Shown here: one piece after another, positions 1-56,419 of the stretch
How the letters are laid out: each line of letters begins with the position of its first letter
How positions within the stretch are numbered: the stretch's first letter is position 1
From: a virus
Virus record (IMG/VR): IMGVR_UViG_3300006802_000112
Location: 1 to 56,419 of that record
Reading direction: 5' to 3' (one strand)
Length of the DNA stretch: 56,419 nucleotides
Program-made: the position numbers and the translations under genes
Notes under the pieces: generated by a model
What the model was told of the DNA's origin: nothing
What the model saw: only the letters and a program-made list of their open reading frames with translations
Databases searched by the model: none

Positions 1-2
1 AA

Positions 3-530
3 GATATTATCTCAGAAGAACTAGGGGTACAACCTGTTAGAATTAACTCTTCATTAGTTAGTGGGGTATTGAGAGACCGTTTTTATTGGACTAATATACC
101 ATTCAATACTAATATCAAAGATAGGGAAATTAAATTATCTGACATTATTGACGATGGGTATGTTGATAGAGAAAAGGGTTTATGTCTGCTTGAGAGTTAT
201 TCTAGACCATTAAAAAATCCAGTTAAAATCGCTAGAAGGTATTTTCTATATGGATTTTGGCAAGTTATATTCAAAGACGAAGAAACTTATAATAAACTAA
301 AAGAAGATTATAGTTTAGCTCAAGAAGGTGATGTTAGGTATATGACAAACAAAGAGATGGAAAGAGCACAAAGTGTACCACCTGGATACACATCAGAGTT
401 AACAAGAAATGAATCAGCATGTCTCTTAGGGGATGGATGGACAGTTGATGTTATAGTTGAAATATTTAAAGGTATAAAAGATGAAGGTAATAACAGATTG
501 CAGTATTTGCAAAAAAGACTTTATGTATGA
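3..530 (+). CDS. DNA (cytosine-5) methyltransferase, C-terminal part (cut by window start)
   Basis: The reading frame is open from the first bases of the window, so the N-terminal half, with the SAM-binding motif and the catalytic Pro-Cys motif, lies outside. The visible part carries the late C5-methyltransferase signatures: a 'V-R-I-N-S-S-L-V-S' stretch leading to 'R-D-R-F-Y-W-T-N-I' near position 75, then the target-recognition region, then 'ERAQSVPPGYT' and 'LLGDGWTVDVI' (motifs IX and X) near the end. The family transfers a methyl group from SAM to C5 of cytosine in a specific DNA sequence. In a phage the usual role is protection from host restriction; that role is inferred here. An in-frame TTG at 69 is a possible start, but the homology clearly runs upstream of it. 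The end overlaps the next small gene by 8 bases. Confidence 0.85.
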   Translation, partial: DIISEELGVQPVRINSSLVSGVLRDRFYWTNIPFNTNIKDREIKLSDIIDDGYVDREKGLCLLESYSRPLKNPVKIARRYFLYGFWQVIFKDEETYNKLKEDYSLAQEGDVRYMTNKEMERAQSVPPGYTSELTRNESACLLGDGWTVDVIVEIFKGIKDEGNNRLQYLQKRLYV

Positions 531-657
531 TCCAAATTTGGACCAGGAATTATATAGAGAAGTGGCATGGGATTTCTATACGGGAGAATGTTGTTCGTAT
601 GAAGTTGTTTGTCAAGAGTGTAACGAAAAAGAAAAAAAAGAAAATGACAAGAATTAA
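523..657 (+). CDS. Small Cys-rich protein, 44 aa
   Basis: This short frame starts at an ATG overlapping the methyltransferase stop and ends 14 bases inside the DenV-like gene, a translational-coupling layout typical of this phage. The product is acidic. Its second half has four cysteines arranged C-C and C-x2-C ('GECCSYEVVCQEC'), so it may bind a metal such as zinc. No family is recognised. It is supported by the snug overlaps on both sides and by the lack of any better explanation for 531-643; the in-frame upward extension of the DenV gene across the same bases gives a basic, low-complexity sequence unlike the family. Confidence 0.5.
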   Translation: MYDPNLDQELYREVAWDFYTGECCSYEVVCQECNEKEKKENDKN

Positions 658-997
658 TGTTGGAATTCCCCCCGCCAATTTATCAACGAAACATTTGATA
701 GCTGAGCATAGGGAAATAAAAAGGATACCTAATGTTGTTAGGTCAGGTAGATTTAGTATGGATGGTCAACCAAAAGAATTTAAACTAGGCACAGGTCATG
801 TTAAGTTCTTTTATGATAAGTTGGGTTATCTTAAACATAGATATATAAGTTTGTATGAAGAATGTATTAATAGAGGTTTTAAAGTTACTAATTATATTAA
901 TGCTTGGGATGATATTCCTATTTGCTATATGGGTGAGTATAAGCCTACGGATAGAGATATATCAATTATTCTTCAACGTATAAAAGAAAGGTCTTAG
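644..997 (+). CDS. denV: DenV-like pyrimidine dimer DNA glycosylase (T4 endonuclease V family)
   Basis: The start is set at the ATG giving Met-Thr-Arg-Ile-Asn, because the family uses Thr2 as its N-terminal nucleophile after Met removal; a longer frame beginning at 527 would bury it. The catalytic Glu (Glu23 in T4) is present in 'AEHREIKR' near residue 24, with the neighbouring Arg residues. The 'LGTGHVKFFYDKLGYLKHR' block near residue 55 matches T4's 'LGAGHVTFFYDKLEFLRKR'. T4 DenV has 138 residues and this has 117: the C-terminal tail with the WYKYYG-like end is missing. The enzyme excises UV-induced cyclobutane dimers and nicks the abasic site. For a phage of sunlit water this would repair DNA damage early in infection; that setting is inferred. 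Confidence 0.85.
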   Translation: MTRINVGIPPANLSTKHLIAEHREIKRIPNVVRSGRFSMDGQPKEFKLGTGHVKFFYDKLGYLKHRYISLYEECINRGFKVTNYINAWDDIPICYMGEYKPTDRDISIILQRIKERS

Positions 998-1025
998 CAC
1001 ATTTTTACTATCATCAAAAAATATT

Positions 1026-1223
1026 ATGGAAAAATTAACAATAAATGTATTAGAGTTAGCAAGCGAACTAGCACATATAGAATTACTGAAAGATTGGTCA
1101 GAATCTATAAAAATATATGAAGATGAAGAAGCTTCTAAACTGACATATACAGAGGAGGCACAGGATTTATTTAATGAATACTATGATAAATACACAGATT
1201 TAATATTAACATGTAAATATTAG
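1026..1223 (+). CDS. Hypothetical small acidic protein, 65 aa
   Basis: Begins with ATG after a 28-base gap and encodes an acidic, probably all-helical protein with a Glu/Asp-rich middle ('YEDEEASKLTYTEEAQDLF') and aromatic residues near the end. No family is recognised. It sits in the early accessory cluster, reads in the same direction as its neighbours, and is followed after 9 bases by a zinc-ribbon gene. No promoter of the TAnnTTTG type is seen in the gap before it. Confidence 0.6.
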   Translation: MEKLTINVLELASELAHIELLKDWSESIKIYEDEEASKLTYTEEAQDLFNEYYDKYTDLILTCKY

Positions 1224-1232
1224 AAGTAATAT

Positions 1233-1484
1233 ATGAAAAGCATACAACATATAAATAAAAAATGCCCAAAATGTAATGGAGGCTTTAATGATTATCACTG
1301 TAATAATGGTGAAGAATATTTTAATTGCTACAACAAAAATTGCTCATTTTCATATAAAATAGAGTTTAAAAAAAATAAGGATGGAGATATATCAAAAAAA
1401 TATGATAAACTTAGTAATAGTATTAATTCAATAAAAATTGAGACTGTTTGGGAAAATAATAAAAAAATTGTTAGAGAATTATGA
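1233..1484 (+). CDS. Zinc-ribbon protein, 83 aa
   Basis: The N-terminal half carries a four-cysteine zinc ribbon: C-x2-C near residues 11-14 ('CPKCNGGF'), a further Cys and His in 'DYHCNNGEEYFNC', and C-x4-C ('CYNKNC'). The remainder is Lys-rich. Such ribbons bind nucleic acid or protein; here the partner cannot be told. It could be a small transcription regulator of host or phage RNA polymerase, but that is speculation. The end overlaps the start of the next tiny gene by 4 bases (ATGA-type junction). Confidence 0.65.
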   Translation: MKSIQHINKKCPKCNGGFNDYHCNNGEEYFNCYNKNCSFSYKIEFKKNKDGDISKKYDKLSNSINSIKIETVWENNKKIVREL

Positions 1485-1576
1485 GAAATGCAACTAATTT
1501 AGCTGATTGGTCAAACCATTGGGACCATTTTAATATTGAAATATATTTTAGAATATTATCAATGAAACAAAGATAG
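1481..1576 (+). CDS. Hypothetical peptide, 31 aa
   Basis: A tiny frame whose ATG overlaps the stop of the zinc-ribbon gene, a junction seen repeatedly in this cluster. It encodes an aromatic-rich peptide with 'LADWSNHWDHF' in the middle and a basic end. No family is recognised. Support is positional only: coupling overlap and absence of another gene in 1485-1597. Confidence 0.4.
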   Translation: MRNATNLADWSNHWDHFNIEIYFRILSMKQR

Positions 1577-1597
1577 AAACATATAAAATTATAGTAG

Positions 1598-1702
1598 ATG
1601 AAAAAAATATTTAAAAAATTAAAATCTATTCATGAATATTTAAAATGGATAGATGAAGAAAGAATTAAAGCAATGATAAATTGTGGTAGAGGATTTAATT
1701 AA
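1598..1702 (+). CDS. Hypothetical peptide, 34 aa
   Basis: Encodes a short basic helix-forming peptide with 'SIHEYLKWIDEERIKAMI' followed by 'CGRG'. It resembles small proteins of unknown function that I recall from phages and prophages of Bacteroidota, but I cannot confirm that without a search. It lies 21 bases after the preceding peptide and 12 bases before the next gene. Confidence 0.45.
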   Translation: MKKIFKKLKSIHEYLKWIDEERIKAMINCGRGFN

Positions 1703-1714
1703 AATAAAATAAAA

Positions 1715-1921
1715 ATGAGTACAACATTCGGAGTAAAAGTAAAAGATAATATAGTTGAAGTAGCATTTCGTAGAAATGGAATGAGATTCATAAATGAATT
1801 AGCAGAATTACTGCCAGATGATACGCCTGTAATTCCTTTAGATAACACAGCGCAAGGGGTTTACACAATAGGTGATGTTAAAAGAGAAATTGAACAAATA
1901 AACCAAAACAAAGATGAATGA
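1715..1921 (+). CDS. Hypothetical protein, 68 aa
   Basis: Probably a small beta-rich protein ending in a charged helix. The block 'ELLPDDTPVIPLDNTAQGVY' is distinctive, and the frame ends with 'QNKDE'. The last 8 bases overlap the start of the next gene. No function can be assigned. The bases encoding the C-terminal 'QNKDE' and the downstream start form a 16-base repeat found again at the end of the next gene. Confidence 0.6.
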   Translation: MSTTFGVKVKDNIVEVAFRRNGMRFINELAELLPDDTPVIPLDNTAQGVYTIGDVKREIEQINQNKDE

Positions 1922-2103
1922 AGCTTATGAAAACTCCTACAAGTTATTGATGGGAGAAACAACCTATGATAAGTTAGCTGAAGATGGTATGTTCTTATTG
2001 CCAGTCAATCATGAAGATCCTTCAGTTACATTAAAGTATTTTGAAGAGATTGAAGATTATGAAAAATGTATAAAAATTAGAGATAAGCAAAACAAAGATG
2101 AAT
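1904..2103 (+). repeat. 16-base direct repeat bordering a small gene
   Basis: CAAAACAAAGATGAAT occurs at 1904-1919 and again at 2088-2103. Each copy covers the last codons of one gene and the start of the next, so the 1914-2105 gene has matching borders. Confidence 0.6.
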
Positions 2104-2105
2104 AG
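1914..2105 (+). CDS. Hypothetical acidic protein, 63 aa
   Basis: Starts inside the end of the preceding gene and finishes with the same 'QNKDE' residues. Acidic and probably helical, with an 'MGETTYDKLAEDGMF' segment. No family is recognised. Its two borders share a 16-base direct repeat (1904-1919 and 2088-2103), as if this gene had been inserted as a cassette. Confidence 0.55.
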   Translation: MNEAYENSYKLLMGETTYDKLAEDGMFLLPVNHEDPSVTLKYFEEIEDYEKCIKIRDKQNKDE

Positions 2106-2187
2106 ATTTGTAAAACCAATAACATGGTTTACTATATTTGTGGTATCTTGCTATATATGGGTAAATATTATTAAAATAATAATTTAA
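2098..2187 (+). CDS. Single-span membrane peptide, 29 aa
   Basis: Starts within the stop region of the previous gene. A short basic N-terminus (MNRFVK) leads into one hydrophobic stretch of about 20 residues ('WFTIFVVSCYIWVNII'), enough for one membrane helix. Very small membrane peptides of this kind are common in phage early regions, where some alter host envelope functions. Nothing more specific can be read here. Confidence 0.45.
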   Translation: MNRFVKPITWFTIFVVSCYIWVNIIKIII

Positions 2188-2192
2188 AAATT

Positions 2193-2408
2193 ATGGGGAT
2201 ATTTTGCGAGAATAAAACAATATATAAATCAGGATGGTGGATTCAAGTTAGTCCACTAGCTAAAATAAATCCAGAAGAATGGATAGTTGCTATATATAAA
2301 AAAGGTAAGGCATCTTGGATTACTGAAGAATGTAAGGATGGATTTGCCGATCCTATATCAGCAAAAGAATGGGGAATTAGTTATATAAACTCTAAAAATA
2401 AAGTATGA
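2193..2408 (+). CDS. Hypothetical Trp-rich protein, 71 aa
   Basis: A compact protein with five tryptophans ('SGWWIQVSP', 'EEWIVAIY', 'KASWITEE', 'KEWGISYI'), probably a small beta fold followed by a helix. No known family is recognised. The ATG lies 5 bases after the membrane peptide, and its stop overlaps the next start by 4 bases. Confidence 0.6.
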   Translation: MGIFCENKTIYKSGWWIQVSPLAKINPEEWIVAIYKKGKASWITEECKDGFADPISAKEWGISYINSKNKV

Positions 2409-2611
2409 ATGATGAAATAGTGACAGATAAAGGAACTTTTGAGTGTAAGTTAGAGACAGACTCAGAGAAGTTTTACTTAAATCGTAATCAATGTATGGCT
2501 TACGAAATGTGTATTGTAACAGATTTAAATGGTAATAAGATATCTAATGGTATGAAAGCATTAGATTCGTATTTTAAAAAATTAAGAAAATTAGCAAATG
2601 GAGGAGAATAG
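2405..2611 (+). CDS. Hypothetical protein, 68 aa
   Basis: Begins in the stop codon of the preceding gene and overlaps the following one by 14 bases. Short mixed alpha/beta protein with 'EIVTDKGTFECKLETDSEKF' at the start and a basic helix near the end. No family is recognised. The tight overlaps suggest translation as part of one early message. Confidence 0.55.
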   Translation: MNDEIVTDKGTFECKLETDSEKFYLNRNQCMAYEMCIVTDLNGNKISNGMKALDSYFKKLRKLANGGE

Positions 2612-2828
2612 AAGGCTATATGATAGAATGAAAAGTAGAAATATAAGTACATTACAGTTGCATAGAGTTCTAAATGAAATAGATATACATATACCTAAAA
2701 GAACTCTTCAATACTATTTAGATAGTGATATGCTTAAGTGTAAAGATGATAGAGTGCAAAAGGTTGCCGACTTTCTAATAAAATCTTTTGATGAAACAAT
2801 TTTAAATTTAAAAACAGTAATAGATTAA
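2598..2828 (+). CDS. Putative helix-turn-helix DNA-binding protein, 76 aa
   Basis: The middle has the spacing of a helix-turn-helix: a scaffold helix around residues 18-28 ('LQLHRVLNEID') and a likely recognition helix around residues 33-42 ('PKRTLQYYLDS'), followed by a C-terminal helix. The arrangement resembles small Cro/Xre or MerR-like regulators, but no family signature is decisive. It could regulate the early cluster in which it lies. The start overlaps the preceding gene by 14 bases. The assignment rests on pattern and size only. Confidence 0.45.
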   Translation: MEENRRLYDRMKSRNISTLQLHRVLNEIDIHIPKRTLQYYLDSDMLKCKDDRVQKVADFLIKSFDETILNLKTVID

Positions 2829-2830
2829 GT

Positions 2831-2926
2831 ATGGTAGTATTTTGGATTTATGTAGTAATTATGTCTTACATTTCTATAGCGGTTATTGTCGCTGATTATG
2901 AAGAACAAAGTAAAAAACATAATTAA
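2831..2926 (+). CDS. Single-span membrane peptide, 31 aa
   Basis: Starts 2 bases after the preceding gene and ends exactly where the thioesterase gene begins. Residues 1-21 are almost wholly hydrophobic ('FWIYVVIMSYISIAVIVA'), followed by a charged tail (DYEEQSKKHN), so an N-terminal helix in the inner membrane is likely. No function is known. Confidence 0.45.
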   Translation: MVVFWIYVVIMSYISIAVIVADYEEQSKKHN

Positions 2927-3331
2927 ATGGAATTAATAAATAGTTATCCTATAAAAAAATCAGATTTAGGATTTCATGGTAATTTATTTGGTGGTAAACT
3001 TTTGGCCTGGATTGATGCTTCAGCTGCTGCTTATGCAATGCAACTATGTGATACACCTAGAATGGTAACAGTAAGTATTGATCAATGTAATTTTGAAAAA
3101 CCTGCAAGAGAGAGTCAATTAATAAAGATATATGGCTTACCTACTTACATAGGTAACACATCTATAGCTTTACATATGGAGGCTAGAGCACACAGTGTTT
3201 ATACTGGAAAACAGGTTTTAATTTTAAAAACAGAGATAAAGTTTGTACACATTGATGAAGATGGGAATCCTATCCCCATAAATGATAGGGCTAGAAATAA
3301 AGTGAGTAATAAAATTTTAAAAAAAGAGTAA
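2927..3331 (+). CDS. Hotdog-fold acyl-CoA thioesterase
   Basis: The 134 residues match the hexameric-type hotdog acyl-CoA thioesterases (YciA/BACH-like). 'GFHGNLFGGKLLAWIDASAA' at about residues 15-34 holds the N-x2-G-G active-site loop and the Asp at the start of the central helix. 'RMVTVSIDQCNFEKPA' (about 45-60) forms the next strands, and 'GNTSIALHMEARAHS' the later strand. The family hydrolyses acyl-CoA to free fatty acid and CoA in the cytoplasm. It is the only recognisable lipid-metabolism gene here and is unexpected among early phage genes. It may free acyl chains or CoA, or counter a host signal; the substrate cannot be told. It abuts a membrane-peptide gene on each side. Confidence 0.85.
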   Translation: MELINSYPIKKSDLGFHGNLFGGKLLAWIDASAAAYAMQLCDTPRMVTVSIDQCNFEKPARESQLIKIYGLPTYIGNTSIALHMEARAHSVYTGKQVLILKTEIKFVHIDEDGNPIPINDRARNKVSNKILKKE

Positions 3332-3450
3332 TGGATTTAATAGATAAAGACTTCGTTATAGAAGTATTAATGAGAGAAAATAGAATGCTAAAAACAATTT
3401 TAATAATAGAAACAATATGTAGTATTGCTTTACTAATTTTTATACTATGA
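3331..3450 (+). CDS. Single-span membrane peptide, 39 aa
   Basis: The ATG shares a base with the thioesterase stop, and the stop overlaps the next start (ATGA). An acidic/basic N-terminal half ('DLIDKDFVIEVLMRENRM') precedes a hydrophobic C-terminal stretch ('TILIIETICSIALLIFIL'), suggesting a tail-anchored helix. No family is recognised. Confidence 0.45.
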   Translation: MDLIDKDFVIEVLMRENRMLKTILIIETICSIALLIFIL

Positions 3451-3782
3451 AAAAACTAATTTTTTTGTTTACAACATTTATTTCATTAAATTTGTATTCC
3501 CAATTGGAATTACCTCTTCCGCAGAGTCATTATGAACAAGTTGGTCCATATTGTGATACCAATAAATGTGGTAGGTGGATAACCTATTATAAAGATGGTA
3601 ATATAGCAATGGTTGAAACATTTGATGAAGAAGGAAGATTAAAAGGGGAAAGATTCACATTTAGAACAGATGGTACAGTTAAACACTACACTGAATGGGA
3701 ATATGGTATTAAAGTAGGAAAAGAGATTTTCTTTGATGAGAATGGTTATCCTATAGAAGTTATTTATATTAAAAAAAAATGA
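3447..3782 (+). CDS. Secreted protein with YwqK/MORN-like repeats, 111 aa
   Basis: A typical signal peptide opens the protein: 'MKKLIFLFTTFISLNLYS', Lys-Lys then a hydrophobic core, with probable cleavage near residue 18. The mature part has repeating strands of the 'G-x-W-x2-Y-x2-D-G-x-I-x6-F-D-E-x-G' kind: 'GRWITYYKDGNI', 'DEEGRLKGERFTFRTDGTV', 'VGKEIFFDENG'. This resembles the YwqK/MORN-variant repeat proteins common in Flavobacteriia. The product should reach the periplasm or outer membrane. A secreted phage protein next to several membrane peptides suggests a role at the host envelope, such as exclusion or lysis timing (inference). Two cysteines ('CDTNKC') may form a disulphide. Confidence 0.6.
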   Translation: MKKLIFLFTTFISLNLYSQLELPLPQSHYEQVGPYCDTNKCGRWITYYKDGNIAMVETFDEEGRLKGERFTFRTDGTVKHYTEWEYGIKVGKEIFFDENGYPIEVIYIKKK

Positions 3783-4162
3783 TAGTCATAAAAAAAGATA
3801 ATTACGATTTAATACTTAGCCATGATCCTAGTGATTTGTTTAGGCACTACAATGTTGAGGAGATGCATGGTTTATCCTTAAAGGAATCTATGAATCATCC
3901 TAATACAAAGGATAGTGCTTACATTTGTGGATTGTGTAATTATGTACCCAAAGATGATGGTATGTATGAAGTTGGAGATAGGATGTTTGTATTTATAAAT
4001 TTAACTAGATGTAATAATCCTATTGAAACATTTGGGCATATTATGCATGAGATGATGCACTTATCATTTGAATTACATGATTATGATATATACAAAGAAG
4101 AAGAAATGATAACATGGGCAGAGAAGGAGTCTCATGAAGTTTATAAATACATTGAAAAGTAG
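3779..4162 (+). CDS. Putative zincin-like metalloprotein (HExxH), 127 aa
   Basis: A clear H-E-x2-H motif lies near residues 87-91 ('HIMHEMMHLSFELH'), followed about 20 residues later by 'EEEMITWAEKES', which could supply a Glu as third zinc ligand as in gluzincins. The N-terminal part has two cysteines in 'CGLCNY'. No signal peptide is present, so it is probably cytoplasmic. A peptidase or peptidase-like role is possible, but the substrate is unknown and the protein is short for a full protease. The start overlaps the preceding stop by 4 bases. Confidence 0.5.
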   Translation: MIVIKKDNYDLILSHDPSDLFRHYNVEEMHGLSLKESMNHPNTKDSAYICGLCNYVPKDDGMYEVGDRMFVFINLTRCNNPIETFGHIMHEMMHLSFELHDYDIYKEEEMITWAEKESHEVYKYIEK

Positions 4163-4163
4163 T

Positions 4164-4466
4164 ATGGCTGAAAATAGAAAAGAGATATCTTTTAAAATTA
4201 AATTATTGATAATATTTATATCAGCCATATTGTTAGAAGCTAATAGTATAGCTGGAATGAGATTCCTTATAGATAATAATTATGTAGGAATGGCTATATC
4301 TGTTTTTATAACTCCCTTTGTTTGTTTACCAATGAACCACTTTACAATAGAGGTAAAAACATTAAGAGAGAGAATATGGATTGCGTGTGCTTTTTCTACA
4401 GGATTTACATTAGGAGTAATATTAATTAGACCATTCTTTGAATTAGAAGGTGGGGGGTTTTTTTAA
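4164..4466 (+). CDS. Multi-span membrane protein, 100 aa
   Basis: The start is placed at the ATG 1 base after the preceding stop (MAENRK...); an in-frame ATG 30 bases upstream would overlap the zincin gene and add an unlikely extension. Three hydrophobic segments are visible: about residues 14-32 ('LLIIFISAILLEANSIAG'), 41-60 ('VGMAISVFITPFVCLPM') and 73-92 ('WIACAFSTGFTLGVILI'). It could be an inner-membrane effector or a holin-like protein. No holin family is recognised, and its early location argues mildly against a lysis role. Confidence 0.5.
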   Translation: MAENRKEISFKIKLLIIFISAILLEANSIAGMRFLIDNNYVGMAISVFITPFVCLPMNHFTIEVKTLRERIWIACAFSTGFTLGVILIRPFFELEGGGFF

Positions 4467-4482
4467 AAATATCAAGGTAGCA

Positions 4483-4557
4483 ATGCTAGTAATATACATA
4501 TTGATAATAGGTATATCATATTTTATTTATAAAAAAATTAAAAAACTAATAAAATGA
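4483..4557 (+). CDS. Single-span membrane peptide, 24 aa
   Basis: A minimal frame with a hydrophobic stretch ('MLVIYILIIGISYFIY') and a very basic tail (KKIKKLIK). Its stop overlaps the next ATG by 4 bases. It fits the series of one-helix peptides in this region, but at this length chance cannot be excluded. Confidence 0.35.
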   Translation: MLVIYILIIGISYFIYKKIKKLIK

Positions 4558-4682
4558 AAGATTTTAATAAGAGAGTTGATGATTTAATTAAGATAGCAAT
4601 AGAAGTTAAAAAATTAGTGTCTACCAAACCCAATGATGCTGATTTAGGTTATGAAATAAGAAAATTAATTTTAAAGAAATGA
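4554..4682 (+). CDS. Hypothetical peptide, 42 aa
   Basis: Linked by 4-base overlaps to the genes on both sides. The sequence is a basic amphipathic helix ('RVDDLIKIAIEVKKLV') followed by 'STKPNDADLGYEIRKLILKK'. No family is recognised. The double overlap is the main support. Confidence 0.45.
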   Translation: MKDFNKRVDDLIKIAIEVKKLVSTKPNDADLGYEIRKLILKK

Positions 4683-5071
4683 GAGAAGAATTAAAAAAAG
4701 TAAAGGAATTCCATGAGGCATTTGGTTTAAAAGATAAATTGTCTGAATCCCCCTCACAAATTAGTAAATCAGATTCAGAATTAAGACATTCTTTAATGCA
4801 AGAAGAAAATACAGAGTATCTAGATGCTTGTAATAATAACGATATTGAGGAAATAGCTGATGCTCTAGGTGATCAACTATATATTTTATGTGGTACTATA
4901 CTAGCACATGGTATGGGGGATATCATTGTTAACATATTTAATGAGATACATAGATCTAATATGAGTAAACTTGATAAGAATGGTAAACCTATATATAGGG
5001 AAGATGGTAAAATCTTAAAGGGAGAAAATTATTTTAAGCCGAATTTTAAAAATATCTTGGATATTAAGTAA
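4679..5071 (+). CDS. MazG/HisE-like all-alpha NTP pyrophosphohydrolase
   Basis: The protein shows the all-alpha NTP-PPase pattern. 'EEN-x-E-Y' (about residues 41-46, 'MQEENTEYLDACNNND') gives the E-E-x2-E metal site, and 'EEIADALGDQLYILCGTIL' (about 56-74) gives the second acidic cluster, E-x3-D-x3-D. The tail 'IHRSNMSKLDKNGKPIYREDGKILKG' region is characteristic of the phage branch of this superfamily. These enzymes split non-canonical or regulatory NTPs to NMP and pyrophosphate. In phages they are thought to clean the nucleotide pool or lower alarmones; which applies here is unknown. It starts in the stop of the preceding peptide and is the last gene before a promoter. Confidence 0.8.
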   Translation: MREELKKVKEFHEAFGLKDKLSESPSQISKSDSELRHSLMQEENTEYLDACNNNDIEEIADALGDQLYILCGTILAHGMGDIIVNIFNEIHRSNMSKLDKNGKPIYREDGKILKGENYFKPNFKNILDIK

Positions 5072-5087
5072 AATTTTACTATTTTTG
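5057..5087 (+). promoter_or_regulatory. Bacteroidota-type promoter, nearly leaderless
   Basis: TTG at 5057-5059, 20 bases of spacing, then TATTTTTG at 5080-5087, fitting the Bacteroidota sigma consensus (TTG ... TAnnTTTG). The next ATG is only 3 bases further on, so the transcript should begin at or within a few bases of the start codon. Confidence 0.6.
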
Positions 5088-5090
5088 CAT

Positions 5091-5840
5091 ATGGAAAAAA
5101 TAATATTACCAAGACAAGCAGAGGATGGAAACTATTATATATCTTATTCTCAATACAATTCGTTTAAAAGTCTTAAAAGTTTTAATTTAGGAATAGAAGG
5201 CAAGCATGAATACATTAGAACATACTTCTTAAATGAAACTCATCCTGATCAGGGGTGGGCAGAATTTGGACAAGATGTAGAAGATTATATATGCTATGGG
5301 ACTCTAAATAAAACTAAGTTAAAAAAACTTGACAAGGAGAGAAGTAATAATAATCAAAAATTAGTTTCTGAAGTAATTAGTGGTTTCAATGAAGATGAAA
5401 AGAATACACTAAGTAAAATAGAACCATTAGGTAATTTTCAAGTAGAAGTGAACTTAAAGATACTACCAAATGTTTTTATAAAAGGTTATATAGACGATGC
5501 TACAAAGGATTTAACTCATATAAGAGATTACAAAACTTGTAGTAAAAATAGCTCTAAAAAATACTATGGTGATGACTACTACCAATTAGATATTTATAGT
5601 GCTTGGGTAAAACAAGAAACAGGAGAGTTTCCAAAGAAAGCGGAAGTCTGTATGATAGAAAGGAAAGGTAATTGCTTTGGTCTTGTAGAAAGAAGGGACT
5701 TACTTACAGTTGGTAATGAAGTTTGGTATAATGATAGAGAAATCTATAAGGATAGAGTGGATTACGTTGTTGATGATATAAAGAAAGTGGTTTCTGAAAT
5801 ATCAGATTTGTATAAAGTTTTTTTAAAATCAAATAAATAA
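5091..5840 (+). CDS. PD-(D/E)XK nuclease, RecB/Cas4-like
   Basis: The catalytic core is readable: 'GYIDDATKD' (about residues 131-139) with the first Asp, 'IRDYKTC' (about 144-150) as the D-x-K element, and 'YQLDIYSAW' (about 164-172) as the Q-x3-Y motif of the RecB/Cas4 branch. The N-terminal 130 residues may hold the DNA-guiding part. Such enzymes are magnesium-dependent exonucleases acting on DNA ends. In phages they support recombination, host DNA breakdown or packaging. A TTG 6 bases upstream is in frame, but it is the end of the promoter box, so the ATG is preferred. The gene heads a run to the exonuclease and PhoH genes. Confidence 0.75.
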   Translation: MEKIILPRQAEDGNYYISYSQYNSFKSLKSFNLGIEGKHEYIRTYFLNETHPDQGWAEFGQDVEDYICYGTLNKTKLKKLDKERSNNNQKLVSEVISGFNEDEKNTLSKIEPLGNFQVEVNLKILPNVFIKGYIDDATKDLTHIRDYKTCSKNSSKKYYGDDYYQLDIYSAWVKQETGEFPKKAEVCMIERKGNCFGLVERRDLLTVGNEVWYNDREIYKDRVDYVVDDIKKVVSEISDLYKVFLKSNK

Positions 5841-6100
5841 TGAGATTAGTAGCAAAATCAGAATGGTTTATGTTTGGTAAAGGATTCGAAGATGAAGTTG
5901 AATCTTTCTTAGGATCTTTTATCATAGAAAGAAAAGAGGTAAATGGTAGGGTGTCTTGGTATGGAGAAAAAAGACACTACGTTAAAGAGCCTAATTCAAA
6001 ACATTGGCAAGTTATAGAAGATGAAAAAATGTATAAAACTGATGAGCCAAAGTTTGAGAAAGCCAGAAGAGAATTAGAGATGAGAATAATAGCAAATTAA
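5840..6100 (+). CDS. Hypothetical protein, 86 aa
   Basis: Overlaps the nuclease stop by one base. Compact, Trp- and Lys-rich, with 'SEWFMFGKGFEDEVESFLGSF' at the start and a charged helix at the end. No family is recognised. Coupling to the nuclease gene suggests it could work with it. Confidence 0.55.
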   Translation: MRLVAKSEWFMFGKGFEDEVESFLGSFIIERKEVNGRVSWYGEKRHYVKEPNSKHWQVIEDEKMYKTDEPKFEKARRELEMRIIAN

Positions 6101-6116
6101 TTAAAATCCAAATAAA

Positions 6117-6521
6117 ATGAGTGAAGAAAAAGTAGATGCAAAAAAGTTACTAGAGGAATCTAGAAAGGAAAGAGAAGCTGTAAATAAAGTTTTTGATGAG
6201 CTTTTAGTTAAACTTAGTGAAGAAGGTTATTCTAATAGGGGTTACTCTTCAGAATCAAGTATAACTATGAAGGGCGAGTTGTTCGCAACATTCTTAAATA
6301 CTTTAACTTACACTAAAAACACATTAGAGAATATTGATAAGACACTAGAGGCTACTATTAGGTCTTCTGAGTTATTACAAAATAACTTTGCAAAAATGAC
6401 TATCCAATTAATGGAACAACACATAAAGAATATTGAAGATGGTAATACGTCAACAATGGATGAGTTGGATGCACAAGATTCTGAAAAGAAGATTAAGGAA
6501 GTAAAGAAAAATAAAAAATAA
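6117..6521 (+). CDS. Hypothetical coiled-coil protein, 134 aa
   Basis: Nearly all helix: heptad-like spacing in 'AKKLLEESRKEREAVNKV' (residues 8-26) and again over about 55-108, ending in an extremely basic tail ('KKIKEVKKNKK'). The tail could bind nucleic acid. No family is recognised. The ATG follows the previous stop by 16 bases, and the exonuclease gene starts 3 bases after this one. Confidence 0.55.
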   Translation: MSEEKVDAKKLLEESRKEREAVNKVFDELLVKLSEEGYSNRGYSSESSITMKGELFATFLNTLTYTKNTLENIDKTLEATIRSSELLQNNFAKMTIQLMEQHIKNIEDGNTSTMDELDAQDSEKKIKEVKKNKK

Positions 6522-6524
6522 CAT

Positions 6525-7442
6525 ATGAATAGAAGAGTAAGAACCAAGAACGTCGAAGATTTATTATTCTTTGACATAGAGACAGTATCTCGTAATCCAG
6601 AGCCTATAATTGATACAAAAGAGTATGACTTGTATGCTTGGTTTATTAGAGATAAAGAAACAAATAAAATACCTGAGCATGATGAAATTGTAAGAAGTTA
6701 CAAAATGAATGCTGCTTTAAAACCGGAGTTTAACAAAATCGTTTGTATAAGTGTTGGTTTTGTAAAAGGTGATACAATTTATTATAAAGCAATTACAGGT
6801 AATCAAAAAGATATAATAGAAGAATTTTATTCTATTGTAAATGAGACAGGAAAACTTTTAGCGGGCCATAATATAATTGGATTTGACTTACCTATAGTTA
6901 GACTTAAGGCTTTTGAATCAGGTGTTCAAATAGGTTTGCCAGAGACTTTAAATGATTCTGGAGCAAAACCATGGACTATAGCTGAGAATCTATTTGATAC
7001 AATGGACATCACGAAGGGTACATATTTCAATAACATATCTTTAGATTCAATGTGTATGCTAGCAAATATAGATACCCCAAAAGATGATATATCAGGTAGC
7101 CAGGTAACCGAAACCTTTTATAAAGGAGAGATTGAAAGAATTGCTAATTACTGTAACAAAGATGTTATAGCATCAATAGAATTATTTCTAGCTCTTCAAG
7201 GAAATAGTGGCACTATAAAATATTACATTGAGAGAGGTGGAAAAATTGAAAATAGTCCACTAATTACAGCGATTGGAATGACTAAGCAAGTTAATGATAC
7301 ACAAAAAGCTAGGTTGCTAGAGGTAGCTAAGGGTTTAAAAACTAAAGAAAAGGAGAGGTTAGTTGACATAGTTAAGGCTTGTTTAGCAAAGAATAAATTT
7401 GAAGAAAGTGAAGAAAAGTTATTTAAAACTTTGTTAAAGTAA
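6525..7442 (+). CDS. DEDDy 3'-5' exonuclease (PolB-type exonuclease domain)
   Basis: The three exonuclease motifs are all visible: Exo I 'FFDIET' (about residues 15-20), Exo II 'GHNIIGFDLPIV' (about 114-125) and Exo III 'YCNKDV' (about 209-214; Y-x3-D). This is the fold found in the proofreading part of family B polymerases and in the stand-alone 'predicted 3'-5' exonuclease related to PolB' group. About 85 further residues form a Lys-rich helical tail. The enzyme would trim single-stranded 3' ends with two metal ions. It is separate from the polymerase gene at 13883, which has its own exonuclease domain. A strong hairpin terminator follows the stop. Confidence 0.75.
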   Translation: MNRRVRTKNVEDLLFFDIETVSRNPEPIIDTKEYDLYAWFIRDKETNKIPEHDEIVRSYKMNAALKPEFNKIVCISVGFVKGDTIYYKAITGNQKDIIEEFYSIVNETGKLLAGHNIIGFDLPIVRLKAFESGVQIGLPETLNDSGAKPWTIAENLFDTMDITKGTYFNNISLDSMCMLANIDTPKDDISGSQVTETFYKGEIERIANYCNKDVIASIELFLALQGNSGTIKYYIERGGKIENSPLITAIGMTKQVNDTQKARLLEVAKGLKTKEKERLVDIVKACLAKNKFEESEEKLFKTLLK

Positions 7443-7483
7443 AAAAGTACACCATGCCAATGGAGTAAGTCCCATAACACACA

Positions 7484-7519
7484 CCCCCTAGCAAGTTTAA
7501 AAATTTGTTGGGGGGTTTT
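7484..7519 (+). terminator. Rho-independent terminator after the exonuclease gene
   Basis: Five C at 7484-7488 open a stem of about 15 pairs, including several G-T pairs, with the arm ending in the G run at 7510-7515; the loop is only two bases. Four T follow. The last 23 bases before the next gene's ATG lie beyond it. Confidence 0.75.
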
Positions 7520-7537
7520 AAAAAAATATCTGATAAA

Positions 7538-7768
7538 ATGGTAAATGACGAAATTAAATTTGTTATATATAATAATAATATTACCTTAGATGGTGAAAGG
7601 TTAACTATAACAAGAAACAAAAAAGAAGTATACAATAATACGTTTACGGAAGTTGATTACGATTATAGTAATTTCGTTTTTAGTTGTACAGGTGGAGATG
7701 TTGTAAAGATTCCTAAGCTTGCTTTAAAAAAGTGTTCAATAAAGATTGATAATGGGGAACAAGAATAG
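7538..7768 (+). CDS. Hypothetical protein, 76 aa
   Basis: The start is set at the ATG after the terminator (MVNDEIKF...); an in-frame TTG at 7505 lies inside the hairpin stem. Predominantly beta, with 'ITLDGERLTITRNKKEVYNN' and 'NFVFSCTGGDVVKIP', like a small SH3/OB-type domain, but no family is recognised. It overlaps the phoH gene by 17 bases and is probably co-translated with it. Confidence 0.55.
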   Translation: MVNDEIKFVIYNNNITLDGERLTITRNKKEVYNNTFTEVDYDYSNFVFSCTGGDVVKIPKLALKKCSIKIDNGEQE

Positions 7769-8507
7769 ACCTACAAAAAAATTAACAGATGAGGATATTG
7801 AGGGGTTAGACGAGTATGAAAGTTTATCCCAAAAATCTTCAAAGATAGACATACTTAATAGATTAGATAAGTTTTTTAAGCCTAATCAAAAACAAATTGA
7901 TTTTATAAAAACTATAGATAAATCTATTATAACAATATGTCATGGTTCGGCTGGTACAGGTAAATCTATAACAGCTTTGTATAGAGGTTTACATCAGTCT
8001 ATAAAAGAGAATATGAGGCTTGTATTGATTAGGCCTATTTTTGAATCAGCATCTCAAGGACTTGGTTTCTTACCTGGTGAATTGGAAGATAAAATAGAAC
8101 CACATTTTAAAGCCTTTCAGTATACGCTTGATGAATTAATTGGTAGATCAAATACCAATGATTTAATTGAGTCTGGAAAAATAAAATTTGAACTATTAAA
8201 TTATCTAAGAGGTGCAACATTAAATAATTCAATAATTATATGTGATGAAGCACAGAATATGACAGTTGATGAAATGATATTAGCAACAACTAGATTAGGA
8301 AGAAGTTCTAAGATAATTTTTACAGGAGATTTTTATCAGTCAGATTTAAGAAAAGCTAAAGGTTCTATAATGGAATTTGGTGATATGATAAAAAGTATAG
8401 AAGGAGTTAATAAATTTACTTTTACTAATAAGGATGTAGTAAGAAATCCAATATTAGTAGAAGTTACAAAGGCGTGGGAAGAATACAAGGAAAAGAAGAA
8501 CTTGTAA
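7752..8507 (+). CDS. phoH: PhoH-like ATPase
   Basis: The ATG is chosen over an in-frame TTG 6 bases upstream. Walker A is 'GSAGTGKS' (about residues 66-73) and Walker B 'IIICDEAQN' (about 161-169), with 'RPIFESASQGLGFLPGELEDKI' between them, the signature block of PhoH. The later 'KIIFTGDFYQSDL' supplies the sensor motif. PhoH proteins are RNA- or DNA-linked ATPases of the SF1-like helicase group, widespread in marine phages. Their function in infection is still not settled. The gene overlaps a small beta protein and ends at a terminator. Confidence 0.88.
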   Translation: MGNKNRPTKKLTDEDIEGLDEYESLSQKSSKIDILNRLDKFFKPNQKQIDFIKTIDKSIITICHGSAGTGKSITALYRGLHQSIKENMRLVLIRPIFESASQGLGFLPGELEDKIEPHFKAFQYTLDELIGRSNTNDLIESGKIKFELLNYLRGATLNNSIIICDEAQNMTVDEMILATTRLGRSSKIIFTGDFYQSDLRKAKGSIMEFGDMIKSIEGVNKFTFTNKDVVRNPILVEVTKAWEEYKEKKNL

Positions 8508-8531
8508 TTTATTAAAAAATATTTGTATGAG

Positions 8532-8560
8532 CCCCTTACAAATTTAGTGAGGGGTTTTTT
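8532..8560 (+). terminator. Rho-independent terminator after phoH
   Basis: Stem CCCCTTAC at 8532-8539 pairs with GTGAGGGG at 8547-8554 (one T-G pair), with a 7-base loop, then six T at 8555-8560. It separates phoH from the ribonucleotide reductase genes and shows that the in-frame TTG at 8523 cannot be the sensible start of nrdB. Confidence 0.85.
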
Positions 8561-8582
8561 AACCTCTAAAATTAAAAGAAAT

Positions 8583-9593
8583 ATGGGATTATTTGATGAA
8601 AGAGTAGAGTATAAACCATTTGAGTATCCAGAGTATTATACTAAAGGTTGGTTACCCCAAGCACAGGCTTTTTGGTTACATACAGAAATATCTATGCAAG
8701 GTGATATAAAGGATTGGAACGAAAATCTAACTAAAGAAGAAAAGAATTTAGTAGGTAATATACTGTTAGGGTTTGCTCAAACTGAATGTGCTGTTAGTGA
8801 TTATTGGACAGGTATGGTTACTAATTGGTTTCCAAAGCATGAGATAAAGCAAATGGCTATGATATTTGGATCACAAGAGACAATACATGCAACAGCTTAC
8901 TCATACTTAAATGAAACACTTGGGTTAGAAGATTTTAAAGCATTTCTACATGAACCATCTATAGCTGATAAATTTGAATACTTAATGTCTACATCAAATA
9001 ATTGGACTCATTCAGAATTATCTTCTGTACCAAAGGCTAGAAAAGAGGTTGCTAAATCTTTAGCTATTTTCTCAGCATTTGCAGAAGGTGTTTCTCTATA
9101 TAGTTCTTTTGCTGTTTTATACTCATTTCAAATGAGAAACATGTTAAAAGGTATAGGTCAACAGATGAAGTGGTCAGTAAGAGATGAGTCACTACATTCA
9201 AGAATGGGTTGTCAGTTATTTAGACATATGTGCCAAGAGTACACAGATTTAAGTGAATTGGTTAAAGATGATGTCATAAAAGCAGCAAAATTAATGGTTG
9301 AAATGGAAATCAAGTTTATTGATAAGATGTTTGAAATGGGTGATTTAGAAAATCTTAAAGCTGAAGATTTAAAGAACTTTATAAAACAAAGGGCAAATGA
9401 AAAACTTGGAGAGCTAGGTTATAATGCTATTCCTGGTGGAGATTTTTATTTTGAATATGATGAAGAGTCAGCTAAGAATTTAGAGTGGTTTTATCATCTA
9501 ACAGGTGGTACTACACATACTGATTTCTTCGCTATAAGACCTACAGATTATGCAAAAGCAGGAGAAGATGATGATTGGGATGATATATTTTAA
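8583..9593 (+). CDS. nrdB: Ribonucleotide reductase class Ia, small subunit
   Basis: The ATG after the terminator (MGLFDERVEYK) gives 336 residues. Metal ligands and the radical site are intact: 'SQETIHATAYSYL' (about residues 97-109) holds E-x2-H and the Tyr four residues later (E115, H118, Y122 of E. coli); 'FAEGVSLY' (about 165) holds the next Glu; 'RDESLHSRM' (about 200) the final E-x2-H. The first ligand appears to be the Glu of 'LHTEISMQ'. The protein makes the diiron-tyrosyl radical used by the large subunit to reduce ribonucleotides. It lies directly before nrdA with an 11-base gap, between two terminators, so the pair forms its own transcription unit. No TAnnTTTG promoter was found in the short leader. 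Confidence 0.93.
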   Translation: MGLFDERVEYKPFEYPEYYTKGWLPQAQAFWLHTEISMQGDIKDWNENLTKEEKNLVGNILLGFAQTECAVSDYWTGMVTNWFPKHEIKQMAMIFGSQETIHATAYSYLNETLGLEDFKAFLHEPSIADKFEYLMSTSNNWTHSELSSVPKARKEVAKSLAIFSAFAEGVSLYSSFAVLYSFQMRNMLKGIGQQMKWSVRDESLHSRMGCQLFRHMCQEYTDLSELVKDDVIKAAKLMVEMEIKFIDKMFEMGDLENLKAEDLKNFIKQRANEKLGELGYNAIPGGDFYFEYDEESAKNLEWFYHLTGGTTHTDFFAIRPTDYAKAGEDDDWDDIF

Positions 9594-9604
9594 AAAACTA
9601 AAAA

Positions 9605-11386
9605 ATGAATGAAGTAAATAAATTATTAGAAAAACTTAATTGGGAGAGAGGAGTTGATGTACCTGAGTGGGGTTGTACAGATGTTTACCTAAAAACAATA
9701 TCTAGGGGATATTTATTAGAGGGTGAATCACCTAAGGATGCTTATTGGAGAGTTAGTACAACAGTAGCCAAAAGATTGGGTAAGCCAGAACTCGCTAGTA
9801 AATTCTTTGATTTTATATGGAAGGGTTGGTTGTGTTTAGCCTCTCCTGTTTTAGCTAACACAGGAACAGAAAGAGGTTTACCGATAAGTTGTTTTGGTAT
9901 AGATGCAGCAGATAGCATACTAGATATTGGAAATAAAAATCTAGAGATGATGCTATTAGCAAAGCATGGTGGTGGTGTTGGAATAGGTGTAAATCAGATA
10001 AGACCAGCAGGCTCTCCTATAAAAAACAATGGAACATCAGATGGTGTAATACCATTTATAAAAATGTATGATTCTACGATACTTGCAACAAATCAAGGTA
10101 ACGTTAGAAGAGGGGCAGCATCTGTTAACTTAAATATAGAACATAACGATTTTTGGGATTGGTTAGAGATTAGAGAACCTAAAGGAGATGTTAATAGGCA
10201 ATGTTTAAATATGCATCAATGTGTTATTGTTTCTAATAAGTTTATGCGTATGGTTGAACAGGGTGATGAAGAAGCTAGAAGGAAATGGGCGGCTGTCTTA
10301 AGGAAAAGAAGACAGACAGGTGAGCCATATATTATGTTTAAGGGCAATGTAAATAATCAGAATCCAGATGCGTATAAAAATAATGGTCTTAAAGTCTTTA
10401 TGACAAACATATGTTCTGAAATTGTTTTACATACTGATGAATCTCATTCATTTGTTTGTTGTCTAAGTTCTTTAAATTTAGCAAAATATGATGAGTGGGA
10501 AAACACAGATTTGGTATATACAGCAACTTTATTTTTAGATGGTGTACTTGATGAGTTTATACAAAGAGCTAAATTCATGAAGGGATTTGAAAATACAATA
10601 AGGTCAGCTGAGAAAGGTAGGGCGTTAGGTCTAGGTGTTCTTGGTTGGCACACATACTTACAAGAGAAAGGTATTCCATTTGAGGGTCTAATTGCACAAC
10701 ATCATACAAGAAAAGTATTCTCTCAAATGAAGATAGAATCTGAGAGAGCATCTAGAGATATGGCTGAAGAATATGGTGAGCCATTATGGTGTGTTGGAAC
10801 AGGTATGAGGAATACACACTTAAGAGCAATAGCACCAACTGTTTCTAATTCAAAACTATCTGGTAATGTTTCAGCAGGAATAGAGCCATGGCCAGCTAAT
10901 GTTTGGACTGAGCAATCAGCTAAGGGTACATTTATTAGAAAAAACCCAACGCTAGAGAAGTGCTTAAAGAAGATAAAAATAAATAGTAAGGAAATTTGGG
11001 ATAAGATATTGGAAGATGGAGGTTCGATACTAGGTATTGATGAATTAAATGATTGGGGATTTGTTGATGGTAAACTAATCAATAAAGAACAATTTGAAGG
11101 TTTTGAATCAGACTTTATTCCATTCAAAGATGTATTTAAAACATTTAAAGAATTGAACCAACTAGATTTAGTAAAACAAGCTGGTATAAGACAACAGTAT
11201 ATAGATCAATCTGTTTCATTAAACTTAGCATTCCCAAAAGAAGCTTCTCCAAAATGGATAAACCAAGTTCATATTGAGGCTTGGAAACAGGGTATAAAAA
11301 CATTATACTACATGAGAACAGAGTCTGTTTTAAGAGGAGATATAGCCAAAGCAGCTATGGTAGATTGTATAGCCTGTGATGGTTAA
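9605..11386 (+). CDS. nrdA: Ribonucleotide reductase class I, large subunit
   Basis: Conserved sites are readable: 'PISCFG' (about residue 95) with the first redox Cys, 'TNICSEIVL' (about 267-275) with the Asn, thiyl-radical Cys and Glu of the active site, 'CCLSSLNL' with the second redox Cys, 'LYYMRTES' (about 568-575) with the radical-transfer Tyr pair, and 'CIACDG' at the end with the shuttling C-x2-C. At 593 residues it is shorter than the E. coli enzyme (761). The N-terminal ATP-cone is absent, so overall dATP inhibition through that site is probably lost, as in many phage enzymes. It converts ribonucleoside diphosphates to deoxy forms for phage DNA synthesis. A hairpin terminator follows the stop. 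Confidence 0.93.
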   Translation: MNEVNKLLEKLNWERGVDVPEWGCTDVYLKTISRGYLLEGESPKDAYWRVSTTVAKRLGKPELASKFFDFIWKGWLCLASPVLANTGTERGLPISCFGIDAADSILDIGNKNLEMMLLAKHGGGVGIGVNQIRPAGSPIKNNGTSDGVIPFIKMYDSTILATNQGNVRRGAASVNLNIEHNDFWDWLEIREPKGDVNRQCLNMHQCVIVSNKFMRMVEQGDEEARRKWAAVLRKRRQTGEPYIMFKGNVNNQNPDAYKNNGLKVFMTNICSEIVLHTDESHSFVCCLSSLNLAKYDEWENTDLVYTATLFLDGVLDEFIQRAKFMKGFENTIRSAEKGRALGLGVLGWHTYLQEKGIPFEGLIAQHHTRKVFSQMKIESERASRDMAEEYGEPLWCVGTGMRNTHLRAIAPTVSNSKLSGNVSAGIEPWPANVWTEQSAKGTFIRKNPTLEKCLKKIKINSKEIWDKILEDGGSILGIDELNDWGFVDGKLINKEQFEGFESDFIPFKDVFKTFKELNQLDLVKQAGIRQQYIDQSVSLNLAFPKEASPKWINQVHIEAWKQGIKTLYYMRTESVLRGDIAKAAMVDCIACDG

Positions 11387-11411
11387 ATAAAAAAATAGTT
11401 TAAATTTTTAG

Positions 11412-11443
11412 GGAGGATTTTTTTGAAAAGTCCTCCTTTTTTT
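11412..11443 (+). terminator. Rho-independent terminator after nrdA
   Basis: GGAGGA at 11412-11417 with five T pairs with the arm at 11426-11436 ending TCCTCC; the loop is three bases and seven T follow. It ends the nrdBA unit. The next promoter overlaps it. Confidence 0.88.
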
Positions 11444-11452
11444 GTAATTTTG
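11422..11452 (+). promoter_or_regulatory. Bacteroidota-type promoter inside the nrdA terminator
   Basis: TTTG at 11422-11425 (in the hairpin loop and arm), 19 bases of spacing, then TAATTTTG at 11445-11452. This matches the Bacteroidota -33/-7 consensus. The first start codon is 20 bases downstream (11472), giving a short leader of roughly a dozen bases. Confidence 0.6.
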
Positions 11453-11471
11453 TAACAAATAAATATATATT

Positions 11472-11654
11472 ATGATAACAACAGTTTTATTAAGATCAAA
11501 GGTAATTAATATAGCATTTTGTGCTTTAAAGAAAAGAGAAAGAGAGTTTACAGTAATACCGACTATTGAAATAGTTGTTCCAAATGACATTGAAGGTTTG
11601 TCTTTTGAAATTAGATTTTTAAAATTTTCAATGGGTATATTTTTTATAAAATGA
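11472..11654 (+). CDS. Hypothetical protein, 60 aa
   Basis: The first gene after the promoter. A small, mainly beta protein ('FTVIPTIEIVVPNDIEGLSFEI') with a basic turn in the middle. No family is recognised. The stop overlaps the ATG of the HNH gene by 4 bases, so the two are probably coupled. Confidence 0.55.
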   Translation: MITTVLLRSKVINIAFCALKKREREFTVIPTIEIVVPNDIEGLSFEIRFLKFSMGIFFIK

Positions 11655-12226
11655 TAAGAAAGTCTTACGAATGTGAAATGGATGGTTGTAACCAAAAAGT
11701 TAGTATAAGGAGTACCTTAAGAACTGGTTCAAATAGAGGATTAAAGGTTTGTCCATCTTGTAAAATGAGATATGATAAATCAAGCCAAACTTATAAAGGC
11801 TTAGCTTTAGCTAAAAAGAAAAAAGAGGAAGATAAGGATTTGGATTGGTACTATAAACATCATATATCTAGATGTGATTCTAGTGAGCAAAGCGGTGTAA
11901 AAATATCTCATCCAACAAAGGCTAATATCTGCCATTTATTTGATAAGAGTAGGCATCCAGAGTTAAGGTATAATAGGTTAAACTTTTTGTACCTAACAAT
12001 AGACGAACATGCACAATTTGATAATCTTTTATATACACACCAATTTAAGAAATTAGAAGAAGATTTTGAAACTAGTTGGAGAATAGCTATAGGAAGATTT
12101 GCTAAGATAATTCCAAATTGTTCATCAAAAACAACTTTTTACCATAAGATAAGAGATTATTTATATGGTGATGGTCACGATTTTGTACACGATAAGAGTA
12201 AATATAAAAAGTATGGCTTGGATTAA
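11651..12226 (+). CDS. NinG/Rap-like recombination nuclease (HNH fold)
   Basis: The N-terminus has a zinc-ribbon: C-x4-C ('CEMDGC', about residues 8-13) and C-x2-C ('CPSCKMRYD', about 37-40). The middle contains 'ISHPTKANICHLFDKSRHPELRYNRLNFLYLTIDEHAQFDNLL' (written here as a region, about residues 78-120): His before a 'P-x-L-R-Y-x2-L-N' segment and a later E-H, which is the shape of the His-Me/HNH nucleases related to lambda NinG. NinG works on branched DNA and recombination intermediates. The CxxC pair normally next to the HNH loop is not seen, so the exact branch is uncertain. It lies between a small gene and the replication genes. Confidence 0.5.
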   Translation: MIRKSYECEMDGCNQKVSIRSTLRTGSNRGLKVCPSCKMRYDKSSQTYKGLALAKKKKEEDKDLDWYYKHHISRCDSSEQSGVKISHPTKANICHLFDKSRHPELRYNRLNFLYLTIDEHAQFDNLLYTHQFKKLEEDFETSWRIAIGRFAKIIPNCSSKTTFYHKIRDYLYGDGHDFVHDKSKYKKYGLD

Positions 12227-12809
12227 TTTTGAGTATTTAGAACAAAAAAAGATGTCCGTATATGATTTTATTATATTACAGACTATAAAACAAAATAAAT
12301 ATGAAGATAGAGAGAAGGATATAGAAAAAATGTGTCAAAAAGTTGATATATTCTTTTTAGAACAAGAAGGTCTTGTTGATTATATAAAAGGTGATAAATC
12401 AGATTCTCAATACAAGAGAATGAGATTATCTAAAAAGGGAGATTCAATATTAGATGATATATCTACAGCTGGTGTTTTAGAAGAGGATGTAACTGTTTAT
12501 AATTGGTTGGCTAAGGTTTATAAAAAAGAAGGTAAAGAGCTTGGCAATATGGCTAAGGGTAAAAGAATGTTAGCACAATTTAGAGCAGAGTCAGGGATAA
12601 GTAAAAATCATTTGGCTTACTTATGTAAAGAATTTCTAAATGATGAAGAGGCATACAAATGGTCTCAAAAACTAGAATACTTATTTTTCAAAGCACCATC
12701 TGCTTATAGTACTAGATTTGATTTAGGTGAATCTAAATTATATCAATACTACTTAAGGAATAAAGAAAAGTTTGATAACAAATTTAAAAGTATAAATAAT
12801 GGAAATTAA
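12213..12809 (+). CDS. Putative replication accessory protein, 198 aa
   Basis: The start is set at the ATG overlapping the previous gene by 14 bases (MAWINFEYL...). The N-terminal third resembles a winged-helix: helical 'YDFIILQTIKQNK' and the strand pair 'YKRMRLSKKGDSILDDI' (about residues 68-85). The C-terminal half is helical. The placement right before the DnaB-like helicase and an 11-base overlap with it suggest a helicase loader or DnaD/replisome-organiser type protein. This is inferred from order and fold only; no family motif confirms it. Confidence 0.5.
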   Translation: MAWINFEYLEQKKMSVYDFIILQTIKQNKYEDREKDIEKMCQKVDIFFLEQEGLVDYIKGDKSDSQYKRMRLSKKGDSILDDISTAGVLEEDVTVYNWLAKVYKKEGKELGNMAKGKRMLAQFRAESGISKNHLAYLCKEFLNDEEAYKWSQKLEYLFFKAPSAYSTRFDLGESKLYQYYLRNKEKFDNKFKSINNGN

Positions 12810-13335
12810 GCAAATAAATGGTCTTGTTAAAGATGCCTTTGTAGAACTTAAAAAGTTTCAATCTGGTGAAAAACAGTTAGTTAAAACTGGATATGAATGT
12901 ATTGATTCTCATATCGGTGGTTTGCTTAATGGTGATATATTACTTATTAGTGCATTAAGTGGTCATGGAAAGAGTGAGATGCTTTTTCGTATGAAGAAAA
13001 ACATTTTAGATTTAAATGTAAATAGTGAGGCTGAAGATTATGTTTTCTTGGATATATCCCTAGAGATGAAGGTTTTTAATATAGTTCTTAGGGGTATACA
13101 TAGAGAGATGAATAAATCCAAAAAAAAGATATTATTTGAAGAGTTTACAGAAGAGGAAAAAGAAATAGCAAAAAAGTGTTATGAATCAATGAAGGATGAA
13201 AGACAATTTATAAGTCAATCTCCTACAAGTCCTGATCAATTTTATAAAGGTTGTAAAGAGTTTTTAGATGGGATGGTCGATAAAAAAGCTGTTTTTAGCG
13301 ATAGACCATGTTCTTTTGATATCTGGTGGAGATAA
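12799..13335 (+). CDS. DnaB-like replicative helicase, N-terminal part (frame broken)
   Basis: Contains the first half of a RecA-type hexameric helicase. 'TGYECIDSHIGGLLNGDILLI' (about residues 31-51, a region) leads to Walker A 'SALSGHGKSEM' (about 51-61), then 'VFLDISLEMKVFNIVLRG' carrying the H1a Glu-type motif. The frame then runs out after about residue 163 into 'SDRPCSFDIWWR'. The second half, with Walker B and the later motifs, continues in the next frame from 13268. A single extra base in the A run at 13282-13287 or the T run at 13292-13296 would explain the break. If both pieces are real, Walker A and Walker B would be on separate chains. A sequencing or assembly indel is at least as likely. 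Confidence 0.75.
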   Translation: MEIKQINGLVKDAFVELKKFQSGEKQLVKTGYECIDSHIGGLLNGDILLISALSGHGKSEMLFRMKKNILDLNVNSEAEDYVFLDISLEMKVFNIVLRGIHREMNKSKKKILFEEFTEEEKEIAKKCYESMKDERQFISQSPTSPDQFYKGCKEFLDGMVDKKAVFSDRPCSFDIWWR

Positions 13336-13876
13336 GAAAAAAGCCTTAGAAGATGTTGTGGAGTATATGAATAGATTAAAGTTAGATTATGAGAATGTAT
13401 ATTTCATAATGTTATCCCAAATGAATAGAAGTATAATGGGTAGAATATCAGAAAAGAATAATGCAGCTATTCCTAATCCTGGAGACTTGTATGGCTCTGA
13501 ATTTATGACACAGATAACATCTTATTCAATTGCACTATTTAATCCATATAAGGTTGGCATAGATGAGTATATGAAAGTTAATACTAGTAGGTATGAATAT
13601 TTAGCTGAACATTTTGTTAGTGAGAAAGGTAGTAAGGCTAGTTTTGATACAATAGGTAAGCTATTTTATCACGTTCTAAAGGTTAGAGAGGGTGAGGCTG
13701 TGTTTAAAGATTTATTCATTGAGGAAATGGATTTAGATAGTGATACCCTCAATAAATTAAGACAAGAGAAAATAGAAAACAAAAAAGATAATGATGTAGT
13801 AGAAGATGAAGATATAGATATTCCTGTATTCAGTAGTACTGCTCTTACTAATGCAAAGGGTGTAGAATTTAATTAA
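13268..13876 (+). CDS. DnaB-like replicative helicase, C-terminal part (frame broken)
   Basis: Continues the helicase in the frame one base later. 'LFLAIDHVLLISGG' is the Walker B strand (hydrophobic stretch then Ile-Asp), and 'VYFIMLSQMNRSIMGR' gives the H3 Gln motif. 'GDLYGSEFMTQITSYSIALFNP' resembles the DnaB H4 region. A local ATG at 13268 could start translation, but the sensible reading is as the end of the protein beginning at 12799. Joined, the product would be about 355 residues, the size of a DnaB C-terminal ATPase with a short N-terminus. It would unwind DNA ahead of the PolA-type polymerase encoded next. Confidence 0.75.
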   Translation: MGWSIKKLFLAIDHVLLISGGDKKKALEDVVEYMNRLKLDYENVYFIMLSQMNRSIMGRISEKNNAAIPNPGDLYGSEFMTQITSYSIALFNPYKVGIDEYMKVNTSRYEYLAEHFVSEKGSKASFDTIGKLFYHVLKVREGEAVFKDLFIEEMDLDSDTLNKLRQEKIENKKDNDVVEDEDIDIPVFSSTALTNAKGVEFN

Positions 13877-13882
13877 TATTTT

Positions 13883-15841
13883 ATGGACTTAAATAAAGTA
13901 ATAATATTTGATATTGAGACTAATGGTATGTTAGAAGATTTGGATAGGTTACATGTTATGTCTATTGGTTATATATCTGATAATGGTAAATGGACTATTG
14001 AATCTATGAATGATGAAAGTAAGATTAAGTCATTCTTTGAGGATTCTAATAATGTAATGGTAGGTCATAATATTATTATGTATGATATACCTGCTATTGA
14101 GAAGCTTTATCCAGGTGTTAATATCAAATGTGGGGTTATTGATACTTTGCCGATTTCTTGGTATTTATATAATGAGAGAACAAAACATTCTCTAGAGAGT
14201 TGGGGAGAAACATTTGCTACATCTGAAACAAAGAAAGTAGCTATTGATGATTGGGAAAATTTATCTTATGAAGATTATGTTGAACGTTGTGAGGGGGATA
14301 TTAGAATAAATACTAACTTATGGGTTAAATCATTGAATGTTTTTAGACAATTATATGATTCTGATGAGGAGATAGTTAGTGTTATAAAATATCTTAATTT
14401 CAAAACTACATGTCTAAAGAAACAAAATGAGAATCCACTTAGAATAGATACTAAACAAGCAAACAAAAATCTAGAATATCTAAATGATATAATTGAGGAA
14501 AAGAAGGAAGAGTTAAAAAAGATTATGCCATCAATACCTAAATATAAAATTGTTACAAAACCTAGTAAAGGATTGTATAAAAAAGATGGTAGTTTATCTG
14601 TAGCTGGTGAGAAATGGTTAACATATTTAGATGGGTGTGGCTTACCAAGAGATTATGATGGAGAAATAAAAGTATTGCATAGTGAAGAGGAACCTAATCC
14701 AGCATCTACAATACAAATAAAGGATTTTCTAACAAGCAAGGGGTGGAAACCTAAAATATTTAAAGATGGTGCTAATGGTAAAGTTCCACAATTAAGAGAT
14801 GATAATAAAAATCTTTGTAAAAGTGTATATAAACTTATTGATAAATACCCAGAATTAGAGGCTTTAGATGGGTTATCTGTGGCTCAACATAGGTATGGTA
14901 TACTTAAGGGTATAATTGAGAGTGTAGACAATAATGGATATGCACCAGCACAGGCTAATGGTTTTACAAAAACATTTAGGTTAAAGCACAAAAAACCATT
15001 TGTAAATTTACCAAAACCAACTCAGCAATATGGTGAATTAATAAGATCCGTTATAATAGCACCAGAGGGTTATTCTGTTATTGGTAGTGATGTTGGTTCA
15101 TTAGAAGATAAAACTAAGCAAATAGCCATTTATTCCTATGATAAGGAGTATGTGGAACAAATGAATACTAAAGGTTTTGATGCACACTTAGATATTGGGC
15201 TAAGTGCAAAGATGTTTTCAAAATCTGAAGTTAATTTCTTCAAGTGGTATAAGTCTTGGGAAAAAGATAAAAACGAAGAACTGATACCTGAGGACTATAA
15301 AAATGCAACAATGTTGCAAATGGAAGAATTATATGGTAAACTTACTAAAAAAAGGCATGTAGCTAAAACAGTTAATTATGCATGTACATATGGTGCTGGT
15401 GCAAATAAGATATCAGAATCAGCTAAAATACCTGTAAAAGAAGCTGAAGGAATTATTGATGCATATTGGAAAAGAAATTGGTCAGTAAAACAATATGCTG
15501 AAGATAGGAAGGTTAAAAATGTAGATGGTAAAGATTGGGTATATAATCCATATAGTAAATTGTGGTTATACCTAACTTCTGATCATATTAAGTTTTCAGC
15601 TTGTAACCAGAATAGTGGTGCTAAATTCTTTGATACATGGGTATATTTCATGATGCAGTATGGTATAACCCCTTCAGCACAATTCCATGATGAAGTTTTG
15701 CTTTACGTTAAAAAAGGGGAAGAAAAACAAGTAAAAGAAAATTTACATAAAGCAATGGAAAAAGTAAACAAGGCTTATGAACTACCTATAATATTAGAGG
15801 TTGATGTATTGATTGGAGATAATTATGCAGAAGTCCACTAA
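13883..15841 (+). CDS. Family A DNA polymerase, T7-like, with 3'-5' exonuclease domain
   Basis: Residues 1-160 form the exonuclease: Exo I 'FDIETNG' (about 9-15), Exo II 'GHNIIMYDIPAI' (about 61-72) and an Exo III-like 'YVERCEGDIRIN' (about 132-143), in which the usual Y-x3-D Tyr position holds Arg. The polymerase motifs follow: A 'GSDVGSLEDKTKQ' (about 401-413), B 'KRHVAKTVNYACTYGAG' (about 490-506) with Tyr at the nucleotide-selecting position, and C 'FHDEVLL' (about 602-608). Length (652) fits phage enzymes of the T7 type (704). It replicates the phage genome. A promoter lies in the 40 bases after the stop. Confidence 0.93.
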   Translation: MDLNKVIIFDIETNGMLEDLDRLHVMSIGYISDNGKWTIESMNDESKIKSFFEDSNNVMVGHNIIMYDIPAIEKLYPGVNIKCGVIDTLPISWYLYNERTKHSLESWGETFATSETKKVAIDDWENLSYEDYVERCEGDIRINTNLWVKSLNVFRQLYDSDEEIVSVIKYLNFKTTCLKKQNENPLRIDTKQANKNLEYLNDIIEEKKEELKKIMPSIPKYKIVTKPSKGLYKKDGSLSVAGEKWLTYLDGCGLPRDYDGEIKVLHSEEEPNPASTIQIKDFLTSKGWKPKIFKDGANGKVPQLRDDNKNLCKSVYKLIDKYPELEALDGLSVAQHRYGILKGIIESVDNNGYAPAQANGFTKTFRLKHKKPFVNLPKPTQQYGELIRSVIIAPEGYSVIGSDVGSLEDKTKQIAIYSYDKEYVEQMNTKGFDAHLDIGLSAKMFSKSEVNFFKWYKSWEKDKNEELIPEDYKNATMLQMEELYGKLTKKRHVAKTVNYACTYGAGANKISESAKIPVKEAEGIIDAYWKRNWSVKQYAEDRKVKNVDGKDWVYNPYSKLWLYLTSDHIKFSACNQNSGAKFFDTWVYFMMQYGITPSAQFHDEVLLYVKKGEEKQVKENLHKAMEKVNKAYELPIILEVDVLIGDNYAEVH

Positions 15842-15846
15842 AAATA

Positions 15847-15877
15847 TTGGAATATTTAAAATAAATTAATACCTTTG
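15847..15877 (+). promoter_or_regulatory. Bacteroidota-type promoter, leaderless
   Basis: TTG at 15847-15849, 20 bases of spacing, then TACCTTTG at 15870-15877. The Prim-Pol ATG begins at 15882, only 4 bases after the box. Transcription would therefore start at the start codon or a few bases from it. Confidence 0.65.
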
Positions 15878-15881
15878 TAGA

Positions 15882-16874
15882 ATGGATATAAAAAAACTTG
15901 CAAAAACTTATATAAAAAATGGATTCTCTGTAATTCCTTGTGGAGAAAACAAAACACCTTTGATACCAAATTGGGGGAAATTTCAAATATCACCTATGGG
16001 ATTAGATGAAGTTGATTCTAATTTTAGGAAAGCTAGGTATTTAGGTGTTTTGACAGGTGGTAGGTCTAGATTGTTTTGTATAGACTTTGATTTAAAATAC
16101 GATTTAGCAAATGATTTGTGGGATAGATATAAAGAATCTGTTCCTAATTCTATACTAAAAAAAGCTTATATACAGAAAACAAAGAATGGTGGTTATCATA
16201 TGGTATTTATGGTTCCAAAAACTAGATTATTTGGAAATCAGAAATTTGCATCTAGGGTAACAACTGAATATGAGAAACATGAAACTTATATGCATGCTTT
16301 TAGTAATCCAGACACTAGAGCAAAGGCATTAAAAATAGCAGGAAATGATAAATCTAGAGTATTAATAGAATCTAGGTCAGGTACAGAAAAAGCTTGTGGT
16401 GGTTACTTTATTATAGCACCATCACCAGGATATGAACATGTTTATGGGAAAATGCAAGATATATCAGAATCTGAGTATGATATTCTTGTAGAAGTGGCAC
16501 GATCTTTCAATGATGTTTCGTTAAAAGAGCAAGGTTATAAAGTCTACGATTCCCCTGATAAATGGGAAGTATCTCCTTTTGAACACTTTAACCAACAAGG
16601 AGACTCAATTGAAATACTTATTTCAAATGGGTGGGAGGTTGTAAGTGATAACAACAAAACTTCAAGGCTTAGAAGGGCAGGCCACACCCACTCTAAGTCC
16701 TCAGCTTTGTATGATAAGGATACTAAAATATTCAATTGTTTTAGTACATCTACTTCATTTGAAGTTGATAGGGGATACAACCCAACAGGGGTTTTTATTG
16801 AGGTAGAATGTGATGGCAATGCAAAAGAAGCTTATGGTAAGCTTATAGAACTTGGATGGGGAATAAAAAGATAA
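15882..16874 (+). CDS. Bifunctional DNA primase/polymerase (Prim-Pol)
   Basis: Matches the Prim-Pol domain found in plasmid and phage primases. 'YIKNGFSVIPCGENKTPLIPNW' (residues 10-31, a region) is the typical opening. 'LFCIDFDLK' (about 64-72) holds the catalytic D-x-D. 'NGGYHMVFMVP' (about 102-112) holds the conserved His, and 'GGYFIIAPSPGY' (about 173-184) the last core motif. The enzyme lays primers, possibly of DNA, for replication. The remaining 140 residues have no assigned domain; no helicase is fused to it. The likely partner is the separate DnaB-like helicase upstream. A promoter directly precedes it. Confidence 0.85.
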   Translation: MDIKKLAKTYIKNGFSVIPCGENKTPLIPNWGKFQISPMGLDEVDSNFRKARYLGVLTGGRSRLFCIDFDLKYDLANDLWDRYKESVPNSILKKAYIQKTKNGGYHMVFMVPKTRLFGNQKFASRVTTEYEKHETYMHAFSNPDTRAKALKIAGNDKSRVLIESRSGTEKACGGYFIIAPSPGYEHVYGKMQDISESEYDILVEVARSFNDVSLKEQGYKVYDSPDKWEVSPFEHFNQQGDSIEILISNGWEVVSDNNKTSRLRRAGHTHSKSSALYDKDTKIFNCFSTSTSFEVDRGYNPTGVFIEVECDGNAKEAYGKLIELGWGIKR

Positions 16875-16877
16875 ATT

Positions 16878-17450
16878 ATGGAATTAGATATAGCAATAAA
16901 AGATTTTATTGATTCTACTTATATTACAACAAAGAATCAATTACAACATGTAAAAAATAACGATTGGTCTAGTGATTCATTAAGATTTACAGACAAAGAA
17001 AGACAACACGATTTACAAGTGTTACTAACAGAAACTAATCTAGCTAATGCAAAAAGTTTATATGATATATGTAATAAAGATGTATCTCATAAAACTGTTA
17101 AAGAAGTTATGAAAGATTTTTTAGAATTTCAACGCATTTATAAAGTGAGAGGGGAAAACTATCTTAGATCATATGATTGGTCTAACCAGATAAATTTAGA
17201 GGAAGATGAAGATGAAGATTCAATTGGTGCTAGAGAAATAAAATTCCAAGATGGGATAAATAAAAATATAAGAAGCTTTACAGAAAAAGTTAGAAAAGTT
17301 AATGATGGTGAAACAGTTAAGTCTATAGATTTGAATATACTAAATAATGCTCCTATACCACTTGTTATGAGTGAAATGATGGAAAATAGACATCCTGAAA
17401 TTTTAGAGTATGTTAAGTATAAAGAAGAAAAAAGAAATAAGAATGATTAA
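16878..17450 (+). CDS. Hypothetical protein, 190 aa
   Basis: Starts 3 bases after the primase gene. Mostly helical with an acidic patch ('NLEEDEDEDS', about residue 113) in the middle and a Lys-rich end. No family is recognised. Its place between primase and helicase suggests a replication role. The end overlaps the next gene by 8 bases. Confidence 0.55.
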   Translation: MELDIAIKDFIDSTYITTKNQLQHVKNNDWSSDSLRFTDKERQHDLQVLLTETNLANAKSLYDICNKDVSHKTVKEVMKDFLEFQRIYKVRGENYLRSYDWSNQINLEEDEDEDSIGAREIKFQDGINKNIRSFTEKVRKVNDGETVKSIDLNILNNAPIPLVMSEMMENRHPEILEYVKYKEEKRNKND

Positions 17451-17913
17451 AGTAGAAGATATTGTAGATTTTAAACAGGAAACTGTTAAAGAGATTACAC
17501 AATGTTGTAAGAAGTTAGATGCATTGTGTATGGAGTATTCAGAAATAGAAGGTATAAGTGCTATATCTGATTTGGAAATATTGAAAAGAAAATTTGTTGG
17601 TGAATTCCAGTATTTTGCTAAATTATTTAGTAATGTTAAAAAATATAAGGGTGCATCACATACATATCTAGAGGACCAGAGAAAGCAAATAAAGGCTGAG
17701 GGTATAAATCTAATAATGGTTGATAAAAAGAATATAACAGCAGCTAAGGAATTAGTTTATGATACTGAATTTTATAAAGAAAGAATAGAGGTTATACAAA
17801 GTCTTATAAAGTTTTTTATAAAAACAGAGAATATGTATGACTATTATACATCTGTATTTCAATCAATTATACAAAGTGTTTCGATAGCATCTAAGGAAAA
17901 AATAATAAATTAG
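17443..17913 (+). CDS. Hypothetical helical protein, 156 aa
   Basis: The start is placed at the ATG (MIKVEDIVDFK) that overlaps the preceding stop by 8 bases; a longer in-frame start at 17410 would overlap the upstream gene by 41 bases and add a Lys-only extension. The protein is nearly all alpha, with 'RKFVGEFQYFAKLFSNVKKY' (about 41-60) in the first half and a long helix near residues 95-120. It could be a small scaffold or single-strand binding partner in replication; nothing proves this. The stop is followed by 1 base before the helicase ATG. Confidence 0.55.
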   Translation: MIKVEDIVDFKQETVKEITQCCKKLDALCMEYSEIEGISAISDLEILKRKFVGEFQYFAKLFSNVKKYKGASHTYLEDQRKQIKAEGINLIMVDKKNITAAKELVYDTEFYKERIEVIQSLIKFFIKTENMYDYYTSVFQSIIQSVSIASKEKIIN

Positions 17914-17914
17914 T

Positions 17915-19285
17915 ATGTGGGAATTAAGAGACTATCAGAGGAGGGCTATTGATGAGGGCTTGAATTATCTTAATGGTTCTTATTCACAACCAGTTATAAT
18001 AACGCTTCCTACAGCAGCAGGTAAGAGCTTAGTTATAAGTAAATTAGCTAAAGAATGGGACAAACCATGTTTGGTATTGCAACCATCTAAGGAATTATTA
18101 GATCAGAATATAAAGAAGCTTATTGATTTCGGAGGAGATGCTACTATATATAGTGCTAGTGCTGGTGAAAAAGAATTGTCTAAGCTAACTTATGCAACTT
18201 TAGGTAGTATTAAGGATATAGCAGATAGGATAAAGAAAATGGGTGTTGATACTGTTTTAATAGATGAGGCACATAAAAGCTATTCTCCTGAGCCAGGTTC
18301 TATGTTTTATAAATTTATGAAAAAACTCGGTGCTAAAAAGGTAATTGGTTTTACAGCCACGCCATTTAGATTAAAGCAATATATGGAAGGCAGTAAATTG
18401 ATGATGCTACATAGGACTAGACCCTCTTTTTTCAAAAAGATGTTATTTACTGTTCAGGTAAAAGAAATGATTGATAATAAATTTTGGACCCCAATAAGGT
18501 ATTACGAACATGAGTTTGATGATAGTAAACTTGACCTAAACTCGACAGGTAGTGAATATACCCAAGAGTCTATTGATGAGGCTGTGTCTTCACAAAAGAT
18601 TAATGAGACAATGCTTGATATGACAAAGAAGTTGTTAGAGCAAGGTACAGCTAGAGGTATAATACTTTTTATAAATTCCGTATATAATGCAGAACTTATG
18701 GCTAAAAAACTAGGTAGTGATGCTGCTATAGTTCATGCTAAAACCCCTATTAAAGAAAGGGATAAAATGATAGAGGACTTTAAGAATGGTAAGATAAAAG
18801 TTATGTGTAATGTTAGTGTACTTACAACAGGTTTTGATTATCCAGAATTGACTCATATTATAATGGGTTATCCTACTAATTCTTTGAGTCTTTATTACCA
18901 AATAATAGGAAGAGTTACAAGAATAGCTGAAGGTAAGAGTAAGGCTTTCTTTATTGATTTATGTGGTAATGTAAAAAGATTTGGAAGGGTAGAGGATTTG
19001 GTTATAGAAAGTTATCCTGGTGAAGGTTGGGCAGTTTTTTCAGGAAATAAAATTTTAACAAATAAATATCTTAACACAGTAGATAAGACAAAATCCGATA
19101 TAGATAAATCAATAGGCGGTATAAAAATAGGTAAAACTTGGCCATGGGGAAAATTTAAGGGCAAACCTTTGGAGGATGCCCCTATCAACTACATAAAATT
19201 TATTTTATATAAAAGTGGTATGGATTTTAATGCTCCTCATATGTTTGAACTTAAAAGGAGCTTAGAATCAGTTTTAGCCAAATAA
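17915..19285 (+). CDS. SF2 DNA/RNA helicase (DEAH, UvsW/RadD-like) with DUF3820-like tail
   Basis: The helicase motifs in order are: Q-motif region 'LRDYQRRAIDEGL', I 'LPTAAGKS' (about residues 31-38), II 'LIDEAHKSY' (about 116-124), III 'GFTATPFR' (about 145-152), V 'TTGFDYPEL' and VI 'QIIGRVTR' (about 329-336). The closest types are T4 UvsW and RadD, which unwind branched DNA and act in recombination-linked replication. After the two RecA-like domains comes 'WPWGKFKGKPLEDAPINYI' (about 409-427), which resembles the DUF3820 family and is not usual on this helicase. It is the last gene of the + strand block and ends one base from the convergent lipoprotein gene. Confidence 0.88.
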   Translation: MWELRDYQRRAIDEGLNYLNGSYSQPVIITLPTAAGKSLVISKLAKEWDKPCLVLQPSKELLDQNIKKLIDFGGDATIYSASAGEKELSKLTYATLGSIKDIADRIKKMGVDTVLIDEAHKSYSPEPGSMFYKFMKKLGAKKVIGFTATPFRLKQYMEGSKLMMLHRTRPSFFKKMLFTVQVKEMIDNKFWTPIRYYEHEFDDSKLDLNSTGSEYTQESIDEAVSSQKINETMLDMTKKLLEQGTARGIILFINSVYNAELMAKKLGSDAAIVHAKTPIKERDKMIEDFKNGKIKVMCNVSVLTTGFDYPELTHIIMGYPTNSLSLYYQIIGRVTRIAEGKSKAFFIDLCGNVKRFGRVEDLVIESYPGEGWAVFSGNKILTNKYLNTVDKTKSDIDKSIGGIKIGKTWPWGKFKGKPLEDAPINYIKFILYKSGMDFNAPHMFELKRSLESVLAK

Positions 19286-19286
19286 A

Positions 19287-20372
19287 TTAGAATTTCCCTT
19301 GCCTAGAAGCTAAAGTCCAATCAAGAATGTTTCTGTTGGCTCCAATAGTTAGAGTATCTACTATAACATTTGTTCCAGAATCGGCTTCAATATTAGCTAT
19401 GCCTTCATAAGATACATAACCTGTTGCACCAGCTCTAAAATGACATTGAACAGAATCTACTGAAATAAAAGTGCCATTTATTAAGGTAAAATCTCCTAGT
19501 AGTGTTCCTTCTGGCCCATCTAATTCAAGAGCATGGTCAGAGCCATCTATCTCAATCCAATTATCTAATGTACCAGACCAGCACTGATCAACATCATAAG
19601 AATCATCACCTGCATTCCATACAACTGTATTAGATACATTAACGTTTCCACCAAAAAACTCTATACCATCATCTTGGTTTCCAACTACCTCAATATTTTC
19701 AATTGTAGTACCATTACCAACTCCACCAAGTGTTAAGCCATTTATTTCGTTACCTTCTCCAATATTTGCTCCTCCATGACGAATTGATATATAACGTAAT
19801 ACACCTGAATTATCTGATGGATTATTACCTCCATATAAACCATTTTGGTCAGATGCTGGAATACCTTCAATTTGAACTGATAGAGCATCAGCTGAAATTG
19901 GTGCATTACCTAAAACAATTAACCCTCCCCACAATCCACTAAAATCAGGTTCCAAGTTAGGAGAAACAAATCCTCCCACTTCAATTTCATCAGCTATACT
20001 TGTAAAAATAATAGGATTTTCATAAGTTCCTTCAGCCATTAATTTAGCTCCTCTTGCAATGATTAAAGCTGTAGCATTGGCTCCTGTTCCTACTTCTCCT
20101 TTAATAATTGTTCCAGGTTCAATAGTTAAAGTTACACCACTTAAAACTGTAACCCTACCTCCTAAAATCCAAATTTTGTCAGAAGTTAAAGTGGTATTCT
20201 CTGAAATATTACCAATTAAATAATTTTCTTCTGGGGAATCATATTCACATGTTCCATTATCTTTCTTAGCCTCTTCGTTGTAGTTGTTTGCTAAAGGGTC
20301 AGTACATCCTTCTTTCTTACAAGAAGAAAATAATAAAGATAAAATTGCTATACTTAAAATAATTTTTTTCAT
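19287..20372 (-). CDS. Surface lipoprotein with beta-helix fold, host-like
   Basis: Residues 1-18 are a lipoprotein signal: 'MKKIILSIAILSLLFSSC' with a good lipobox before Cys18. The next residues, 'GCTDPLANNYNEEAKKDNGTCEY', form the Thr-Asp-Pro-x-Ala-x-N-Y calcium-binding-like motif that is common in secreted proteins of Flavobacteriia. The rest is a right-handed beta-helix with repeated Gly-Asn turns ('GLWGGLIVLGNAPISADA', 'VVGNQDDGIEFFGG'). Proteins of this kind are familiar from Flavobacteriia genomes, so I infer capture from a host. The product would be exported and lipid-anchored. It is the last gene of the late block, after the tail-spike-like gene, and could block superinfection or be virion-linked. 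No terminator is visible after it. Confidence 0.75.
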   Translation of the reverse strand: MKKIILSIAILSLLFSSCKKEGCTDPLANNYNEEAKKDNGTCEYDSPEENYLIGNISENTTLTSDKIWILGGRVTVLSGVTLTIEPGTIIKGEVGTGANATALIIARGAKLMAEGTYENPIIFTSIADEIEVGGFVSPNLEPDFSGLWGGLIVLGNAPISADALSVQIEGIPASDQNGLYGGNNPSDNSGVLRYISIRHGGANIGEGNEINGLTLGGVGNGTTIENIEVVGNQDDGIEFFGGNVNVSNTVVWNAGDDSYDVDQCWSGTLDNWIEIDGSDHALELDGPEGTLLGDFTLINGTFISVDSVQCHFRAGATGYVSYEGIANIEADSGTNVIVDTLTIGANRNILDWTLASRQGKF

Positions 20373-20716
20373 TATATAGGGGATTCTTGAACTACTACTT
20401 TTGATTTCATTAATTCAACAAAATCATTTATCATTTCTTGTGTTATACCATCCATTGAGTTATAATCTAACTTTTGTTCTGTAGTCTCTAGTACTAAAGA
20501 TAGTGATATATAGTCTAAAGCTATATTTTCTGGATAATTTTCAATTAATACAGAGTAACTATCTCCCAATAGAGCAAAAAAATTAGAACAAATATCTAAC
20601 TCATTATCAGAGGCATTATTTAAATCTAAAATAAAAAATCCTCCATCTGCTGTAGATCCATTAACTTGATTAAAATCTACTAAGCTACTTTTTCCTTGAA
20701 GTATACTAATTGCCAT
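20372..20716 (-). CDS. Hypothetical late protein, 114 aa
   Basis: Begins with MAIS, as several late genes here begin with MAS/MAI/MAID. A mixed alpha/beta protein with 'GDSYSVLIENYPENIALDYI' in the middle and a helical end. No family is recognised. It overlaps the lipoprotein start by one base and lies one base after the spike gene, so it may be a tail-spike partner or chaperone. That suggestion comes from position only. Confidence 0.55.
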   Translation of the reverse strand: MAISILQGKSSLVDFNQVNGSTADGGFFILDLNNASDNELDICSNFFALLGDSYSVLIENYPENIALDYISLSLVLETTEQKLDYNSMDGITQEMINDFVELMKSKVVVQESPI

Positions 20717-20717
20717 A

Positions 20718-22256
20718 TTAAATAAAGTTTGGTGTTATTAAATTTGTATCAACTATTAAACCTGTAGGTGATAATACATCTGTCACATTGGCAGCATCTA
20801 AAGGTTTAGTTGATCTTGTATTATGTATTTGTGTATTTATTCCAGGTACAAATCCAAGAATAAAAAATCCTGTAGTATTTGCTCCAGAATATAAACAATT
20901 ATAGAAATATGATTCACATGTAGTTGTTTGCATAGATACTGCTGAATTGTTTGTACCTCCGCTGTAGAATAAGCAATCTTGGAAGTATGCTTTTGCGGTA
21001 GTTGTTAAAAATGCAACAGATTCTAGAGGAAGACCTACATTTGTATTTATTAATGTTGAATTTTTAAATATTGTAGTTCCTCTAGTAAGTACTACAGCTG
21101 CATAATCAGAGATAATGTTTCCATTCATTTTTATTGTTGGATTACCTCCGTTTGTACCTATATACATACCTCTATTTGCCCCTCCATAAATATTACCATT
21201 TATTTCTATAGTTCCATTTCCAGCATTAGTATTAAATGCTGCTGATATACCTCCATTGTAAGCTGGTTCTTCGTTAATTAAATCACCATTAAATTTTATA
21301 GTACTGTTAGCTCCCCATGAATCAACTTGTATAACCATTTCAAAATTACCAGTATTATTACTATTTGCTGATAAATAATTTTCTGGACAGTTTACAATTA
21401 TATCTTTTTCTCCTAATCTAAAATTATATGTTCTAGACCATCCTCTAATATAATTTTTTATATTAATTATAGATCTACCTCCATAACCTCTTACAGATAG
21501 ACCACTACTATTATTATAAGATTTTGTTTCTATTTTATTACATGAAAACGTAAAATTAGAATTGTTTCCACCATCAAATACAGCACAAGAGCTTGAATCT
21601 ATTCTATCCATTTCTATATAGATATCTGTATTAGCTCCTGTTAAAAAGATAAAAGGTTGTTTTCCTGTTATAGGTTCATCTGAGTCATCAAAAATAGCAT
21701 GACCAAACATTCTCATTTCTAGTGAGCCATCTTGATCAGCAAAAAATTGACTAGTAATTGTAACACTACCTTTAAATATTACACCAGGCATGCAGTAAAA
21801 ATCTATATAGTTTTTAATAGCTAAATTTTCAGCTTCATATATTCCAGGTTTAAAAATTACTAAAGCTCTATTGTATTTAGTAAGTGGACCATTTTCAGCT
21901 TCCCATGCAAATATTTTTCCAAGAACTCTTTCTTCACTAGGACTTGTTCCGCCTTGACCACCAGCATATCTCTGAAATGGTTTGTCTGTTCTACCAAATT
22001 CTGCTGTTAAGTCATCTCCTTGTTCAGGATCAACTACAGCTACACGATTTTCATACAAACCTGCAAATTCAGAACCACCTCCTGGTGTAAAGCCTTCTAA
22101 TTCAGATGCTATTTTTGTATCTACATAAGAAACAACTTCATCTGATAACTCATCTAAATCAACAAATCTAGGAAATCTATTGTATTTATTTGTTTTACCA
22201 TATCTAAGCCTAGGTATTCTATTCCCATCTCTGTCTTCAACTTCGTCTATTGCCAT
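20718..22256 (-). CDS. Tail spike/fibre-like protein with right-handed beta-helix
   Basis: The N-terminus (residues 1-75) looks like an attachment part with 'VDLDELSDEVVSYVDTKI', followed by the linker 'GFTPGGGSEFAG'. The main body, from about residue 130, is a pectate-lyase-like beta-helix: short strands with turns such as 'FDGGNNSNFTFSCNKI', 'FNTNAGNGTIEINGNI' and 'YIGTNGGNPTIKMNGNI'. Such proteins form trimeric receptor-binding spikes that bind or cut surface sugar. No enzyme active site can be read. It is the clearest host-recognition protein in the window. Confidence 0.7.
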   Translation of the reverse strand: MAIDEVEDRDGNRIPRLRYGKTNKYNRFPRFVDLDELSDEVVSYVDTKIASELEGFTPGGGSEFAGLYENRVAVVDPEQGDDLTAEFGRTDKPFQRYAGGQGGTSPSEERVLGKIFAWEAENGPLTKYNRALVIFKPGIYEAENLAIKNYIDFYCMPGVIFKGSVTITSQFFADQDGSLEMRMFGHAIFDDSDEPITGKQPFIFLTGANTDIYIEMDRIDSSSCAVFDGGNNSNFTFSCNKIETKSYNNSSGLSVRGYGGRSIINIKNYIRGWSRTYNFRLGEKDIIVNCPENYLSANSNNTGNFEMVIQVDSWGANSTIKFNGDLINEEPAYNGGISAAFNTNAGNGTIEINGNIYGGANRGMYIGTNGGNPTIKMNGNIISDYAAVVLTRGTTIFKNSTLINTNVGLPLESVAFLTTTAKAYFQDCLFYSGGTNNSAVSMQTTTCESYFYNCLYSGANTTGFFILGFVPGINTQIHNTRSTKPLDAANVTDVLSPTGLIVDTNLITPNFI

Positions 22257-22267
22257 TTTAAAATAAT

Positions 22268-22387
22268 TTATTTTGTTATATGATTTAATTTATGCTTTTC
22301 CTTTCTTGTGTACTTCTTTTTATTAATATACACATTTGGACGAGTTGCGTTTTTTATTTCTTGATATGTTACTTGGATTTTCTCCAT
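22268..22387 (-). CDS. Hypothetical basic peptide, 39 aa
   Basis: A short frame that overlaps the end of the preceding gene by 19 bases and ends 11 bases before the spike gene's ATG. Very basic ('YINKKKYTRKEKHK'). It starts at an ATG within the last codons of the upstream gene. Support is positional; function unknown. Confidence 0.4.
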   Translation of the reverse strand: MEKIQVTYQEIKNATRPNVYINKKKYTRKEKHKLNHITK

Positions 22388-22539
22388 TTACTTGCCTCTA
22401 TAGCTCTGCCTTGTTTTGATGCTTTACTTTTAGCTGACTCCCTTGATTTAGAGTTACCACAAGTATAATGATATTTTTTACCAGATTTACCATACCTAGC
22501 AAAACATCCTTTAGTATCTTTACCTGTTTGTACTGGCAT
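22369..22539 (-). CDS. Small Cys-containing basic protein, 56 aa
   Basis: Starts 2 bases after the end of the 1936-residue gene and shows a patterned sequence: 'GKDTKGCFARYGKSGKKYHY' then 'CGNSKSRESAKSKASKQGRA'. Similar short Lys/Ser-rich proteins ending in a K-x-Q-G-R-A-I segment are frequent in phages near structural genes (family memory, not checked). Cys-His-Cys spacing could bind zinc. Confidence 0.65.
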   Translation of the reverse strand: MPVQTGKDTKGCFARYGKSGKKYHYTCGNSKSRESAKSKASKQGRAIEASKWRKSK

Positions 22540-22541
22540 TG

Positions 22542-25500
22542 TTAATCCGCTAAGTTAAATAATGTTTTCTGATTAAAGTGTTTATAGGAGTTGATTTGTT
22601 TATCTAAATCTCCCAATTGTTGTTTCCTTTTGAGTATAGTATTTTTTCTTAATTTCTTAGAAAATTCCCACTCTCCAGTTTCTTCATCAACATAGAATAA
22701 ACTACCAACTAGGGATATGGGCTCTATAGCTTCTATGGTTCGTATAGCTACAAGAGGAGATTTTGCTTTAGCAATTAATTCTCTAGGTATACCAAGAAGA
22801 GTTGTTGTATTATATTCTGATACTGTTCTTAAATATGTATATTTAGCAAAATCCTCTACAAATGTGTTATCTTCGTCATCATCTCCATCGTCTAATGAGA
22901 AAATTAATTCACCAAGAAGAAGTAATACTCCCATCAAACCAAATTCATAAACTGATCTTCTTACATTTGTTTTTTGGTCCTCTTTTAATCCTTTAAATAC
23001 TTCTCTTATTCCTTTATAATCATTTTTTCTTATCCCAGAAATATATTCACCAATTAAACCGAACAAAGATGTATAATGACCCTCCTCAAATTTATTTAAA
23101 TCAAAATTATATTGTCTACCTTTAAATCTCTTAGTTAATAATATTGGTAACCAACCAGAGTGCATCATTACGGTATTCAAAAGAACATTTCTTTGAGCCA
23201 TTGTTTGGTCTATCTCATTAATTACACCATCAGCTCTTTCATTTATCTGTCTTGTTCTTCTAGATATTTCTTTAGATATTTTTTTAAATTCCTCTTGTGG
23301 ATTTTGAAATTTATCAGCAAATTTAGAATTATATTTAACTGCTCTATCTGTAATCTCTATGTTATCGTATAAAGAATCTTTAGCATATTTTTTCCACCTA
23401 CTTTCAATTCCTTTCCGGCTAATTGATTCATCTTCAAGCATCATCTTTCTTTTGAACTCGTTAAAATCCATAAACTTACCATCAACAAATCTAGTATCCA
23501 TTAAAGTGAGTACTAAATTCCTTTGAGTAATAGGAACGTTTGCTAATTTTGATAAGGAATAAGCTGATCTACCCAAAAAACGCATAGTCCTAGAGAAAGA
23601 AGAATTTTCTATCTTTGTTCTAAAGTCTGATAACCCAAAATGTTCTGTAAGTAAGAATATTTTAGATTTTTTATCTACTACGCCAGATTCTTTAATATAA
23701 TCGCCCATTAATTTACTTGTAACTGAGAAAGCTCTATTAGCTGAATCTGGACTATATAAATCTTTTGCTAACCTATCTGTGAAGTTAGTTAGTACACCAG
23801 TTGCTGCTGATGTAGCATCTACTATTGGGTTAAATGCTAAGTTTGAAAATCTAACAAATCCTTGGAAAGCATTTATTACACTTGTGAAGTCAACTTTTCG
23901 GCCTAAAATACTAGTTGTCATATTTAGGCTTTGGGTGATTCCATACAAATGATAATCATTAAATTGTTTTATAAACTTGTAATAATTTGATGCTTGTCCT
24001 TTTTTACCAATTTTTAATCTACCAGATACCCCACCTCTTTTTTTAAATTTTTGTTGTGATATTTGATACTGTATAGCTATTAAATCTCTTTCTAATCTAA
24101 CTCTTTCTTTGTATATATTAGATTGTTTGAAATTTAGAAGAGCAGCTTGAATAACATTATTAGATTGCTCTTCTTGAGTTTTTAATTTTTGTTGAAAATA
24201 TTTTGGTATTACGTTAATACCTAATTCTTCAGATAAATTACCTAAACCTTCTATTTGTTCACCATACGTTTTTTCATCAACTCTGTTTGTTAATAAATCC
24301 TTAATTGCATCTTTTGTTGTTGAAATAGCCTTTGTTGATGCTAAACCTGTAATCTTTTCTAATTGAGTTAAAGACATTTGAGGTCTCATATATGGGTTAA
24401 CACTTCCAACATCTTTATGATTTTCAATAGTCATCTCATTAAGTAGAATCATTTGTTTTAACAAATCAAATTCTTCTTTGTTTTTTGTTGCAACTAAACC
24501 TTCTATCCCACTTGTTTCACTATTTATATAATCTTCTTTTTTAATACCATATCTTTCAAAGAATTCATCATTAAGATATTTAGATAATAAAGGTTTTTCG
24601 TAGTAACCATCTTTTTTGTAATTTTTATTTACAAACTCTGCTTTATTAACATCTTGAAGCCATGTATAATCAGGGGTTATCTCTATAAATTCTAAAGCTG
24701 GATACTTTTCTATTAAGCTTTCTTTTTTAGTTTGATCAAATAAGTCAGATGCTTTTATTTTACCACTTTTAATATCGTTAATAACAGTTGTGTATCCAAC
24801 AGGCTCAAATCTTTGGAAATAACTACTTACATTTGCTTTAGCGTACTCGTCTTTAAGTATTTGGATAATCTCATTATTGGTTTTATCTCTTAACTTTCCG
24901 CTAGTGTACATATCATCTATGAAGCTTTCAAAACCTGGCTTTATTCTTGATCTCTTACCTCTTATGATATCTTCTACTTGATAGCCAAACTCTCTAACCC
25001 TTCTCTTTTTCTCTTCAGGCATATGCTCTAAAGCAAAATCAAATAGTGTTTCCCCAGATTCTTCTAACATCATATAAAAATCATCCGTAAGAACTCTAAC
25101 TGTTTGAGCCATTTCGAACTCCTCTTCAAAAAACTCTTTTGGAAGCTCTAATGCTCTTCTAGTAATTATAATTTCATTTTCTATTTCACGAATAGCTTTC
25201 TGTGTTTTGCCATCCATGTTATAGGCATCAGTATTTATTTTTTCTTTGTTATCTCTATTTTGTCTTAGAAGTGCTTTTCTTTTTCTTTGTAGTTCAGTAT
25301 ATTCATCTAATAAATCTTGTTTTTGTCTTTTTTCAGATGGGTCTTCAATCCTATCTACAAATCTTTTTACTCTAGCATCAAATGTTTCTGTTTCACCTAA
25401 TGTTTCATAAAATCTATCATTTAAACCTATTGATGAATTAGATAACATCCAACTAGAAGAATTTCCAAATTTTCTTTCTTGCTCAAGTAATTTTTCTTTA

Positions 25501-28352
25501 AAAGCTAAAGATGCATTTGAAGACTTTTCTTCTGTTCTTAGCATCTCTCGATATATCATATTTAAATTTGACATATCTAAGGCTAATCTAGAATCATCTA
25601 ACAAGTTTTCTTTAGTCATACCTTCGGCTAATGTTATAATATCGCCTGTGTACCCACTATCAACTTTATATGGTAAAGCATCTTTTTCTTCCTGTGTTAA
25701 TTCAGTATATTTAACTACTCTTAGTCCTTCTTTTAGATTTCCATACTCATCATAAGCATCTCTAAATTGTCTAAACTCTCTTAACATATCTAGCTCTGCT
25801 ATTCTTTCTCCTTCTGTTTGAGAGCTTTTATCTATAGTTCCATCTGGCTTTCTAAACTTTCTATTCTCAGCAAATCTTCGACTACTCATGTTTTTTAATA
25901 CAGTCCTTGTGTAGTCTGATAGACCTGCTCTATCATATACTTCTTTCTTTTGTCTTTCGTATTCTTCTGTCATTGGCTTTTCTCTTAAAGCCTTTTTTGC
26001 TTCAGAAAACTTATCTCTAAATTCTGTTAGTTTAGAATCGTTGTTTAGAATCTCTTTTACTGTTTCTTTATTATCTCTTCTCTTTTTTATTTCTTTAGGA
26101 TCGACCTCTAATATTTCTGCTAATATTTTTACACGTTCAGCTTCCAAGTCCTCATCATACTTAACCCAATTTATAGGTGAAATATAGTAATAAGAATTTT
26201 TACCATCACTTGTCTTCATTACAATATTTTGTTGATATTTTTGAAGACCTCTTTCGTATATATTTCTAATTATTGGATTTGCTACTGAAATTGTTTCCTC
26301 ATTAGCTGTATCGTATAATTCTTGAGCTTTTGCTGTTGCTAATCCAATTAAAGCATTATTCATATTAGTGGCAAGACCAAAAGTGGAGGAAAAGAAGGTT
26401 AAATCAACCATTCCACCCTCTACTTGAGCTAAAACTTGATTTTTCTCTTCTTCAGTTAATGACCTGCCCTCTATCTTTTCTTCAACTAATTGTCTAACAT
26501 ATGCCTTATTATCTGTTTCCATTTTTGGAGTAACTCGGCTATGCTTAGAATCTACTTCTTCAATAGATTTAATTGTATCCTTTATTTTTTTCTTTATTAA
26601 GGCATCCCCTTTATAATCTATTTTTTCTAGCTTTAGTCTTGCAGAACGTAGTAAAGGCATTATGTTGGAATCTAATGCTAATAAAGTTATTGAATCAGTT
26701 GTAGAAAATAATTCATTATTTTTTTCTGATTCCGCTATGTTTTTAGCTACTTGATTTTCTAGTGTATTTGCTGTTGCTATTATGGTAGATAAGGAGCTTA
26801 GTATGTCAGACGTTGTCATATCATCGTGTATCTTATCTAACTTAGATTGATTAGGTACTGGTTTATTAAGTATTTGTGTGTGTAAATCTGTTAAAGTTCT
26901 TCTTAATGCTTGTAACTCAGAATCCAAATTAGCTGGGTCCTCTTCTGTTGCATTATAGAAAAAATCTAAACTAGAAAAATCAACATTAAAATCAGTTATA
27001 TTATCATTTAATATACTTTGAGCAATTTTCCTGTTAAGGTCATTTATTACTTGTCTATTATAATCACTTGACCTTCCTAATAACCAATTTGTAAAAGTAT
27101 TCCAAAGGTTTCTTAGTTTTTGTGTTAAAGTTACCTTTTCCTCTGTTTTTCCTTGCTCTAAAAACTGTTCTTTTATTTCTCTTGCTAATACTTTACCTAA
27201 AACTTCTTTCCTAACCTGATCTTCTAATTTATCCCCTTGATAAATGGGATTGCCATTTTCATCCTTTTGTTTGCCATATAGGTCTCTATAGTATTCTGAA
27301 TACTCTTTATATTCTTGTGTAAGATGTACATTTGCTAGAGCAGTTATAATACTATTTTGCTCATTGTAAGAAGCAATAGCTATGTGTGCTACTTCTTCTG
27401 TTAAGTCATCAGTTATATCTCTACCCTCTGATAAAGCTACAACTTTATTTGCTAAATCGGCTATAGCGTTTATATCTGGGTCTTTTCCGTATTTTGTTTT
27501 ATAATTTTTTCTATATTCCTCTAATGTTGTTGTAGAGAATCCCATTCTCTCTAAGAATGAAAATAATGAAGCTTTTATATTATTTACTTCCTCTGGATTT
27601 GAATCCTTTTTTTGACCAGCTTTTAATGGTCTTGGGTTAATAAATTTAGCTTTATATCTAGATATTAAAGAATATGAATTTATAAAGTTGTTATCTTTTA
27701 TTTTTTGAGGTATATCCGCATCTCTAAATACTTCTATTGTCCCATCTTCCCTAACACCAACTACATAGTCTTTTGGGGATGGCATTTCTATTTCACCATC
27801 TTTGTTCACATAGACATTACCCATACCCATTTCAACCATTGCTTCGAACATAAAACCTTTGGCCATTGTTTTTTGGGTAGTTCTAAAATTACCTTTACCT
27901 TTTAATCTTGTAGAGTTATCTTCTTTTACCACTTTTTTAGGTGATAAAAATCCTTGTTCAATTTGAGAAACAATAAAGCTATTCATTGTTCCTTTTGAAA
28001 TATCAAACTTAGCCTTTGGTAAAAATATATCGTTTTTTGGATGTTTAAAACCAATTGTTACTGGTCCTTTTTGACCATCTAATATTAAACTCTCTATATC
28101 TTCAAAGACCTCTCCTTTACTATCTTGATAAAATACTTTTGGTTCTTTTGTATCATATACATTATTCTCAGCATCTTGGAATAATTTTTCCATGCTATCT
28201 GTATAAGAACTAGTCAATACATTAGCAGCTAAATCATTAGTTCCTACAAATACATTTGTTTGTATTTCTTCGAATAACTTAGATTTCTGCCCATTTGGAG
28301 CAAGAACTTCAGTTATGTTATTATTTGAATCTCTTTTAATTGAACAAGCCAT
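22542..28352 (-). CDS. Giant virion-type protein, 1936 aa
   Basis: Near residue 319 lies 'DLTEEVAHIAIASYNEQNS', a degenerate zincin-like element (E-E-x2-H where a protease would have H-E-x2-H), found in this form in large Bacteroidota phage proteins as far as I recall. A long charged, partly coiled-coil middle follows, rich in Lys/Glu. The last 450 residues become amphipathic and hydrophobic: 'NLAFNPIVDATSAATGVLTN' (about 1500), 'VLLNTVMMHSGWLPILL' (about 1730) and 'LMGVLLLLGELIFSL' (about 1800), followed by an acidic 'DDGDDDEDN'. This pattern suits a protein packaged in the head and inserted in the host membrane at injection. No RNA-polymerase metal motif was found. The function is inferred. 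Confidence 0.6.
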   Translation of the reverse strand: MACSIKRDSNNNITEVLAPNGQKSKLFEEIQTNVFVGTNDLAANVLTSSYTDSMEKLFQDAENNVYDTKEPKVFYQDSKGEVFEDIESLILDGQKGPVTIGFKHPKNDIFLPKAKFDISKGTMNSFIVSQIEQGFLSPKKVVKEDNSTRLKGKGNFRTTQKTMAKGFMFEAMVEMGMGNVYVNKDGEIEMPSPKDYVVGVREDGTIEVFRDADIPQKIKDNNFINSYSLISRYKAKFINPRPLKAGQKKDSNPEEVNNIKASLFSFLERMGFSTTTLEEYRKNYKTKYGKDPDINAIADLANKVVALSEGRDITDDLTEEVAHIAIASYNEQNSIITALANVHLTQEYKEYSEYYRDLYGKQKDENGNPIYQGDKLEDQVRKEVLGKVLAREIKEQFLEQGKTEEKVTLTQKLRNLWNTFTNWLLGRSSDYNRQVINDLNRKIAQSILNDNITDFNVDFSSLDFFYNATEEDPANLDSELQALRRTLTDLHTQILNKPVPNQSKLDKIHDDMTTSDILSSLSTIIATANTLENQVAKNIAESEKNNELFSTTDSITLLALDSNIMPLLRSARLKLEKIDYKGDALIKKKIKDTIKSIEEVDSKHSRVTPKMETDNKAYVRQLVEEKIEGRSLTEEEKNQVLAQVEGGMVDLTFFSSTFGLATNMNNALIGLATAKAQELYDTANEETISVANPIIRNIYERGLQKYQQNIVMKTSDGKNSYYYISPINWVKYDEDLEAERVKILAEILEVDPKEIKKRRDNKETVKEILNNDSKLTEFRDKFSEAKKALREKPMTEEYERQKKEVYDRAGLSDYTRTVLKNMSSRRFAENRKFRKPDGTIDKSSQTEGERIAELDMLREFRQFRDAYDEYGNLKEGLRVVKYTELTQEEKDALPYKVDSGYTGDIITLAEGMTKENLLDDSRLALDMSNLNMIYREMLRTEEKSSNASLAFKEKLLEQERKFGNSSSWMLSNSSIGLNDRFYETLGETETFDARVKRFVDRIEDPSEKRQKQDLLDEYTELQRKRKALLRQNRDNKEKINTDAYNMDGKTQKAIREIENEIIITRRALELPKEFFEEEFEMAQTVRVLTDDFYMMLEESGETLFDFALEHMPEEKKRRVREFGYQVEDIIRGKRSRIKPGFESFIDDMYTSGKLRDKTNNEIIQILKDEYAKANVSSYFQRFEPVGYTTVINDIKSGKIKASDLFDQTKKESLIEKYPALEFIEITPDYTWLQDVNKAEFVNKNYKKDGYYEKPLLSKYLNDEFFERYGIKKEDYINSETSGIEGLVATKNKEEFDLLKQMILLNEMTIENHKDVGSVNPYMRPQMSLTQLEKITGLASTKAISTTKDAIKDLLTNRVDEKTYGEQIEGLGNLSEELGINVIPKYFQQKLKTQEEQSNNVIQAALLNFKQSNIYKERVRLERDLIAIQYQISQQKFKKRGGVSGRLKIGKKGQASNYYKFIKQFNDYHLYGITQSLNMTTSILGRKVDFTSVINAFQGFVRFSNLAFNPIVDATSAATGVLTNFTDRLAKDLYSPDSANRAFSVTSKLMGDYIKESGVVDKKSKIFLLTEHFGLSDFRTKIENSSFSRTMRFLGRSAYSLSKLANVPITQRNLVLTLMDTRFVDGKFMDFNEFKRKMMLEDESISRKGIESRWKKYAKDSLYDNIEITDRAVKYNSKFADKFQNPQEEFKKISKEISRRTRQINERADGVINEIDQTMAQRNVLLNTVMMHSGWLPILLTKRFKGRQYNFDLNKFEEGHYTSLFGLIGEYISGIRKNDYKGIREVFKGLKEDQKTNVRRSVYEFGLMGVLLLLGELIFSLDDGDDDEDNTFVEDFAKYTYLRTVSEYNTTTLLGIPRELIAKAKSPLVAIRTIEAIEPISLVGSLFYVDEETGEWEFSKKLRKNTILKRKQQLGDLDKQINSYKHFNQKTLFNLAD

Positions 28353-28378
28353 ATTCTATTATCTATTTTTTTTGGTTT

Positions 28379-29122
28379 TTAGCAATCTCCTGTACGCTCT
28401 AGGGTTAGACCAGAGGGCGAAACACATGGTGGTGTTGGACAGGTTTCATTATTTGCATAATAATTTGACCCATTAAACTTTGTGCTACCATATTCTGCAC
28501 AAAATACAATTTGAGTAGGGAATTTTGTAAATGGAATAATATATTCTATAGTAGTACCTGTTTCATCTGTATATGTAAAACTACCATCAGCTGAAGAAGA
28601 TGTGGCATCTACTGTTAAAGAATATTGAAATGTCTGTGGTTCTGGTGTAGGATTTGTTGCAGGTATTATAGGACATTCTTTTTCTTCATAACCACACATT
28701 AAATCCTTTTCAGGTTCACATGGTGGTTCGTTAAAATCTCCAAAATCATTGAATATATCTTGGTATGATCTCCTATTTTTAATAATTACCTTTTGTCCAA
28801 CTTTGGTTCCATCAATATCTAAAGAAGTTATATTGAACCCATCAACTCTTTTTATCCTATAGATATTACCCTTATCATCTGTTTTCTTGTGGTGCTTAAC
28901 TACTTTATATAAAATAGAAAAGTTACCCACTTGGATAACATCTCCAACACTTAGAGACTCTCTTGTTCCAATGTAGGATATTCCTTTTTCCTTAAAAATC
29001 TTAGATGTTAATTTTGTTACACCAACCCTTACAGAGGAGACCATTTCTAAGTTATTGAAGGATTTTTGAACTCCTTGCAATCTATTAGACCTCATTATTA
29101 TTTTATCCCCCTCTTTTTCCAT
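28379..29122 (-). CDS. Hypothetical late protein with Cys-rich end, 247 aa
   Basis: The start is placed at ATG (MEKEGDK), because the upstream in-frame GTG sits in a promoter box. The N-terminal half is beta-rich and basic ('SLSVGDVIQVGNFSILYKVV', about residues 60-80). The C-terminal half has many cysteines ('CEPEKDLMCGYEEKECP', 'NETCPTPPCVSPSGL', final 'GDC') and Thr-rich strands, like an adhesin or tail-tip domain. It lies between two giant proteins. It may be a tail component; not proven. Confidence 0.55.
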   Translation of the reverse strand: MEKEGDKIIMRSNRLQGVQKSFNNLEMVSSVRVGVTKLTSKIFKEKGISYIGTRESLSVGDVIQVGNFSILYKVVKHHKKTDDKGNIYRIKRVDGFNITSLDIDGTKVGQKVIIKNRRSYQDIFNDFGDFNEPPCEPEKDLMCGYEEKECPIIPATNPTPEPQTFQYSLTVDATSSSADGSFTYTDETGTTIEYIIPFTKFPTQIVFCAEYGSTKFNGSNYYANNETCPTPPCVSPSGLTLERTGDC

Positions 29123-29127
29123 AGCCA

Positions 29128-29135
29128 CAAATTTA
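29128..29135 (-). promoter_or_regulatory. Bacteroidota -7 box before the 247-aa gene
   Basis: On the minus strand TAAATTTG fits TAnnTTTG, ending 5 bases before the ATG at 29122, again an almost leaderless position. The upstream -33 element is weak (TTTT instead of TTG), so this call is less sure than those on the + strand. Confidence 0.35.
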
Positions 29136-29175
29136 AGTAATTATGTCTTGAATTTAAAATTGATTATTAATCATA

Positions 29176-32100
29176 CTATGATTGACATTCAACTTTATTT
29201 CTAGTTTCTTCTTCTGTTGGAGTAAGCATTTCAAAAGACGATTCTATAGCTGTAGCTACTTCGTTTTTATAATTTGTTATTGTGTTTGGTATGTTTTTTA
29301 TGGATGGAATTTCCATTTGAAAAGCTACTACAGGAGATATTGCATCTTCGGATGTTAATTCTGTTCTAACCCACTCATTTCCTTTATTATCAGTAATAGT
29401 TTCTATGTTTTCACCTCTTTCTTTTTTAAAGAAATCAATTGTTTTTTCATACCTTTTTAGTATACCTTGATAATCTTCGTCTATATCTTCTATACTAAAT
29501 TCATCGATATCTGCTATTTCTTCATACTGATCAGGTTGTTGTAATGTTTCAGGGTATACATTATATTCTGTAGTATATACAGTGTAATCATCCTCATATA
29601 ATACGTTAATACCTTGATTTTCTAAAGTTGTGGATATACCTTCAGACCATATGAAATCAAAATGATATTCTCTTATAGCATCATATATTTTATCTTTATC
29701 TAGTCTATATGTTTCTGTTTCTTCATCTATTAATTCGGCTATATCTTCCAATTCTGGGAGTAAATAATCGTAGTAGGAAGATTCTTTAAATTCATCCCAA
29801 GATTCTTTTGTAAATAAGTCCTTATCTTTTAACTCAGAATAAATTTCGCTAGAATCATTGTCAGCGTAAAAATCGGCTTCTTGGTTAACAAAATCATCTA
29901 TATTAAATTGATTAATTTTATCAGTAGGAATTGCTTCAAAATCAGTAGAGTTAGCATTAAAAACGGTGTGGTCTTCTCCTAGGTATTTTATAATATCACC
30001 ATTTTCTAATTCATCGGTATTCCTACTGCTCACTATGTCATAAGGTTGTAAATTAAATTCATCAGCTGACATATAGCCTTCAATTAACGCTAATGTTCTA
30101 GGTGTTGGTATTGCTAGTGTTTCCATACCTAATTCTGCGTTTCTTTTAATTTCCTCTCTTAATAAACGCTCTGTATAATTTTTACGGTGAGCAATGAATT
30201 GTTTATCTCTTAAACTTGCGTTGTCAAGTAGGCTATTTTTTAAGTTTGGTAAATCTTTTTTAGCGTTGAAGTATTTAGTGTATAATTGTTTATCTGGCTT
30301 AATTCCAGGTAAAATATTTTTTTCATAGTAGGAAACAGCATCTTCTAGTGAGGTAAATATTTCTCTACCTAATCTATACTCGTATGATTTTTTTTGCTTA
30401 TTAAATTTCTCTGTTATAAAGCTATAGGGCATTAGATAACCTTTGCCTTCTAGTTGATAATCTTGCACTTCTACTGGTTCTATTTTTTCACCTAAAGCTA
30501 AAGATACTAATGATTTAGCATAGCCCTCTTGTTCTTTTAATCTTCTTTGTACTTTTTCTTTTTGTTTTTCTATAGCATCAAAGCCTCTATTTTCTTTTTT
30601 TGCTTCCTCTATTGCCTTATTTAGGTTTTTTATAGCCTCTTTGTCCTCATTAATTGATTTAAATGCCTCTGATATGTCATTATAAAGGTCTTTAACTATA
30701 TACTCCTCACTACCCTCAAAGCTAGAATCAATATCATTGATTAACTTTTCTGTCTCTTTTATTTTTTTATAAATAGGCTTTTGTTTAGAATTTAAGTCCT
30801 TAGGATTATTTTCATAGTTAGTTAGAACCATGTCTACAGCCTTAGCTTTTTGATAAGAGTCCGATTGCATTTCAGCAACATAAACATCTTTTGTTCCAGC
30901 TTCTCTCCAAACTCTAGTGTGACCAAACTGCCCACTATTTATCTTTCTAGTTTTATTGTAGTTTTCAATCCAATTATTCGTCATCTCTAAAGACGGTGAC
31001 ATAAAGTATGCTTCCTCTTCTATATTCTCTGGTGTTATTCTAGAGTTTCTATCTACAACGTAGTTTATGCCAGATTCTCTATTTGTTGTAACTCTAAATT
31101 CTATACCATCTAAATTCTTTTCAAAATCTCTCTTAAAGTGCCCGTCTATTTGATGATCGAGTTTTGAGTTATAAATATTTGTACTAGAAAATCCAACATC
31201 CACTCCTACATTGTCTGAACCATAATCTGAATAGGTTGTACTTTCTATGACATCTAGTGGCATTATTCTAGCGTTCACTTCTCCTCTAAATTCATCAAAA
31301 GGTATTTGTGTTTTTCCTCTAAAGCCTTCTAAATTTAAGACCTCTCTAATTATTGCTTTTTCAATTGCTTTTGTTGTAGGTTGTTTTAAAATTTGATTAA
31401 TTGTTTGAATATTAACCATTTTACCTTTTTTCTTAGCAAACATCTCATCTAATAATGGTTGTATTGTGTATTCAGATGTTTGGAATTTAGTGCCACTTAA
31501 CATGTCAATAGCGACAGCTTCAGCAAATTGTTCTAGGGTTATATTCTCTAGCTCTTCTGCTGTGTATTGTGTGATTCCTAAAGCGTTTTTAATTGAGTTC
31601 CATAAATCAGTCAGCCATTCTCTAATAGCAGATTTTCTTTTTTTGTTGACTACTAATTCTCCCTTATCACCAATTAGTTGTGTTAAGGCTTCTTCGTATA
31701 ATCTTTCACCTTCTAAATTTGGTTGAGATTCTTTTACTTTATCTATATACTCTTGACCCTGTTCTTGTACTAACTGTATTCCTTTTCTATAAAGGTTTGG
31801 TCTATTTTCTTTGGCCCAAAAATTAAATAGGTGGCCAAACTCATGTATTTGTGTATTTAGTATTCTTGGGTTGTCTGTATTTAAATATACATCTCCATTG
31901 TATACAAATCCATTAGGGGTAATAGTTAAAGATTCGGTAGATAATGATAAATTTATTGGGTCATACACAATACCAAAGGAATCCATAACTTCTTCCTCTA
32001 GCCTATCTCCTATAAACTTATCTAAAATTGATACTGTATTTGGATCAAAAACTAGATACTGTGTAGTGGTTCCTATAGGGTAATTTTTTTCATATGTATT

Positions 32101-34692
32101 TTCTAATATTAATCCTTTTATTTGACCATTTTTCTTTTTCTCTAGTAAATCATCATATCTTTCTTGTCCTATTACTTCAATCAACTCCTGTGTTCCTATA
32201 GGTGTTGTTTTTTTCATGTCTATAGTCTCAAAACCAGATTCATCTATCTTAGCCTTAAATAAGGTAGAGCCTTTGAACATACCTGAAAAACCAGCTGCTA
32301 TAGTTTTGTTTCCAAAATAAGCCCCTGATAATAACTCTCCATATTTTATCTGATTTTTAAAATCTTTTTTCTTAAGATTTTTAGCTGGATTTTGAGTTCC
32401 ATGCCATGCTACTATTTGTTTTCTTACCTCCTCTGTTAATCCGATTTCTTCTAATTTAGCATCTATCTCTTCAGAAGTCATTGAATAAACGTTGTTTGCT
32501 AATCCTGTTTCCTCTAACTTAGATAGAACTGCGTCTGTTAAAGCTTTTGGTGTAACATTTACTCTCTCAAGTTCTTGAGTTTGAAATAAAATAGTTGTAG
32601 GAGATGTCTCTGCTTTTTCTAATCTCTCATTAAACTCTTGGAAAGACATTTTTTGAGAGTCTAAACCATTTTGATATTTGTCTAAAATAGCTTGTGCTTC
32701 ATCTTGGTTGTATTCAAAGTTCTCTATAGCTGTATTGTATACAGGTCTATTTACTTCACTTATTTTTAAATAGATGTCAGCATTTAAAGATTTTCCAACT
32801 TTTCTATATAGTATACCTTCATTATTTACAAACATATCAGATTGAGGGTTTGTAATAACATAATTCCCATCAACTACTATTTCTGATTTATATGCTTGAA
32901 TAGACTCTGGGTTATTAATAGCTTGAGAATCTTCTAGTAAATACCCTTCGCCATTATTAAACATAAATTCGTAGGAAGTTCCTTTTTTAAGCTTTAAATA
33001 ATCTTCTAACTCTTGTTGCATTTCAATACCATCAAGTGATGATATATACCCATCAATTTCAATGTCGGAGCTAGTAAATTTAAATTTAGATAAAGTTTCT
33101 CTATATATTGGTGTATCGTTTAACTTTTCATTTAATACATAATTATAGAAATCAGACACAAAATCTGTTTTAAGGTAAACCTCATCTGTTCTAATTGTAG
33201 ATAGTTTTCTATAATCTTCTTTTTGAATTGGATTGTGATCAAAAACTAATTGATACAAAGATATCTCTTCTTGAAATTCAGAGACTATTCCAGTTTCTCT
33301 AGAGTTTACAAAGTTAGTAATGCCCTTTAAAACTTCTACTTTATTATCTGGATTCTTATAGTCTTTTACAGTAATATATTGAGATGGTATAGTCATTTTA
33401 CCCTCTACTAACTGTGTGTATATATAATCATAAGCGGCTACTGTATCAGTTAGTCTTTCTACTTTATGATACATGTTTTCCTCAAGTTTTATTAAACCAT
33501 GCTCTCTATATAATTCAGCATCTGTTTTTCTAGAATTAAGGTGTACTATATTTAAGCCTTTATATTTCTCTGGGATTACTCTTGTAATTTTATTCTCTGA
33601 TGGAGTAAATATTTGATCATGTGCTCTAGCAAATTCTTGTATAGTTATTTCACTAGTATTTCTAATCATGTTCTTTAAAGGAGTTATCAAAGATAGTACT
33701 TGTTCTCTTTCATTATATAACTCTGATAGACCTACTAAATCTATATTATTTTTTGCTAATGTTTGTTCTACTTCTCTTAGCACATTTCTTATTTGTGTAG
33801 GATTGTTAAACCATTTTTCAGGGGTTATCTCCTCTAAAAAATCTAAGTCAGATTCAATATCTACAATATCAAAAGTAGCAGGTATAGTATTTAATAGTTG
33901 ATCATAGTAAGAAACATTTTCACTTGTTAATGTTTCACCAACAAAAGATAGTATAGGTAGTTTAGAAAGCTTACTAAGTCTTTCAGTCTCTTTATTTCTA
34001 AACGCCTCGTCATTATTAAATTTATCTTTATATGATTGGAAGTCTGAATTTTGAACAGCTTCTTCTATTGCTTCAGGAGTAAATATATCAGTCTTAGATA
34101 TGATGTCATTGTCAATATCAGTTCTAGATAATTGAAACGATGTACCTAAAATTGTTTTTTTACTCTCGTCAATTAATGCTACATCATCTTGAGATGGTTC
34201 AACCAAAAAGTTTTTACCCTTTTGTAAATCCCCTTCTATCTTATGTAAGAGGTATTCTATTTCAACTAAGTTAATATTTTTTAAATCTTCTTCATTGTAT
34301 ATCCCACTATCTAGTGCAGCTACGCTATCTAATTCAATAAACCCATTTGGTTTAAATATCTTATTTAATTTTGTACTTAGCTCGTTTAAATCTCTTATAT
34401 TATTAGCTTCCATTATAGAAGTTACCTCATACTTTTCTGAAGGAGATAATTCTGAATTTTCAACATCTAATATATTTACATATGCAACAACATCTTCAAC
34501 AGACATGTTATCAGATCTTCCGTTAAAAGCCTTTTTAAAATCATCTGTGTGAGTCATAGCCCAATAATCTAAGGCTAATCGATCATTTTGGAAATAAGAC
34601 AATAAATCAAGGTACAAATTTGATACTTTACCTTGATTATCTAGTGCTAAAACACCACTATCTGTTCTTACAATTTTACAAGCTACTCCCAT
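29176..34692 (-). CDS. Giant polyvalent protein: ART-like, zincin and QSD-type domains, 1838 aa
   Basis: Three domains of the 'polyvalent protein' class can be read. (1) About residues 757-880, 'IVAWHGTQNPAKNL', 'GAYFGNKTIAAGFSG' and 'TTQYLVFDPNTVSIL' follow the ADP-ribosyltransferase-like (ART-PolyVal) layout. (2) About 940-1010, 'NTQIHEFGHLFNFWAKE' has a true H-E-x2-H with a downstream 'YEEALTQLIGDKGE' that may give the third ligand. (3) About 1245-1290, 'FGHTRVWREAGTKDVYVAEM' followed by Gln-Ser-Asp-Ser resembles the E-L-Q-S-D domain that recurs in such proteins, continuing to 'ELGMETLAIPTPRTL'. The polyvalent class is thought to be injected with the DNA to modify or cleave host defence proteins. 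Targets are unknown. The N-terminal 700 residues have no assigned fold. Confidence 0.7.
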   Translation of the reverse strand: MGVACKIVRTDSGVLALDNQGKVSNLYLDLLSYFQNDRLALDYWAMTHTDDFKKAFNGRSDNMSVEDVVAYVNILDVENSELSPSEKYEVTSIMEANNIRDLNELSTKLNKIFKPNGFIELDSVAALDSGIYNEEDLKNINLVEIEYLLHKIEGDLQKGKNFLVEPSQDDVALIDESKKTILGTSFQLSRTDIDNDIISKTDIFTPEAIEEAVQNSDFQSYKDKFNNDEAFRNKETERLSKLSKLPILSFVGETLTSENVSYYDQLLNTIPATFDIVDIESDLDFLEEITPEKWFNNPTQIRNVLREVEQTLAKNNIDLVGLSELYNEREQVLSLITPLKNMIRNTSEITIQEFARAHDQIFTPSENKITRVIPEKYKGLNIVHLNSRKTDAELYREHGLIKLEENMYHKVERLTDTVAAYDYIYTQLVEGKMTIPSQYITVKDYKNPDNKVEVLKGITNFVNSRETGIVSEFQEEISLYQLVFDHNPIQKEDYRKLSTIRTDEVYLKTDFVSDFYNYVLNEKLNDTPIYRETLSKFKFTSSDIEIDGYISSLDGIEMQQELEDYLKLKKGTSYEFMFNNGEGYLLEDSQAINNPESIQAYKSEIVVDGNYVITNPQSDMFVNNEGILYRKVGKSLNADIYLKISEVNRPVYNTAIENFEYNQDEAQAILDKYQNGLDSQKMSFQEFNERLEKAETSPTTILFQTQELERVNVTPKALTDAVLSKLEETGLANNVYSMTSEEIDAKLEEIGLTEEVRKQIVAWHGTQNPAKNLKKKDFKNQIKYGELLSGAYFGNKTIAAGFSGMFKGSTLFKAKIDESGFETIDMKKTTPIGTQELIEVIGQERYDDLLEKKKNGQIKGLILENTYEKNYPIGTTTQYLVFDPNTVSILDKFIGDRLEEEVMDSFGIVYDPINLSLSTESLTITPNGFVYNGDVYLNTDNPRILNTQIHEFGHLFNFWAKENRPNLYRKGIQLVQEQGQEYIDKVKESQPNLEGERLYEEALTQLIGDKGELVVNKKRKSAIREWLTDLWNSIKNALGITQYTAEELENITLEQFAEAVAIDMLSGTKFQTSEYTIQPLLDEMFAKKKGKMVNIQTINQILKQPTTKAIEKAIIREVLNLEGFRGKTQIPFDEFRGEVNARIMPLDVIESTTYSDYGSDNVGVDVGFSSTNIYNSKLDHQIDGHFKRDFEKNLDGIEFRVTTNRESGINYVVDRNSRITPENIEEEAYFMSPSLEMTNNWIENYNKTRKINSGQFGHTRVWREAGTKDVYVAEMQSDSYQKAKAVDMVLTNYENNPKDLNSKQKPIYKKIKETEKLINDIDSSFEGSEEYIVKDLYNDISEAFKSINEDKEAIKNLNKAIEEAKKENRGFDAIEKQKEKVQRRLKEQEGYAKSLVSLALGEKIEPVEVQDYQLEGKGYLMPYSFITEKFNKQKKSYEYRLGREIFTSLEDAVSYYEKNILPGIKPDKQLYTKYFNAKKDLPNLKNSLLDNASLRDKQFIAHRKNYTERLLREEIKRNAELGMETLAIPTPRTLALIEGYMSADEFNLQPYDIVSSRNTDELENGDIIKYLGEDHTVFNANSTDFEAIPTDKINQFNIDDFVNQEADFYADNDSSEIYSELKDKDLFTKESWDEFKESSYYDYLLPELEDIAELIDEETETYRLDKDKIYDAIREYHFDFIWSEGISTTLENQGINVLYEDDYTVYTTEYNVYPETLQQPDQYEEIADIDEFSIEDIDEDYQGILKRYEKTIDFFKKERGENIETITDNKGNEWVRTELTSEDAISPVVAFQMEIPSIKNIPNTITNYKNEVATAIESSFEMLTPTEEETRNKVECQS

Positions 34693-34704
34693 TATATTTT
34701 TTTA

Positions 34705-37700
34705 TTAACACTCATTATTTTTTTCTTCATCTATCTTAGCTCTTTCCTCTGGTGATAATTTTAAGTATTTCAAGGCATCTGAATCTCGTTGAGCTTCTCC
34801 GATATTTTCACTACTTAGTATATTGTCTGGTTTTGCTAAGTTAACCTGGCTATAGTTAAGTAGTAGTTTTGGAGAATGTATTGGATTTGTTAAATCGAAA
34901 TTAACTCTCACCTCATTTTTTAGAGTTTCAATCATATCAGTATCTTTTTTAACCCAATTATCTAAATCGTAAAAATACTTCATATTTTGCAATTCTGCAA
35001 GTTTCTGATTAAAAAACTCTTGTGTATGAGTTTCTGTGTCTAGTAAAGAAAAACCTTTTCCAGATACTTTTATGTCTACTCCCTTATCTGCTAAATATCT
35101 ATTTAAAGCGAATATCTTATCATCCATGTTTGTATCAGAGTTCCATATATCTTGGAAATCCTGTGTGCTAGAAGACATTCTCTCATTTACATTAACAGGT
35201 ATTGCTATGTCATGAGTTCCTTTTCTAATCACAACAAAGGGAACTTTTTTACCACTTTTCTTTAACTTTGAAAGATAAGATAATCTAGGTGATGTTCCGT
35301 TTTTAGTTTTAACCTCATCTCCTTGGATATATCCTAAATCAATTACATTCTTAGCCTCTTCTTCTGAAATTTCTTTCTCTCTTACTACTAATCCAGTTTC
35401 TGTTTCATAGAAATTATAATTAATCCTACCTAATAATGTTTTACCAACAGTTATTGTAGGCTCACTAAATATTATGTTTCCATCTTTATCTAAAGATTCT
35501 ACCCTAACATCAATCTTACCTTCTCCTCTTAAAAACTCTTCGAATTGAGCATTGTTATCTACTATTGCGGACCTTAAAGCTTCAAATGTTAAATCGTTAT
35601 CTTTATTTTTTCTTCCATTGTTGAAGCCTTTTAAAGTACCAACGTGAGCTTTTTGAGTATTTCCTTCTGAATCTTTTACTCTAGATGTTGCTCTAATTAA
35701 TATTTTCTTTTTTATTTTATCTTTAACTTCAGCTTTTTGTTCTTCAGTTTCAGCAGAATTATATTCGTCTATTAACTCTCTATTATATGGGTCATTAGGG
35801 TCTATTTCTAATGTTATCTCTGCTCCTTGTTCTAAATCATATATAGCTGTTATATCATGACCTTCTGAATTATTAAACTCTTCAGAGAATTGACTCTTTA
35901 ATGGATATAGTCTATTTGGGTCACCTTCCTTTGCTGAAGGTAGCATTTCTAGGACTATACTAAATGTTCCCCCATCAGGGAGTATTCTTAAATTTGATTC
36001 TTTATTAATTCTGTTTATAGTCCCTAAAGAAAGTATAATATTACCTTTTTCATCATATGAAATAGTTGATGGATCTATTCTAAATCCAATCATTTCTTGT
36101 AACTGTTCCAAATTAATGTTATGTAATTTTACACCATCCTTTGTTCCAGATGCAACTACTACATCATATGTTAATGAGTATTCATAATTTGCATTAGTAT
36201 TACTCTCTGGGAAATACTCTTCTTGTACTTCTGTGTCATTTTTTTCAACTGTAGATACGTCACCCTCTTTAGCTACTTCTATTTCTTCAAGTAAAGCTTT
36301 TTCTCTGACTAAATCACTTAATCTAAATCCTTGATAAATAGCACCTGTAAAAAGTAACCATTGGTCTATCTCTCTTTCTAATGCTTCAAATTCTAACTTT
36401 TCTTGATTGGTTAGATTTCTATTTTCTTTTTCTTTAGCTAATTCTAGGTATCTTAAATAGTCCTCTGATTGAGTTATTTTAAATGGTTTCTTTAGAGCTT
36501 CTATTTCTTCTTCGATAATTTTTATATCTTCATCAAGTCTAGCTAACTCTTCTTCTCTAGCTTCTTTTGTATTATCTTCTTCTAAGGCTTTTTCTAAATT
36601 GGCTATATCATTCTTTATGTCTTCGACCATTTCTTCATTACCTACTCCCTCTCTAACTCTTCTTTCTTCTTCAGCTAAATCCTGTTTTAATGTTTCTAAA
36701 AGTAATTCTTCTGTTGTTACTTTTTCTGTTTTGGCTCTTTCTTTTAATTTTTCTAACGCCTCTTTTCTTTCGTTTAATTGTTCTATTCTTTCAGCGTTAA
36801 TGTCTTCTCTAGCCATTACATTATCTATAGCTTCTGTCATTTTATCTATAGCTTCATTGATTTTGTCTAAAGATGTTAAATCTTCTAATTTTAAATCTAA
36901 AGCTTGTTTTAGAACTATAGTATCTCCATCTAAAGGTGTTCTTTTTTCTGATGACTTTTCAGCTGAAGTTTTTATTACTTCGTTTTGTTCTATTATTGCC
37001 TTGGCTACAGCTGTCGCTTCTGCTTGAGCGATAAGTAACCTAAACATAGATTCAATCTTGTATTTTTGTCTTTCAGGTATTTCTTTATTTTCCTCTAATA
37101 CCTCCTTGAATACTTCTTCTGTTTTTTGGTCGATAAGCTCATTTCTTTTTAGCCCAACTCTTTTTAAAGAATTATCTATTGTATCGTTATTTTCTCTGAC
37201 TATTTTTTTAAACTCTTCAGACATTTTATACTTCTTACCAACCATTTTCTCTAAGAATGTTCTACCATCTTTACTAGAAAAATAATCTGTCTCATATAAA
37301 TCCCTTAACATTAAGTCGGTATTTCTATGGTGATTGGCTAATGTTTTAAATTGAGTAATAAGGTAATCTAAAGATTCCGCTTCAAACTTGTTTCCTGATT
37401 TTTCTAAATCTTCAGCATATTTATCTAGTTTTGAAAGTTCTTCAATGGCTGTAGCCATATCCATTTCCTCAAGAGATAAAGATTTTAATTTTTCATTAAA
37501 TGAGAAATTTGATTTCTTAAATTCGCTATTAAGAACCTCATCTAAATTATCAATCTCTCTTTGTAGTTGTGCTGTTTGTTGATTTACTAATACTAATTTT
37601 TCAGAATAATCTTTTACTTTTTTATCTAAAGTCTCTGTTTTTAAATCTCTTTTTAATCTACTAGGTCTTTGATTAGTTGTTAACCAAGATCCATATTCTC

Positions 37701-39945
37701 TAGCTTTTTCTTTTAAGTAATCTAGTCTTTTTTGTTTTTGTTTTCTTTCTGCTATTTTAGATTTTTGTTCTTCAGAAAGATTTTCAAAAAACATCATATG
37801 GCTAAATAAGCCCTCTTGTCCAACAATTTGATCTATTTGTTTTGCTACTTGTTCGGCAGCATCAATTGCTCTTTCTCCTAAATATATATTATATGTTACA
37901 GCATCTTTAATTTGCCTTTTTTCACCATTTGGAAGTTCAATAGAGTCAATTCCTAGAGCATCTGTTACCTTGTTTGCGAATGTGTAACTTTTTAAGTTTT
38001 GTTTAAATTGTGATTTTAAATTTGCTTTATAATCTTCTACTGATATGTTTGCATTATCTAACATTTCTTTTGAAGATTTATCAAGCTCCATGTTATCAAT
38101 AACAGCCTCATAGTCTTGAATCATATCAGATTTAGACTTTACTCCTTCCTGTGATCTTATAAATTGATAATTTGTGTAAGCATCCTCTACTGTTAATTCT
38201 ATGTCTGTTTCAGCTCCAGATTGTGTAAGGTTTACAAAATTTCTTATTGAAGATGCTCTATTTAAATTTGTTATATTTTCTATACCTGAATTAGCATATT
38301 CAAGTTGTTTTTCTTTTTGTTGTTGTAAAGATTTTCTGCTTAATTTTCCAAAGCCTTCGAATGCAGTACCCTCTTTTATTGATTTTGGATTAGATACAGC
38401 TCCACCGACCATACCAATAAGCATTCCTATAACAACTTCTTTTAAACCTGCTGTTTCTGTATATTGTTTTTCAAATGCATATGGCAACATACTAAACATA
38501 GATTCTGCTTCAGTAGCAGTTGGGTCATACATTGTTTGAAGATATGATTGCATACTACTTCCAGCTACACCTTGTAATCCTTCTTCAAATACACCTTCAT
38601 AAAATGGTTTTCTAAGTATAAGATAAGAGTTTCCTAAGAATTTTTGTGCTTTATTTGCACCTCTCATTGACATTTTACCTAGCTTATCAGTTTTTGTCCC
38701 AAGCCCAATTATTCTATTTCCTATTTTGTTTGTATGGTCTAGAGCTTGTTTTATGCCTGGTATTTTACCAATTCCTAATGACTTACCAAACATAACAGAG
38801 TTTGACACTCCTAATATTGCCATGTTAGATGTAAAGACTGAATTACCAGCGTTAACAGCTGAATTCATAAATTCACTTATTTCTTCTGGGCTAGGTTCTC
38901 TACCATTTTTTTCTTTAAATTCACTATAAAAAGTATCTACACTTTGATGTAAATTATGTCTAGCTTCCATTCCAGCTTCAAATCCAGATGACCTAGCTAA
39001 AAAAGCAGCTGTGGATGTTATATCTCCTACTTGTTTTCCAAAAATGGCTCTATGGCCACCTCTTATTATATCTCTACCTTTATTGAATTTTGTGGCATCA
39101 CCTATAGCTTTAAGTGTTTTGCCTAAAACAGTTTTTTTAGCAGTTGTTTTTACTCCTTGCTTTATTCCTTGTTTAACTGCAGATTTCAATACAGTTGAAG
39201 CACCTGCTTTAGCTAACGAAACACCTAGAGATGAGCCTCCTGTTGCTATTCCTATTGCAACCTCTGGTAATACAGCTCCACCTACAAATGCTAAACCTCC
39301 AGCAAAATCGTTAGCCCAAAAATTTGCTGTTCCCATGCTTTCTAATACTCCCATGGCTCTTTCTTCATCGGAGTAGTAATTTGGCATTGCGTTATCTAGT
39401 TGCTTATTTATATCATCTAAATAATTTGAAAATTCATTGTCCCATACTTGATTAAACTCTCCATTTGCTATACCATTGTATATACCATAACCTAAACCAA
39501 CTGTTGCATCAAGTGCATAAATTGGTACTTTAATCATGTTTTTTGTTACACCATTTATCCATTTTTGCCAAGTTGACTGATCTTGTGCTAACCTATCTTC
39601 GTTGCCAAAAGCACCTCTGTATGTATCATATTTTTTTACATAACTTCCATCACTTAATCTATCATATATTGCTTCTAATGGAACATCTCTTTTGGCTACA
39701 TCGAATTGTCTAAAACCTTCTCTTTCAGGTAATTTTGATGGTGCATAGAATTGTTCTGAGATTGCTGATTCTTTTTGTTTTTTATCAAGTCCTAGATAAT
39801 CCCTAATGCTATCATCTAAAAATGGACTTTCTTTTCCACTTTCTGTAAATTTACTAGTCTGAGTAAATCCAAATGGACTTTCTTTTCCACTTTCTGTAAA
39901 TTTGCTAGTCTGAATAAATCCGAAACCTTTATCGTCTATTGCCAT
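34705..39945 (-). CDS. Giant virion-type protein with membrane segments and coiled coil, 1746 aa
   Basis: The N-terminus has a fresh in-frame duplication: 'GFIQTSKFTESGKESPF' and 'GFTQTSKFTESGKESPF' back to back (residues 8-41). Hydrophobic or Gly/Ala-rich regions at about 205-260 ('GGLAFVGGAVLPEVAIGIAT') and 495-520 ('VVIGMLIGMVGGAVS') could span a membrane. Residues about 1000-1170 form a long Glu/Lys coiled coil. The rest is beta-rich and acidic. The combination of pore-like parts and size resembles injected core proteins of short-tailed phages. No enzyme motif was found. It lies 20 bases after the 1070-residue gene and before the polyvalent protein. Confidence 0.6.
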   Translation of the reverse strand: MAIDDKGFGFIQTSKFTESGKESPFGFTQTSKFTESGKESPFLDDSIRDYLGLDKKQKESAISEQFYAPSKLPEREGFRQFDVAKRDVPLEAIYDRLSDGSYVKKYDTYRGAFGNEDRLAQDQSTWQKWINGVTKNMIKVPIYALDATVGLGYGIYNGIANGEFNQVWDNEFSNYLDDINKQLDNAMPNYYSDEERAMGVLESMGTANFWANDFAGGLAFVGGAVLPEVAIGIATGGSSLGVSLAKAGASTVLKSAVKQGIKQGVKTTAKKTVLGKTLKAIGDATKFNKGRDIIRGGHRAIFGKQVGDITSTAAFLARSSGFEAGMEARHNLHQSVDTFYSEFKEKNGREPSPEEISEFMNSAVNAGNSVFTSNMAILGVSNSVMFGKSLGIGKIPGIKQALDHTNKIGNRIIGLGTKTDKLGKMSMRGANKAQKFLGNSYLILRKPFYEGVFEEGLQGVAGSSMQSYLQTMYDPTATEAESMFSMLPYAFEKQYTETAGLKEVVIGMLIGMVGGAVSNPKSIKEGTAFEGFGKLSRKSLQQQKEKQLEYANSGIENITNLNRASSIRNFVNLTQSGAETDIELTVEDAYTNYQFIRSQEGVKSKSDMIQDYEAVIDNMELDKSSKEMLDNANISVEDYKANLKSQFKQNLKSYTFANKVTDALGIDSIELPNGEKRQIKDAVTYNIYLGERAIDAAEQVAKQIDQIVGQEGLFSHMMFFENLSEEQKSKIAERKQKQKRLDYLKEKAREYGSWLTTNQRPSRLKRDLKTETLDKKVKDYSEKLVLVNQQTAQLQREIDNLDEVLNSEFKKSNFSFNEKLKSLSLEEMDMATAIEELSKLDKYAEDLEKSGNKFEAESLDYLITQFKTLANHHRNTDLMLRDLYETDYFSSKDGRTFLEKMVGKKYKMSEEFKKIVRENNDTIDNSLKRVGLKRNELIDQKTEEVFKEVLEENKEIPERQKYKIESMFRLLIAQAEATAVAKAIIEQNEVIKTSAEKSSEKRTPLDGDTIVLKQALDLKLEDLTSLDKINEAIDKMTEAIDNVMAREDINAERIEQLNERKEALEKLKERAKTEKVTTEELLLETLKQDLAEEERRVREGVGNEEMVEDIKNDIANLEKALEEDNTKEAREEELARLDEDIKIIEEEIEALKKPFKITQSEDYLRYLELAKEKENRNLTNQEKLEFEALEREIDQWLLFTGAIYQGFRLSDLVREKALLEEIEVAKEGDVSTVEKNDTEVQEEYFPESNTNANYEYSLTYDVVVASGTKDGVKLHNINLEQLQEMIGFRIDPSTISYDEKGNIILSLGTINRINKESNLRILPDGGTFSIVLEMLPSAKEGDPNRLYPLKSQFSEEFNNSEGHDITAIYDLEQGAEITLEIDPNDPYNRELIDEYNSAETEEQKAEVKDKIKKKILIRATSRVKDSEGNTQKAHVGTLKGFNNGRKNKDNDLTFEALRSAIVDNNAQFEEFLRGEGKIDVRVESLDKDGNIIFSEPTITVGKTLLGRINYNFYETETGLVVREKEISEEEAKNVIDLGYIQGDEVKTKNGTSPRLSYLSKLKKSGKKVPFVVIRKGTHDIAIPVNVNERMSSSTQDFQDIWNSDTNMDDKIFALNRYLADKGVDIKVSGKGFSLLDTETHTQEFFNQKLAELQNMKYFYDLDNWVKKDTDMIETLKNEVRVNFDLTNPIHSPKLLLNYSQVNLAKPDNILSSENIGEAQRDSDALKYLKLSPEERAKIDEEKNNEC
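39820..39921 (-). repeat. 51-base tandem repeat in the 1746-aa gene
   Basis: Two adjacent copies (39820-39870, 39871-39921) differ at two positions and encode 17 residues each. The multiple-of-three period keeps the frame. Confidence 0.85.
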
Positions 39946-39966
39946 AGTTAATTAAATTTTTATAAT

Positions 39967-42900
39967 CTATTCTCTAGTAATTATTGGAATAGTTCCGTCT
40001 CTTTTCGTTTGATTAAGTAATGCATTGGTTTGTACTTTTATCTCTTGCATCTCTAATAGGGTTTGTTCTAGAAATTTATACATTAACTCAGATGAGAACT
40101 GCTTTGATGCTGCCATGAAGTCTGCGACTTGTTTTGAATTTAACATTTTTGTTGGTTGATTATCTCTATCTCTTAATATTTGAATTGGTTGTGGTCCTGT
40201 AGCTGTATAGATTACTCCATAGTAATTATAATTTCCACTATTGTTGATGTCTAATGCTTCAATTCCAAATTTAAAATCGCCGTTTTTATAACCTCTTATT
40301 GCCTCCTCAGTCATGTTAACAGCATCCTCTCCTATTAAATTTGACATTGATTTTAAATCATTAATATTGGCTAAAAATAAGTCTTTATTTGAATCCTCAA
40401 TAGCTTGAGAATACCCAATTGATCCTCTACCTAAATATATTTTATTAGCTCCTGATTTTAAATCTGTATTATAATTAGTTACTTCAGTGTCTACTGGAAT
40501 ACTTATATTATTTCTATCTAAGTCTTCCTTTGTTATTATACCTTTTCCAGTATAACCATCTTCTTTTTGGCTCTTAGAAACTTGAGCTAATACTTCATAA
40601 TTACCGGTAGGTTGTCCATTTTCTAATTTAGGACTTACCTGTATTACACCTTTGTAACTTTGTGGTACAAATGGGTTACCTTCTAAATCTACAGCACTTG
40701 CTATTATGTTATCGTAGGCAGGGTCTTCAGAAGTAAATTTTACACCTCTTATAGTTAGGTAATTACTTGCTTCAGCAACACTCGATTTTGCTTTTTCTTC
40801 TAGTTCTTTTTGCCAATTTTTTATTAGCATTGTAGGAGAGTCTTGATCCTCGCCTAAACTAACTTCGTTTGCATCCCCTATTTGATATTCAACGTCACCT
40901 GCGGTTAATTCTGATAAGTAGTTGTCTTCGCCCCAGCCTTCTGTTTTATTCAAGACATTCTTAGTATTAGCTGTAATATCATTAATGTCTGTTATTAAAT
41001 TTCTAATTACTGATTCACTGTCTGCTTTAACTTCAGAACCCTCCTTTGATTGATTGTATTTATTATATGCGCTTGATAATTCTTTAAACTTATTTACTAA
41101 ATTTTTTCTACTACTATTAATATAAAAAGAATGACTAGGTTCATCGTATGTATTAAACTCAGGGTCTAAATTGGAAAGTCTATCAACGTCTAACCCCCAT
41201 TGCTTTAATTTATTTACATCGCCATAATAATCTCCAATCTGAATTGTGGTATACGCCTCTTCTCCTGAATCGTCAGATATTATAGCATATCTTTTTGTTG
41301 ACTCTCTAGCTATATCTAAATCATCTATTATTGATTGAGATACCTCCTGTGATACATCTTTAAGTATTTTATATTTAAGTGTGTGTTCTACAGTTTTGGT
41401 TACAGTTTCATCTGTGTCTTGATCGATAATCGTTTGTGATGCAAGAAGTAATTCTAAATTAAGTTTCTCATCTTTTGTTAAACTATTTAATGCTTTTTGT
41501 TCTCCTTTTTCAATTATAAGTTTTCCATACTTGTTTAATAATGGGAGATAAAACTCAGCACCATCTTCTGTATCAACTCTTTCATAAACACCTTTGTCAT
41601 TTTTTCTAATAAGAAAATTTGGAAAAATTAACTCTGTAGGGTCCATGTCAACTACAGCATCTTCTCCACCTGTTTCCATATAATAAGCAGCTGTAAGTTG
41701 GGCTAAAGTACTAGCCATATTGTCTATTTTATAAATGTTTGTATCATTATAAATATCCATGTATTTACCAGATAAAGCATTTTTTGCTGAAATAATTGAT
41801 GCTATATTTTCTGGAGTTAATTCTATAGTTTTACCATTAAAATCTGTAGTTCCTCCTATATTTGAAAGTAAGTTCTCTTCACTAAATACTGTATAAAAAT
41901 CAGATAAATTAGACTGGTCTAGTTCAATACCAAGTAGTTGTTCGGCATTACTTATAGCATCATTAGATAACTTTTCAATTGTTTCAAAAGGTGATGTTGG
42001 ATCGTCTTCATCAAGAGGTATTATGACTTCTTTACCCTCGAAAGCTGTTATATCATCTAAAGTTGATGTGGTTCCTTTTGTTTTTCCTTTTCCTTTTGTT
42101 TTTTTACTTTCTTCAACTTTAGTTAAAGCATCGTACATCTCTTTATCATTTTCGTAAACCTTTGTATCGGTAATGACATCATACGAGTATAAGTCTACAA
42201 AATTATCAATATAATCGTTTATATACAAAGATGTGTAAGCTGTTTCTTTATTTGAAACATCTAAGCCTCCAAATGGTTTGTCTTTTGCGTTTTGTAAATT
42301 TATTTTTGATTCTTCTAATTGATTTTGATAAAATTGTTTTTCGGCATCAGTTAGATTATCTGGATTACTAAGTAGAGATTCAAGTTTAGTAACATTATCT
42401 GCATATGCATCTATCTTTAAATTTTGTCTTTCTTTTGCAATATTAGAAATATCTTCGCTAGAGTAATTATCATATGTAGCCCAAGCATCTATACCTAACT
42501 GTCTAATTTCTTTTGGTCCAAGTAGAGAATTTAAAGCTTGCCTAACCCTCTCTGGTGTTGCTGCTTTTCTCTCATTTACATCTCTAAAAATAGAGCCTTC
42601 TACACCCTCTACTTCTACATATTCTAATTGATAGACATCTTTTAGGTCTTTCATACCTTCCCTAATTACATCGTCTACATCTATATATTCAATAACACCG
42701 CCACCACCATTATAAGCTGATCCGACTTTGCCATCTGATAACCATGATTGTGCTCCTTGTTGAGCAAATTGATAATTTTGTTCAGCATACTTGTCGGGAT
42801 TATCTTCTTTTAATTTGTTCCAAGCTGCTTTTTCGTTTCTATAAACTTTTGATGATAGTACAGCTGTTTTGACGTTTTCATCCAAAACTTGCCCCATATT

Positions 42901-43179
42901 TCTAATAAGTGATTGTGTTAAAGCATCACTTGATAAGTCCATATGGGTATATCTATTTGTTATTTCTTCAACCTTTTTTAATTTATCTACTAAGTAATCT
43001 TCATCTTCATCTTTAACTACATCTAACATTGAATACTTATCCAAAGTTGATTGTAATTTTTCCCTATTCTCATCATACTTACCCTGTTTGTACTTAAGGC
43101 CTTCTAATACCAAAGTTAAATCAGGAGTATATACTGGAAGACTTGCGTAATTATGTAAAGTACTATATGCACTAGCCAT
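39967..43179 (-). CDS. Virion-type structural or internal protein, 1070 aa
   Basis: The first 110 residues show 'YASLPVYTPDLTLVLEGLKY' and 'GKYDENREKLQSTLDKYSML', then 'VEEITNRYTHMDLSSDALTQ'. This opening (a proline-rich lead, a helix with K-x-Y-D, then a helical hairpin) occurs at the N-terminus of large late proteins in phages of Bacteroidota as I remember them; I cannot check here. The remainder is mixed, with a G-rich turn ('YNGGGGVIEYIDVDD') and a helical C-terminus. Location after a terminator and a promoter-like box makes it the first gene of a second late unit. Function unknown. Confidence 0.55.
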   Translation of the reverse strand: MASAYSTLHNYASLPVYTPDLTLVLEGLKYKQGKYDENREKLQSTLDKYSMLDVVKDEDEDYLVDKLKKVEEITNRYTHMDLSSDALTQSLIRNMGQVLDENVKTAVLSSKVYRNEKAAWNKLKEDNPDKYAEQNYQFAQQGAQSWLSDGKVGSAYNGGGGVIEYIDVDDVIREGMKDLKDVYQLEYVEVEGVEGSIFRDVNERKAATPERVRQALNSLLGPKEIRQLGIDAWATYDNYSSEDISNIAKERQNLKIDAYADNVTKLESLLSNPDNLTDAEKQFYQNQLEESKINLQNAKDKPFGGLDVSNKETAYTSLYINDYIDNFVDLYSYDVITDTKVYENDKEMYDALTKVEESKKTKGKGKTKGTTSTLDDITAFEGKEVIIPLDEDDPTSPFETIEKLSNDAISNAEQLLGIELDQSNLSDFYTVFSEENLLSNIGGTTDFNGKTIELTPENIASIISAKNALSGKYMDIYNDTNIYKIDNMASTLAQLTAAYYMETGGEDAVVDMDPTELIFPNFLIRKNDKGVYERVDTEDGAEFYLPLLNKYGKLIIEKGEQKALNSLTKDEKLNLELLLASQTIIDQDTDETVTKTVEHTLKYKILKDVSQEVSQSIIDDLDIARESTKRYAIISDDSGEEAYTTIQIGDYYGDVNKLKQWGLDVDRLSNLDPEFNTYDEPSHSFYINSSRKNLVNKFKELSSAYNKYNQSKEGSEVKADSESVIRNLITDINDITANTKNVLNKTEGWGEDNYLSELTAGDVEYQIGDANEVSLGEDQDSPTMLIKNWQKELEEKAKSSVAEASNYLTIRGVKFTSEDPAYDNIIASAVDLEGNPFVPQSYKGVIQVSPKLENGQPTGNYEVLAQVSKSQKEDGYTGKGIITKEDLDRNNISIPVDTEVTNYNTDLKSGANKIYLGRGSIGYSQAIEDSNKDLFLANINDLKSMSNLIGEDAVNMTEEAIRGYKNGDFKFGIEALDINNSGNYNYYGVIYTATGPQPIQILRDRDNQPTKMLNSKQVADFMAASKQFSSELMYKFLEQTLLEMQEIKVQTNALLNQTKRDGTIPIITRE

Positions 43180-43204
43180 TTTCTCTAAAAATTATTAATA
43201 ACTA

Positions 43205-43212
43205 CAAATATA
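43205..43212 (-). promoter_or_regulatory. Possible Bacteroidota -7 box in late intergenic gap
   Basis: On the minus strand TATATTTG fits TAnnTTTG and lies 25 bases before the ATG of the 1070-residue gene, in the longest intergenic gap of the window. A clear TTG at -33 is missing. The preceding terminator makes a new promoter here likely. Confidence 0.4.
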
Positions 43213-43256
43213 TCAATTATATCAATATGATGAAAAAATATTAAATATTTTAACAT

Positions 43257-43287
43257 ACAAAAAAACCAGACACAATATGTGACTGGT
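43257..43287 (-). terminator. Rho-independent terminator of the upstream late unit
   Basis: On the minus strand ACCAG-T-CACA pairs with TGTG-T-CTGGT (one mismatch), closing at 43287 and 43265, and a run of T follows to 43257. It ends the unit 56419-43318, just after the 896-residue gene. Confidence 0.75.
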
Positions 43288-43317
43288 ATTATAACATTTT
43301 AATTTAAAATTGAATGG

Positions 43318-46008
43318 TTAAATTAGATTGTTGGCTACATATGTAAGGTAATCCCTTCTTTCTTCTATATCCATAGTATCTGTTGGGTCAAACTGAATCG
43401 TTTGTCCAAAGAAATCTGGATTAAACTGTGGGAATATACTAGCCATTAGATTCATTTTTCTATTGTAATCGTATGCAGCTAACGCTTGTTTGTTATTGTA
43501 CAACTCCCAATCCCTCATATCTTTATCTGTTTTATCTAATGCTGTAAAAGTTCTTGCCTCATATCCTAAAGCATTTTGTGCTCTTAACATACTTTCTTTA
43601 TCCCTTTGACCTGCATTGAATAAATCAGTTTGAGCTTGATTTTGCATATTCATTACATTGGTATCTCTGATTGCTTTTGCTTCAGCTCCCATAGCTGTGC
43701 CAGTTAATTGAGATAATGCAGATGCTCTTTGCACAGGATTTAAATCAGATAATTGATCTGTTGAGAAGCTTCTAGCATCAGATATAGCCTGTAATTGCTG
43801 TTCAGGGCTTAATTTTATTGGGTCTAATCTAGATAATCTAACCTCTGGAAATAATGTAGCTTGCATTCCCATTGGAGGTCTAACGTATTGATATGGATAC
43901 GCAAACATTCTAGGGAAATATGGCTTTGGAACATTTATATCTATCTCTTCTTCCTCTAGTGGTACTATTGTTTCATAGTCGGAGATAAAGAAGTCTGCAT
44001 CACCTAAATCACCTAATGTATCAAATCTAGCTTTTGTATCATCTGATAAAGAATTGTAAAATTCTTCGTCTGCTTTTACTTGCTTAGCTGTTGTATACCC
44101 TTTCTTCTTTGATTTTTCTATTTCTTCAGGTGTAAGTAAGTCTATATTTGGTAAATACCTTCCAGATGTAAATTCTCCTAGCTTACCTTCTACTTGTCTT
44201 ACTCTTTGTTGTTCTGTTAACTCTTCTAATGTGTCAGGTACAAATGTTTCTTCTTCTTTATATTTTGTAGCAGCATCTATTTCATCTTGACTTACGTTTA
44301 TTCTTCCACTTAGTATTAAATCAGCGGCGGCTCTCATGCGTGAGTCCATCCTTTTTTGTAAGGTTTTTACTTTTGGATTTACTGTATTTAATTTTATATC
44401 TTTATTAACTAGTTTTAATCTCCCCCCTTCAACTTTTACATCACTGCCAAAAACATCTAATACAATGTCTGGAAATTGTTTATACAATGCATTTAAAGCA
44501 TCTTCTGCATTTGCAATGTCTCCATATCCACCACCTTCTCCAGCACGTTTTTGTCCTCTAACATTTTCTTTATATAAAGGATTTTGTTCGTACTCTATAT
44601 CATAATCTATAGAGTCTCCATCTTGATATTTTTTTATATATCCACCATCTCTTTTTACTGATCTAAAAGATTCTAAGTATTCTTTAGGAGTTTTATTTTT
44701 TGATTCTACATTTTTCCCATATAGATTTGGGAATACTTCTTCTAGGGATTTATTATCTCTTACTACGTTACCAAAATATTTTCTAGTTCCTTGCCTTCCT
44801 AAAAAGTTTACAAGGGCTACAATGTCTTCATTTGAATAACCTGATAAGTCTACTTGATTTTGGTATTCATTAATTATATCTTTAGCATCTTGTTTTAATG
44901 AGTTTCCTCCAATACCAGTGTTATATCTATAATTAAATACTTTGTTTTGAGCCTCTTTATCTTTTGCGAATTGGTCTCTTGTTCCAGAATAAATATCGCT
45001 AGTTAACTCGTTATAAAGCTGACCAAATAAACCTGTGGCAGAGGAATTTGGATTTTTCATCAAAACACCATCAGCACTTTCAACATGTGAAATACCTTTT
45101 TTAAGGTAGTCCATATCAATAGTGAAATCATCTTTTTGTGGGACATTTATTACCTGGCCTACTTTTATTTTTTCTATGTTAATACCTGGATTAGCATTTG
45201 TTAGTTCATCGAACTTTAAACCATATTTGTTTGCTATTCCATAGAATGTTTCTCCTGATGATATAGTATGCTTACCAGCTTCTTGATATTTTGGTATTTG
45301 TCCTCCGTATTCATATTTTTTACCTGAGAGTGCTCTCATGCCTTCTTCAACGGTCATACCATTTTTTCTACAAATATCCTCGAACTTACTTCTTTTTAGT
45401 CCTCCATATTTGTACTCTCCATCTTCATTTTTTTCTTTTAAAGATTTTGTATCTTCTTGTTCATTGTAAAGAAGATCAAACATTTCTTTTTTATATTCTT
45501 CTAGCTCTTGTTTTTTTGTTTCTATATCGAATATCTTCTTTGACAGGAATTCTCTATTTACTGCTAGTGTGTTTCTATCTATTGATTTTTTATTAAGGAG
45601 CTTATTAAGTGCTTCAAAAGCTTCTTCTTGCTCTTGAACTACTTTCTCATAACCAATTTTTTTTAAGAAATTATCTAATACTTTTGAATATGTGTCTTTT
45701 TTTGAGACCTTCATATCAAAATTAGTTTCTAATTCTTTTCTTGTTTCTGGGGCTACTGTTAAATAATTAGATAACACTCTTGTTCCTTCAGGTAAATTCA
45801 TCATCATTCCACCATTAGAGTGTGTTTCTCCAATAGCTTTTTGAGTTGTTCCATCAGGATACATTATATACTCACCCTTCTCAATTTCAGCATTTGGTTC
45901 TACGCCAGTTTTTGGAGAAAGCTCCTTAGTGTAAGCATCGGTCATTAACTTTGGTAAGTCTTCTTGTCCTGCTCTTTCTATTTTATCTATATCGAACTCC
46001 TTAGCCAT
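43318..46008 (-). CDS. Virion protein with LysM and lytic-transglycosylase-like domains, 896 aa
   Basis: Residues about 28-90 hold a block seen in many Bacteroidota phage proteins: 'VEPNAEIEKGEYIMYPDG', then 'THSNGGMMMNLPEGTRVLSN'. A LysM domain follows at about 247-292: 'HTISSGETFYGIANKYGL' and 'KIKVGQVINVP', binding peptidoglycan. Next comes a lysozyme/SLT-like domain at about 300-430, with 'ISHVESADG' (catalytic Glu candidate) and 'SSATGLFGQ'. The motifs 'EYGGQIPKYQEAG' (about 232) and 'RDGGYIKKYQDG' (about 452) flank these two domains. The C-terminus (about 700-896) is Gln/Ala-rich helix. The probable role is local digestion of the cell wall when DNA enters, with structural duties. Confidence 0.7.
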   Translation of the reverse strand: MAKEFDIDKIERAGQEDLPKLMTDAYTKELSPKTGVEPNAEIEKGEYIMYPDGTTQKAIGETHSNGGMMMNLPEGTRVLSNYLTVAPETRKELETNFDMKVSKKDTYSKVLDNFLKKIGYEKVVQEQEEAFEALNKLLNKKSIDRNTLAVNREFLSKKIFDIETKKQELEEYKKEMFDLLYNEQEDTKSLKEKNEDGEYKYGGLKRSKFEDICRKNGMTVEEGMRALSGKKYEYGGQIPKYQEAGKHTISSGETFYGIANKYGLKFDELTNANPGINIEKIKVGQVINVPQKDDFTIDMDYLKKGISHVESADGVLMKNPNSSATGLFGQLYNELTSDIYSGTRDQFAKDKEAQNKVFNYRYNTGIGGNSLKQDAKDIINEYQNQVDLSGYSNEDIVALVNFLGRQGTRKYFGNVVRDNKSLEEVFPNLYGKNVESKNKTPKEYLESFRSVKRDGGYIKKYQDGDSIDYDIEYEQNPLYKENVRGQKRAGEGGGYGDIANAEDALNALYKQFPDIVLDVFGSDVKVEGGRLKLVNKDIKLNTVNPKVKTLQKRMDSRMRAAADLILSGRINVSQDEIDAATKYKEEETFVPDTLEELTEQQRVRQVEGKLGEFTSGRYLPNIDLLTPEEIEKSKKKGYTTAKQVKADEEFYNSLSDDTKARFDTLGDLGDADFFISDYETIVPLEEEEIDINVPKPYFPRMFAYPYQYVRPPMGMQATLFPEVRLSRLDPIKLSPEQQLQAISDARSFSTDQLSDLNPVQRASALSQLTGTAMGAEAKAIRDTNVMNMQNQAQTDLFNAGQRDKESMLRAQNALGYEARTFTALDKTDKDMRDWELYNNKQALAAYDYNRKMNLMASIFPQFNPDFFGQTIQFDPTDTMDIEERRDYLTYVANNLI

Positions 46009-46009
46009 A

Positions 46010-48631
46010 TTATTTTAAATATAGTTTTCCGTTTTCTACTCTATCTATTGTTCCACTATACTTCTTACCACCATAATTAAAAGAAATCTTTTCACCTGGT
46101 CCTTTACCCATAAATGTTTCTCCTCCCATTTTTAAATTAGTTAATGGTTCAACACTTCTTGTAAACATAAATGTATCTTCTCCTTTTGGTTTTAATACAT
46201 TATAGGTTAAACGTGGTTTCGCTATAGATGTTATTTCTCCAGAAGGATTCCTAGATATTGCATAACTAGGTATAGATTCTAAATCTTCTGTACTTGGTGA
46301 TTTTCCAAATTCTTGAAATCGATTATACATATTCCACCAATTTCTATTTTGTTTATAGTATGGGTCAGATGTACTGTCTACATATATTGTATCCTGTCCT
46401 TCAACACTTGATAGTGGATTTCCTTCTTTATCATATATTTTTCTAATTCCTCCATTTTCATACATGTTACCTCCCATCTTATAATTAGTATCAAATATAC
46501 TATTAAAAGCATTTCTTGCTTTTGGTAGTAGATACCCTAATCTTTGCGCATTTGCATAGCTACCAGGATAAAACATATCAGTAATTTCATGTAAAGGAGG
46601 TCTAGCATTTTTATAATCTTGATATAATGTTTCAAAAGCTTTTTTATTTTCTTCAGAATTGCCTTCATTTTTACCATATGCAGTTGCAACATTATCATAA
46701 AGATCACTAATCTCATCACTTGTTAAATAATCTTGAGCATAATCACTCCAATATTTATAACCAGTTGTAGGTACTAGATTCCAAAGACTAGCAGAATATC
46801 CATCAACTTCTGATGTATCTTCAATTATAGGACCTCGATATTTAGAATTAGGATTAGAATTACTTTTTCCAGCTTTTCCATCTTTTCCTCCTCCATTTTC
46901 ATAAAAAGAAGGTGTTTGAAATAACCCTCCATAATTCATCTGTGGAGCAGCACCTTGCATTTGTTGAATTACCATTTGAACCATTTGCATTGCTTGTTCT
47001 TCTGGTATTCCATTTTGAACCAATACTTGAACAACTTGTTCAGGAGTAGCACCTTGTTGTAATGCTTGAACAATCATTGCTAGTATTTGTTGTTGCTGTT
47101 GCATCATTGCTTGCTCTTGACTAGCTTGTTGAACCATTTCTTGATCTTCCATAGCTTGTTGTTCTTGCATCATTGATTGTTGTTCAGCTACAGCTTGATC
47201 TTGTGCCATTTGTTCTTCTATTTCTCCACCATCTTCCCAGGTTCCAAATCTTTTGTGCCAGTAAAGAGGTGAAAATGGGTCTTTAGCTTTTGCGGAATTT
47301 TTACCTCCCATTCTTTGCCAAAATCTTTTTTGTCTTTCTTTGTTTTTATGTTGGGTGAAATCATCCATCCCTCTATAACCTCCTTTGACTATTTTGTACC
47401 TATCTCCTTTTTTAGCTAATACTTCCCATTTGTGCTTAGCTCCTTCTGGTGCTCTTTTCTTTACGCCTACTTTAGAGAATCCTCTTTTTTTGTATCTTTC
47501 AGGTATTCCTCCTTTTTTACCACCTGCTTTAAATAACTCTGGGAATAAATCTTCTTTTAAATCTTCTAGCTCATCTTCCATGTCGACTGTAAAATCAGCA
47601 TTTGAATCTTTTAGTGCTCTTAGGAAGTTATATCTCTTCATTCCACCATCCTCAAAAGATACTGATTCAGTTGGTCTTCTACCTGTAAATGCTAGTGCTC
47701 TAACTTTACCAAATTTTTCATCTTCTGGTAAACTTTTATTAAGCTCTTTAATATCTCTATTCATATCCATAGCATGTTTTATTGAGCCTATAATTCCAGG
47801 GTCTCCATAACCAAATTTTTGGATATCTGAGTATTCTGGTAAATCTTGTCCTAAATAATTAACTTCTCCATATCTTCCAAATAAGTCTATTGCAGGAGAA
47901 AATTTTCTTTCGTTTTTTCTTGCTTGTCTACCACCATCTTCAAAAGCGTACCCTAATGCTGTTGCATCATCTTTATATTGAGGTTGTGACTCAAAATATT
48001 GTCTATTTAGATTTTTATAATACCAATCCATTGTATTATCTTGTCTTTTTTGCGCACCCATTCCTGCGAGTATGTTAGCAGCACCTCTTAATCCAGCTAA
48101 ACCTAGTCCAGCTAAACCCATTCCTGGTTTTCCTGATGCAAAGGACCTCCCTGCGTTATATAAAGCCGAGGGCGTTGACATGCCATAAGCATTAAAGAAT
48201 GGAGCCCCTGCTAAAAAACTATCGAAAGCTGTTTGCTGATTAGTTCCTTCTACACCTTCTTCTGTTATTTCTTCATTTACACCTTCTTCTGTTATTTCTC
48301 CATTTGAGTTTTGTAATAAACCTCTTAAGTTTCCTAAATTTAGATTAGGTAAATTTAAGTTAGGTAAATTTAGATTAGGTAAATTTAAGTTAAAAGGTTG
48401 GTCAAATTGTTTTTGTTCTTTCTTGTACTGATTTACAAAATCAGGGTCTATCGTTACTTGGTCTTGTAAATTTAAGTTAAAAAGTTGGTCAAATTGTTTT
48501 TGTTCTTTCTTGTACTGATTTACAAAATCAGGGTCTATCGTTGTTGGAGGCTCACCATAAACTATTTGGTATGCCTCTTCATAGGAATATCCAGCTTGCA
48601 TTAAAGCATTTAGCATTCTCTTTTCTTTCAT
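46010..48631 (-). CDS. Virion-type protein with Gln/Met-rich helix and GG motifs, 873 aa
   Basis: Near the N-terminus an in-frame 29-residue duplication ('IDPDFVNQYKKEQKQFDQ' twice) runs into a 'NLNLPNLNLPNLNLPNLNL' repeat. Residues about 400-450 contain 'DDFTQHKNKERQKRFWQRM' and 'DPFSPLYWHKRFGTWEDGG', a block I recall from late proteins of marine Bacteroidota phages. About 472-565 is a low-complexity Gln/Met/Ala segment, ending 'GIPEEQAMQMVQMVIQQMQG'. Many 'F-E-D-GG', 'M-GG' and 'Y-GG' punctuations divide the chain into short modules. The end, 'GKKYSGTIDRVENGKLYLK', looks like a small SH3-type beta end. No enzyme activity can be read. Confidence 0.55.
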   Translation of the reverse strand: MKEKRMLNALMQAGYSYEEAYQIVYGEPPTTIDPDFVNQYKKEQKQFDQLFNLNLQDQVTIDPDFVNQYKKEQKQFDQPFNLNLPNLNLPNLNLPNLNLGNLRGLLQNSNGEITEEGVNEEITEEGVEGTNQQTAFDSFLAGAPFFNAYGMSTPSALYNAGRSFASGKPGMGLAGLGLAGLRGAANILAGMGAQKRQDNTMDWYYKNLNRQYFESQPQYKDDATALGYAFEDGGRQARKNERKFSPAIDLFGRYGEVNYLGQDLPEYSDIQKFGYGDPGIIGSIKHAMDMNRDIKELNKSLPEDEKFGKVRALAFTGRRPTESVSFEDGGMKRYNFLRALKDSNADFTVDMEDELEDLKEDLFPELFKAGGKKGGIPERYKKRGFSKVGVKKRAPEGAKHKWEVLAKKGDRYKIVKGGYRGMDDFTQHKNKERQKRFWQRMGGKNSAKAKDPFSPLYWHKRFGTWEDGGEIEEQMAQDQAVAEQQSMMQEQQAMEDQEMVQQASQEQAMMQQQQQILAMIVQALQQGATPEQVVQVLVQNGIPEEQAMQMVQMVIQQMQGAAPQMNYGGLFQTPSFYENGGGKDGKAGKSNSNPNSKYRGPIIEDTSEVDGYSASLWNLVPTTGYKYWSDYAQDYLTSDEISDLYDNVATAYGKNEGNSEENKKAFETLYQDYKNARPPLHEITDMFYPGSYANAQRLGYLLPKARNAFNSIFDTNYKMGGNMYENGGIRKIYDKEGNPLSSVEGQDTIYVDSTSDPYYKQNRNWWNMYNRFQEFGKSPSTEDLESIPSYAISRNPSGEITSIAKPRLTYNVLKPKGEDTFMFTRSVEPLTNLKMGGETFMGKGPGEKISFNYGGKKYSGTIDRVENGKLYLK
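48339..48390 (-). repeat. Short tandem repeat, AAATTTAG/AAGTTAGG type
   Basis: An 18-base unit (with A/G changes) encodes repeating Leu-Pro-Asn-Leu-Asn-Leu in the 873-residue protein. It adjoins the 77-base repeat that follows. Confidence 0.6.
48379..48542 (-). repeat. 77-base direct repeat, 87-base period, in the 873-aa gene
   Basis: Copies at 48379-48455 and 48466-48542 are alike except for one base (AAAAGG against AAAAAG). They encode the doubled N-terminal segment with 'DPDFVNQYKKEQKQFDQ'. Confidence 0.85.
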
Positions 48632-48690
48632 AATTTGTAAAAGTAATAATTTAATTATAAATAATAAAATACATTGGTTTTTTTACTATT

Positions 48691-51606
48691 CTAAAATATT
48701 TTTGGATATCCTATTTTTTGAATTAGATTATGTGGCATTTCTCCTTTCTCAAATGTTTGTTTTGGTGTAGAATATTCTTTTAATAGTTTACCATCTTTTC
48801 TTCTTATCATTTTATAAGATTTTAGGCTACCATCATTGAAAGTTTTTGTTACTTCTCTCTCTGTGAATTTTTTCCTAGGCTCATCATCGAATGCGTATGT
48901 AATATCTTTCTCTACAGTTTTACTTGTTCCAAACATTGGTCTATATACATCTATAACTTTCTTTTTACCAAATTCTGTTGATCCTGAATCTTCCTCATAA
49001 ACTCTTCTATATCCTTTTTTAAAATTAAATTTTGGTATTGAGCCTCCATATTTGTAATCGTTTACTGAACCTCCTTCTTGAAAAGGAAGACGTTGCCTAA
49101 ACTTTGAAAAAACATTTTTAGCAGCTTCACTTTCATTAAGAAAGTATTTAAAAGCTTCAGCTTGATTATCAAAGACTTGACTTTTTCCTCCACTTAGAAT
49201 TCCAGTGTTGCCTGTTCTTAATTTATTAACTTGACTAGCATTTAAAATTCCTTCACTAGGATGATATAAAAATGGAGCTGTTTCCATTGCATTATAATCT
49301 GTCCATAAAAATTTACCTTCAGTAAATCTATCACCTGCACCTGCTCCAATTACTTCATCCAATTGTGCATTTGTCATGTCTCCTCTACCCATACTCATTA
49401 TTCTAGCTTCTTCTGGCATTCCTGCACCAAACTGCTGATTTATTTTATACTCAGGAAGTCTTTGGGTCATTATTCTAACTTTAGATGGATTTTCTAATGA
49501 GCTAAAACCATAGACGGCACCTGGTGGATTTTTAATTACCTTACCAGTTGGGTCTTTTAAGTTTTCTAAATAAAATCCTGTATCATTAGTATTTGGTGTT
49601 TTTAAAAACCATCTGCCTGTAACATCATCTGCTGTGGATGTCATGTTAACATCTGGATGTTCTATTCTATAAGTGTTTTGATATTTAGGTAAACTAAACT
49701 TTCCTTTCATTTTAGTAGTGCCAATCACGTCATCTACATACCTGACAAGACCAGGTGTATAGTTTGCTGCTCTTCTTATTGGTAAACTTTTAACAAAAGC
49801 AGGAATAGGTTCTAGATTTAATGCAGCTTTTTGTAAAGATGTTGAAAAAGGTAACATGCTTTCAGCAGCTATAGTACTAGCACTAGCTCCTGGCATAGCA
49901 GCTAAAGTTAAGCCTACATTTAATGCAGCTGATGGTGCTAAACTTAAAGCTTCAGAAGTTGATTCTTTTAATTTATCTAAAGCCGAAGTGTTAGGATTAT
50001 ATCTTCTAAATCTTCTTTGATATCTTGTTTCATCAGAGGGTGGTGAAAAAGTTGACATTAAGTCAAGAGGTAAAGCCATATAATCGGAAAGTGTCCAAGA
50101 ATCATCCATTACCTTTTTACTAAACTCTTCTTGTGCTTTTCCTTGTAATCTTGTAGGCATTGCTTGCATAGAAGGCTGTCCTTTCATTTCATTTTCTATA
50201 ATCATCTGTGCATTCTGTACAGCTTGATTATGAGATACTCCTGTTTCTTCTTTTATAGCTTTTGTTAAATCTCCTACTCTTTTTATGTGTTCTCTATCCT
50301 TTGTTATTTGTTCTTCAGTAGGTCTAAAGATATTTTCTACTGCAGTTGATTCTGAAACTTCTGGGTCTAATGTGTTTTGATAATATCCAATTGGCTTAGG
50401 TTTTTGTATATTATATTTTTGATTACCTTTTTGATATTTTGGTATAGAACCTCCTTTTTGGAAGTTTACTTTGATACCTCCTTTTTGAAATTCAAAAGTA
50501 TCTGTTTTGCCAACATCTATAAATTTTCTTTTTACCCAAGTTCCATTTGGAAGCTGTTCCCAAAAATATTTAGGTACTTGTTTTGTTCGTTCTTGAGGTT
50601 CAGAATCTTTTGTTGATTTATTTGTTAACTGCGGTTGTATATTTGTTAGCTGTGTTTGTCTTTTTATAGGTAAGCTATCTATAGGTAAGCTATCTATATT
50701 TTCTGTTTTAAAAGTTTTAGTTTCAGGATTATAGTTTTCTACAATCCATTCATTTAAAGCTTTGTTTTGCTCGGCAGTTCCTTTATAGTTTTCAATTCCT
50801 GCTTGTTCTGCTACTTTTTTTCTATTTGAAAAAGAAGAGTCTAAACCTAGTTTTCTAAATCTAACATCTACTGAAATATTTGGATCTGTTGTTCCTGTAG
50901 AATTATCTTCAGGGTAGGGATTAGTAAATACATATCCTTCTTTTTCTACCTTACGTCTAAATTCTTTTTCTTTTTTAGTAAGCATATTCCATGGTTTTAC
51001 CATTACTGGATCATAATAAGGAACCATACTTAAGTCATATATATCATTATGTGAATAATGTAATGCTCCTTGTGGTAATATATATGGACTATATAATATA
51101 GGAGGAGCATCTGGATTAGTTCTATGATCATGGGCCGATAACTTAGTAGGTTTCAAATTTGGATCATATATATAATCATAACCCCCTAAAGTACCATTAC
51201 TTTCATCAAGTCCTAAAAAATCTGATGTGCTATATAAAGTATTTGATATTTTTTTTATTCTATCTAATAAATGATCTTTTGTTAACTCTGGAAATACTTC
51301 TGGATCCTCTAACATATAGTTCTCAATATACTCTCTTTCATATCGTGTGTGATCTGCTGCATATTTTAAGTTTTCTTCTGTAAACGGACTTTCAGATTGT
51401 AGATATGTTTGTAATAGTTTGTAATCTTTTTGATTTCTATAATATGCATCTTTTGCTAATGCATTATTATAAAGTGCTAAACTATCAGCATATGTAGGTG
51501 TACCAGTTTGATATTTTGGTATTGAGCCTCCTTTTTTGAAGTTTACTTTTATTAAATTACTTTTTTTTGTTTGAGGTAAAGATTTTATTTTATAAGTCTT
51601 TTTCAT
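48691..51606 (-). CDS. Virion-type protein with GG-x-IPKYQ modules, 971 aa
   Basis: The N-terminus is basic and contains 'FKKGGSIPKYQTG' (about residue 25-37). The same motif returns as 'FQKGGSIPKYQKG' (about 380-392) and 'YGGSIPKFNFKKG' (about 850-862), so it brackets three modules. The middle has an Ala/Pro-rich, weakly hydrophobic stretch ('ALNVGLTLAAMPGASASTIA', about 555-575). About 650-830 contains 'YRIEHPDVNMTSTADDVTGR-WF' and 'FGAGMPEEARIMSMGRGD', which could be an ADP-ribosyltransferase-like fold; that is weak. It lies 59 bases upstream of the 46010-48631 gene. Function unknown; probably packaged. Confidence 0.55.
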   Translation of the reverse strand: MKKTYKIKSLPQTKKSNLIKVNFKKGGSIPKYQTGTPTYADSLALYNNALAKDAYYRNQKDYKLLQTYLQSESPFTEENLKYAADHTRYEREYIENYMLEDPEVFPELTKDHLLDRIKKISNTLYSTSDFLGLDESNGTLGGYDYIYDPNLKPTKLSAHDHRTNPDAPPILYSPYILPQGALHYSHNDIYDLSMVPYYDPVMVKPWNMLTKKEKEFRRKVEKEGYVFTNPYPEDNSTGTTDPNISVDVRFRKLGLDSSFSNRKKVAEQAGIENYKGTAEQNKALNEWIVENYNPETKTFKTENIDSLPIDSLPIKRQTQLTNIQPQLTNKSTKDSEPQERTKQVPKYFWEQLPNGTWVKRKFIDVGKTDTFEFQKGGIKVNFQKGGSIPKYQKGNQKYNIQKPKPIGYYQNTLDPEVSESTAVENIFRPTEEQITKDREHIKRVGDLTKAIKEETGVSHNQAVQNAQMIIENEMKGQPSMQAMPTRLQGKAQEEFSKKVMDDSWTLSDYMALPLDLMSTFSPPSDETRYQRRFRRYNPNTSALDKLKESTSEALSLAPSAALNVGLTLAAMPGASASTIAAESMLPFSTSLQKAALNLEPIPAFVKSLPIRRAANYTPGLVRYVDDVIGTTKMKGKFSLPKYQNTYRIEHPDVNMTSTADDVTGRWFLKTPNTNDTGFYLENLKDPTGKVIKNPPGAVYGFSSLENPSKVRIMTQRLPEYKINQQFGAGMPEEARIMSMGRGDMTNAQLDEVIGAGAGDRFTEGKFLWTDYNAMETAPFLYHPSEGILNASQVNKLRTGNTGILSGGKSQVFDNQAEAFKYFLNESEAAKNVFSKFRQRLPFQEGGSVNDYKYGGSIPKFNFKKGYRRVYEEDSGSTEFGKKKVIDVYRPMFGTSKTVEKDITYAFDDEPRKKFTEREVTKTFNDGSLKSYKMIRRKDGKLLKEYSTPKQTFEKGEMPHNLIQKIGYPKIF

Positions 51607-51608
51607 AA

Positions 51609-54575
51609 TTATTCAAATTTGTAACCTAATTTTTTTAATCTAAGATAGGTATCTTTATCTACCTCATCTCCTATTTTGTAATCGTTTATAGAACCCCCTT
51701 CTTTCATGTCATAGTCTAACAATGACTTAGCTATATCGAATGCTGATTTATTATATCTAGTAATTTTTCTAGCCTCTTTTGGATTTGTTATAAATTCATT
51801 ACCAGTAATATCTTTGATTATCATATTTTCTAAAATATCTGTATCTCCCATTTTATCTTTGCCCCAATTTGCTTTTTGATAAGCAACTCTATCTAAGACT
51901 TCTTGAGAAGGAATATACTCTTTATTACCATAACCACGATTTAAAATGTTTTCAGTTCTAGTTGCAAGTCTAATATTTTTTAAACCTTCTCTAGCTCTAT
52001 TAAAAATATCTTTATATTCATCAGTACCTTTCTCTAAAAAAGTATATTCTTCAGAATCATCATCATATTTTGTGATAATTGGTTTTTTGAATAAATAAGG
52101 CTTTTGAATCCTATATCCTATAAATGGATTTTCAGGACTTTCTACATCAGTGAAGTTAAATTGTGGAAGGTTATGAACCTTAATAGCTTCTGACTTTGGA
52201 TCTGTAATAAAATCCCAATGTTCTTTTTTTGAACCCCCTCCTTGAAAGTTAAATCTTAAATTAAAATTAGAAGATATTCCTGAAGGAACTCTTGTAAAAT
52301 TTCCTGATTGGTCAGGATAACCAAATATTTGTTTATTTGCTCCAGCTCCTATAGAAAATTTACCAAGATTTTTTTGAAGATTTATAAAATAGTCTCCTTT
52401 AAAATATGGATTAGTTTTTATATCATATGGTAGGTATCCACCTATTGTACCTTCTAGTCCAAGTTCATTGCTACCTAAAGTGGCTAATCCAAAAAATCCT
52501 TCTGGGGATGGCTCTGCGAATGCATATTTATATATATTTGATGGTTTATAATTATTTTCTGGTAATCCTAAATTAATAGATGGAACTTCTGTGTTTAATA
52601 ATTTTTCTTTTAAATCAAGATATTTTTCTAAATCTGTTGTTGGTATTTTTTTTGATTTACTATTTTGATTATTTAAATAATTAAAACTATCCCCCATTTG
52701 AAATTTAGGTATTAAGCCCCCTTCTTTTTTATATCTCCAATCTGTATATTTTAAATCTATTCCTAGAGGATTTTTAGTGCCTTGTTCAATAGATTTTCTT
52801 AAAGATTCTAATTCTTGCGGATTATTTTTAATAAGGTTTAAAAGCTCTACATTTTTTTCAGTAATTGGTAAATAATTCCTTGCTTTAGCGGGGTTATAAA
52901 ATTGTGGATTTAATATTGGTTCAACGTTTCCTCTATAAAATGCATCAAAATATCTTAATTGCCCTGATGGGCTATGCCCTATTCCTCCGCTAGTTATACC
53001 TGAGCCTAATTCTTTTAAAGCTTGATTTATAGCTTCTTTTGATTCAGCACCAACACCTTTGTATAAACCAATTTCTGCATCTTTTAGGTTCATGTATGGA
53101 TAATCATATTTTGAACCAAATAAAGGTGTCTCAGAATATCCTCCACCAGATGTTGTGTAACCTTGTGTACCTTTTGAAGGGGGACTAAATCCTATATAAC
53201 CAGTATTTTTGCCATCTACATATATTTGTATAGATTTAGGATCATGTGGGCTTGGTTTTAATTCTATATTTAAATTTGGATTTTTCTTTATTCCTAATCC
53301 TTTACCACTTAATTTTTTGTTAGCATTTTGTACAGCTTTTTTAAGTAACTCTATAGGGTTTTCTGTTGTTACTACTTTTGGCTTATTTACAAATGATTCC
53401 CAACTTGGACCAGCTGTATAAATTTGTGCACTTTCCATTGCTAATCTTTCTGCTGGTGTTACAGGTTTAAGCATTTGTTTTACACCTCTAACAATTGATG
53501 GTCCAACAGCTGGTGCAACCATAGCTGCATCTAATAAACTATGCAATCCTAAGTTATTACTAAAAAAATCTTTAGTTAAATGTGTTGCACCTTGCATTGC
53601 TCCAATAGCCATACCTGGTGGAGTAAAATATGCGGCAGTTGTAAATGCTGGGTTATTTATAGTTTTTTCAACACCCATTTTAATAAACTCATCTCTTTCT
53701 TTTTGAGTAGGTTTGTAGGATGGGTCTTCCCACCATTTTTTATCTTGATTTTTTAAAGCTTTTAAATGTGCTTGAACTACTTTTTTATCTTCTTTATATA
53801 ATTGTTGTTCTTCAGTTGGTTTAGTTTTTTGGTTAGTATTTAATTTATGTAAACTTTGTGTATATGGATTGTAACCCCAATTACCAGAATACACACGTTT
53901 TCTAATCAGGTCATCATATGTTTGATTGTCAGAATATCTTGCTCTAGAGTCAAACCAATTAGAATTATCTTTTAGTGTAAGTATTTTGTTTGGTGTCTCT
54001 CCAGCAGTTTGATATTTTGGTATTGAGCCTCCTTTTTGATAATCTGTTTTCCAAGAGCCCATTCCAAATGCTAGTGCAGCTTCTTTGTTTTTTCCAAAGT
54101 TATATACTTCACCTCTTCTTTCTGCTTCTTTATAAATTTTCATCCAATCTTCTTCATTAGACATATCTACCCATGATTTATCTTCGTTTTGAAATAAGCT
54201 AGGGAATGATACCCAATTACCATTAGGTAATACTTCTGCTCTCATTAAATGAGAAGATACTGTTTCATCTAGATTTTGTCTTACACCCATTCTTTTTTTT
54301 GGCGAGTATTGTCCCCCAAGCTGGTGATTGTCTAGTGGTTTTTCTATAACATACTTAACATTATCTGAGAATTTATAGTTTTTGCCAGGCATCATTTTTT
54401 TGTACTCTAAAATTTTGCCTATTCCAATACCTAATATAGGACCTTTTTTCAATGGTGTTCCGTCATCTTCTTTCATTGTTATTTTGTTAGATGGGATAAC
54501 ATTAAATGGTCTATTTACATGTGGGCTATTCTTTTTATAGCCTTTTTTTGATATGTTAAGTATTTTATTTATCAT
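51609..54575 (-). CDS. Virion-type protein with GG-x-IPKYQ modules, 988 aa
   Basis: Residues about 95-180 hold a block typical of large Bacteroidota phage proteins: 'SSHLMRAEVLPNGNWVSFPS' and 'ERRGEVYNFGKNKEAALAFG', ending at 'GSWKTDYQKGGSIPKYQTAG'. The motif returns as 'KKEGGLIPKFQMG' (about 617) and 'MKEGGSINDYKIG' (about 960). About 310-365 is weakly hydrophobic ('TPPGMAIGAMQGATHLTKDF'). About 500-560 has 'GLYKGVGAESKEAINQALKE' and 'GGIGHSPSGQLRYFDAF', reminiscent of an acetyltransferase-like polyvalent module, though this is uncertain. The end matches the motif-bearing ends of its neighbours, suggesting modular descent. Confidence 0.55.
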   Translation of the reverse strand: MINKILNISKKGYKKNSPHVNRPFNVIPSNKITMKEDDGTPLKKGPILGIGIGKILEYKKMMPGKNYKFSDNVKYVIEKPLDNHQLGGQYSPKKRMGVRQNLDETVSSHLMRAEVLPNGNWVSFPSLFQNEDKSWVDMSNEEDWMKIYKEAERRGEVYNFGKNKEAALAFGMGSWKTDYQKGGSIPKYQTAGETPNKILTLKDNSNWFDSRARYSDNQTYDDLIRKRVYSGNWGYNPYTQSLHKLNTNQKTKPTEEQQLYKEDKKVVQAHLKALKNQDKKWWEDPSYKPTQKERDEFIKMGVEKTINNPAFTTAAYFTPPGMAIGAMQGATHLTKDFFSNNLGLHSLLDAAMVAPAVGPSIVRGVKQMLKPVTPAERLAMESAQIYTAGPSWESFVNKPKVVTTENPIELLKKAVQNANKKLSGKGLGIKKNPNLNIELKPSPHDPKSIQIYVDGKNTGYIGFSPPSKGTQGYTTSGGGYSETPLFGSKYDYPYMNLKDAEIGLYKGVGAESKEAINQALKELGSGITSGGIGHSPSGQLRYFDAFYRGNVEPILNPQFYNPAKARNYLPITEKNVELLNLIKNNPQELESLRKSIEQGTKNPLGIDLKYTDWRYKKEGGLIPKFQMGDSFNYLNNQNSKSKKIPTTDLEKYLDLKEKLLNTEVPSINLGLPENNYKPSNIYKYAFAEPSPEGFFGLATLGSNELGLEGTIGGYLPYDIKTNPYFKGDYFINLQKNLGKFSIGAGANKQIFGYPDQSGNFTRVPSGISSNFNLRFNFQGGGSKKEHWDFITDPKSEAIKVHNLPQFNFTDVESPENPFIGYRIQKPYLFKKPIITKYDDDSEEYTFLEKGTDEYKDIFNRAREGLKNIRLATRTENILNRGYGNKEYIPSQEVLDRVAYQKANWGKDKMGDTDILENMIIKDITGNEFITNPKEARKITRYNKSAFDIAKSLLDYDMKEGGSINDYKIGDEVDKDTYLRLKKLGYKFE

Positions 54576-54576
54576 G

Positions 54577-56419
54577 CTATATATTTATTAATATTTCACT
54601 AGCTCCAACCCAAGCTTCTTTATTTCTTTGTGTTCCTAACATTTTTTTAGATATTACTCCATCTGAAGCTAATGGTTTTACATTCATACTTCCAGAGTCA
54701 GATTGTAAGAAATGAACTTCTTTACCTCCTGTTTCCTCTTGTATTTTAAATGCTTCTTCTAAAATGTCTTTTAAACTACCAGTTACCTTTTTAACAATTT
54801 TTCCATCATCTGATATTATAGTAACTGTAGCTCCCAAATAAGGACCAAATTGATTTAATTTATCTATTTCAAGCCATTTATCACCATAGTTTCCTTTACC
54901 TCCTGACACTCTTAAGTTATGAGTTTTATCCCCTGATTTTTCAGTTGTTAGTAATATACCTTGATTTCTAAAGTTTGTATCTCTAGAATCTAGTTTAACT
55001 TTTTTCTTATCTTTACTTATTTCAAAATCACTTAACTTAGCCCAACTTTGTCGATATACATTTTTATCTTCAAAATCTCTCTCAGTTAAATCTTCTATTT
55101 TTACAACTTTTGCAATATATTCACCAGGAGTATCTGTTGGTATCCTTACTGTAGCAAATTTTCTTTCTGTATCTTTTTGTTCTAACACTTCTCGTTTTAA
55201 TTGATTTAATTCATTTTGTGCGTATGAATGTTGATACCCATCTGTAAAATCTTGGTCATATAAATACTCACTTATAAATATAGAGTTTGTAGCATCTGTT
55301 CTATTTTCTTTTTTTCCTTGTCTTGGTTGATAAGTAACCCTTATACCATCTGACATATCTATATAAGTTTTACTATAAATTTGTCCATAATCATCTTTAT
55401 AGGTCTTATCTCCTAAGGTAATTTTTCCTTTTAGTCTATTGCTTGATAAACCTTCAAGGTAAGGGTCTACTTTCTGTGATTCTTCGTCTATTATGAATCT
55501 TTTTGTAGATGTTTCTTTTTGAATTTCTTGTGTTTTTTGTTTGGGTAAATATTTTGAAATAAGATTTTCCGTTTCTTTTTCGATAAAGGGTTTTTGAATA
55601 TTTTTAATTGGAAACTTATCAAAGGTATTGTATGGCTTATCCATTAAGCTAGGTGGTTTTAAGTTATCTTCTATTATAGAGTCACCTTCTATTATATCTA
55701 TATTTAAGTTTACTTCACTTTGATCAATTTCTTCTTCTTCCACTAGGTTCTTACCCTCTGATCTATCTTTAGTGTCTTTTACTTGTTTAAAGTAATCGTC
55801 TAGCTCTGAAGGATTATCTAAGGGTGCTTCCTCTAAATATGTCTCAATTTTTGTAAATGTTCCTTCATCACCAAAAAGTTCTTCTATTGATTCATTTATA
55901 TTATCTAAAATAGAGGGTTCAATTTTATTACGTCCTGAATTTTCCCAACTTTCGTTTATCTCTACAAGTTTAATTAAGTCTTCTTGAGTAATTAATGGTT
56001 CTTTAAGAGGTCTACCAAGTGGGTCTAATTGTTGTTCTTTATCGGTTTCTATTTCTGGTGTGTATCCTTCCGCTTGTGAAATAAGTTCTATTAGTTTAGT
56101 GTCGAAACTTTTTTCTTCAGTGTCTTTAACTTTTTCTTTTTCGCCTTCATTAAATTCTCTAGTTGCTTCAATTAAATCTTCAGGAGAAATTGGGTATTCT
56201 TTTTTAGTGTCCTTAGTTATTTTTTCTTTATTTTTATTAAATTCTCTAGTTGCTTCAATTAAATCTTCAGGAGAAATTGGGTATTCTTTTTTAGTGTCAA
56301 TTTTAGAATAATCTGATTCTTCAAATACATCTTGCCAAGTTTTTAATTCTGGTATAGTTGTAGGTTTTTCTGATTTTCTTTTATCTTCAATTTTAGAATA
56401 ATCTGATTCTTCAAATACA
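54577..56419 (-). CDS. Late protein of unknown function, 5' end outside window
   Basis: The frame is open from the right edge of the window to the stop, 613 residues visible; an internal GTG at 55743 is not a convincing start because coding continues upstream with strongly acidic sequence. The visible N-terminal part carries two in-frame duplications: 'VFEESDYSKIE' twice (90-base period) and 'DTKKEYPISPEDLIEATREF' twice (87-base period). The C-terminal 250 residues are better structured, with 'RVSGGKGNYGDKWLEIDKLN' and 'VHFLQSDSGSMNVKPLASDG'. No family is recognised. It may be a structural protein with a flexible acidic arm. The stop is followed by 1 base before the 988-residue gene. Confidence 0.6.
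   Translation of the reverse strand, partial: VFEESDYSKIEDKRKSEKPTTIPELKTWQDVFEESDYSKIDTKKEYPISPEDLIEATREFNKNKEKITKDTKKEYPISPEDLIEATREFNEGEKEKVKDTEEKSFDTKLIELISQAEGYTPEIETDKEQQLDPLGRPLKEPLITQEDLIKLVEINESWENSGRNKIEPSILDNINESIEELFGDEGTFTKIETYLEEAPLDNPSELDDYFKQVKDTKDRSEGKNLVEEEEIDQSEVNLNIDIIEGDSIIEDNLKPPSLMDKPYNTFDKFPIKNIQKPFIEKETENLISKYLPKQKTQEIQKETSTKRFIIDEESQKVDPYLEGLSSNRLKGKITLGDKTYKDDYGQIYSKTYIDMSDGIRVTYQPRQGKKENRTDATNSIFISEYLYDQDFTDGYQHSYAQNELNQLKREVLEQKDTERKFATVRIPTDTPGEYIAKVVKIEDLTERDFEDKNVYRQSWAKLSDFEISKDKKKVKLDSRDTNFRNQGILLTTEKSGDKTHNLRVSGGKGNYGDKWLEIDKLNQFGPYLGATVTIISDDGKIVKKVTGSLKDILEEAFKIQEETGGKEVHFLQSDSGSMNVKPLASDGVISKKMLGTQRNKEAWVGASEILINI
56149..56298 (-). repeat. 63-base direct repeat, 87-base period, in the partial late gene
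   Basis: Identical copies at 56149-56211 and 56236-56298 keep the frame and encode 'KKEYPISPEDLIEATREFN' twice. Confidence 0.85.
56301..56419 (-). repeat. 90-base-period repeat at the window edge
   Basis: A 29-base stretch at 56301-56329 recurs at 56391-56419, where the window stops, so the repeat may continue. It encodes 'VFEESDYSK' twice in frame. Confidence 0.7.

What the first reader, a model, noticed from the sequence alone, without database searches (positions are those of the whole stretch)
29176..34692. 1838-residue polyvalent protein joins an ADP-ribosyltransferase-like domain, a zincin and a QSD-type domain
The order 'AWHGTQNP...YLVFDP', then 'HEFGH', then 'EMQSDS' follows the domain set described for polyvalent proteins of phages and conjugative elements (Iyer and colleagues). 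Such proteins are proposed to enter the cell with the DNA and act on host defences. The first 700 residues are uncharted and may hold further effectors.
Basis: partly seen in the sequence, partly recalled or inferred. Interest (0 to 1): 0.65.

Follow-up and report, generated by a model that had tools for sequence, protein, structure and literature searches.

The report
Middle link of a cysteine-capped phage cargo chain
The protein is a package of probable host-attacking enzymes built into the middle of three giant virion proteins of a crAss-like phage, and the cysteines found only at the ends where these proteins would meet suggest that the phage links its injected cargo end to end by disulfide bonds.

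Summary
The 1838-aa ORF is real (minus strand; all four motifs present; dN/dS 0.12 against an 82%-identical relative). The zincin is well supported, the QSD region moderately, and the ART domain only by motif and position. The 'uncharted' first ~655 residues are not further effectors. They are a conserved cargo core that stands alone (517-843 aa) in many crAss-like phages and was detected by MS in the virion of Cellulophaga phage phi4:1. The effector cassette is a plug-in between this core and a conserved C-terminal tail; relatives carry other cassettes (GNAT, RadC, LPD23), most with a zincin. The larger find is a cysteine rule. The upstream giant neighbour (A, crAss001 gp47 family) has one Cys, at its C-terminus; this protein (M) has two, at residues 5 and 1836; the downstream neighbour (B, gp49 family) has one, at its N-terminus. 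No exception was found: A C-terminus 45/45, M both ends 28/28, B N-terminus 53/53, outer ends 0/88. The rule then held in ten named genomes, where the RNA polymerase is the middle link. Where links are fused, the junction cysteines are gone. Best reading: A-M-B are linked head to tail by disulfides as one ejected string. The linkage is inferred and untested.

The parts
29176..34692 (-). P0001, the finding: middle link (M) of the cargo chain, 1838 aa, only two cysteines (C5, C1836)
34498..34692 (-). N-terminal acceptor cap, residues 1-65 (C5 at 34678-34680), shared with the downstream giant protein (B family) and crAss001 gp49
   Evidence: cap profile of B finds M N-termini to E 2e-9; cap profile of M finds B to E 2e-12 and crAss001 gp49 at 1e-7; AF2 blocks of 66-87 pLDDT over residues 1-60
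32728..34692 (-). conserved cargo core, residues 1-655, stand-alone protein in other crAss-like phages
   Evidence: hmmsearch and alignments; AF2 model pLDDT 84.7, pTM 0.76; protein in the same slot in phi4:1 detected by MS/MS
31978..32436 (-). ART-like segment, residues 753-905 (AWHGTQNP ... YLVFDP)
   Evidence: same position as ART-PolyVal of L059; hhalign P 0.01; not modelled by AF2, pLDDT about 25
31483..31977 (-). zincin-like metallopeptidase, residues 906-1070; HEFGH at 31831-31845
29308..31335 (-). QSD-type domain, residues 1120-1795; EMQSDS at 30856-30873
   Evidence: aligned with L012 and L064; AF2 mostly 60-90 pLDDT, with lower-confidence stretches
29179..29307 (-). conserved C-terminal tail, residues 1796-1838, with C1836 (29185-29187)
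   Evidence: tail motif shared with relatives that have little or no payload, e.g. L013 and L037; Cys in 28/28
34705..39945 (-). first link (A), 1746 aa, crAss001 gp47 family; single Cys is the last residue (codon 34708-34710)
22542..28352 (-). last link (B), 1936 aa, crAss001 gp49 family, phrog_37651 virion structural protein; single Cys at residue 3 (28344-28346)

Best explanation
P0001 is the middle link of a three-part virion cargo string of a crAss-like phage. Shown: its core (1-655) and C-terminal tail are a conserved virion-cargo scaffold, and an effector cassette (ART-like segment, zincin, QSD domain) has been inserted between them. Shown: the three neighbours A, M and B have cysteines only at the ends where consecutive proteins would meet (A C-terminus; M both ends; B N-terminus). 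Proteins that follow a break also carry a shared ~70-aa N-terminal cap, and the junction cysteines are absent where links are fused. Inferred: in the mature virion the C-terminal tail of each link docks on the cap of the next and is locked by a disulfide, giving one covalent string (A 1746 + M 1838 + B 1936 = 5520 aa in the window). The string is ejected in order through the tail, then reduced in the host cytoplasm. The zincin may cut the released link into working units, and the ART-like and QSD parts act on the host early in infection.
For: Cys counts with no exception in IMG/VR loci: A C-terminus 45/45 and N-terminus 0/36; M 28/28 at both ends; B N-terminus 53/53 and C-terminus 0/52. Internal Cys 2, 7 and 12 in 59.7, 34.5 and 95.7 kaa, against 0.37% in other ORFs. 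The rule held in ten reference genomes examined afterwards: phi14:2 (g067 only C1797, g066 RNAP only C3 and C2179, g065 only C3; all three noted as MS/MS-detected); cr128_1, cr6_1, cr52_1; DAC15, LMMB, Rudgehvirus, Fpv2, ProJPt-Bp1, cr1_1. Fusions lack the junction cysteines: Fpv2 4401-aa A+RNAP has one Cys, at 4400; Rudgehvirus 4098-aa RNAP+B has C3 and no Cys near its C-terminus; L029/L031/L032 A+M, L045 and L052 M+B. Fusions also lose the cap. Four-link loci L044 and L058 fit. Caps are related across families. crAss001 gp47, gp49 and gp50 are virion cargo by MS and are proposed to be ejected partly unfolded; disulfides are seen elsewhere in that virion. Cassette insertion.
Against: No disulfide has been observed: the cargo is not resolved in the crAss001 map. 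A thiol-mediated metal site or homodimers remain possible. Gut crAss-like phages live in anoxic surroundings, and their links tolerate some internal cysteines (crAss001 gp50 C1334; LMMB; ProJPt-Bp1). L016 breaks the no-internal-Cys part (9 Cys). No virion data exist for this phage. The ART call is weak.
Confidence: 0.6

Rival explanations
1. P0001 is simply a phage polyvalent protein of the kind described by Iyer and colleagues: packaged alone, injected, cut by its zincin, its domains acting on host defences. The terminal cysteines have another, minor role.
For: Zincin, ART-like and QSD regions next to virion genes; Iyer et al. describe this theme and propose zincin self-processing.
Against: It does not explain the exceptionless Cys rule shared with neighbours that have no such domains, nor the loss of Cys and cap on fusion. 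The cassette is optional: the same slot protein lacks it in many phages.
Confidence: 0.2
2. The terminal cysteines make homodimers or anchor each cargo protein to a portal or tail protein rather than to the next cargo protein.
For: A single terminal Cys can give a homodimer; disulfides are known in the crAss001 tail and portal vertex.
Against: The two outer ends lack Cys (0/36 and 0/52), and fusion of neighbours removes both Cys of that junction only. Anchors to other partners would not track gene fusion.
Confidence: 0.12
3. The terminal cysteines bind a metal or carry a covalent modification at a non-covalent docking site between consecutive links.
For: A shared cap starts at the N-terminal Cys; a non-covalent junction would also be lost on fusion.
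Against: No other conserved ligand was noticed near the cap Cys or in the tails, which vary widely except for the Cys; this was judged by eye, not tested.
Confidence: 0.08

Closest known systems
Crassvirus virion cargo proteins (crAss001 gp47, gp49, gp50; phi14:2 g067, g066 RNAP, g065)
   Same: A and B of the window are homologues of gp47 and gp49; same cargo block and the same terminal-Cys rule.
   Different: The middle link here is the P0001 family with an effector cassette, not a recognisable RNA polymerase; only the N-terminal cap gives a match to the phi14:2 RNAP (E 3.5e-5). No Cys rule was found in the papers searched.
Cellulophaga phage phi4:1 gp037 / phi17:2 gp38 (517 aa virion structural protein)
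   Same: Same gene slot between the A and B homologues; homologous core (hmmsearch E 3e-15); terminal Cys pair C4 and C516.
   Different: No effector cassette.
Phage polyvalent proteins (Iyer et al. 2017, PMC5512222)
   Same: Zincin, ART-like and other domains in one giant protein next to virion genes.
   Different: The effectors are inserted into a conserved virion-cargo scaffold with Cys-capped ends; canonical EIQSDWHQ polyvalent proteins are nearly Cys-free throughout (105 of 116).
Tenacibaculum phage Gundel_1 gp074 (Pachyviridae)
   Same: Zincin region 41% identical; annotated structural protein.
   Different: The rest is unrelated by sequence; it has no Cys at all.

Membership tests
Phage polyvalent proteins (Iyer et al. 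2017) | two or more unrelated effector or enzymatic domains in one polypeptide | tested here: met
   zincin and QSD region by homology; ART-like by position
Phage polyvalent proteins (Iyer et al. 2017) | encoded among virion late genes | tested here: met
   synteny with phi4:1 genes noted as MS/MS-detected virion proteins
Phage polyvalent proteins (Iyer et al. 2017) | packaged and injected with the DNA | not testable with these tools
   only by analogy: phi4:1 gp037 and crAss001 cargo found in virions
ART-PolyVal (PF18760) | profile match above the curated cut-off | tested here: not met
   no match for P0001 whole or sliced; L059, a relative, passes at 84.5 bits
ART-PolyVal (PF18760) | catalytic triad and ART fold | tested here: inconclusive
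Zincin-like metallopeptidase | HExxH plus a downstream zinc-ligand E on the next helix | tested here: met
   HEFGH 950-954 and E1000/E1001 conserved in relatives; activity untested
Canonical EIQSDWHQ family | sequence homology beyond the E-x-Q-S-D motif | tested here: inconclusive
   hhalign P 0.006, probability 6%
Crassvirales (phage lineage) | conserved cargo genes in the crassvirus order | tested here: met
   A, M and B synteny and homology with phi17:2, crAssE-Sib and crAss001
Crassvirales (phage lineage) | terminase, major capsid protein and portal of crassvirus type | not tested
   the 56-kb linear record appears to be a fragment; these genes were not looked for systematically
Cys-capped cargo chain (proposed here) | Cys at A C-terminus, both M ends and B N-terminus; none at the outer ends | tested here: met
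   window: A C1746 only, M C5 and C1836 only, B C3 only
Cys-capped cargo chain (proposed here) | disulfide between consecutive links | not testable with these tools
   needs virion biochemistry

The most novel reading that the evidence does not exclude
Crassviruses and some relatives load their giant ejected proteins, the virion RNA polymerase included, as one disulfide-linked head-to-tail string that is threaded into the host in order and falls apart on reduction in the cytoplasm. The middle link has become a plug-in carrier for effector cassettes.
Probability: 0.55. Interest if true: 0.9.

Novelty: new variant of a known kind. Interest (0 to 1): 0.8.

Why it matters
It is not known how crassviruses, the most abundant viruses of the human gut, deliver several hundred-kDa proteins, among them their RNA polymerase, in order through a narrow tail. 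An exceptionless terminal-cysteine rule that disappears on gene fusion suggests a simple covalent answer, and it can be tested with a non-reducing gel of phages already in culture. It also shows where a phage can insert injected effectors, gives a sequence rule for finding cargo links whose bodies are unrelated, and marks P0001-like slots as places to look for new anti-host enzymes.

Tried and rejected
(1) Whole-protein Pfam, PDB-sequence and PHROG searches: nothing useful for P0001. (2) xFQ punctuation of domain boundaries as protease sites: FQ falls at 703, 1070 and 1791, and LFQ flanks the extra module of L001, but LFQ is not enriched in the slot family (9 observed, 6.2 expected). In EIQSDWHQ proteins the excess comes mostly from PLFQ, 15 observed against 0.8 expected. 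Not claimed. (3) First hhalign run used a global mode by mistake; repeated locally. (4) AF2 of residues 640-1838 on a shallow alignment gave pLDDT 56.8 and no ART model. (6) A D.DGD motif search for RNA polymerase was uninformative. (7) Search for an earlier report of the Cys rule: none seen in the papers searched. The phi14:2 RNAP paper is not held and is the main gap. (8) Considered a generic end effect of Cys-poor virion proteins: rejected because the outer ends of A and B have none.

Full report
WHAT WAS CHECKED. The window is one 56.4-kb IMG/VR virus record. A relative in another contig (L001) is 82% identical over the full length, with dN/dS 0.12, so this is a real protein under purifying selection.

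PHAGE AND NEIGHBOURS. The two giant neighbours identify the phage. The upstream one (34705-39945, called A) matches crAss001 gp47, phi17:2 gp39 and crAssE-Sib WOZ57301. The downstream one (22542-28352, called B) matches crAss001 gp49, phi17:2 gp36 and WOZ57323. Gene order from 46008 down to 22542 equals phi17:2 gp41 to gp36. The finding, M, sits in the slot of phi17:2 gp38 / phi4:1 gp037. The phi4:1 record notes this 517-aa protein, and its A and B, as found in virions by MS/MS. In crAss001 the A and B homologues and the RNA polymerase gp50 are virion cargo by MS and are thought to be ejected partly unfolded (PMC10172136).

THE FIRST 655 RESIDUES. A profile of the M core finds one protein between A and B in most related loci. 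It stands alone at about 500-850 aa in most. In others it is expanded to 1017-2571 aa. The alignment shows that the core and a C-terminal tail of about 40 residues are conserved and that the extra sequence lies between them in P0001, L012, L064, L014, L015 and (a small GNAT-like piece) L037. In L016-L019, L022, L026 and L059 the extra sequence lies between the first ~65 residues and the core. So the N-terminal region is a cargo scaffold, not a store of further effectors.

THE CASSETTE. A zincin profile (P0001, L001, Gundel_1 gp074, ctfjg026) finds most of the large expanded slot proteins at E below 1e-24, not L014, L016 or L026. L059 carries a clear ART-PolyVal (1.6e-23) directly before its zincin, as in P0001. 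L012 has a weak ART-PolyVal and GNAT, L014 GNAT, L016 RadC, and L019, L022 and L059 LPD23, with L064 weak. The QSD domain is shared with L012 and L064. A DNA pattern for EIQSDWHQ hits at least 120 IMG/VR sites, but homology of that family with the P0001 domain rests on order of motifs and a weak hhalign score. The ART assignment of P0001 is the weakest: no profile match, Q878 where an acidic residue is usual in such enzymes (from general knowledge of ART motifs), and no model. Synonymous divergence from L001 is lower in the zincin and first QSD part (dS 0.4-0.5) than in the core (1.5), which suggests more recent exchange of the cassette.

THE CYSTEINE RULE. P0001 has two cysteines in 1838 residues, at 5 and 1836. 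A has one, the last residue. B has one, at position 3. Across the IMG/VR loci, counted by script with non-identical ends: A C-terminus 45/45, A N-terminus 0/36; M both ends 28/28; B N-terminus 53/53, B C-terminus 0/52. Internal cysteines are nearly absent (2, 7 and 12 in 59.7, 34.5 and 95.7 kaa; all seven of M come from L016), against 0.37% in other ORFs. The sequences are related, so these counts are not independent events, but the ends themselves do not align between distant members. Neighbouring virion proteins p1070, p873, p971 and p988 have no cysteine at all, so a terminal Cys is not a general virion trait.

TEST ON REFERENCE GENOMES. The rule came from the IMG/VR loci, phi17:2, crAssE-Sib and crAss001. 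It was then tested on ten named genomes. phi14:2: g067 C1797 only; g066, the virion RNA polymerase, C3 and C2179 only; g065 C3 only. DAC15 and cr128_1: same layout, with some internal Cys in the polymerase. In phages where A and the polymerase are one protein (Fpv2, cr1_1, cr6_1, cr52_1, ProJPt-Bp1) the fused protein has a C-terminal Cys and no N-terminal one, and B has the N-terminal one; in Fpv2 the only Cys of 4401 residues is number 4400. In Intestiviridae, where the polymerase and B are one protein (LMMB, Rudgehvirus), A ends in Cys and the fusion starts with C3 and has no C-terminal Cys. Fusions inside the window's own clade behave alike: L029, L031 and L032 (A+M), L045 and L052 (M+B). 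They have also lost the N-terminal cap: the match starts at profile position 222-224, 59 and 94. Loci with four links (L044, L058) have two consecutive middle proteins, each with both terminal cysteines; in L044 the zincin is on its own link.

THE CAP. Profiles of the first 75 residues of B find the N-termini of M, and the reverse, at E down to 2e-9 and 2e-12. They also find crAss001 gp49 and middle links whose bodies are unrelated, while A gives almost nothing. Links that follow a break thus carry an acceptor cap around their Cys; the tails of the preceding link vary but end in Cys.

MECHANISM. Shown: the rule, the cap, the loss of both on fusion, the cargo setting. Inferred: a disulfide between the tail of one link and the cap of the next, formed in or around the mature virion, ordered ejection as one string, and release by reduction in the host cytoplasm. 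Disulfides elsewhere in the crAss001 virion are documented. The zincin may then separate core and effectors, as Iyer et al. proposed for polyvalent proteins. The anoxic life of gut hosts is a caveat.

NOVELTY. As a polyvalent protein P0001 is a new variant of a known kind. No report of the cysteine rule was seen in the searchable papers, but the phi14:2 polymerase paper is not held. If the covalent string is real it would be a new way of delivering virion proteins.

Noticed in passing
L101-L220 (IMG/VR loci with EIQSDWHQ): Phage polyvalent proteins with EIQSDWHQ are almost free of cysteine: 16 Cys in 148 kaa (105 of 116 proteins have none) against 6.3 per 1000 in other ORFs of the same contigs. 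This could serve as a signature of injected proteins.
   Followed up: partly
L101-L220: PLFQ occurs 15 times against 0.8 expected in these proteins; in the cases looked at it lies near the end of the QSD domain.
   Followed up: partly
L007:33086-33931 and 33831-39488: In crAssE-Sib the N-terminal cap of B, with its Cys, is in a separate overlapping ORF from the body of B: a frameshift, a split gene or a sequencing error.
   Followed up: no
window 28379-29128 (-): A small Cys-rich protein (249 aa, 7 Cys, the last residue a Cys) is encoded between M and B; it is not a chain member by the rule and its role is unknown.
   Followed up: no
L001 residues 703-806: The close relative carries an extra ~103-aa module bounded on both sides by LFQRDT, at the start of the cassette.
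   Followed up: partly
L226:32333-34918 (-): In CrAssphage LMMB a further cargo-region protein two genes upstream of A also ends in Cys (KQSCR).
   Followed up: no
L222, L224: cr6_1 and cr52_1 have many in-frame stops in the annotated giant genes, consistent with stop-codon reassignment.
   Followed up: no

What the first reader, a model, noticed from the sequence alone, without database searches (positions are those of the whole stretch)
43318..54575. A short GG-x-IPKYQ-G motif is scattered through consecutive late proteins
Seen directly: 'KGGSIPKYQ', 'GGLIPKFQ', 'GGSINDYK', 'GGQIPKYQ' and 'GGYIKKYQ' occur three times each in the 988- and 971-residue proteins and at least twice in the 896-residue protein, with looser GG punctuations in the 873-residue protein. 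They sit between otherwise unrelated modules, sometimes as near-identical DNA (about 51500-51545 and 54005-54045). Inference: the motif may be a cleavage site, an assembly tag or a recombination seam that lets the phage swap modules in packaged proteins. I know of no described function.
Basis: partly seen in the sequence, partly recalled or inferred. Interest (0 to 1): 0.72.

Follow-up and report, generated by a model that had tools for sequence, protein, structure and literature searches.

The report
Peptide seams in phage cargo proteins
A short repeated peptide (GG-x-I/L-P-K-Y-Q) marks the joints between swappable modules in large late proteins of a crAss-like phage and its relatives, so these proteins, probably carried inside the virion, seem to be built and re-built like beads on a string.

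Summary
The motif is real. Nine copies of GGx[ILV][PKN][KD][YF][QKN] lie in three of four consecutive late proteins and none in the other ORFs (0.0015 expected). The window is a fragment of a crAss-like phage. The motif proteins sit just upstream of homologues of crassvirus virion RNA-polymerase-associated proteins; the 896-aa protein is homologous to virion proteins of Cellulophaga phages phi4:1/phi17:2. The peptide recurs in the same gene slot of many uncultured relatives, and gut crassvirus cargo protein C1 (gp45) shows a looser form ([FY]xxGGx[LI]). Ends of shared homology blocks fall on the motif about five times more often than expected; other glycines and dipeptides show no excess. In two related phages a 442-aa stretch is present or absent exactly between motif copies, and the copy left in the shorter protein is a hybrid of the two flanking copies. 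One module lies in different proteins of two phages, with motif flanks. Cleavage or tag roles are neither shown nor excluded. The conserved joint is new here; modular injected phage proteins are known. Structure predictions were too poor to help.

The parts
54009..54032 (-). motif GGSIPKYQ in the 988-aa protein
52698..52721 (-). motif GGLIPKFQ in the 988-aa protein
51675..51698 (-). motif variant GGSINDYK in the 988-aa protein, near its C-terminus
51508..51531 (-). motif GGSIPKYQ in the 971-aa protein, near its N-terminus
50431..50454 (-). motif GGSIPKYQ in the 971-aa protein
49678..49692 (-). partial motif LPKYQ (FSLPKYQ) in the 971-aa protein
49051..49074 (-). motif variant GGSVNDYK in the 971-aa protein
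49024..49047 (-). motif variant GGSIPKFN in the 971-aa protein
45283..45306 (-). motif GGQIPKYQ in the 896-aa protein; homology to phi17:2 gp041 ends here
44623..44646 (-). motif GGYIKKYQ in the 896-aa protein, at the far end of the LysM-containing insert
51504..51536 (-). 33-nt exact DNA match shared with 54005-54037, in a different gene
54005..54037 (-). 33-nt exact DNA match shared with 51504-51536
45301..45900 (-). conserved head of the 896-aa protein (residues 37-236), 37% identical to phi17:2 gp041; carries GxxHxxGG..LPEG..VLS
44644..45282 (-). insert bracketed by two motif copies in the 896-aa protein: LysM (45139-45270; Pfam E=2e-11 on the isolated segment) plus a region of unassigned fold
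43372..43908 (-). conserved C-terminal block of the 896-aa protein (residues 701-879), 27% identical to phi17:2 gp041
47222..47608 (-). mobile module of the 873-aa protein (contains DUF5754), 58% identical to part of an otherwise unrelated 1,897-aa phage protein (G023); ends at WEDGG
54270..54554 (-). N-terminal module of the 988-aa protein (IPSNKITMK..), homologous to the N-terminus of phi17:2 gp041 and to parts of two other phage proteins; a GG follows (HQLGG)
50584..50859 (-). segment of the 971-aa protein resembling part of phage cell-wall lytic enzymes (phrog_2307, E=1e-7), between motif copies 1 and 2
43318..46008 (-). 896-aa protein; positional equivalent of crassvirus cargo protein C1; homologue of phi4:1 gp40 / phi17:2 gp041 virion protein
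46010..48631 (-). 873-aa protein, loose GG punctuation only
48691..51606 (-). 971-aa motif protein
51609..54575 (-). 988-aa motif protein

Best explanation
GG-x-[IL]-P-K-[YF]-Q is a conserved inter-module joint (seam) in a set of large late proteins of crAss-like phages that are probably virion cargo. Each copy sits at the border of a self-contained module: cell-wall-acting, portal-side or unknown. Modules are gained, lost and moved between proteins by recombination whose crossovers fall in the motif, so the joint is restored and the reading frame kept. Physically it is most likely a short flexible linker (Gly-Gly plus a small proline/aromatic element) that lets modules travel as beads on a string through the portal and tail. 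Shown: a real motif, restriction to these proteins, position at module borders, module indels with a hybrid motif, one module in two different proteins. Inferred: flexibility, packaging of the 971-, 988- and 873-aa proteins, the recombination pathway, and selection for the peptide itself.
For: Non-chance and protein-restricted. In uncultured relatives the motif proteins lie upstream of a roughly 680-1,140-aa protein and a giant protein, the same slot as in the window. Homology-block ends within 5 aa of GGxIPKYQ-like sites: 21 vs 4.1 expected; of any GG: 157 of 441 vs 64; single G and other dipeptides no excess, W a slight one. Stricter and de-duplicated: 15 vs 3.1 and 118 vs 49.5 of 335. Of 20 distinct module insertions, 11 have GG at both insert ends and at the empty site (0.6 expected). 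G015 vs G022 orthologues (80% and 72% identical on the two sides): a 442-aa stretch present in one only, bounded by motif copies; the single motif of the shorter protein has the left flank of copy 1 (PLPELRMGG) and the right flank of copy 3 (YQD..GTVxExNPxNLTAEGEQ). A module of the G015 second protein lies in a different protein of G022, entered and left at motif elements. In the window, homology of the 896-aa protein to phi17:2 gp041 stops at the first motif, and a LysM-containing insert runs to the second. Gut crassvirus C1: a GG pair after the portal-bound domain is invariant in 11 homologues and the pair before it is present in most; the cryo-EM-ordered segments 214-245 and 425-552 (PMC10172136) lie between GG sites.
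Against: AlphaFold models of the 971- and 896-aa proteins were poor (mean pLDDT 38 and 36), so flexibility is not shown. No virion data exist for this phage. Block ends may be drawn a few residues onto a shared GG by the aligner. The near-identical allele pair L020/L025, which diverges at the motif, could be an assembly chimera: L020 holds only about 359 bp beyond the break. Most GG sites counted in gut C1 proteins are looser than GGxIPKYQ, and the strict motif is absent there.
Confidence: 0.75

Rival explanations
1. The motif is a protease site: the cargo is a polyprotein cut at the motif, before packaging or after ejection, to free individual modules, as proposed for phage polyvalent proteins with zincin-like metallopeptidases.
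For: Sites lie between modules. A zincin-like HExxH motif (HEFGH) is in the neighbouring 1,838-aa late protein, and HExxH is common in the giant neighbours of relatives. Processing by embedded metallopeptidases is the published proposal for polyvalent proteins (PMC5512222). Double-glycine sites are used by several known proteases (own knowledge).
Against: No cleavage data. The crAss001 work reports segments from the N-terminal half and the portal-bound domain of gp45 inside the virion and models ejection of the protein N to C (PMC10172136), so removal of modules before packaging is not indicated. The residue after GG varies between copies (S, Y, E, P, W, N), and the strict motif is lost in gut relatives. 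HExxH alone is weak evidence of a peptidase.
Confidence: 0.2
2. The motif is a repeated packaging or docking tag that binds the portal, tail barrel or capsid interior and holds cargo in place.
For: Short, repeated, specific peptide in proteins that are probably cargo. In crAss001 C1 a GG pair opens the portal-bound segment and another follows it (PMC10172136).
Against: Copy number varies widely between orthologues. The ordered portal-bound part is the domain between the GG sites, not the sites themselves. The other large window cargo candidates (1,746, 1,838 and 1,936 aa) lack the motif.
Confidence: 0.1
3. A neutral glycine-rich linker: any flexible sequence would do, and similarity among copies reflects recent duplication rather than selection for the peptide.
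For: Copies in the 971- and 988-aa genes share a 33-nt exact stretch; three of four GGS copies share the uncommon codon string GGA-GGC-TCA (P about 6e-4), so some copies are probably recent DNA duplicates.
Against: The same IPKYQ/LPKYQ peptide recurs in many different phages with varied codons (32 distinct instances; G, P and K codons vary), which duplication within one genome does not explain.
Confidence: 0.2

Closest known systems
Crassvirus cargo protein C1 (gp45 of phage crAss001; PDB 7QOG, 7QOI, 7QOJ, 7QOL, 8CKB; PMC10172136)
   Same: Same gene slot as the 896-aa protein, upstream of the gp47-type protein; a portal-side domain followed by a conserved GG; small modules bracketed by [FY]xxGGx[LI], with module number and order changing among relatives.
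   Different: Homology of the 896-aa head domain to gp45 is only suggestive (hhalign 55%, E=1.2e-4) and the C-terminal block shows none. The strict GGxIPKYQ form is absent from the reference genomes tested. The window has extra motif-bearing proteins (971, 988 aa) upstream.
Phage polyvalent proteins (Iyer et al. 2017, PMC5512222)
   Same: Large multi-module proteins, probably injected; mosaic architectures; cell-wall-acting domains.
   Different: The main text of that paper mentions neither 'linker' nor 'glycine', so no conserved inter-module peptide is described there. Few window modules match known enzymatic domains, and the four window proteins have no HExxH.
Virion structural proteins phi4:1 gp40 / phi17:2 gp041 (Cellulophaga phages)
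   Same: Homologues of the 896-aa protein over its head and C-terminal blocks (37% and 27% identity); virion protein by MS/MS annotation.
   Different: No LysM insert at the seam; looser GG motifs only (e.g. VKKFQSGGSFG); its N-terminal IPSN module sits in a separate protein (988 aa) in the window.

Membership tests
Crassvirus cargo protein C1 (gp45) | gene slot upstream of the gp47-type giant virion protein | tested here: met
   896 lies upstream of the 1,070- and 1,746-aa genes; the 1,746-aa protein matches crassvirus RNAP-subunit-annotated proteins by tblastn and phrog_32390 at E=9e-73
Crassvirus cargo protein C1 (gp45) | sequence homology to gp45 | tested here: inconclusive
   head domain hhalign probability 55%, E=1.2e-4; C-terminal block probability 0.6%
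Crassvirus cargo protein C1 (gp45) | present in the virion, bound to the portal | not testable with these tools
   only for homologues: phi4:1 gp40 is a virion protein by MS/MS annotation
Polyvalent proteins | several domains of disparate activity in one polypeptide | tested here: inconclusive
   LysM in 896, lytic-enzyme-like segment in 971, DUF5754 in 873; most modules unassigned
Polyvalent proteins | embedded zincin-like metallopeptidase (common, not universal) | tested here: not met
   no HExxH in the 896-, 873-, 971- or 988-aa proteins; HEFGH in the 1,838-aa neighbour
Polyvalent proteins | injected into the host with the DNA | not testable with these tools
   inferred from synteny with crassvirus cargo genes only

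The most novel reading that the evidence does not exclude
The motif is a dedicated dual-use joint: it parses an injected polyprotein into units that a co-injected metallopeptidase (for example the HEFGH-bearing 1,838-aa protein) cuts apart in the host, and it is also the crossover point at which new units are plugged in.
Probability: 0.15. Interest if true: 0.8.

Novelty: new variant of a known kind. Interest (0 to 1): 0.6.

Why it matters
If right, the motif gives a simple rule for dividing the large, mostly unannotated late proteins of crAss-like phages into modules, so that each can be expressed and tested on its own. It also offers a concrete account of how these proteins come to differ so much between related phages, and makes linker versus cleavage directly testable by virion proteomics.

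Tried and rejected
Single-protein searches for close relatives of the 896-, 971- and 988-aa proteins found none; relatives came through motif pattern scans instead. AlphaFold models were too poor to place the motif, and a Foldseek search with one gave no match at E<=0.001. A motif fixed at DNA level is not supported: codons vary among phages. Homology of the C-terminal block to gp45 was not supported. An ADP-ribosyltransferase reading of the 971-aa segment after LPKYQ was considered by eye and not supported by Pfam or PHROGs. A first, slower version of the block-end test timed out. No paper in the library prints the motif strings tried. Some pattern-scan hits are poly-Gly proteins or very short ORFs (L010-L013, L044, L048) and were discarded as unrelated.

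Full report
Observation. Searches confirm the strings. Under GGx[ILV][PKN][KD][YF][QKN] there are nine copies in the 988-, 971- and 896-aa proteins and none in the remaining 13,519 residues of window ORFs; shuffling gives 0.0015. The 873-aa protein has only loose GG punctuation. The near-identical DNA is a 33-nt exact match at 51504-51536 and 54005-54037. Given the window's codon use, nine identical codons for one such pair has P=0.002, and three of four GGS copies share GGA-GGC-TCA (P about 6e-4). Some copies are therefore probably recent DNA duplicates.

What the phage is. The window is a 56-kb IMG/VR virus fragment. The 1,936-aa protein matches phrog_37651 (E=2e-70) and proteins of csAssE-Sib, phi17:2 and crAss001-type phages; the 1,746-aa protein matches phrog_32390 (E=9e-73) and RNAP-subunit-annotated crassvirus proteins. 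The 896-aa protein is homologous to phi17:2 gp041 in two blocks, residues 37-236 (37%) and 701-879 (27%), and to a csAssE-Sib structural protein. In phi4:1 the corresponding gene product is a virion protein by MS/MS annotation. The motif proteins thus sit in the slot where crAss001 has cargo protein C1 (gp45), C2 and gp47 (PMC10172136). Homology of the 896-aa head to gp45 itself is only suggestive (hhalign 55%, E=1.2e-4), and the C-terminal blocks do not match.

The motif in relatives. Pattern scans of IMG/VR for GGxIPKYQ, IPKYQxGG and GGxLPKYQ returned chance hits and a coherent set of large proteins in uncultured phages. Fuller stretches of these genomes show the motif-rich genes lying upstream of a roughly 680-1,140-aa protein and a giant protein. 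In 64 instances with duplicates removed, position 4 is I or L in 60, position 5 is P in 46, position 8 is Q in 46, and a second glycine pair often follows. Codons vary between phages, so conservation is at peptide level. Gut crassvirus C1 proteins carry a looser form, and the strict DNA form is absent from the eight reference genomes tested.

Seam test. I compared 48 motif-set proteins and 15 gut C1-slot proteins all against all and asked where partial-homology blocks end. Within 5 aa of a GGxIPKYQ-like site: 21 ends against 4.1 expected; of any GG: 157 of 441 against 64; single G and other dipeptides showed no excess, W a slight one. Dropping duplicates and merging ends within 15 aa leaves 15 vs 3.1 and 118 vs 49.5 of 335. 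Of 20 distinct module insertions, 11 have GG at both ends of the insert and at the empty site (0.6 expected). The aligner can pull an end onto a shared GG by a few residues, and related proteins are not fully independent, so these numbers are somewhat generous.

Natural experiments. (1) G015 and G022 orthologues are 80% identical up to GGHLPKYQ / GGYLPKYQ, then G015 has 442 extra residues, then 72% identity resumes at LKYGGELPKY / LRMGGYLPKY. The G022 motif carries the left flank of G015 copy 1 and the right flank of copy 3, as expected from recombination between motif copies. (2) A stretch of that G015 protein, starting at its motif, recurs at 47% identity in a different protein (the C1-type one) of G022, starting at GGELPKYQ and ending at LPKKQTGG, while the C1-type protein of G015 has an uninterrupted motif there. 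(3) L020 and L025 are 99.2% identical over 6.7 kb and part exactly at MYQNGG/INQNGG; an assembly chimera cannot be excluded. (4) In the window, the LysM-containing insert of the 896-aa protein lies between its two motif copies and is absent from phi17:2.

Gut C1. In crAss001 gp45 and relatives, small modules are bracketed by [FY]xxGG, differ in number and order (DAC15 has one in tandem), and recur in otherwise different proteins. The GG pair after the portal-bound domain is invariant in 11 homologues; the pair before it is present in most. The two assigned cryo-EM-resolved segments, 214-245 and 425-552 (PMC10172136), lie between GG sites, which fits flexible joints but does not prove them.

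Mechanism. Shown: the motif is a module border, and modules come and go at it. Inferred: it is a flexible linker favouring passage of modules through the narrow portal and tail, and it is kept because recombination at it preserves frame and spacing. Cleavage remains possible: a zincin-like HEFGH lies in the neighbouring 1,838-aa protein, and processing is the published idea for polyvalent proteins (PMC5512222). A docking tag is less likely because copy number varies widely.

Limits. Both structure predictions failed to give usable models. No host, virion or cleavage data exist for this phage. The literature search covered open-licence papers only; none found describes this joint.

Noticed in passing
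31831-31845 (minus strand, 1,838-aa protein, residue 950): Zincin-like HEFGH in ILNTQIHEFGHLF; the protein matched no Pfam or PHROGs family. HExxH also occurs in the giant late proteins of several relatives and in crAss001 gp47.
   Followed up: no
45800-45900 (896-aa protein), and alignments A4/A5: GxxHxxGG..LPEG..VLS element in the 896-aa head, similar in outline to GGxHEENP..NLVEEGEV..FSNR of gut C1; possible common fold, only suggestive by hhalign.
   Followed up: partly
L023, L027, L038: The same IPKYQ-GG peptide lies next to GEF/GEYV elements in what look by eye like tape-measure proteins of other phages, so the joint may not be limited to crAss-like phages.
   Followed up: no
L144 (DAC15 C1-slot protein, residues 194-311): Two tandem copies of an IHIK..YCGG.VT module, each preceded by a GG joint, suggesting duplication of module plus joint.
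   Followed up: no
L075 (gp45 residues 263-332); L150, L151, L153: A module LSREKxYGSKKPYP..RSYPIPT recurs (up to 74% identity) in C1-slot proteins of different crassvirus families, flanked by GG in most.
   Followed up: partly
L024 472-6339 (1,957-aa protein): 28 GG sites with repeated GGEINQYEDGGK units, and a HELSH.
   Followed up: no
L025 (2,104-aa ORF), C-terminal part: Segment GEGSEFTVYKDTKGNVFKIG..ISDIDPDNVII looks by eye like a protein kinase; not tested.
   Followed up: no
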